Positions 1-26,120 of a stretch of DNA of 26,120 nucleotides are shown here, piece by piece. The notes under the pieces are model-generated. The model did not search any database. It was given only the letters and a program-made list of their open reading frames with translations, and was not told where the DNA came from. Every line of letters begins with the position of its first letter. Positions within the stretch are counted from its first letter, which is position 1. Made by a program: the position numbers and the translations under genes. This stretch comes from a virus: IMG/VR virus record IMGVR_UViG_3300008267_000452, positions 1 to 26,120 of that record, one strand, 5' to 3'.

Positions 1-1069
1 GATAGTAGATGTAGGTGAAATATTACCAGGAAGTAGTACAGAATAACCCTCAGTTAATACGGTTGCATCATTAAGCACATCTTCTCTAATCTTAATGTAA
101 ATTGTAGAAGTGTGTCCAAAGTCATCCTTAATAGTAAACTTAGTACCAAGAGTAGTGTTACAATCACCAAAGGCAAGAGGAAGATTGGTCTTATCTCCAA
201 AGTAGAACACAAGACTATACTCATCAGTATTTTGGTCAAAGTCCAATACAACGTCAAAGTCAACAATAAGATCATCACAATTAATCTGACAGCAAGTATC
301 TTGAATCAAGGAAACAGCAGCTCTCAAATCACAAACAGCCAACCAAAGTTTCTCAATAGTTTGTGCTAAGTTCCCAGACTCTCCAGTCCAAAGAATTACT
401 GAAGGATCAACCAGAGAAGGAATAACTGTAGAAGGAGCTACAGGCTCACATTCATTATCTGTAATAGCAGATAAAATATCACCAGGAAGTCCTGTTGCTG
501 TTCTTAGTGAGCAGAAAGCTGCCTCAAGTCCAGACAAAGCAACATCAATATCCTTTGGAACAGGACTGCTAGAACAGATTGGTGTAACCTGAGGAAGACC
601 TGCTGCTTCTAAAGCATCAAGTCTAATATCTATTTGTATAAGAGCTGAATCAATACCTGCTAGTGTTGCATCAATACCATCAAGTCTAGAAAGAATTGTA
701 CAGATCTTTTGAGCAATTTTTTGTACATATAAAGATATACGAACTGGATTTGTAATATCCCCATTAGAGTCTGTAAAATCAGCTATAAAGCAACTAGCAA
801 GAGGAATCTCTATTTCAGTTGTACCTCCTCCACCTAATGCATCTATAATCTCCTGAAGATCACACACTTTGTTAATCAATAGCTGAAGAACAATACCTAG
901 TGTTTTTTCAGGATCGGGGCAGGTAAGACAGTTATCTACCAAACATTTTAGATCAAGGTCTGATAGATCAAGCTGGTCTTTAAGATCACAGATTTCAACT
1001 GCTAGCTTATGGACAACGTCAGAAACTGTGTCGCCTGTACATAGATTAATACAGGATATATCATGTCAT
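1..1069 (-). CDS. Partial Cys-rich phage structural or appendage protein, 5' end without a usable start
   Basis: An open frame of about 355 codons runs from 1065 to the left edge, where the gene continues out of the window. The protein is acidic, with many scattered Cys residues, amphipathic helical stretches (heptad-like 'LDGIDATLAGIDSALIQID') and, towards the window edge, a beta-rich part with DxD patterns. This style fits appendage or tail proteins of Bacteroidota phages, but I recognise no named domain. The frame has no ATG: it opens right after a TGA at 1068-1066. The expected start, an ATG at 1069-1067 placed 8 nt after the stop of the preceding gene, reads Met-Thr-stop and is one base out of frame. 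Dropping one T at 1063 would join it to the long frame. Either a base is extra here (assembly error or real mutation) or translation starts in an unusual way. Coding status is firm; product is inferred. Confidence 0.6.
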
Positions 1070-1077
1070 ATTTTATT

Positions 1078-1239
1078 TTATTTCTTTTCTGTCTCCTTGT
1101 CTTGTAATGTTTCTTCAGCTTGCTGATCTTTTATTTTTTCATTAATAAAATTAACCAGAGGAAGACCATACTTTAAAGGAAGCTCTTGAAGAAAATTATT
1201 TAATTCAAGTAATGCCTTTTCATCTAAAACAATTTTCAT
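1078..1239 (-). CDS. Small 53-residue phage protein, function unknown
   Basis: An ATG at 1239 opens a 53-codon frame ending in TAA. The protein begins MKIVLDEKALLELNNFLQEL and ends in a charged, probably coiled or disordered Lys/Glu tail (DKETEKK). The first 35 residues look like two amphipathic helices around a Pro-Leu-Lys-Tyr-Gly turn. It is the first gene after a candidate late promoter (1287-1304) and is preceded by an A-rich leader containing AAAAACCAACAAG. The next gene begins about 8 nt after its stop and happens to be in the same frame. I do not recognise a named family; similar short helical proteins occur next to tail genes of Bacteroidota phages, but this is from memory. Confidence 0.65.
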   Translation of the reverse strand: MKIVLDEKALLELNNFLQELPLKYGLPLVNFINEKIKDQQAEETLQDKETEKK

Positions 1240-1286
1240 AACTTGTTGGTTTTTAAGGTTTTATAAAATACAAGTGATTGCATCAC

Positions 1287-1304
1287 CTCTACAATATAAT
1301 ATAC
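1287..1304 (-). promoter_or_regulatory. Candidate phage late promoter
   Basis: On the minus strand this reads GTATATTATATTGTAGAG. It matches three other sites in the window (6218-6235, 15652-15669, 24807-24824) sharing GTATATT followed by TAYTG; this copy is one base shorter in the middle. It lies 48 bp upstream of the 53-residue gene, downstream of terminator-like hairpins. The TATTG part is loosely like the Bacteroidota -7 element (TAnnTTTG), but no -33 TTTG at the right spacing is evident, so a phage-specific factor is possible. Promoter function is inferred from motif repetition and position. Confidence 0.55.
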
Positions 1305-1365
1305 TAAAAAAAATCTACTTCTCAAAGACTAAATTAATACCAAATATAGGGGGACTTTTATCACA

Positions 1366-1385
1366 ACCGCTCCCGAAGGAGCAGT
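1366..1385 (-). other. UUCG-capped hairpin
   Basis: On the minus strand ACTGCTCC, UUCG, GGAGCGGT form an 8-bp stem with one G-U pair and a classic stable tetraloop. No U-run follows directly, so it may be an RNA-stabilising element rather than a terminator. Confidence 0.6.
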
Positions 1386-1495
1386 TATGACATTATCCTT
1401 TAAAACTGAGGAGTTGTCTCCCCAGCTTCTCCAGACCCCCTACACTTAGTACATAGAACAAGAAACAAACTTCCCAATCTAGATGAGATAGTTTA

Positions 1496-1523
1496 GAAAA
1501 ACAGATCGCTTTTCAGAAATCTG
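1496..1523 (-). terminator. Possible intrinsic terminator after the tail-fibre gene
   Basis: On the minus strand a CAGAT/ATCTG stem with a 12-nt loop is followed directly by TTTTT. It lies about 90 bp after the fibre stop. The stem is short, so efficiency is uncertain. Confidence 0.45.
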
Positions 1524-1541
1524 CTCTTCACTTTCTTGCCC

Positions 1542-1590
1542 AGGTGACAGGTCTTTCCAGGGAGCTCGCACTGGCTTTAACCTGCCACCT
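1542..1590 (-). other. Long interrupted stem-loop in the fibre 3' region
   Basis: AGGTGGCAGG at one end pairs with CCTGTCACCT at the other (10 bp, one G-U pair). Inside, CCAG pairs with CTGG around a 10-nt loop containing GAGCTC. The arrangement lies 25 bp after the fibre stop codon, so it would be in the 3' untranslated RNA. It may protect the mRNA end or be part of a small RNA. Confidence 0.55.
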
Positions 1591-1614
1591 CTTATCTTAA
1601 AGAACTTCTATATT

Positions 1615-4600
1615 TTAATTCAACTTGACCCATGCCCCAGCATCTCTCCCCCACCATCCAGTAGAGTTAACTGTTATTCCATCTCCAAGATTAACATATA
1701 CCAATAATCCATCAGCAGGAGCAACAATAGCCTCAGCTTGCACCCCACTCATTCTTGGAAGCAAAAACCCTTGAGTTGTACTATCTATCTTTACTTTAGC
1801 TGATGCATCTTCTACAGTTGTATTAATTAATACATTTCCTGTAGCAGATTTAATAATTAATCTATTATTAGTATTATTACTTCCTAGATTTAAATCAAGA
1901 CCTGTCTCACCTCTTACAAAAAATCCTAATGAAGATGCTAAGATCTTACCAGAAATGGTAGCTTCTATACCAGCACCTCCAGAATATCCAAAGTTCCATA
2001 TACCCTGCGTTCCTGTTGTAGAAGTGATAAATCCAGTAGATTTGGCATATATCTGATAGTTAATACTAGTAACATTATTAGATGTTATTTCTAAGTAACC
2101 AGAATATCCATTATTAGCTGAAGGACCTGAGAGTCTAACATTTGGCGTTAGAATACCTAATGATCCAACATGTAAACTTCTAGCTGGAGCTGTTGTTGCA
2201 ATACCTACAGCACCCTGTAAAACAGTTGTAAGAATTGAAGTGTTACCTAATGTAACTGTATTACTACCATTACCTCTTGATTGATAACCAATTACAATTT
2301 CATTTGTATTACCATTCAAACTAGGTCTTGCATCAACTCCTAGGTATAAAGAGTTATTACTTGTTGTATTATTACTTCCAGCTGTAACAAGTTTACCAGC
2401 ATCCCAACCTAATGCAGTATTATTCGATGCTAAAGTCAGAGCACTTAATGCTGTTCTACCAATTGCAGTATTGTTAGCACCAGATGTAGCAGATGCTAGT
2501 GCAGATCTACCAACAGCAGTATTTCCAGTGTTATTACTATTTGCTAAAGCACTTCTTCCTATAGCTGTATTTTCAGAGCCTGTAGTATTTGCTGGTAAAC
2601 TACTTCTACCTACAGCTACGTTATCAGAGCCTGTTGTGTTTAACCTTCCTGATTGATGCCCTATAAAAGTATTTGCATTTGTAGTCAGATCATCACTGAA
2701 CCCAGCTTCAAATCCAAATGCTGTAGTATCTCCAAGATTGATCTGAGATACTCTTCCTGCAAATGTGCTTACTCTGTTTGTATCATCTACTTGTAAGTAA
2801 GTACCATTTAATGTTGCATCAAAGTCTCCAAGTTCATAAACTCTTGTAATAAAATCTACATTAAGTCCTTCAAGAGAACCAGCATACTGTGTATAAATTG
2901 ATTCTAAACTAGGATTAAAAACCATAACCCCACCACCAAAAACTCCAGCAGGATCACCTATTGTAATAGCAGGTCCAAGAACTGAAGAGTTTACAACAAC
3001 ACCATAACCATCAGATGGTACACCAAGCCAGTATTCTTTGCTATTAAAATCAATATATAAACCTTCTTTAAATGCACCAAACTGAGTGTAGATTGATGCA
3101 GTTAAACCTTCTACAACAATCTGTCTATTAAATGGAAGATAGCCTAATTTAAACACTGAACCAGCAAAATCAAAGTCTAAACCATTTGATGCAGAGTTAT
3201 TTATAAACTTTGCAGAATTAGTCTGTATTTGTAAATAAGATTGTCCTACCCCCGCAAATCTACCTATTCTGTAATCATGTGCTGTAAGATCTAAAAATAG
3301 TCCATTATCTGTCCCACTTAGATTTGTTCTAAGTTGAGTTCCATTATCTAATAGTAATGAGTCACCTAACTGTGACCCAGAAGGTGTCCACTTAGGAATA
3401 CGGTTTAGTGTACCTGTTCCTGTTACAGGATTAGTTAAAACTGGTTGTCCGCCAATATCAGAAAGTACTTGCGCACCTGTTCTATATTTAATAATTCCAC
3501 TATCACTTACTAAAAATCTATCTGTATCAATAGCTGCATTCAATATAGTTGAAATATTAACATTACCAAAAACATCAAGTGTTGCTGCTGGTATAGTTGT
3601 ACCAATACCAACACCCAAAGATGTTACCGCTAATTTTTCATTAGAATTAATACGAAATCTTATAGCAGTAGAACCAACTCCATCAATCAATGTATATCCA
3701 GAAAAAGATTGAATACTAAATCTTTTTGTTCCACCACCACCCATATCAAAGTATGAGTTTGTATTACCATTTATCTCAATAGCAGAATTGCCAATAGTAG
3801 ATGATACACCAAGTATAGTTCCACTATAACCAGCGGAAAATATATCAGGAGTTGTTGTTCCTATACCTATATTACTTCCACTTTCATATATAACAGAGTC
3901 TCCAATTGTACTTCCCCCTGTAAACTTTGAAACATAACCACTAGTTCCTAAACCTCCTATTTTATTATTAAATATACTCCAGTCTGTACTAGTAAGCTTA
4001 CCTGTATTTACAGCAGACGCAATAGGTAAATTAAATGTATGAATACCCCCCACTGCAGAGTTTATAGAAAAATCTGTACCTAAAGTACCAGTTACCATAA
4101 ACTGCACCTGGTCATTAATACCATTTAGAGCAGTTATGCCAGTAGTAAATGTTGTATCAATTTTACAAAGATGCTGATCTTGTGTATGTAGTGTAATTGT
4201 CTTACCTGATGTATTTACATACACTCTTACAGCAAGTCTATCAAGTATATTTAATGGTGTATTTGGAACAGTAAGGTTTGTAGAGTATAAATCAATATCT
4301 GTTCCATTTGTAATAAATTCTGGTGTTGCTGAGTTATCAGCTATTAATGTAAAGTTTACACCATCATATTCATAAAGTTCAACATAAAATGACGGTGTTC
4401 CTCCTGCAGAATCTGCAGAAAAATATAAATTAAATGTCCAAGCACCCGCAGGAATGTTAATAATAGATGGATCAAGAGGATCAGTTATAAAACTAGCTAC
4501 ATACCCAGGTGCTGCAATAGTAAAGTCTGTATTTGGTGGAATAACAGGCACTTTGTTCATCTCATAGTAGGTATCACCTACAAAAACGCCTTGATTTACA

Positions 4601-4995
4601 CTTCCATTTAAATAATAACTTGCAACTGACCCCCCACCTGTACTAGGAAAGTTTGAAAGCTCACCATCACCTCTAATATACTGAGAAGCTGAACCAGCTC
4701 CATCAACCTGGATTACTCCACTAGTAGTAACTGGACTACCTAACACTGTAAAAGCTGGAGGCATACTCAATCCCACACTTGTTACAGATGCTGTACTTAT
4801 TACCCAAACTGTACCATCCCACTCATATGATGATGATAAGTCAGTGTCATAAACAATAAAACCTTTGTCTGATGAAGTTAATGTAGCCCCTATAGCTATT
4901 CTTTGAGCAGTGGTTACATTATGAAGCCTGCTGAATAACAGCTGGTTCTTATTCAGACTTATATCATGATAATATTGTTTAATTATTGATGGCAT
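1615..4995 (-). CDS. Large modular tail fibre / receptor-binding appendage protein
   Basis: A 1126-residue, Gly/Thr/Asn/Ser-rich, mostly beta protein. Residues 31-69 hold a module typical of Bacteroidota fibres (GFIVYDTDLSSSYEWDGTVW), and a related module closes the protein (GLLVYVNLGDGI ... AWVKLN). Around residues 345-380, 458-478, 532-562 and 928-945 are repeats of the kind 'KFTGGSTIGDSVIYESGSNI' and 'GIGTTTPxxxLxV'. Residues about 770-920 contain tandem NTAIG-type repeats like the left-handed beta-roll head of YadA-like trimeric adhesins. No intramolecular chaperone (peptidase S74) motif is visible at the C-terminus. It is the last gene of a unit starting at the promoter at 6218-6235 and begins 3 bp after the preceding appendage gene. 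Role in host recognition is inferred from composition and position. Confidence 0.85.
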   Translation of the reverse strand: MPSIIKQYYHDISLNKNQLLFSRLHNVTTAQRIAIGATLTSSDKGFIVYDTDLSSSYEWDGTVWVISTASVTSVGLSMPPAFTVLGSPVTTSGVIQVDGAGSASQYIRGDGELSNFPSTGGGSVASYYLNGSVNQGVFVGDTYYEMNKVPVIPPNTDFTIAAPGYVASFITDPLDPSIINIPAGAWTFNLYFSADSAGGTPSFYVELYEYDGVNFTLIADNSATPEFITNGTDIDLYSTNLTVPNTPLNILDRLAVRVYVNTSGKTITLHTQDQHLCKIDTTFTTGITALNGINDQVQFMVTGTLGTDFSINSAVGGIHTFNLPIASAVNTGKLTSTDWSIFNNKIGGLGTSGYVSKFTGGSTIGDSVIYESGSNIGIGTTTPDIFSAGYSGTILGVSSTIGNSAIEINGNTNSYFDMGGGGTKRFSIQSFSGYTLIDGVGSTAIRFRINSNEKLAVTSLGVGIGTTIPAATLDVFGNVNISTILNAAIDTDRFLVSDSGIIKYRTGAQVLSDIGGQPVLTNPVTGTGTLNRIPKWTPSGSQLGDSLLLDNGTQLRTNLSGTDNGLFLDLTAHDYRIGRFAGVGQSYLQIQTNSAKFINNSASNGLDFDFAGSVFKLGYLPFNRQIVVEGLTASIYTQFGAFKEGLYIDFNSKEYWLGVPSDGYGVVVNSSVLGPAITIGDPAGVFGGGVMVFNPSLESIYTQYAGSLEGLNVDFITRVYELGDFDATLNGTYLQVDDTNRVSTFAGRVSQINLGDTTAFGFEAGFSDDLTTNANTFIGHQSGRLNTTGSDNVAVGRSSLPANTTGSENTAIGRSALANSNNTGNTAVGRSALASATSGANNTAIGRTALSALTLASNNTALGWDAGKLVTAGSNNTTSNNSLYLGVDARPSLNGNTNEIVIGYQSRGNGSNTVTLGNTSILTTVLQGAVGIATTAPARSLHVGSLGILTPNVRLSGPSANNGYSGYLEITSNNVTSINYQIYAKSTGFITSTTGTQGIWNFGYSGGAGIEATISGKILASSLGFFVRGETGLDLNLGSNNTNNRLIIKSATGNVLINTTVEDASAKVKIDSTTQGFLLPRMSGVQAEAIVAPADGLLVYVNLGDGITVNSTGWWGRDAGAWVKLN
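2240..2690 (-). repeat. Tandem YadA-head-like repeats inside the tail fibre
   Basis: The coding strand encodes a run of 15-20-residue units: NTFIGHQSG, NVAVGRSSL, NTAIGRSAL, NTAVGRSAL, NTAIGRTAL, NTALGWDAG, then degenerate EIVIGYQS and TVTLGNTS. The Asn-Thr-Ala-hydrophobic-Gly core is repeated while the connecting residues vary. Such units form beta-roll surfaces in trimeric adhesins. Repeats of this kind are prone to unit gain or loss, which could tune fibre length or binding. Confidence 0.75.
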
Positions 4996-4998
4996 AAG

Positions 4999-5460
4999 TT
5001 ATGACAAATATGCCCACCCAGAAACAGGTGAGCTGAATACAACATTAATTTGAAAACTATTAATATACTGCACTGTACCCTGAATCTCTTGACCATTTAG
5101 ATCTGTTGTCATTACATTTGGTGTAAATGGCAAATCATAATCTAACACCCATATTGACTGAGCAGGATCTATTTTAAAGGATTGTGCGGAGTCTTTAACT
5201 ATTGTAACATTAACAAAACATGTTGATGTATCTTCAATAGTATAAGGAATAAGATTACCATATTTTTTCTTCACCTCAGAAATAGTAGAATAGCCATCAG
5301 ACATTTGCCAGGTAGCCAACTCATACCTCATTGTAATTAAGTCTACATCTTCTTTAGGACAACATGAAGATATACCATAGCGTATTTTCTTAAACTCAGC
5401 TAAGAAAGCATCTGCATAATTACAAAAGTATTTTACTTGTTTGCTGGCAAAGTCTTTCAT
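4999..5460 (-). CDS. Probable tail appendage protein with C-terminal beta module
   Basis: 153 residues. The N-terminal half is helical and contains a CC pair (SSCCPKEDVDL). The C-terminal half (about 95-153) resembles a beta module often found in phage appendage proteins: a 'W.ldydLpFtPnV...D.nG.eI.G.v.yi....i.v.Fs.pvsGwAYLs' pattern. The start codon overlaps the stop of the zinc-ribbon gene by 4 bp (ATGA), and it ends 3 bp before the tail fibre, so the three are translated as a coupled set. It may be an adaptor or short fibre; function is inferred from the module and neighbours only. Confidence 0.65.
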   Translation of the reverse strand: MKDFASKQVKYFCNYADAFLAEFKKIRYGISSCCPKEDVDLITMRYELATWQMSDGYSTISEVKKKYGNLIPYTIEDTSTCFVNVTIVKDSAQSFKIDPAQSIWVLDYDLPFTPNVMTTDLNGQEIQGTVQYINSFQINVVFSSPVSGWAYLS

Positions 5461-5618
5461 TCTGTATACTTTTTCAAAGTTTCTGTCTTCTGCTCTTTTT
5501 CAACTTTTAAAGAAGTTTCATAATTCTGGAGACAAGAAGAGCAAACTTGTTTTCCATCTGAGGCGGTTTTTTTCTGACAACCGCATGTGAGTTTTGACCC
5601 ACAGTTAAGACAATTCAT
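5457..5618 (-). CDS. Small zinc-ribbon-like protein (53 aa)
   Basis: An ATG at 5618 opens a 53-codon frame ending in TGA that overlaps the next start. The first 30 residues hold a compact Cys set: C3-x2-C6 and C12-x-C14, then C26-x2-C29, suited to binding one or two zinc ions. The remainder is a Lys/Glu-rich tail, likely helical. The pattern suggests a zinc ribbon/knuckle fold; which partner it binds is unknown. It sits between two structural genes, which hints at an assembly or virion role, though a regulatory role cannot be excluded. Confidence 0.7.
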   Translation of the reverse strand: MNCLNCGSKLTCGCQKKTASDGKQVCSSCLQNYETSLKVEKEQKTETLKKYTE

Positions 5619-5628
5619 ATGTTTGGTT

Positions 5629-6183
5629 TTAGTAAAGACAAGTCTTACAATCTAGCTTAGCTAGACGTTTTTGAGCATATTGAAGAATACTCAATGCATC
5701 TGAGTTATCTTGACAATATTCAACCTTTGCCTTTGCTGCATCTATAAAACTCTTAATAAGCCTAAGCTCATTAAGTTTAGCTTTTACATCAGCCCCTGGT
5801 TCACATGCTGCTAATTCAAGATCAGCAAGGTTTTGGTAGTATGTGTTTAAGATTTGAGTGACTCTTAAATGACTATATTCAACAAACACCTTATCATTAG
5901 GTGACACAGAATATCTAACTAAATAAATTCCATCTGGAAGTGTAGCAGAATAACTACCACAGTCCTGAGACTGGATTCCTAGATTACATGCATTTAAAAC
6001 AACATTAAATTCAGGATCAACATCAATTGATACAGGAGCATTAAACCCAGGCACTGTGATTTGTAATGTCCCACAATTTATAGGAAGCTTATCTGTGTAG
6101 ATGGAAGCATCCATAATCCTAATAGTTTTAGGGTTACTTGTATAGGGAATATCTAAAAAAAGTTGGTGTGCAAAAGCTGACAT
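5629..6183 (-). CDS. Probable tail/appendage structural protein, unrecognised family
   Basis: 184 residues. The N-terminal 110 residues are beta-like with DxxIYTDKLPI and 'LPDGIYLVRYSVSP', resembling a small Ig-like or jelly-roll domain. The C-terminal 70 residues are strongly helical (KAKLNELRLIKSFIDAAKAK) with Cys at the end (CKTCLY). A beta domain followed by a helical tail fits a virion accessory protein. It is the first gene downstream of the promoter at 6218-6235 and is co-directional with the zinc-ribbon, appendage and fibre genes. I know no named family for it. Confidence 0.6.
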   Translation of the reverse strand: MSAFAHQLFLDIPYTSNPKTIRIMDASIYTDKLPINCGTLQITVPGFNAPVSIDVDPEFNVVLNACNLGIQSQDCGSYSATLPDGIYLVRYSVSPNDKVFVEYSHLRVTQILNTYYQNLADLELAACEPGADVKAKLNELRLIKSFIDAAKAKVEYCQDNSDALSILQYAQKRLAKLDCKTCLY

Positions 6184-6217
6184 GTTACCTGTTTTTAAGA
6201 CCCTTCCTATGTATATG

Positions 6218-6235
6218 GGGTCAATATAAATATAC
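6218..6235 (-). promoter_or_regulatory. Candidate phage late promoter
   Basis: Minus-strand sequence GTATATTTATATTGACCC, matching the shared GTATATT...TAYTG motif. It lies directly after a strong terminator (6258-6297) and 35 bp before the 184-residue gene, exactly where a new transcription unit must start. Confidence 0.65.
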
Positions 6236-6257
6236 TAAATTATAGGGAGTTTATCAA

Positions 6258-6297
6258 AAGAAAAAAAGGGGAGGGGGTAAATGCCCCCACCCCCTTT
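6258..6297 (-). terminator. Strong intrinsic terminator
   Basis: On the minus strand a G-run stem (GGGGGTGGGGG) pairs with CCCCCTCCCC across a short CATTTA loop and is followed by TTTTTTTCTTTT. It stands about 20 bp after the stop of the 443-residue structural gene and just before the next promoter. Confidence 0.9.
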
Positions 6298-6317
6298 ATT
6301 TTCATAGACTAGTAAAA

Positions 6318-7649
6318 TTAAGCGCCAGTAGTGGTGGTAGTAGTTACAAAGTCATCGCAAGGAAGACCTGTAGCAGTTAAGTATTCCACCTCAATACCGT
6401 TACCAGCAGCATCCAGAATATCCTGAAGCAGAGCAACAAATGCTGTTGTATTTACACCCACCTTAGTCCATACTGTCAACAGATACTGATCATTATCAAA
6501 TGTACCAGTAGGGTTGTTGAAGCGAGGAACACTATGGAGAATATTTACAGAGTTGTACAGCTCATCTGTGTCAAACTCACGGAGAGCAGAAGGAACCTCA
6601 ATTTGACGCATTCTCAAGCTATCTGTAAAGTTTCCATCAGGGAAGGCTTCTTGACGGTATCTGTTAGACAGAATAACATCACGAAGAACAGTGTTACCAA
6701 CACCTTGAGCCTGCAAAGGAACCTGAATCTCAGGAATGTAAGTGCCATCAACTGTGTATTGACCAGTGATAGTTACACACTGAAGATTACAAGGATCACC
6801 AGCATCATCAGTCAAAGACAAAAGAATGTTGATGGGTTGCAGTTCATAGTGGTCAGTTACACGGAAGGTACAGTTTCCAAACTTAGTATCTTCATAAGCA
6901 CCAGTGAAACGGAGACAAGACTGAGCTGTTTTAGCACCCTCAGGGTTTTCAGCAGCATAAGTTGTCCAACCAGAATCATCAGAGTTGTAAGCATCAAGAG
7001 CTGCAATAAACTCTTCTACAGTGTTAAAATCAGCTTGATCAGCCACTTCTACACCATCCCAATCAGACACAGACAACTGAATAAAGTTGCGCAGAATAGG
7101 ATCTATAGCAATTTGCTTAGCCCAATTAATTGAAACAATTGTAGGATCTACAATAGCACCAGTACAAGTAGCAGTGCAATCGTCAGTGCAACATCCTGTG
7201 TAAGCAGATACAGTTTTATAGATGTTGTGAGACAAGAAACGGAGAGCAGGACTACCCTTCAGATCAATACGAAGGTTGTAAGTCTTACCACATTCCATTT
7301 CACATACACACACATCTTTAATGTGTTGCTGAGGCTCATTAGCACAAGTTGTAAATACACGGGTGATGTACTTAGGGTTGATCACCTTAGACTTTACAGA
7401 CTCTTTATAACCACCATGATAAGGACCAATCTTATCACTAGTGAAATAAGAACCCTGAGCCAACAGGAAAGGGGTGTTAGTAGCAGGAACAGAGGTAAAA
7501 CTCTCATAGGTCTTTGCATTGAAAAGACCTAGCTGACCAGCTACAAGGTCAGATGTTGGATTGCCAGAAGGCAACAAAGTCAATGTGTTTGCTGTAACAC
7601 CCAAGTCGCCCAGCAAGAATGACTTTTTAAACGCGTGATTAAAATACAT
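6318..7649 (-). CDS. Major structural protein, probable tail tube or equivalent
   Basis: 443 residues, mixed beta-rich, ending in a run of six Thr residues and GA. It carries a Cys cluster at roughly residues 100-160 (VCVCEMEC, then CCTDDCTATC) that could bind metal or form disulphides. Its own leader (ATAAACC...AAAAAG) and a strong terminator immediately downstream suggest high expression, as for the major capsid gene. Proteins of this size and style in the same place in Bacteroidota phages are abundant virion proteins; tail tube is my best guess because it follows the connector gene and precedes the appendage genes. A head decoration protein is the alternative. No named domain is recognised from sequence alone. 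Confidence 0.6.
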   Translation of the reverse strand: MYFNHAFKKSFLLGDLGVTANTLTLLPSGNPTSDLVAGQLGLFNAKTYESFTSVPATNTPFLLAQGSYFTSDKIGPYHGGYKESVKSKVINPKYITRVFTTCANEPQQHIKDVCVCEMECGKTYNLRIDLKGSPALRFLSHNIYKTVSAYTGCCTDDCTATCTGAIVDPTIVSINWAKQIAIDPILRNFIQLSVSDWDGVEVADQADFNTVEEFIAALDAYNSDDSGWTTYAAENPEGAKTAQSCLRFTGAYEDTKFGNCTFRVTDHYELQPINILLSLTDDAGDPCNLQCVTITGQYTVDGTYIPEIQVPLQAQGVGNTVLRDVILSNRYRQEAFPDGNFTDSLRMRQIEVPSALREFDTDELYNSVNILHSVPRFNNPTGTFDNDQYLLTVWTKVGVNTTAFVALLQDILDAAGNGIEVEYLTATGLPCDDFVTTTTTTGA

Positions 7650-7688
7650 CTTTTTAAGATTTAAGGTTTATAAATAAAGAAACATTTT

Positions 7689-8279
7689 TTACAAATAGTC
7701 TTTGAGCTCATGATCAAGCAATCTCATAGCAATCTTATCTTCACCAAATGCAGTGAGCTGATCTACCAGGTCCTGCATCTTTCCATGCTCTTCATTCTGC
7801 TCTTTTAAGTAGTGGAGAGCAAGCTCATACAACATGTGACTTCCCATCTTCATGGCATGGTTTGCAAGCTCCATAATCTGTTGGGTGATAACAATCTCAT
7901 GGTCAAATGACTTTCTGATAATATCAGGAAGACCTCCATAAACTTCAGCAGGCTGCTCTAAAGAAGCAGTTGCTGGTTGAACACCCATGTTAAGAAGATA
8001 GGTACGTGCAATTTCTGCATGACCTCTTTCTTCATCAGAATACTTTCTCCAAAGTTTGCCTCCATTTAAATAACCATTATTGGTTAACCAAAGAGACATT
8101 GCAAGGTAAATTCTAGAAGACTGATCTTCCTGTTGAGCTCTGTAGTTTAAAAACTTAATACAAGACTCATCAATCAGGGGATTCTTACCTGCTGTCGGAG
8201 CTGTTTTAATACCAGCTTTAGAAGGCTCAGCAGCAACTGTTGAAACCTTTAAAGACCTTTTTAGAATATTACTTTCCAT
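7689..8279 (-). CDS. Ferritin (FtnA-type, ferroxidase site intact)
   Basis: 196 residues forming a full bacterial ferritin after a 35-residue N-terminal extension. By alignment to E. coli FtnA from memory, all six ferroxidase ligands are present: E51 (E17), E84 and H87 (E50, H53, in EERGHAE), E128 (E94, in DHEIVITQQIMELA), Q161 and E164 (Q127, E130, in EQNEEH). A fifth helix (LLDHELKDYL) follows, as in 24-subunit ferritins and unlike rubrerythrins or Dps. The expected activity is oxidation of Fe(II) and storage of ferric mineral inside a protein cage. The extension (Ala/Thr/Lys/Pro-rich) is not part of the fold and might target the protein. It sits between a connector-like gene (2 bp upstream) and the tail-tube candidate, on the same strand with native-looking base composition, so it is part of the late operon. 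Family assignment is firm; a virion or host-iron role is inference. Confidence 0.93.
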   Translation of the reverse strand: MESNILKRSLKVSTVAAEPSKAGIKTAPTAGKNPLIDESCIKFLNYRAQQEDQSSRIYLAMSLWLTNNGYLNGGKLWRKYSDEERGHAEIARTYLLNMGVQPATASLEQPAEVYGGLPDIIRKSFDHEIVITQQIMELANHAMKMGSHMLYELALHYLKEQNEEHGKMQDLVDQLTAFGEDKIAMRLLDHELKDYL

Positions 8280-8281
8280 TG

Positions 8282-8980
8282 TTAACTAGATTTTTGAACA
8301 CTACCTTCAGCTCTTTGGTATTGGTTAAAGGACTCAATATCAGCAGCTATAATTGCAACAGCAGCATCTATAATGAGTTCTACAACATCATCTTTAAACT
8401 CACATTCTTGTTCTGCATTTACCACCCCAGTGGCTGGATTGATGCATCCATCAAATGTTACATCTAAAGGCTTTCTGTAGTAGGAGAGGATGACAGACTC
8501 AATATGAAAAGTGTCATTAGTATACACTCTAAAATGATTGTCATGCATTGTAGCAAATGTCTCACCCCACTCAAAACTAGGACCCTTGAAAGAATCCTTT
8601 AGCAGGATGTCTGCATTTGCTTCCTCAGCTAAGTACACTTTAAAAGATCTATCCTTACAATCCTCTTTAGTTCCTAATACCCCTACTTTAATAAAATAAG
8701 CATAATTTGTGGGAATACCAAGACTTTCAAAGAATAATTTTTTATTTTCCCCTTTTAGAGTCTCTGTAGATACAAACTTCTGCAGGTCATCAATAGTTCC
8801 AAGTGTTTGTTCAGAAGACTCTTTCTTAATGTTTACACCATGAACTTGTCTCCTAAACCACTCTCTTTGAGCTTTATTAAAAGCTTCAGCAATCTGCCAA
8901 CACTCTATATTATCATAGTCAAATGATGCCAGTTTATTTAACCTTTGCTGAAACTTTATTCTTAAGAGAGTATTCTTCAT
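8282..8980 (-). CDS. Probable head-tail connector / ring protein
   Basis: 232 residues. The N-terminal part is helical with a basic patch (AFNKAQREWFRRQVHG, about residues 33-48); the middle is beta-like (YFIKVGVLG, FKVYLAEEAN, HIESVILSYYRKP); the C-terminus is a helix (DDVVELIIDAAVAIIAADIE) followed by a polar tail. This layout matches a conserved protein seen near the portal, capsid and tail genes of crAss-like and other Bacteroidota phages that is thought to form a ring or tail-completion adaptor; that match is from memory. It ends 2 bp before the ferritin start, so the two are probably co-translated. Confidence 0.6.
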   Translation of the reverse strand: MKNTLLRIKFQQRLNKLASFDYDNIECWQIAEAFNKAQREWFRRQVHGVNIKKESSEQTLGTIDDLQKFVSTETLKGENKKLFFESLGIPTNYAYFIKVGVLGTKEDCKDRSFKVYLAEEANADILLKDSFKGPSFEWGETFATMHDNHFRVYTNDTFHIESVILSYYRKPLDVTFDGCINPATGVVNAEQECEFKDDVVELIIDAAVAIIAADIESFNQYQRAEGSVQKSS

Positions 8981-8981
8981 A

Positions 8982-9230
8982 TTAACACTTCCATTTTCTT
9001 AATGACTTATTAATCCTGCTATCTGGGTCATTAGCTGTTTTAGAGGATGTAAGTTTTTTCTTCATACCCTCCATTCTAGCACAGAATGACTTTTTTCTAG
9101 ATCCTCCTTCAGGCTGAGGTGGTTTAAGATTACCACCTGTAGACTTATTATAAGAAGCTCTACCCTTAGCATTAAGTCCTCCACTTGGGGACTTGCCTTC
9201 TTTGCGTTGCCAAGCTGGACTCTTTGCCAT
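8982..9230 (-). CDS. Small basic protein of a family shared with giant viruses (82 aa)
   Basis: 82 residues from the ATG at 9230. A longer frame from 9257 would overlap the previous gene by 26 bp, and family members begin at this internal Met (MAKSPAWQRKEGKSPSGG). The pattern 'W.RKEG..P.GGLNaKGR.SY', then 'RKKSFCARM.GM', then 'NDP.SRINKSLRKWKC' is one I recall from phages and mimivirus-like giant viruses, where it is a domain of unknown function (possibly DUF6321; number uncertain). It has two Cys and a strong positive charge. Being the last of a row of seven short basic genes before the connector suggests a virion or DNA-binding role. Confidence 0.75.
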   Translation of the reverse strand: MAKSPAWQRKEGKSPSGGLNAKGRASYNKSTGGNLKPPQPEGGSRKKSFCARMEGMKKKLTSSKTANDPDSRINKSLRKWKC

Positions 9231-9231
9231 A

Positions 9232-9474
9232 TTACTTTCTTTTTTTAACCATACCACCTCTTCTCATAGCAGATCCTCCAGAAGCTCCAGAAGATGCTGA
9301 AGATGTTGAAGATGAAGATGTTGCAGAAGATGTAGATGCTGCAGCAGCTGGAGCAGGCGCAGGACGACCACTACCAACCTTACCTCCACTAGAAGGTTTT
9401 GCTGTAGACTTTGCTGTTGGTTTTACAGGTTTTGCAGGCATAGGTGCAGAACCACTAAACTTTCTTTTTTTCAT
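9232..9474 (-). CDS. Low-complexity Ala/Ser/Pro/Lys protein (80 aa)
   Basis: 80 residues with a basic start (MKKRKFSG), a Pro/Ala/Lys middle, an uninterrupted Ser/Ala/Thr/Gly tract at about residues 42-68, and a basic end RRGGMVKKRK. Predicted to be disordered. Overall it resembles eukaryotic linker-histone tails in composition, which suggests nucleic-acid binding, but there is no fold to recognise. The start overlaps the stop of the upstream gene by one base, and the stop is just before the next start. The C-terminal GGxVxKK motif recurs in three other small proteins here. Confidence 0.65.
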   Translation of the reverse strand: MKKRKFSGSAPMPAKPVKPTAKSTAKPSSGGKVGSGRPAPAPAAAASTSSATSSSSTSSASSGASGGSAMRRGGMVKKRK

Positions 9475-9674
9475 TATTTCTTTTTAGACTTTACAGAACC
9501 ACCATTTTTCTGAAATCCCATCTTGTTTCTAACTGCTGTAGGCAGCTTTGCAAGACCTGGATTTTTTGTAGCATCAACAGGTTTCAGAGAACCACCAGAT
9601 GCCATCTTGGGTTTTTGACCTTTAGCTTTCATTGCTACAGCAATTGCAGCTTGTTGTTTAGCATTCTTTGCCAT
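9474..9674 (-). CDS. Small basic protein (66 aa) with GGSVKSKKK tail
   Basis: 66 residues. An N-terminal helix (KQQAAIAVAMKAKGQKPKM) is followed by a Gly/Pro-rich segment, the phrase 'LPTAVRNKMGF', and the basic end KNGGSVKSKKK. Short phage proteins with 'AIAIAMK..GKKPK' and 'LP..VRNKMG' phrases are familiar from metagenomic phages, without known function. It overlaps both neighbours by a base at the stop/start, so translation is coupled. Confidence 0.65.
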   Translation of the reverse strand: MAKNAKQQAAIAVAMKAKGQKPKMASGGSLKPVDATKNPGLAKLPTAVRNKMGFQKNGGSVKSKKK

Positions 9675-9874
9675 TACTTTTTTCTTTTTATAGTAGGTGA
9701 AGAAGAAGTTTTACTTTTTACAAGACCTCCCAGAGCAGCTATTTGTTGTTTAGCTACACCTTGAGCAGCTGCAAAACGAGCTTTATCATTTTTAATTTCC
9801 ATAGCTCTTTTCAGAGAGTCTAAGTCTGACTCAGCTCTCCATCTTTTTTCGTCTGCTGAAATTTTACTTTTCAT
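9674..9874 (-). CDS. Small helical basic protein (66 aa)
   Basis: 66 residues. Residues 5-48 look like a two-helix hairpin with the pattern 'W.aesDl.sL..A.eI..D.aR..AA..va..qi..L', which I have seen in small proteins of several phages. The tail GGLVKSKTSSSPTIKRKK is basic and similar to the tails of its neighbours. It lies in a chain of end-to-start overlapping genes. Function unknown. Confidence 0.65.
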   Translation of the reverse strand: MKSKISADEKRWRAESDLDSLKRAMEIKNDKARFAAAQGVAKQQIAALGGLVKSKTSSSPTIKRKK

Positions 9875-9875
9875 A

Positions 9876-10145
9876 CTACCTGTAGTTTTTGGTTTTTTGT
9901 TTTATAGATTTAGGTTGAGAAACAAACTGTTTACCTTTCTTGTTACCCTCAGCTTTAGCTTTATTTGTAGCAGCTTTTTCACCAGAAGATAAAGAAGTCC
10001 AAGCAGCCTCAGGAAGGTATCTCTTTTTACCTTTAGAAGGAACTTCTTTAGAAGAACCTTTCTGTTTATTAGAATGTGTACCAGAGGTCATCCACTTTTG
10101 ATCACCCCAGCTCTTTAAGCTTTGTTGTGATTTTGCTAGTGCCAT
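9876..10145 (-). CDS. Small basic protein of a phage/giant-virus family (89 aa)
   Basis: 89 residues, very rich in Lys and Ser. The phrases 'SLKSWGDQKWMTSGTHSNKQ', 'KRYLPEAAWTSLSSGEKAAT' and 'KGKQFVSQPKSI' match, from memory, a short domain found in phages, mimivirus-like viruses and some bacteria (a DUF, probably DUF5872; number uncertain). Its role is unknown; the charge suggests nucleic-acid contact. The ATG overlaps the stop of the preceding gene by one base. Confidence 0.75.
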   Translation of the reverse strand: MALAKSQQSLKSWGDQKWMTSGTHSNKQKGSSKEVPSKGKKRYLPEAAWTSLSSGEKAATNKAKAEGNKKGKQFVSQPKSIKQKTKNYR

Positions 10146-10324
10146 TACTTATACCCTCCTCCTTTTGCTTTATACTCTCTAGCAAGCATCTGGGCTTTTC
10201 TAGCAGACCATTCACCTGGGTCACCACCTTTACCTCCAGATTTAATCTTGTTAAATAAAGACTTTCTCATACCTGGTTTGGTATAATTACCAGCTTCATT
10301 CACTTTACTTTTTGCCTTTGCCAT
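10145..10324 (-). CDS. Small basic protein of a phage/giant-virus family (59 aa)
   Basis: 59 residues from the ATG at 10324 (MAKAKSKVNEAGNYTKPGMR). A start at 10381 would add 19 residues that overlap the upstream gene and do not fit the family. The phrases 'KVNEAGNYTKPGMRK.LFN.IK.GGKGG.PGEWSARKAQMLA' are strongly characteristic of a small family I recall from cyanophages, other marine phages and giant viruses. The conserved Gly-Gly-Lys-Gly-Gly and Trp-Ser-Ala-Arg-Lys suggest a compact nucleic-acid-binding fold. It overlaps the upstream gene by 20 bp. Confidence 0.78.
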   Translation of the reverse strand: MAKAKSKVNEAGNYTKPGMRKSLFNKIKSGGKGGDPGEWSARKAQMLAREYKAKGGGYK

Positions 10325-10559
10325 TTGTTTTACTTTTTGGATAAGGGTTTTCTTTATGCCATTTCTTAGTAGCTGCAACACCCTGGGCTACTGTCTTTGC
10401 ACCAGACTGTTTTGTAAGGTTAATAGTATCCCATTTACCTTTATCTTTAGTAGGATGAGTGACAATAATATCACCCTCACCACCTTTACCTTTGTTATTG
10501 GTCTTTTTGTAAACAAGATGCTTCTCTCCACCAGCTAATACTTTTACTTTCTTTGCCAT
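10305..10559 (-). CDS. Small basic protein (84 aa)
   Basis: 84 residues from the ATG at 10559, 1 bp after the stop of the upstream gene. The longer option from 10598 would lie inside the upstream gene. The first two thirds may fold (VKVLAGGEKHLVYKKTN, then GDIIVTHP, WDTINLTKQSGAKTV); the end is Lys/Asn/Pro-rich and disordered (KENPYPKSKTNGKGKK). It is the first of seven consecutive short basic genes. No family recognised. Confidence 0.65.
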   Translation of the reverse strand: MAKKVKVLAGGEKHLVYKKTNNKGKGGEGDIIVTHPTKDKGKWDTINLTKQSGAKTVAQGVAATKKWHKENPYPKSKTNGKGKK

Positions 10560-10560
10560 A

Positions 10561-11577
10561 TTATTTTTGCCAGGATTTTTCCACCTTACCTTGAACATCC
10601 ACTAGGATTTGTTCATTAAGAGGGTTCTTTAAAAATTCAAGAACATCTGAAGGAGTTTTACCAAGGATGCTACCACTTTCTAAATGATAAATAAACCCAT
10701 CAGCTCTTGTTGCAATAACCTTTAAGAAAGCAGCATCTTTTACCATAGCTCTAATTTTTAAAGTTTCCATATCTAAAGATGCAACTTCTAGAAATTTTTC
10801 AGCTGTACGTTTTTTGTTTGTATCAACAGACTCCCCATTAATATATCTATCCATATTGTCATACAGTACATCTGTAGGGGTAGACTTTTTATACTGAGAA
10901 CTATTAGTGTCAACAATCTTAGCAACGTAAAATAACTTATTAGTGTTCTTGTCAAAGAGTTTCTGAAGTTCAGAAAGAGCCTTGTTTCTAAGCTTCTTCA
11001 CTTCAGTTTTAGTAGAAATAGTATTTTCTAATTTATCTAAGTAAAACTTAGGAGGAGTTGCCATTTTGCGAGCTGCCTCATATGACTTAGCTACAATAGA
11101 AAACCCTCCATTCTCAATAGCAATAAGCTTAATAAGATCATATGGATCTTTTTCTGGATCTAAAAAGAGGGGTTCATTACTACAAGCTATTCTGATTCGT
11201 CCCCAAAACTCATCATTGTCAGGTTTAAGAAGTCTAACCTTGTTCCAAAACTCTGGATCATTGGGGTTGATAACATTAGCTGCAAGCTCTTTTTCTAACT
11301 GAGAAACAATGGTTCTAATTTGTTTAACCTTAGCTTCTTGTTCTTCAGCATCCAGCTTTTTAATATCAGGAGCAAATTCATTAAGACCAGTGACATATCT
11401 TTTAATACCATTCATCTCCAAACAGGTGAGCTGTTCTTCATGAAATGTGTTATCAAAGAGCGTCAATCCATATTTCTCAAGACCCATATTTGACTTACTT
11501 TGTTCAAAATAAGGTCTAATTGCAATGCTGGACTTTTTGTTTTGTGGATAGCCCTCCACAATAGTTACTGTACTCAT
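10561..11577 (-). CDS. Conserved phage protein of unknown function (338 aa)
   Basis: 338 residues, mixed helix and strand, charged and with no membrane segment. Residues 70-110 form a Lys/Glu-rich helix. A repeated NDPEFW / NDEFWGRIR phrase lies near residues 105-130, and residues 200-225 are coiled-coil-like (TEVKKLRNKALSELQKLF). The position between capsid-side genes and the basic cluster suggests a virion or assembly protein. The leader contains ATAAACCAATAAAACCAA 15 bp or so before the ATG, as at several other genes here. I do not recognise the family. Confidence 0.6.
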   Translation of the reverse strand: MSTVTIVEGYPQNKKSSIAIRPYFEQSKSNMGLEKYGLTLFDNTFHEEQLTCLEMNGIKRYVTGLNEFAPDIKKLDAEEQEAKVKQIRTIVSQLEKELAANVINPNDPEFWNKVRLLKPDNDEFWGRIRIACSNEPLFLDPEKDPYDLIKLIAIENGGFSIVAKSYEAARKMATPPKFYLDKLENTISTKTEVKKLRNKALSELQKLFDKNTNKLFYVAKIVDTNSSQYKKSTPTDVLYDNMDRYINGESVDTNKKRTAEKFLEVASLDMETLKIRAMVKDAAFLKVIATRADGFIYHLESGSILGKTPSDVLEFLKNPLNEQILVDVQGKVEKSWQK

Positions 11578-11607
11578 TACTTGGTTTTATTGGTTTATAT
11601 AATCAAC

Positions 11608-11626
11608 TGTCAAGAACTCCTTGACA
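11608..11626 (-). other. Perfect 7-bp hairpin between genes
   Basis: TGTCAAG and CTTGACA flank a 5-nt loop, in the 54-bp gap just after the stop of the 79-residue gene. There is no U-run, so it may be an RNA-processing or stabilising hairpin. Confidence 0.4.
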
Positions 11627-11631
11627 ACTCA

Positions 11632-11871
11632 TTAGTCTAAAATCTGTGAGATCAAACTTTGTTTAAGTTGATCTTCTTTGTTCTTTTCAGCACGTGCTTC
11701 AGCCTTAGCAAACTCTGCATCTGTAAACATCAATGCTTTAACCTTACCATTCTGTTTAATTAAAACAGATAGATAAGTATCGTTCTCATTTGTAAAGGTA
11801 GTAGATTTTTTGTTTTTAACTCTAATTAATCTACCAAGTCTTGTAAATGTCTCAAGTGCCATATTAGTCAA
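11632..11871 (-). CDS. Small protein of unknown function (79 aa)
   Basis: 79 residues: a beta-like first half (FTRLGRLIRVKNKK, YLSVLIKQNGKVKALMF) and a charged helix (DAEFAKAEARAEKNKEDQLK). It overlaps the upstream gene by 8 bp, so it is probably co-translated with it. The strand-then-helix layout suggests a small virion accessory, but no family is recognised. Confidence 0.6.
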   Translation of the reverse strand: MTNMALETFTRLGRLIRVKNKKSTTFTNENDTYLSVLIKQNGKVKALMFTDAEFAKAEARAEKNKEDQLKQSLISQILD

Positions 11872-12313
11872 TTTTAACTAGTTCATAATAAAAATACAAT
11901 AGCCCCCAATCAGCAGCATTAGCTACATCATAGATTTTTAGAGTAAATGTATCAGGAGCTGCACCAGTTGCAAAAATTACAGGGACAGCTGATCCAGTTG
12001 TATAAGCTGTAAGCTGAACATAAAATTTTTCCCTATCCTGAGTAATTTCAGGATTTTGAAGAGTAATAAAAAATTCTTGAGCTCCACCATCAAAGTTCTC
12101 TAAATCAACAATACCTCTTTTAGAAGATATTCTGATAACTGTGCTTGACCCTCCAGCAAGATCCACCTCATAATGTTTGATATCCATTATGTCTCTAGAT
12201 AATCTATTAACATGGGCTATTCTTGCAAGTCCAGCTTCAGACTCAGAATAAGCCTGTTGAATAGCTCTGCTAGGAGACTCATTATTCTGTATTAAACGCT
12301 TTAAGGAAATCAT
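11864..12313 (-). CDS. Small beta-rich protein, possible capsid decoration protein (149 aa)
   Basis: 149 residues. A helical, polar N-terminus (residues 1-45, including SPSRAIQQAYSESEAGLARI) precedes a beta domain with alternating hydrophobics (TVIRISSKRGIVDL, FFITLQNPEI, FYVQLTAYTTG, TFTLKIYDV, LLYFYYELVKI). Such a sheet-rich small protein encoded shortly after the major capsid gene is a good candidate for a decoration or cement protein; this is inferred from position and predicted fold only. It starts 158 bp downstream of the previous gene, after a structured noncoding stretch. Confidence 0.55.
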   Translation of the reverse strand: MISLKRLIQNNESPSRAIQQAYSESEAGLARIAHVNRLSRDIMDIKHYEVDLAGGSSTVIRISSKRGIVDLENFDGGAQEFFITLQNPEITQDREKFYVQLTAYTTGSAVPVIFATGAAPDTFTLKIYDVANAADWGLLYFYYELVKID

Positions 12314-12317
12314 TATA

Positions 12318-12470
12318 GTATTTTTAATTGCCCTGCTGAGGATTGCAAGTCCCCCTAAGGTATGCGTACAGCAGGCTGCAGACTTTCCTTCTGCATACTC
12401 CTTTATAAGTGATCAATCTTATACTTGTCTGGTCATTTCCAGATTGGATACTATCCAGGAGGGAGGGGTT
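12318..12470 (-). ncRNA. Run of stem-loops between two late genes, possible structured RNA
   Basis: No reading frame. Stems visible: GGAT/ATCC (12446-12456), TCTGG/CCAGA (12428-12443), TATAAG/CTTATA (12404-12423), TGCAGA/TCTGCA (12377-12395) and CCTGCTG/CAGCAGG (12332-12375). In addition GTATGC (12360-12365) can pair with GCATAC (12393-12398), which would compete with two of the other stems or make a pseudoknot. Five stems in 150 nt is more than expected in AT-rich DNA. No tRNA fold and no U-run end. It may be a translational regulator of the 149-residue gene or an RNA-stability block after the small basic gene. Confidence 0.4.
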
Positions 12471-12471
12471 G

Positions 12472-12648
12472 TTATTTCTTCTTGCTTGATACTTTACCAC
12501 CCATTTTATAACCAGTCATCATCTTACCACCACCTTTGTAAGCAGGAACTGCTCCTTTAGGGGCTACAGATTTAACAACTGATTCTTTTTTTGTAGGGTT
12601 TTTAACAACAATGTTGTTACCCATAGCAGCTTTGTTTTTTCCAGCCAT
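12472..12648 (-). CDS. Small basic protein (58 aa) with GGKVSSKKK tail
   Basis: An ATG at 12648 opens a 58-codon frame ending in TAA. The protein starts MAGKNKAAMGNNIVVKNPTK, is rich in Lys and Gly, and ends MGGKVSSKKK. The tail matches those of three small proteins in the 9.2-9.9 kb cluster. The leader holds ATAAACCAATAAAAACAAAA before the ATG, the same element found before several other genes. It follows the terminator of the major capsid gene and is therefore expressed by read-through or from its own signal. Function unknown; DNA binding or virion association is a guess from charge. Confidence 0.7.
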   Translation of the reverse strand: MAGKNKAAMGNNIVVKNPTKKESVVKSVAPKGAVPAYKGGGKMMTGYKMGGKVSSKKK

Positions 12649-12671
12649 TTTGTTTTTGTTTTTATTGGTTT

Positions 12672-12711
12672 ATTAAAAAAAGTGAGAGGGAGACCTACTA
12701 GAGGTCCCCCT
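12672..12711 (-). terminator. Intrinsic terminator after the major capsid gene
   Basis: Minus strand: a GGGGGACCT / AGGTCTCCC stem with a CTAGT loop followed, a few bases on, by a run of seven T. It lies about 10 bp after the capsid stop codon. Genes downstream have no promoter motif, so it is presumably partial. Confidence 0.8.
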
Positions 12712-12722
12712 TCACTATTATA

Positions 12723-14345
12723 TTAGAATGAACCACCAGTGATCGGGTTTCTCATAACAATCTTCAACACCTTGGTTGGGTCTTTAACCCAGATAGCAGG
12801 CATTGTTTGAGTCATGAATACACGATAACCATTGAACTGTCCACTAGACTGGAAGCCTTGTGTACGTCCCATATAGTCCATAGTACCATTCTGATAGAAC
12901 CACTTCAGTTGATTATCCCAACCCAACTTCAACAAGTAGATGTTGTCATTAGTATTGTCAGTGATATCAAAGATAATGAAGTTGTAGCTAGACAGAGGGA
13001 AACCATCAATAATTGGGTTTTCAATGTCGTTAGTATGTACGTTGTCAAATGCAGGGTTCAGAACAAACTGAACATTAGCAAGGAAAGGAATAACATAGCT
13101 AGTGTAAGCATATCCAAAGTTCAGATCCATTCCACTACCAGTGATAGCACCAACTTCAGAAGCGTTGATGATCAGACCAGAGTTAACAGCTTCACGTTTG
13201 ATAGCTTCATTAACCAGACGCATACCACCCATACCAGTTTGTACAACCAGCTTACGCTTAGGGTCTGGACCTTTGAACTCCACACGACCGTTGAAGAAGT
13301 TGAAGATCTCAGACTTAAACAGATCCAGTGTAAAGCTAGATTTGTTGTAAATACGCTTATATGAGTTGTCAAGTTGCTTCCAAAGACCCACAGACAGACG
13401 AATGTCATCTGGACCATCTTGCTTAACACGTCCACCATGTCCCCACATCAAGTAGGTTTCGATGTCTGTAGCAATCTTAGTCAGGTGAGCAGCCTCCATA
13501 GTAGTCAAGAAAGTACGTGTAAGAGTACCACCTTGGATAGCTCTTTTTACATACTCCTTACCCATTTTAGCAGCAAGACCTTCCAGGCTAGTGATAGAAG
13601 GATCATTGCTCTTGTCAAAATTTCTCCAGATCTCTGTTACAGGAACTGAACCATCTTGTCTCAAACCACCCTTCATCATCAGGTCAGCACGACTAGATAC
13701 AGAGTAGTGAACGTGAGCTTCAGCACCACCTACAAAGTTGTAGAACTCTCTGTAACCAGAACCATAAGCTCCGATATCAGAGAATCTTTCACCATACTCT
13801 CCACGTGCAGAACCTTTACGGAAGAACTTAGTACCATTCTTCAGATACTTAGGAGCATCCAAGAACTTAGTGTTGTCGTTGTTAACCAACTGAACAGTGT
13901 AAACTACACCATCTGGAACAGGGATGATATCCTCTGTAGGAACGATGTACAATTCCACACCATTATATTTGTCATAAGTGATGATATCACCATGACCAAA
14001 TGTACGCTTGTTCAACTTGATTTTGAAGGTAGTACCATCAGCACCAAGCTCTTCAGCTGCTTCAATGTTCTCAACGATATAAGGAAGATCCTGAGAAACA
14101 GGAACCTGCCACTTATACTCACCGCGAGCATTGTCTACATTAATTACGTTCTTTCCACCAAAGCTTGACATCTGGTACAAAGGCATCTCTACCTTTTGTG
14201 CCATCGCCCAAAGATCAACAGGACCCATATCCATAGGCTCTGCAGTCTTCAGCATGTTAACCAGGTGGTAAGAATCTACGTGAGAGCTAGCATTGTAGCT
14301 TGTATCCCGTAGAAAGATACCATTGTTTAAAACTGGAGTTGACAT
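12723..14345 (-). CDS. Major capsid protein
   Basis: 540 residues, no signal peptide or membrane segment. Identification rests on position (after terminase, portal and an acidic scaffold-like gene), size, and style: an N-terminal arm, mixed alpha/beta body, long helix-turn regions (TTMEAAHLTKIATDIETYLM), and a C-terminus of strands (YRVFMTQTMPAIWV, KVLKIVMRN). These fit an HK97-fold capsid protein of the large Bacteroidota phages. It has an A-rich leader (ATAAACAAAACAAAACAAA) directly before the ATG and an intrinsic terminator right after, consistent with very high expression. Several long antisense frames lie across it and are by-products of its biased codon use. The alternative, another abundant head protein, is unlikely. 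Confidence 0.8.
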   Translation of the reverse strand: MSTPVLNNGIFLRDTSYNASSHVDSYHLVNMLKTAEPMDMGPVDLWAMAQKVEMPLYQMSSFGGKNVINVDNARGEYKWQVPVSQDLPYIVENIEAAEELGADGTTFKIKLNKRTFGHGDIITYDKYNGVELYIVPTEDIIPVPDGVVYTVQLVNNDNTKFLDAPKYLKNGTKFFRKGSARGEYGERFSDIGAYGSGYREFYNFVGGAEAHVHYSVSSRADLMMKGGLRQDGSVPVTEIWRNFDKSNDPSITSLEGLAAKMGKEYVKRAIQGGTLTRTFLTTMEAAHLTKIATDIETYLMWGHGGRVKQDGPDDIRLSVGLWKQLDNSYKRIYNKSSFTLDLFKSEIFNFFNGRVEFKGPDPKRKLVVQTGMGGMRLVNEAIKREAVNSGLIINASEVGAITGSGMDLNFGYAYTSYVIPFLANVQFVLNPAFDNVHTNDIENPIIDGFPLSSYNFIIFDITDNTNDNIYLLKLGWDNQLKWFYQNGTMDYMGRTQGFQSSGQFNGYRVFMTQTMPAIWVKDPTKVLKIVMRNPITGGSF

Positions 14346-14373
14346 TTTGTTTTGTTTTGTTTATTGATAATTG

Positions 14374-15633
14374 TTATCGTTTAAAAATGTTAGTAGGTCT
14401 AACTATCTTCTTTTGTGTTTTGGTCTCTGATTCATCTACTACAGAACTAGCAATCTTATTAGCCTGTTCTGTCTTTAATTGTCTCACCGTTTGTTCTACA
14501 GCTTGGTTCTTGCCTTGTTTAACAAGACTCTGTCTGTATGCTTCAGGATCTGACAATAACCAAAGAGCTTCTGCAATAAGAGGGTAGTTTGGTTCTACAA
14601 ACTGATATTTCTCTAGAAGATGTCCTAATAAGTTTGTAGGACGACCACTAATAGAAGGATATTGGGGTTGAACCAATCCTGTATACAGTTGAGCTTGTGT
14701 TTTCTTATCTAACTTAAGACCATTCACTTCAGCAGCCTTCAGCGCATCATAAACATTACTAACATAAGTGTTAGCTGCTTCTTCTTGCTGTTGGCGGAGC
14801 TGTTCTTGTTGTGCAAGTTGTTGTTGTACAACCTGTTCTTGCATAACATCTAATTTTGGTTTAAACTTCTTAGCCTGTTGTTCAAGCTTACCAAGATCTT
14901 TCCAGGTTGAGATTTCCTCATCAATCTCTCCATCATCACCAAAACCAGTAGCTTTCAAGTAGCTTCTTACAATAAACTCCTGATCATTAGGATCTTCAGG
15001 ACTCATTTGACGAAACTCTTCTACATGTGCTAAGGCTTTGAACAAACCTTTCAAATCTTGACCACCATCTGCAACATACTTTGCAGCATATTGCAACTCT
15101 TCGGGTAGACTTTCAAAGAACTGTTTGGGGGTTTCTTGTCTTACAGCTTTTTCACGCTCTTCAAAGTTTGCTTGTAAAAGCTCTTTCCAATCTTTAAGAG
15201 AATATTCCTCCATGGACTTCTCATCATCAAAAGGAATAATTAACCCCTCTTCTATCAACTTGGACATGGTGTCTACTAAACCAGACTTATCCACTCTAGG
15301 ACGTCCACCACCTCCTTTCTCTTCATCTTTTATAGCATCATCAACATCATCTAAAATGTCTTTGAGCTCTTCTTGACTTACTTGAACAGCAGGTTTTTTC
15401 TCAGCTGTTCCACTCTTGTCATCTGTTTTACTTTCTTCATCCTCATCATCTACAGCATCTGGACTTAAAAAACTAAGATCTACAGACTTGTTACTAAAAA
15501 TGCTAGGCTTTGTAGAAGCTGGAGGTGTTGTTGGTGTCACTACACTTTCAGCACCAGGAGCTCCTGTAAAAAGACTATCAATGTCAAGATCTAATTGCTG
15601 CACATTTGTTTGTGCATTGTCGGTTGTACTCAT
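14374..15633 (-). CDS. Acidic scaffold-like head assembly protein
   Basis: 419 residues, acidic, largely helical. Residues 60-110 are an Asp/Glu-rich disordered stretch (DAVDDEDEESKTDD); residues 260-290 form a Gln-rich coiled coil (MQEQVVQQQLAQQEQLRQQQ); the C-terminus is basic (QKKIVRPTNIFKR), as in scaffold proteins whose basic tail binds the capsid protein. Located between portal and capsid genes, the classic scaffold place. No protease motif is seen. It is the first gene after a candidate promoter (15652-15669), with ATAAACCAACAAAAAAT in its leader. Confidence 0.7.
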   Translation of the reverse strand: MSTTDNAQTNVQQLDLDIDSLFTGAPGAESVVTPTTPPASTKPSIFSNKSVDLSFLSPDAVDDEDEESKTDDKSGTAEKKPAVQVSQEELKDILDDVDDAIKDEEKGGGGRPRVDKSGLVDTMSKLIEEGLIIPFDDEKSMEEYSLKDWKELLQANFEEREKAVRQETPKQFFESLPEELQYAAKYVADGGQDLKGLFKALAHVEEFRQMSPEDPNDQEFIVRSYLKATGFGDDGEIDEEISTWKDLGKLEQQAKKFKPKLDVMQEQVVQQQLAQQEQLRQQQEEAANTYVSNVYDALKAAEVNGLKLDKKTQAQLYTGLVQPQYPSISGRPTNLLGHLLEKYQFVEPNYPLIAEALWLLSDPEAYRQSLVKQGKNQAVEQTVRQLKTEQANKIASSVVDESETKTQKKIVRPTNIFKR

Positions 15634-15651
15634 ATTTTTTGTTGGTTTATA

Positions 15652-15669
15652 TCTACAATATTAATATAC
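15652..15669 (-). promoter_or_regulatory. Candidate phage late promoter
   Basis: Minus-strand sequence GTATATTAATATTGTAGA, sharing GTATATT...TAYTG with three other sites. It is 19 bp upstream of the scaffold-like gene, so it would drive the scaffold and capsid genes with a very short leader. Confidence 0.65.
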
Positions 15670-15734
15670 AAAATTATTTCAACTAAATATTAAAAATGTA
15701 GTAGGGGAAATCAAAAGTTGCCAGTATACAGCTA

Positions 15735-15752
15735 TAAAAAGGCTCACACCTT
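15735..15752 (-). terminator. Weak intrinsic terminator at the portal stop
   Basis: Minus strand: AAGG, a 6-nt loop, CCTT followed by TTT. The stem overlaps the portal stop codon. The stem is short, but the site precedes a promoter motif, as at 6258-6297. Confidence 0.4.
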
Positions 15753-18480
15753 ATTTATTTTTGTCTTTAGGAGCTTTGTCATACTTATTCTTGTTCTCCC
15801 TAGCTATCTGTAACTGTTTGTTGGCAATCTCCTCTCTTGATGCTATTTCTCTTTCTTTTATAGCATTTTGAGATCTAACCACATTCATTCTATTCACTTC
15901 CTTCTCTCTTTGAAGACTGGTTTGCTCTTGGTAGTTTTCCTGTTTCTGGATTCTCTCCATAGCATCCTGGTAGTCACTCTGAAGGTTTTGGTTAATGTCC
16001 ATCATTGATCCATACCCAGCAGCCCTAATCTCAGCTTGTAATATTTGAGACTGTCTATTCTTCTCATTCTCAGAAGCTTCAAACTCCATCTTCATCTGAG
16101 CTTCCTGCTGGCGAGCCTGCAGTTCTTGTTGCTGCATTTGCTGTGCTTGCTGAGCTTGTTCTTGTCTCATTGCATTAGCTTTTTCTTCAGAAGCTTTAAG
16201 CACTCCTGTAAGTTCAGCAATAGACTCAGACTTAATAATATTACCCAAGTCATAAATAGAAGCACCAGCTGTGTTATTCTGCAGTGCAAGTTGCTTTAAC
16301 TGATCTAGAACAGCTCTGTGATTGCTTCTGGTTGTAATAAAAATGTTTAAATCTCTAGCTAACAAGTCAACACCATTCATCTGAAAATTAACCTTCTCAT
16401 CTGTAGAAGTGATATACTGAAGACGCAAACTAGGTTTTTTAGAGTTATAATACTGAGCAAGGTCAGTACGCATCTGGTGCACTCTAGGCATCAAATGGTC
16501 TGAATGCTGTACAAAATAGTGCTCTGTTTGAGCATATGAGTTAACTACAGCCTGCTCAATACCTGTAGCTGTCTGCTGTCCTGTGACAGAGCCCAGACGT
16601 TGAGGACTAATGCCAATACTTTCAAAGGCTTGACTTTTGAAATAGTTACCAAGCTGGATACGTGATAACAGACGTTGTGTCTGTTCAAGATTAAGCACCT
16701 GGTAGTGTTGGAATGCTAAAGCATTTTCTGTATTTGTAATAGAAGTGTCCAGAGCTAACATCTGGAAATTCTTCATTGCTACATACGCTTTAGCAAGATT
16801 GTTCTTACCCCAGTCTTCTCCCATAGAGTGACGTGGTAGAGCATTTTGATCCAGAAGAATTACAGTACCTAGCTCATCAACTAAGATGTCAGCAATCTGG
16901 TTATTTACAATGTTATAACCAATCTGGAAAGGTTTCATCAAGTCTACAAGACTTACTGATCGCGTATTGCGATCAGAGAACACAGATCCTTCTACAGGAA
17001 GTTTACATCCATAAACAGTCTGGTCTCCCTTAAACTGGAAGGGGATTTTTCCTACATTTATATACATGGGAGCAAGACCTCCAGGGTTGTTCATACCCCA
17101 GAAACTAGGTCTGTTAGGACCTACCTTAATACCACCCCAAGTCTCATTAATCCAGATCCAGTCAATATGTTCACCAAAGATCAGATTGTCTTTGGTTTTG
17201 TTTTTTACAAGCTTTGTATTATATACAGGCTTCTCTGTCACCTTATATGTCTCATCTACAATTTCTTGTGTAATCTCACCCTCTTCGCTAACGCTTGTAA
17301 GATGACCTACTTTACGCTGACTCTTCCAATAAACAGTGGTTGCGCGCAGCATATGTGTAGGACCATAGTCTAAGAAATCTTCACCTTCAGATAATATCCA
17401 CTGAACAATATCCCCATTATAAGGCATGTTCTCATAGGTAGATAAGAACTGACGGTAAGCTAAAGAGGGGCCTTCCACATTATAGGCATGAGATCTTGTA
17501 GCATCATAATATGAACCATCATTCTGTAAACCTCCTAAAGGTAAGCCTGCAGATCTTACAGGATAGATTGCTTCAAGAGCTTCTAGCTGATCTTGAGACA
17601 TTAAATATCCATACTGATCAATGATGTCAGCTACAGTGAGAATTTCAATCTTACCTACCCAGTTACCCTGGGAAATATATCTTGCACTAGGAGACTTATG
17701 GTAGAACGTAAGAAGAGGGTTCCAAAGCTCAATATCATAGTCATCTTCATTCATCTTAAAATGCCAGAACTCTCTATCTGTGATAAGCATGTCTCTAAAC
17801 GCCATATTCTCTAGCTCATAAATCTTAAATCTTTCTTCATCAGCCTTATGCTGGTGAGTAGCCCATTCTTCTACAAGAGAACGATAGTCTTTTTTAAAGA
17901 ACTCTTCAATTTCTGGAAGAGACTTAAGAGCCTCAGGATTAAGAACTTGTTGAGCTTCTTCAGACTGAGGGTCCATCCCCATCTGTACAAGCTTCATCAT
18001 CACTTGTCTTTCAGCATCTGCTAAAAGAGTTTGTTCTATCATTCCTCTTTTCTCCTCCATCATTTCATTATAGGAAATGTCATCAACAGCTCTAAACATA
18101 ATTTTAGAAGCTCTTTTAGAAAACTCTCCTGTCAGAACATTAATAACATTTGGAATGATGGGATAAAACTTAAGCTCAAGTGCAGATTGGTCTTCTCTAG
18201 TGAGCGTCTCAATCAAGTCTGCATACTCATTGTCCTCTTCTATAATATAGTCTGATCTATCAATAATACCTTTAGCAAGCTTATAGTTTTTAAGCAGTCT
18301 TCTGGCATTACGTCTAATCTGCTTTATACCCTGCCACTCTAACCAGTCACAGTTCCACGCTCCCCACTCCTCATCCTTCTCACTCTTAGGTAAAAACTGG
18401 ATGGGCTGTGTCAGCGTACCCATCTTATTATATGAGGTCTTTTTACCTGCTTTTAGATCTAGTGCATTATATACTTGCAT
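15751..18480 (-). CDS. Portal protein
   Basis: 909 residues, longer than typical portals but in line with those of large Bacteroidota phages. Conserved-looking portal phrases: KFYPIIPNVINVLTGEFSKR (about 104-123), 'W.FKMNEDDYDIELWNPL' (about 239-257), and SPSARYISQGNWVGKIEILT. The last 170 residues are a Gln/Glu-rich coiled coil ending in Lys-rich sequence, likely disordered or part of the internal barrel. The portal ring is the DNA entry channel and joins head to tail; it works with the terminase encoded just upstream and the scaffold-like protein just downstream. Identification is from these phrases, length and position; fold not testable here. Confidence 0.85.
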   Translation of the reverse strand: MQVYNALDLKAGKKTSYNKMGTLTQPIQFLPKSEKDEEWGAWNCDWLEWQGIKQIRRNARRLLKNYKLAKGIIDRSDYIIEEDNEYADLIETLTREDQSALELKFYPIIPNVINVLTGEFSKRASKIMFRAVDDISYNEMMEEKRGMIEQTLLADAERQVMMKLVQMGMDPQSEEAQQVLNPEALKSLPEIEEFFKKDYRSLVEEWATHQHKADEERFKIYELENMAFRDMLITDREFWHFKMNEDDYDIELWNPLLTFYHKSPSARYISQGNWVGKIEILTVADIIDQYGYLMSQDQLEALEAIYPVRSAGLPLGGLQNDGSYYDATRSHAYNVEGPSLAYRQFLSTYENMPYNGDIVQWILSEGEDFLDYGPTHMLRATTVYWKSQRKVGHLTSVSEEGEITQEIVDETYKVTEKPVYNTKLVKNKTKDNLIFGEHIDWIWINETWGGIKVGPNRPSFWGMNNPGGLAPMYINVGKIPFQFKGDQTVYGCKLPVEGSVFSDRNTRSVSLVDLMKPFQIGYNIVNNQIADILVDELGTVILLDQNALPRHSMGEDWGKNNLAKAYVAMKNFQMLALDTSITNTENALAFQHYQVLNLEQTQRLLSRIQLGNYFKSQAFESIGISPQRLGSVTGQQTATGIEQAVVNSYAQTEHYFVQHSDHLMPRVHQMRTDLAQYYNSKKPSLRLQYITSTDEKVNFQMNGVDLLARDLNIFITTRSNHRAVLDQLKQLALQNNTAGASIYDLGNIIKSESIAELTGVLKASEEKANAMRQEQAQQAQQMQQQELQARQQEAQMKMEFEASENEKNRQSQILQAEIRAAGYGSMMDINQNLQSDYQDAMERIQKQENYQEQTSLQREKEVNRMNVVRSQNAIKEREIASREEIANKQLQIARENKNKYDKAPKDKNK

Positions 18481-18485
18481 GATTC

Positions 18486-18602
18486 TTAATTAGTTATGGT
18501 GTATGTGTATGTTGGTTTCTCAAACTCCACAATGTCTGTTATGATAGAAAAATATCCATCTCCAATAGTGTAGTTTGTTAAAACAGGTTGTGAAAACATC
18601 AT
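18486..18602 (-). CDS. Possible tiny protein between terminase and portal (38 aa)
   Basis: An ATG at 18602 overlaps the terminase stop (ATGA); a second ATG follows immediately. The 38-residue frame ends TAA 5 bp before the portal start region: MMFSQPVLTNYTIGDGYFSI, then TDIVEFEKPTYTYTITN. It has a beta-like pattern. The coupling overlap and the precise fill of the gap favour a real gene, but its size makes chance possible. Confidence 0.4.
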   Translation of the reverse strand: MMFSQPVLTNYTIGDGYFSIITDIVEFEKPTYTYTITN

Positions 18603-20803
18603 CTATAATTTTTAAATGGCATACTAGGTTTTCTCATGCCTGGTGACATACTTCTTGAACCCCCCATATGTCTAAAGGGGGTCAATTTTAATTTATGACT
18701 TTTTTCTGGATTTACCAAGTTTTTGTTGCTCACCTCAATCCTTTTCTGTAAGCCTCTGTTGGACTGCTGCACCTTAGCAAAAGCTATTAAAGAACAGAAT
18801 GACACAAGACGGTCAACATTTATACCATCCTGGTATGCCTGCATTTCTTTAAGAAGCATAGGATCTGGAATGCGCTCCACGCCATATATAGTCTTAACAA
18901 TAGTACCATCTGGTAGAGTTTCATGGTCTAATTCTTCTTTTAAAAATTCAATACCATATGACAGGATTGTACCCTTAAATATAGTACCTACGTTCTTCCA
19001 ACCATACTCCTGAAAGACATTTCTGTTAGCACCTATGTCTTTAAGAAACAATATCATATCCTTTGGTACTAAATACTTTTGTTTCTTCTTAGATATCATG
19101 TATTGGATAAACAAAGCTACGTTGTTCTCCACTATTGTCCAGGCATTGTAGTGTTCTATGAGCATTTCTAAAAGCTCATGGGTTTTATTAATATCGTCAA
19201 ACCTACCACACCAAGATGCTACAATAGCATCTCTTTCTAGAGTGTTTCTCACTTTACCATCACCCTCATCCACTATAACTTCTACAGGATTTTTATAAAC
19301 GTAAATAGAACACAGTGAGTCTGATGTAACAGTTTTACCCTCACCTACAGGGTCAATAGATGCATAATACATCCCAAAAGCAGGGTCTTTTACAGGACGT
19401 TCATAAATACAAACCACTGCTTCTTTATTCTCAGCTTTTTTAGAGACTGGAAACTGCATAATTGGAAGTTTTCTAGATGGTGTAGCTACCACTTTACCCT
19501 CTGCATTTCTAGAAAGGTCAACATATTCTACAGCATATGTTTTTTCAGTTATTCTTTGAAGCTGTTTAGAAACAAGATGTTGTGGAAACTTGCTCACTTT
19601 TCTAGCAGCAAAAGCCTCAGCAATATTACGAGGGTGCTGTGATATAGTAAGTTGATAAGCTTCAGGAGCAAGATCTTTTTTAGCTTTCTCAAACTCTATC
19701 TCTAAAGCTTTTAATGCATCTTGTACTAATGAATTACCATACTGATCTATATAAGGGGGCATTGACCATTGCTCAGGAATAAAAAGTCCTGTCTTACCTA
19801 TTGTACCATCTCCATCTATAAGAGTGCTATCCACTGCATAAAACCCATTCTCATCCGCATTAAGAATATATTCTTTTAGAGGTTCACACTGATCAAGATC
19901 ACCCACAGAACCTGCAGCAATAAACTGACCTGTAATAATATGACCAGACTTTAAGGCTGGTTTAATAAACCCATAAGTCTGATCCATCCTAGGTGCGATA
20001 CCACCTTCTTCATGAAAGAAGTAAGTGACAGGACCACCGACACCATTTGTAGGATCTTTCTCAAAAGAGTAGGCTGAGATGGTTGACTTTAATCCTTTAT
20101 AAGTGTCCCTACCATTTATTCTCACCTTAATTCTCTGTTGCCATGCTCCTACTTTCTCAGGTTCAGAAGGTCTATACCAGGCAGTATGCTCATTAAGAAA
20201 GTTTTTATACTCATCTAAAAACTTCCAAGACCCCTTCTCATTTATATAGTCTTTAAGACTAGCTCCTATCTTTAAGACAGCTCCCTCCTCAAACCAATAC
20301 TGGTTAATAAGTTTAGCCATGTGAAAATAGGAGGATGCTATCTGACGTTTCTTTAGAATGATAGCATGCTGATAATGAAGCTCAGCCAGAAGTTCATATA
20401 GTGCCATGTGGTACTGAGCATCCCTCACCTTAGCAAAGTCAAACCTCTTTTCTTCTTTGTCATAAATAGGAAGAAAGTTTAACCACATGTAGTAGTCTCT
20501 AGAAATGTACCAAATTTTGGTACCTGAGTGCACAATCACTCCTTTTCTACATTTCTCTTTTTGATCATTCCAATAAGCTATAAAGTCTTTGCTCTTAAGA
20601 GGAGCATCACAATAATATTTATCTTTTTGAAACTTTCTAGCTTCAGCATTAAATATTAAACTTGTTTCATCAAACTCATACTCACCAGGTTCTTTAAAAA
20701 GAGGAATAAGAAAATTCTTAAAGTCATCTCTTGTCAAGAACTCAGTGGTGATCCATTCACCATCTTTATAAGTGGGAATCTCTATATAGTTAGATGTTGA
20801 CAT
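18599..20803 (-). CDS. terL: Large terminase subunit (TerL)
   Basis: 734 residues: an ATPase domain followed by an RNase H-like nuclease, the motor that cuts and pumps DNA through the portal. Visible motifs: an atypical Walker A-like KKRQIASSY (151-159); a Walker B-like TYFFHEEGG (260-268), where the usual Asp/Glu-Glu pair appears as HEE; a coupling motif-like GSVGDLDQ (298-305). In the nuclease part, D484 lies in YYASIDPVGEGK, E559 in WTIVENN, and D664 in INVDRLVSF; these fit the three metal-binding acids. No intein or intron is visible. It overlaps the small gene upstream by 14 bp. The basic C-terminal tail (HKLKLTPFRHMGGSRSM) may contact the portal. Confidence 0.9.
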   Translation of the reverse strand: MSTSNYIEIPTYKDGEWITTEFLTRDDFKNFLIPLFKEPGEYEFDETSLIFNAEARKFQKDKYYCDAPLKSKDFIAYWNDQKEKCRKGVIVHSGTKIWYISRDYYMWLNFLPIYDKEEKRFDFAKVRDAQYHMALYELLAELHYQHAIILKKRQIASSYFHMAKLINQYWFEEGAVLKIGASLKDYINEKGSWKFLDEYKNFLNEHTAWYRPSEPEKVGAWQQRIKVRINGRDTYKGLKSTISAYSFEKDPTNGVGGPVTYFFHEEGGIAPRMDQTYGFIKPALKSGHIITGQFIAAGSVGDLDQCEPLKEYILNADENGFYAVDSTLIDGDGTIGKTGLFIPEQWSMPPYIDQYGNSLVQDALKALEIEFEKAKKDLAPEAYQLTISQHPRNIAEAFAARKVSKFPQHLVSKQLQRITEKTYAVEYVDLSRNAEGKVVATPSRKLPIMQFPVSKKAENKEAVVCIYERPVKDPAFGMYYASIDPVGEGKTVTSDSLCSIYVYKNPVEVIVDEGDGKVRNTLERDAIVASWCGRFDDINKTHELLEMLIEHYNAWTIVENNVALFIQYMISKKKQKYLVPKDMILFLKDIGANRNVFQEYGWKNVGTIFKGTILSYGIEFLKEELDHETLPDGTIVKTIYGVERIPDPMLLKEMQAYQDGINVDRLVSFCSLIAFAKVQQSNRGLQKRIEVSNKNLVNPEKSHKLKLTPFRHMGGSRSMSPGMRKPSMPFKNYR

Positions 20804-21041
20804 TAAGCTTTTTGTCTAGATTTGAAACATCTCCTTTTGTAACATAAAGAATATCTATAAGTGTAGTTAATGACTTGCTCTTTATTACATTCTCACACTT
20901 AAAGTCACTCATGTAATTTAACTTCTGTTCTCTAGGAATAGCATTCCAGTCCCCAGTAAAAGGATTAAAATGAAAAAACCAGTTAAACATATAGTCTTTG
21001 TTCTCATATCCTGGTTCATAGTCTTGGTATGTATCTGCCAT
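20790..21041 (-). CDS. Small protein upstream of terminase (83 aa)
   Basis: 83 residues with an aromatic-rich start (GYENKDYMFNWFFHFNPFTG DWNAI in the first half) and a helical, charged second half. The phrase 'W.FhyNpftg.WnAi.re' is one I recall from small conserved proteins next to terminase genes of Bacteroidota phages. The position suggests a packaging accessory, possibly in the place of a small terminase, but there is no visible DNA-binding motif. It starts 14 bp after the tRNA-Cys gene and overlaps terL by 14 bp. Confidence 0.6.
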   Translation of the reverse strand: MADTYQDYEPGYENKDYMFNWFFHFNPFTGDWNAIPREQKLNYMSDFKCENVIKSKSLTTLIDILYVTKGDVSNLDKKLNVNI

Positions 21042-21055
21042 ATTATATAGTTTAG

Positions 21056-21126
21056 AGGTGGATATAGGAGTCGAACCTATGATGAAGCTTTTGCAGAGCC
21101 TTGCCTTGCCACTTGGCTAATCCACC
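21056..21126 (-). tRNA. tRNA-Cys (GCA)
   Basis: 71 nt. Acceptor stem GGTGGAT/ATCCACC (7 bp); D stem GCC/GGC; anticodon stem AGGCT/AGCTT with loop CTGCAAA, anticodon GCA; T arm ATAGG-TTCGACT-CCTAT; discriminator base U73, which is the Cys identity element. The 3' CCA is not encoded, so a host CCA-adding enzyme is needed. It lies 5 bp downstream of a second, unusual tRNA, so both probably come from one late transcript. It might offset a high Cys demand: several proteins here are Cys-rich. Confidence 0.93.
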
Positions 21127-21131
21127 ATTAG

Positions 21132-21250
21132 CTGTAGGGGGAGGAGTCGAACCTCCACGTTGACTATTCTCAACAAAACATTTATTTCTGTGGAGAATAA
21201 CCAACACCACCGAGACAAGGTGACGTGTCTGCCTATTTCACCACCCTACA
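21132..21250 (-). tRNA. tRNA with Asp (GUC) anticodon and a 50-nt variable region
   Basis: 119 nt. Acceptor TGTAGGG/CCCTACA; D arm GTG, loop AAATAGGCAGA, CAC; anticodon stem TCACC/GGTGG with loop TTGTCTC, anticodon GUC; T arm GGAGG-TTCGACT-CCTCC; discriminator G73. Between anticodon and T stems are 50 nt, which form a 13-bp stem (GTTGGTTATTCTC with GAGAATAGTCAAC, two G-U pairs) capped by a 21-nt loop. A normal tRNA-Asp has about 5 nt there. The body looks like a class II (Leu/Ser) tRNA, yet G34, U35, C36, C38, G10 and G73 agree with known Asp identity elements. U37 is odd, as a purine is normal. SerRS could also be a partner, since it reads G73 and a long arm. CCA is not encoded. Every stem pairs, so it is surely a tRNA-like RNA; its amino acid is uncertain. 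Confidence 0.8.
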
Positions 21251-21763
21251 TTATTGATCATATGCTAGTCTTTGTCCACCTCTTACAGTGGATTGTTGTT
21301 CTTCCATTAAATCTCTATACACTCCTTTAAAAGACTGCCTCACCTCATCATATCTTTCTGCCATTCTTAGAAGAGCTGGAGAAGACCCATCTCTACCAAA
21401 TGTTAACTGTTCTGTAGCAAGACTTCTTGCCATGTTATCTAAGAATATTTTTATACCTAAATAAGCTCTATATGTTGGCGTCTCATACATCTTTTTGCAC
21501 ATCTCTAACCCATACACTATTTCAGGTTCATCTGTACTAAAGTCTGCATCCACCTCTTTTAAAATAAGTTCTTCCTTATCTGTCTCAGGTACATCAAAGA
21601 AAGGATTCATATCAGGATTAGGACATGTCATATAAAATAAATACATGTAAATACGCAGATGTTCTTCTGGGTATTTATCCATAACATCTTTTAAAAACTT
21701 TAGAGTGTAGCAATGCTCTGATGCAATCACCCTACCATTACTTATATCAAATAGTCTTACCAT
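21251..21763 (-). CDS. Conserved helical phage protein of unknown function (170 aa)
   Basis: 170 residues, mainly helical and acidic. The phrase 'YETPTYRAYLGIKIFLDNMARSLATEQLTFGRDGS' (split here around residues 92-126) includes a GRDGS turn that I recall as conserved in crAss-like and related Bacteroidota phages. The C-terminus carries Arg-Gly-Gly-Gln (TVRGGQRLAYDQ). Its stop codon is directly beside the unusual tRNA. It overlaps the upstream gene by 17 bp. A head or packaging accessory is possible; no activity can be named. Confidence 0.6.
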   Translation of the reverse strand: MVRLFDISNGRVIASEHCYTLKFLKDVMDKYPEEHLRIYMYLFYMTCPNPDMNPFFDVPETDKEELILKEVDADFSTDEPEIVYGLEMCKKMYETPTYRAYLGIKIFLDNMARSLATEQLTFGRDGSSPALLRMAERYDEVRQSFKGVYRDLMEEQQSTVRGGQRLAYDQ

Positions 21764-22061
21764 CTTCTTTTTCTTTTAAAAAGTCCATATTGTATGTAGC
21801 GCCTTTACCCCATCTACTTTTTCTAGGTTTCCATTCTTCAGGTATTACAGGAACCAGGGGTTCACCAGCTGTAGGATTACCATAAATTATTAAATCATTT
21901 TGATCCACTGTTCTTACCATACCTGTCTCATATATCCGTACAACAAACTGTGGATTAGAAGTTACACTACCACCAAACATAAACATAACAAGACATTCTC
22001 CAAGCTGTTTTGCATATGCATCAAAGGGATTGTGTATCTCATGAATTGTCTGTGTTATCAT
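21747..22061 (-). CDS. Conserved small phage protein (104 aa)
   Basis: 104 residues. A helix at the N-terminus (NPFDAYAKQLGECLVMFMFG) is followed by beta-like segments (QFVVRIYETGMVRTV, DLIIYGNP), a Pro-rich stretch (GEPLVPVIPEEWKPRK) and a charged tail. It shares one base with its upstream neighbour and overlaps the downstream gene by 17 bp. No family name known to me. Confidence 0.55.
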   Translation of the reverse strand: MITQTIHEIHNPFDAYAKQLGECLVMFMFGGSVTSNPQFVVRIYETGMVRTVDQNDLIIYGNPTAGEPLVPVIPEEWKPRKSRWGKGATYNMDFLKEKEDGKTI

Positions 22062-22531
22062 TACACTTTAAATATTAGTGACTTGCCATAAAAGTGACCA
22101 GCAGCTTCTCTTAAAGATTTGATGGTCTCAGGGTTTTTTCTGTCAGCATATTCTCTTTCCACTTTACATGATTGATGGAGCATACCTGCAAGATTATGCC
22201 AGTTTTCATCTGACATTCTATCTTTAAGCATTGTAACTAGCTCATCAGCCAGTGTAGTCATAGCAAAACATTTTCCTATAGGGTAGTTATTATTCTCAAG
22301 TTCATCAGCAGTTTCTTCTAAAAGTTTGCTTATTTCTAATAGCACTTCAGATAGTCTTATACGCCTAGCTTCCTCAATCTCCTGCTTCTTACCACTTACA
22401 TCAAATAATAATTTTATAATATCTATCCACATAACTTTTTTGTGTTTTGGTGTGTAAGGACAATTCTTACATCTATTACCACAACAGTAGCCTCTGTTAA
22501 GAAGGAACTCAGAAGCTAGTGGTTTACTCAC
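22061..22531 (-). CDS. Protein with N-terminal CCxxxCxxCPY metal-binding-like motif and helical domain
   Basis: 156 residues starting at a GTG that overlaps the previous stop (GTGA). Residues 13-26 read RGYCCGNRCKNCPY, the signature I recall for DUF5522, a small Bacteroidota family that is usually only about 50 residues long. Here the motif is at the very N-terminus and is joined to about 120 residues of amphipathic helices (IEEARRIRLSEVLLEISKLL, then LADELVTMLKDRM). Four Cys in 9 residues could hold zinc or an iron-sulphur cluster. The ATG at residue 34 would lose the motif, so the GTG start is preferred. Confidence 0.65.
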   Translation of the reverse strand: MSKPLASEFLLNRGYCCGNRCKNCPYTPKHKKVMWIDIIKLLFDVSGKKQEIEEARRIRLSEVLLEISKLLEETADELENNNYPIGKCFAMTTLADELVTMLKDRMSDENWHNLAGMLHQSCKVEREYADRKNPETIKSLREAAGHFYGKSLIFKV

Positions 22532-23199
22532 TGCATTTTGTGTTTAAAATCTTTCCAATAGTTTATCAGTGTAATCACTTCCTGTTTTAAATAAGGAAGA
22601 TCATACTGCACAACATCCAGTACAATAGGATCACCATTAGTATCACAAGCTGTGATGGGGTTGTCAAACTTATCCCTACCAGCTTCTTCAAAGATGATGT
22701 GATGAATGGTGAGTTTCCCAGGAGACAAGCGAGGGTTATGCTTGAGAATCATGTAGAGATAGAGACTGAGCTGCAATTCTGACTGACCGCAGAGTCCTGC
22801 AGATTTTAAATATACAAGATGCTCAGGGTAAATGCCTTCTTTTAACTTTTGTTCAGGAGCATGTTTAATACCATCCTGTTCAATAGGTTTAAAGATGGGT
22901 ACTGTCACCCCTTCTCTCTCAATAGTATTTAGTCCACAGATGTCTGCTTCACGCTGAGCATGATACCATGTACCAAGATCAGTGGCTCTGTTAGACTCAG
23001 CTTTCCAGGCTGCTTTGATTTCTTCAGGTGTCATTCCATACCACTTACTCTTCTTACTTTTAGAAGACTTAGTAGCTATGGTGTCTGCATCAAAGGGTTG
23101 TTTAAACTTGGATATGAAACTTGTAACACTGGTCCAATCTATAACATCTTCACCTATTGATACATACTGATGCTTCTCTGGTTTAAATATTAATGACAT
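22528..23199 (-). CDS. PD-(D/E)XK nuclease-like protein, catalytic core apparently deleted
   Basis: 223 residues. The front half fits Cas4/PDDEXK_1-like phage nucleases: SVTSFISKFKQPFD (24-37), a GTWYHAQRE motif (76-84, the conserved helix with H80), and YPEHLVY (124-130, acidic residue E126). In homologues as I remember them, 'aGqaD...' comes next, followed by a segment of some 50 residues with the D-x-K catalytic strand, then 'YALQLSLYxYMILKHNP'. Here GQSE (138-141) joins straight onto LQLSLYLYMILKHNP, so the core strand with its Asp and (D/E)xK is missing while the frame stays open. The rest (GKLTIHHIIFEE, LPYLKQEV) is intact. It is therefore probably catalytically dead, or retained for DNA or protein binding. 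Family call from memory. Confidence 0.7.
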   Translation of the reverse strand: MSLIFKPEKHQYVSIGEDVIDWTSVTSFISKFKQPFDADTIATKSSKSKKSKWYGMTPEEIKAAWKAESNRATDLGTWYHAQREADICGLNTIEREGVTVPIFKPIEQDGIKHAPEQKLKEGIYPEHLVYLKSAGLCGQSELQLSLYLYMILKHNPRLSPGKLTIHHIIFEEAGRDKFDNPITACDTNGDPIVLDVVQYDLPYLKQEVITLINYWKDFKHKMQ

Positions 23200-23534
23200 T
23201 AGAGTCCTAGTTTTTCGTTTAATAAGTTTTCCTCTTCTTCTGAAAGCTCAGCTTTCCAATATTTAAATGGACATTCAGAAGAAAGAGCTCTTGTCTTTAG
23301 GGAAAGACTACATCCACATCCACCATTTCTCTCATCACAACAAGGCTGTGTCCCTGGAACCATACAACCTTCACCTGTTTCATCATAACACTTAGAAGGA
23401 CAATTCTTACAAATAAACATTCTGTATTCTGCTACAGCTTCTACATCTTCACGTTTAAATATAGAGTTGGCAATTCCCTCAAGAATCTGACCCTTGTGCT
23501 TCCAGATTTTAAAAATATTAGCTCCCAGGTTCAT
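23199..23534 (-). CDS. Cys-rich metal-binding-like phage protein (111 aa)
   Basis: 111 residues. An N-terminal helix is followed by nine Cys: C42, C45, C49, C57, C65, C66, C73, C75, C88, including CKNCPSKC, PCC and GGCGC, then ECPFKYW and an acidic helical tail. The order 'iCknCp...GC.v....CC....GGCGC.l..Kt.....CPf.kW' recalls small zinc-binding proteins common in Bacteroidota phages. Two zinc sites, or disulphides, are possible. It overlaps the upstream IHF-like gene by 17 bp and shares a stop/start with the next gene. Confidence 0.65.
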   Translation of the reverse strand: MNLGANIFKIWKHKGQILEGIANSIFKREDVEAVAEYRMFICKNCPSKCYDETGEGCMVPGTQPCCDERNGGCGCSLSLKTRALSSECPFKYWKAELSEEEENLLNEKLGL

Positions 23535-23895
23535 TGTTAAATCTTTTATTTATTACTACTCTTCTTCTTTGTTTTTCTTCCAGTATTAGCTCCACCATAT
23601 TCTTCATCATCTCTATCTTCCTTGCCACCTGTAACTTAATCTCATACTGTTTAATATCAGTGTCAGACAGCTTGTTAGTGTAATTATTAAGCTTGTCTAT
23701 TTGATTGTGCAGAGCTCTTTCTTTTATATAGAAAGTACCAAGATTCTCCACTTGAACATTCACTGTTTCAAGACTTGTCAGCTTTTGTCGTAGTGTTTTA
23801 TAATAAAAAGCTACAACAGCCTGCACTTCCTCAACAGGTCTGTCCATCTCCATTGCAAAACTTGGTAACAAGTCTCTAACCTTCAGGGGTCTCAA
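23518..23895 (-). CDS. IHF/HU-like DNA-binding protein
   Basis: 125 residues. Residues 5-62 match the HU/IHF plan: two helices (VRDLLPSFAMEM, VEEVQAVVAFYYKTLRQKL) then strands ending in VENLGTFYIKER (49-60), the counterpart of the GxGxF/R element that leads into the DNA-binding arm. The arm and second half are replaced by a long Lys/Arg-rich helix (KLQVARKIEMMKNMVELILE, then KQRRRVVINKR). IHF-like proteins of this kind are known in crAss-like phages. It would bend DNA, perhaps during packaging or transcription. It overlaps genes on both sides. Confidence 0.65.
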   Translation of the reverse strand: MRPLKVRDLLPSFAMEMDRPVEEVQAVVAFYYKTLRQKLTSLETVNVQVENLGTFYIKERALHNQIDKLNNYTNKLSDTDIKQYEIKLQVARKIEMMKNMVELILEEKQRRRVVINKRFNNEPGS

Positions 23896-24247
23896 CAGCT
23901 ATAAATTTATAGTCAAGAAATATGTTTCCCTTAGTCTGAATCTTTAAGTTGGGATTGATAGAAATTTTTTTCTTACTCTTTCCTTCCTTAATAACTAAGT
24001 CAAACTTTTCTGCCTTTCCAATAGTGTTCCTCACTGTTTGAGCACTCTTGAAAAGATTTTGTGTGGCAGCTTTCTGACAAAAAGAATTTAGCTCCTGCTC
24101 CCCAGCAATAGCTAAGAAAGACAGACAGTCCACCTCAGACGAGCTGAGTGTGATCCCAGACAAGAAACAATGTGTGATTATCTGGAACCGCACTGCAGCA
24201 AGTCCATTGATTTTTGCTTTTTTCTCTACATGATTTACAACAGCCAT
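23876..24247 (-). CDS. Winged-helix-like phage protein (123 aa)
   Basis: 123 residues, basic. Residues 33-98 look like a winged helix: a helix (SSSEVDCLSFLAIAG), a second with FCQKA, then a probable recognition helix (FKSAQTVRNTIGKAEKFDLV) followed by a hairpin wing (VIKEGKSKKKISIN). The same phrase pattern 'SaqtVRN.i.KaEk..LviKeGk.kK.I.iNP' occurs in proteins of crAss-like phages, from memory. It could be a transcription regulator or a packaging accessory (a small-terminase-like role is possible because it is a DNA-binding candidate upstream of terL). It overlaps the IHF-like gene by 20 bp. Confidence 0.6.
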   Translation of the reverse strand: MAVVNHVEKKAKINGLAAVRFQIITHCFLSGITLSSSEVDCLSFLAIAGEQELNSFCQKAATQNLFKSAQTVRNTIGKAEKFDLVIKEGKSKKKISINPNLKIQTKGNIFLDYKFIAVETPEG

Positions 24248-24249
24248 GA

Positions 24250-24516
24250 CTATTCAGTAGGTTTTTCTCTTTTTAACTTGCGTCCAACTGCTGGTTCCTG
24301 GTCTTCTTCAAAGTCAGGTTCTGTAGGTTGTTCTTTAGGATTGGTGAGCTGAGCAATAAAGACAAGGGCTTTCAGCTCTTCAGCTCTACCTACAGCAATC
24401 TGAGTGTTGAAAGTCTGAAGTTCAGCTCTCAGTTTAGCAATCTCTAACGACTCAGTGAGATAGGCAACCAGCTCTTCTTTAGTTGGTTGTCTGTCCAGTG
24501 TTTCTTCTGTTGACAT
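24250..24516 (-). CDS. Small coiled-coil protein (88 aa)
   Basis: 88 residues, acidic. 'PTKEELVAYLTESLEIAKLRAELQ' through 'NTQIAVGRAEELKALVFIAQL' (about 11-56) is one long helix likely to self-associate; the end is Pro/Glu-rich and disordered. The phrase 'EIAKLRAELQ..NT.IAV.RAEEL' is familiar from crAss-like phages as a small conserved protein of unknown role. The leader has AAAAACCAATAACA just before the ATG. It begins 2 bp after the stop of the upstream gene. Confidence 0.65.
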   Translation of the reverse strand: MSTEETLDRQPTKEELVAYLTESLEIAKLRAELQTFNTQIAVGRAEELKALVFIAQLTNPKEQPTEPDFEEDQEPAVGRKLKREKPTE

Positions 24517-24518
24517 TG

Positions 24519-24776
24519 TTATTGGTTTTTATAATTAAGAAATATTTCTTTGAACTCAAGATAGGGGGTATCAATAATATAAGTGTCCCCATCAATACAA
24601 TAAAGTGTAGTGCAATTATATAAAGGCTCGGTCTCATCATCTGAGGTTAGCTTAATAGCATAGGCATAGTCTAGCTCTACACAGAAAGCCATCCATCTAC
24701 CAGGGTCTGTTATTCCAAGAGATTCTACTGTAGACATGTCCATTGTCCTACAGTTTACATTGCACTCATGTATCAT
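24519..24776 (-). CDS. Small protein, first gene of the late unit (85 aa)
   Basis: 85 residues from the ATG at 24776 (MIHECNVNCRTM). A longer frame from a TTG at 24818 is possible, but that codon lies inside the candidate promoter (24807-24824), so the downstream ATG is preferred. The protein is acidic, with five Cys, and has beta-like segments (WMAFCVELDYAYAIKL, DTYIIDTPYLEF). No family recognised. It is the first gene of the left-pointing transcription unit that includes the packaging genes. Confidence 0.6.
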   Translation of the reverse strand: MIHECNVNCRTMDMSTVESLGITDPGRWMAFCVELDYAYAIKLTSDDETEPLYNCTTLYCIDGDTYIIDTPYLEFKEIFLNYKNQ

Positions 24777-24806
24777 TGGTTTCTTGAGACGGGGGTTGTT
24801 TAACCG

Positions 24807-24824
24807 CCTACAGTACAAATATAC
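24807..24824 (-). promoter_or_regulatory. Candidate phage late promoter
   Basis: Minus-strand sequence GTATATTTGTACTGTAGG, the fourth copy of the GTATATT...TAYTG motif. It lies 30 bp before the 85-residue gene and about 55 bp after a terminator on the same strand. It would drive the unit that includes the tRNAs, terminase and portal. Confidence 0.6.
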
Positions 24825-24879
24825 TTAATAAGTTTAAACTACAAAAATTTATTTTTAAACTTAAACTGGGGATGTTTAT

Positions 24880-24913
24880 AAAAAGAAACCCCCGTCCTAG
24901 ATAGGACAGGGGG
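24880..24913 (-). terminator. Strong hairpin terminator on the minus strand
   Basis: A CCCCC-GTCCTA stem with a 2-nt turn and TAGGAC-A-GGGGG (11 bp, one bulge) is followed on the minus strand by TTTCTTTTT. On the plus strand no U-run follows. There is no obvious minus-strand gene upstream of it in the window, so it either ends a noncoding transcript or insulates the late unit. Confidence 0.75.
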
Positions 24914-25086
24914 ACACACAATGACACATTAAAAGAAAGCATATTAGTAAAAGTAATAGATATATTTTCCCCTACCCAGAAACCTCTCAGTTAATAACTT
25001 CACCAGAGCTGTACGTCAGACTAAGTCCTACACCCAATGGAACCTAAAACCCCTGTTAATTCAGGACACTCATTACCTAATGTGTT
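24914..25086. other. Noncoding C-rich stretch
   Basis: With the promoter and terminator on its left, this makes about 310 bp without a gene. The plus strand is rich in CC and CCC runs and clearly different in base bias from the coding DNA to the left. I see no promoter motif, no tRNA and no strong stem here. Confidence 0.5.
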
Positions 25087-25512
25087 ATGGTTCCAACCTC
25101 TAGCTTATATATTAACCATTTGCACACCTATTGGGGACACCTCAGAGACTATGTAAAAATGCTGTCTCCTACTACCCAACTTCTGATCCCCTACTTGATT
25201 ACCTCAGGGACGCTCATCTTGGAGGAAGGATGTTACTACAAATATAAGACAAAAGTCTTGTGGTTTGTAAAAAATTTTTTTACCCCAAAAAAATGGTCTG
25301 TGTTTGAGGATGTGAGGACTTGTATATTAAATGACCCCCAGCCTCTGACAGACTTGGGGCTACCCCCTGGGTCTGCAGGCAGGCTTGTCTGTACGGTCAG
25401 CAAAAAAAGTTTTTTCTACACAGGGAAAGACAAGCTTCCATCCTGTCTGAGTTGCAAGTCTTCGTACCTCAGACTTGACAACTCATCCAGAACTCCTTTG
25501 GTATCTTGCTGA
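25087..25512 (+). CDS. Doubtful plus-strand ORF (141 aa)
   Basis: 141 codons from an ATG at 25087, on the opposite strand to the late genes. The translation has a hydrophobic stretch (QLLIPYLITSGTLILEEG), a basic aromatic part (KVLWFVKNFFTPKKWSVFED) and a Cys pair near the end (CLSCK). Arguments for: length, strand shared with the small membrane gene to the right, and moderate hydrophobic patterning. Arguments against: no ribosome-binding signal or A-rich leader, C-rich base usage unlike other genes here, and embedded inverted repeats (CCCC...GGGG near 25335-25360, AAAAAATTTTTT near 25269). It may be part of a noncoding RNA region instead. Confidence 0.35.
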   Translation: MVPTSSLYINHLHTYWGHLRDYVKMLSPTTQLLIPYLITSGTLILEEGCYYKYKTKVLWFVKNFFTPKKWSVFEDVRTCILNDPQPLTDLGLPPGSAGRLVCTVSKKSFFYTGKDKLPSCLSCKSSYLRLDNSSRTPLVSC

Positions 25513-25562
25513 GGATGGATGTCTATTGTATTGTATATCTTGTATGTATCCTTTAGAAGATT

Positions 25563-25683
25563 GGTAGGAGATCGGAGCGTAAGCAGACTCTACCACAGCA
25601 GGAGCAGGTTGCTCCAGGGTCTAGAGATGCTCATGCACACAGGATGAAGCCTGTTAAGAGTCTCTAGACCTGCTGTATTTTTT
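25563..25683 (+). ncRNA. Candidate structured small RNA with three-way junction and U-run end
   Basis: Plus strand. First a hairpin, GGTAG(G)AG with CTCTACC (25563-25594). Directly after it, ACAGCA (25595-25600) pairs with TGCTGT (25671-25676) and encloses two arms: GGAGCA/TGCTCC around GGT (25601-25615), and GGTCTAGAGA/TCTCTAGACC (25618-25670) containing an inner ACAGG/CCTGT hairpin. The closing strand is followed at once by ATTTTTT. The result is a compact multi-branched RNA of about 120 nt with an intrinsic-terminator-like end. It does not fit a tRNA, tmRNA or any riboswitch I know. RNA production and start site are inferred. Confidence 0.6.
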
Positions 25684-25892
25684 CACTCTTTATTCTAATC
25701 TAGGAGAAGTTATTATCCTCCAGGTTAGACAGGGCTTATGCTGTAACAGCCCTGACACACATGTAACAACGCGCTAAGGACAACCTTACCCCAAGCTTCA
25801 GCAACTTGGGTTATAGTCCGCAAACTTGGGAGCTGGCTTGGTAGGCGAACTGCTCCCCTATTTTGTTTTCTTAACCCTCTAAATAGTTCACA
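25684..25892 (+). other. Gene-free leader with serial hairpins before the small membrane gene
   Basis: No reading frame of use. Plus-strand stems include CAGGGC/GCCCTG (about 25729-25753), AAGG/CCTT, CCCAAG/CTTGGG (about 25791-25811) and GGGAGC/GCTCCC (about 25828-25857), the last followed by CTATTTTGTTTTC. Together with the RNA to its left this makes about 380 bp without a gene between the doubtful ORF and the membrane gene. It may be a long structured 5' region or further small RNAs. Confidence 0.5.
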
Positions 25893-26066
25893 ATGAACAA
25901 GATAGAAAAGATCTTCACTGCTGTTGTAGTAACAATGGTAGTGATAATATTTGTCCTAGCCTATAATATCCCTGGGACAAATAAGACAGTGCTATGGTGT
26001 CTGTTTCTACCGCTAGTAATAGCAAGGACATACAGAGCAATACTGTTAATGAGAACCAAGGACTAA
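25893..26066 (+). CDS. Small two-helix membrane protein (57 aa)
   Basis: An ATG at 25893 opens a 57-codon frame ending in TAA. After a charged start (MNKIEKIF) come a hydrophobic helix (TAVVVTMVVIIFVLAYNI), a short polar turn (PGTNKT), a second hydrophobic helix (VLWCLFLPLVIA) and a basic end (RTYRAILLMRTKD). It should sit in the inner membrane. Such small proteins near the late region of phages can be holins, spanins or superinfection-exclusion proteins, but nothing specific identifies this one and no endolysin is beside it. A terminator follows, so it closes a plus-strand unit. Confidence 0.65.
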   Translation: MNKIEKIFTAVVVTMVVIIFVLAYNIPGTNKTVLWCLFLPLVIARTYRAILLMRTKD

Positions 26067-26108
26067 AGTCTTGGTTCTCAGTCCTTTAGGACATTGATAT
26101 TTTTTTTC
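26051..26108 (+). terminator. Tandem hairpins and T-run after the membrane gene
   Basis: GAGAACCAAG...TTGGTTCTC forms a long stem that includes the stop codon (26051-26079). A second hairpin, GTCC-TTTA-GGAC (26081-26092), is followed 7 nt on by a run of eight T. Confidence 0.65.
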
Positions 26109-26120
26109 TTAATCCATAAA

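Follow-up and report, generated by a model that had tools for sequence, protein, structure and literature searches.

The window, meaning here the whole stretch of 26,120 nucleotides of viral DNA that was analysed, carries a ferritin gene on its minus strand. The open reading frame at 7689-8279 begins with ATG, stays open over 196 codons and is separated by a gap of only 2 bp from the upstream gene at 8282-8980. The features to which the text refers are as follows.

6272-6295, minus strand: terminator-like hairpin after the 443-aa gene, a likely downstream limit of the unit (consensus match only)
6318-7649, minus strand: downstream partner of the slot, 443 aa, a probable virion protein (phrog_15060)
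7689-8279, minus strand: FtnA-type ferritin gene, 196 aa (ORF call, Pfam, alignment, AlphaFold model)
7692-8174, minus strand: five-helix ferritin core with the diiron site E51/E84/H87/E128/Q161/E164 (alignment, AlphaFold model, dN/dS)
8175-8252, minus strand: disordered, weakly conserved linker, residues 10-35 (model; N-terminal dN/dS about 0.8)
8253-8267, minus strand: tag core I-L-K-R-S, residues 5-9, a hydrophobic-x-Arg motif common to the DUF5856 proteins of sister phages
8282-8980, minus strand: virion protein of ring/connector type, in this clade always encoded immediately upstream of the module
12687-12711, minus strand: terminator-like hairpin just 3' of the capsid gene, a likely upstream limit of the unit (consensus match only)
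12723-14345, minus strand: crAss-like major capsid protein (Crass_capsid PF23898, 1.5e-31)
15751-18480, minus strand: portal protein (phrog_6547, 7.9e-94)
18599-20803, minus strand: terminase large subunit, terL (phrog_6681, 3.3e-61)

With crAss-like capsid, portal and terL genes in line with the ferritin gene, the cassette is viral. The product of 8282-8980 has relatives among Cellulophaga virion structural proteins, and also in a crAss protein annotated as 'ring protein', in keeping with an earlier note on this DNA that had called it connector-like. The same note had labelled the product of 6318-7649 a tail-tube candidate; this label is without support, the match being to phrog_15060, the function of which is not annotated. 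PDB homologues of the ring/connector, 443-aa and 184-aa genes were sought and none was convincing. Homologues of the 443-aa protein in three relatives (L096, L129 and L141) run to ~670 aa, with inserted Ig-like-looking repeats near the N terminus. The two hairpins, which are consensus matches only, suggest that the ferritin and ring/connector genes share one transcription unit, and the place that the earlier note gave the ferritin gene among virion genes was confirmed in that it lies in the virion operon, behind the ring/connector gene. Between the 338-aa and ring/connector genes (8982-10598) lie seven genes in a row whose products are small (66-97 aa) and very basic, one of them DUF6321; their order and presence shuffle among relatives. 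A lone tRNA-Cys gene is located at 21055-21126 on the minus strand, behind an 83-aa gene adjoining terL. The portal protein has its best match in the phage collection in the cyanobacterial Leptolyngbya phage Lbo-JY46 (33% over 84%), so that cyanobacteria and Bacteroidota are both candidate hosts.

The protein encoded at 7689-8279 was recognized by the Pfam Ferritin profile PF00210 with an E-value of 1.5e-17 (64 bits, cut-off 24.5). Alignment with E. coli FtnA placed E51, E84, H87, E128, Q161 and E164 at FtnA positions E17, E50, H53, E94, Q127 and E130, so that the six residues named in the earlier note are the ferroxidase ligands, and all six were identical in 23 of 23 distinct phage ferritin sequences; FtnA E126 and E129 are likewise kept in the phage alignment. 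The AlphaFold monomer displayed helices at residues 38-67, 71-97, 117-145 and 148-178, together with the predicted fifth helix of cage-forming ferritins (helix E) at 182-195. The top fold match of this model was V. cholerae ferritin (TM 0.94 over the target, rmsd 1.1), and bacterial ferritins could be fitted to it at 1.1-1.5 Å. A 35-residue N-terminal extension had also been proposed, and indeed the ferritin core starts after residue 35, with residues 1-23 disordered in the model (pLDDT < 50). The NCBIfam PRK10304 equivalog scored 67 bits against the window protein, under its curated cut-off of 178, and the two-helix subunit architecture of EncFtn was not found in the five-helix model; the window protein is a ferritin, though not a PRK10304 equivalog. 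Its nearest cellular relatives are Flavobacteriaceae ferritins, at 43-47% identity. The dN/dS ratio was 0.26 for the ferritin core and about 0.8 for the N-terminal region of relatives, and by this measure the core is under purifying selection. The description of a complete, catalytically intact ferritin is thus upheld by the invariant ligands, the PF00210 match and the five-helix model, activity being predicted: the protein would be expected to assemble into a 24-mer cage and to oxidize iron.

Two scans of IMG/VR returned 88 loci carrying this ferritin, mostly in the same position. Phage-borne ferritins, which the earlier note took to be rare, are not so in this phage group, and the profile search it proposed for conservation at this location revealed the ferritin recurring in the same arrangement across dozens of contigs. 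In other lineages the ferritin gene is placed differently, frequently among structural genes. In L025, L027 and L089 a ferritin without a clear tag comes directly behind the portal and precedes the scaffold; a more distant one (34%) lies between portal and scaffold in L038; and in L063 a ferritin follows the portal and has a DUF5856 neighbour. The latter locus (L063:8462-10949) represents another crAss-like lineage, in which the adjoining DUF5856 and ferritin genes are followed by a GroES-like gene, so called from a look at the sequence only. A 5.5-kb contig in a Tissierellales MAG (L170) encodes a ferritin 60% identical to that of the window and is probably a misbinned piece of phage.

The position between the ring/connector gene and the 443-aa gene was treated as a slot that holds either a ferritin body (F) or a DUF5856 body (D), the relatives without ferritin being drawn from a capsid-based scan. 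Among the 108 loci listed with both flanks, which give counts for this list and not frequencies in nature, the slot held F in 67, D in 37 and both in four, and was empty in none. In the close relatives listed that lack F, a slot with both flanks always holds another protein, of 136-171 aa, and this alternative belongs to DUF5856 (phrog_858 in PHROG, 'starvation-inducible transcriptional regulator'). For the 21 contigs of 100-129 kb the distribution was 14 with F only, seven with D only and none with both, ruling out in long contigs that F and D are independent, often co-occurring genes. In one locus (L010) F and D stand in tandem, each with a tag. The slot was also looked at in the distant isolates Fpv1, phi17:2 and Lbo-JY46 and was empty in all three; it is therefore not generally needed by crAss-like virions and is a trait of this clade.

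The relationship of DUF5856 to known folds was approached by profile and by model. The DUF5856 profile finds Dps structures (H. pylori NAP, HP-NAP, E 8e-7), and a predicted model matched Dps and ferritin folds (TM 0.6-0.7, probability 1.00, E 2.8e-3), both placing a four-helix fold of the Dps/ferritin superfamily in this family. Residues H52, H64, D79 and E83 are invariant and are spaced as H51, H63, D78 and E82 of Dps, the full ligand set of which is H51, H63, D67, D78 and E82; at the D67 position DUF5856 has mostly N or G. The core dN/dS of D was 0.35. On profile and predicted structure, then, the DUF5856 slot protein is Dps-like. The regulator label is attached to DUF5856/phrog_858 across hundreds of phages, T4 included (examples are NC_027119 gp75, OL964735 (T4) 56406-56792 and OR106137 gp108), and is thinly grounded; profile and fold say Dps-like, and the family gains a candidate function. 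DUF5856 was mentioned by name in no text of the literature searched.

F and D proteins of the slot have in common an N-terminal tag consisting of hydrophobic-x-Arg, often then Pro, as in the N termini MESNILKRS (window), MEKPRMLKRP, MQKISRPTIF and MIQKLQRPG. A hydrophobic-x-Arg/Lys core was present within residues 2-14 of 49 of 51 F and 32 of 33 D N termini. A strict form of the pattern, tuned on these proteins, was found in 71 of 93 F/D proteins versus 10 of 1851 other ORFs, and the tag as a general operon feature is ruled out on this count. An untuned test gave D N termini that resemble F N termini above background, 28 of 32 lying over the 95th percentile, with a p value of 1.6e-19 that is optimistic because the sequences compared are related. 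The tag residues are conserved while their synonymous codons differ, which points to selection on the peptide and makes a conserved DNA signal alone unlikely. Six supported independent pairs, a small number for such a comparison, set tag against module; four keep the tag class and two change it. Of the suggestion in the earlier note that the extension could be a packaging tag, the part that makes it a tag is supported, and it is strengthened because a Dps-type protein that looks unrelated occupies the same slot and bears the tag too. As a separate observation, the N termini of T4-like DUF5856 proteins (MKFxDF, MQTFNE; L187, L186, L188-L195) somewhat resemble the T4 capsid targeting sequence, MKTYxEF, which is carried by internal proteins of the same phage.

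The history of the slot was read from trees of its neighbours. The capsid tree required nine module changes, at least six of them forced by supported branches, and three changes of tag class, and the connector tree required 12 module changes. The closest sister pair (L021 with F, L156 with D) has capsids 98% and connectors 93% identical and differing bodies; at the DNA level the two match across the connector gene end and on to the last of the tag codons, and differ from there on. The same break of homology, more loosely, was seen for L033 and L166. By these sequence comparisons the module has been swapped at least 6-9 times with the tag retained, and the new element is a tagged, exchangeable ferritin/Dps slot. 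Because sister phages carry a Dps relative in the same slot with the same tag, what the phage keeps seems to be a module for handling iron, docked to the particle or the assembly line, and not a host gene picked up by chance.

Published proteomics of other phages suggests a link of this module to the virion. In CsCl-purified virions of Sajous1, gp217 was found and labelled 'ferritin' by its fold (PMC10892097); a profile check here identified it as DUF5856 (E 1.3e-28). In CsCl-purified particles, ValerieMcCarty03 gp108 and ValerieMcCarty04 gp100 were detected with 26 and 27 spectra (PMC13119998), and the former was likewise identified here as DUF5856 (E 5e-34). These detections by others were made in Kuttervirus and T4-like phages, and the published spectral counts are modest. 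Purified virion preparations also contain non-virion proteins. The capsids and tails of crassviruses are described as carrying protein cargo in large amount (PMC10172136). It is likely that the ferritin is carried in the particle of the window phage. A ferritin 24-mer is about 12 nm wide and could fit in the head; at that width it cannot pass the portal channel folded, which means that a carried cage would either remain in the head or have to unfold. The earlier note had seen in such carriage some substance for the 'Ferrojan Horse' hypothesis, in which tail proteins bind receptors by way of exposed iron. A ferritin cage, however, hides iron and does not display it to receptors. In the one published test of the hypothesis, on a phage with DUF5856 in its virions, there was no dependence on tonB or feoB (PMC10892097). 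For these two reasons the Ferrojan Horse reading is not specifically supported.

The favoured interpretation of these data, to which a probability of about 0.58 is assigned, is that the gene product is a ferritin with ferroxidase activity that is part of the virion programme, is anchored by its peptide to the particle or its assembly, and sequesters Fenton iron near the DNA. Translation of the ferritin would follow directly on that of the ring/connector protein, from the late structural operon, and the short N-terminal peptide, on its flexible linker, would dock the body to some part of the particle or of the assembly line. Two bodies would be interchangeable there, the FtnA-type ferritin and the Dps-like protein of DUF5856; each could oxidize and sequester Fe(II) with O2 or peroxide, and Fenton chemistry would thereby be kept from DNA being packaged or stored. 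Candidate sites of the module are the head, the joint or the assembly line only. As the two bodies have ferroxidase chemistry in common, and their genes have the tag and the ring-protein neighbour in common, a tag-held ferroxidase module is the simplest account, from which we infer that the tag docks the protein, that the virion contains it and that the DNA is protected.

It could be that the gene is instead an auxiliary stress gene, the product of which is made late, remains free in the infected cell outside the virion, sequesters host Fe-S iron and lowers oxidative damage during assembly. There is precedent in the Dps and Mn-catalase genes of gut phages, which one study reads as tolerance genes (PMC8008677), and both the intact diiron site and the swapping of the ferritin gene, as accessory genes are swapped, would fit. 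This reading is nevertheless unlikely, as it leaves unexplained why one N-terminal tag occurs on two proteins and on almost no others, why none of the listed loci of the clade has an empty slot, and why ferritin is found among the head genes of other lineages. Doubtful to a greater degree is a DNA-binding protector, in which the basic, disordered N terminus acts like a Dps tail on phage DNA and the tag binds DNA, not protein. The extension has a net charge of +4 in the window (F median +3.5), the alternative module is Dps-like, and small, very basic proteins adjoin; however, the charge is modest (D median +2, some D 0), there is almost no constraint on the linker, and what is conserved is not a run of lysines but a specific motif, short and with an Arg that never varies. 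A structural or assembly role, with the four-helix bundle as a building block or aid at the head-tail joint and the iron chemistry irrelevant, would agree with the fixed position by the ring protein gene, the shared tag and interchangeable bodies of similar fold, but is very improbable given that the F ferroxidase ligands are all invariant and D is invariant at four of five Dps ligand positions, so that both bodies keep their metal sites. Finally, the relationship to Flavobacteriaceae ferritins might recall a chimeric assembly or a functionless captured host fragment; the former is ruled out by the same gene order in dozens of contigs, and the latter by this recurrence and the purifying selection on the core.

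The tag-held ferroxidase module can be set beside several known systems. Bacterial non-heme ferritins of the FtnA type have the same ferroxidase residues, five-helix fold and core length as the window protein, which differs from them in its tagged 35-residue extension, its virion operon and its score below the NCBIfam equivalog cut-off. The DUF5856/phrog_858 proteins of T4-like, Kuttervirus and crAss-like phages take the same slot and tag in sister phages, have Dps-like metal-site spacing and were detected in virions of two isolated groups; they are a distinct family, however, with a shorter four-helix fold that lacks the fifth helix and with weak, sub-threshold PF00210 scores. The Dps and Mn-catalase genes of 'Gratiaviridae' and other gut phages also encode phage-borne ferritin-superfamily enzymes, but of other families, and the available part of that study does not report a virion operon slot, a tag or module exchange (PMC8008677). 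In the parts available of the literature treating both ferritin and crAss-like phages, nothing appears to describe the tagged slot. The T4 capsid targeting sequence is similar in being a short N-terminal peptide on otherwise unrelated head-destined proteins; its motif is a different one, and the tag here is found on hardly any proteins but F and D.

The debate about iron in phage particles has for the most part had no named protein or testable signal to work with, and a conserved slot with two exchangeable ferroxidase bodies and a peptide constant through the change of body now offers a named candidate. In encapsulins, ferritin-like cargo consists of a ferritin-superfamily enzyme with a short terminal targeting peptide, encoded next to the HK97-fold shell gene. 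The likeness extends to the enzyme superfamily, the short terminal peptide (here a putative tag) and the nearby HK97-fold shell gene, whereas the ferritin of the window is of the classical five-helix kind, its tag is N-terminal and the shell is the head of a tailed phage. By analogy, and tentatively, the slot may be a tailed-phage counterpart of encapsulin cargo loading, in which an N-terminal peptide would bring interchangeable ferroxidase cages, of 24-mer ferritin or Dps-like protein, into a crAss-like virion as its own defence of the packaged genome against iron and peroxide; if the tag binds the particle, it would be a candidate cargo peptide for crAss-like virions.
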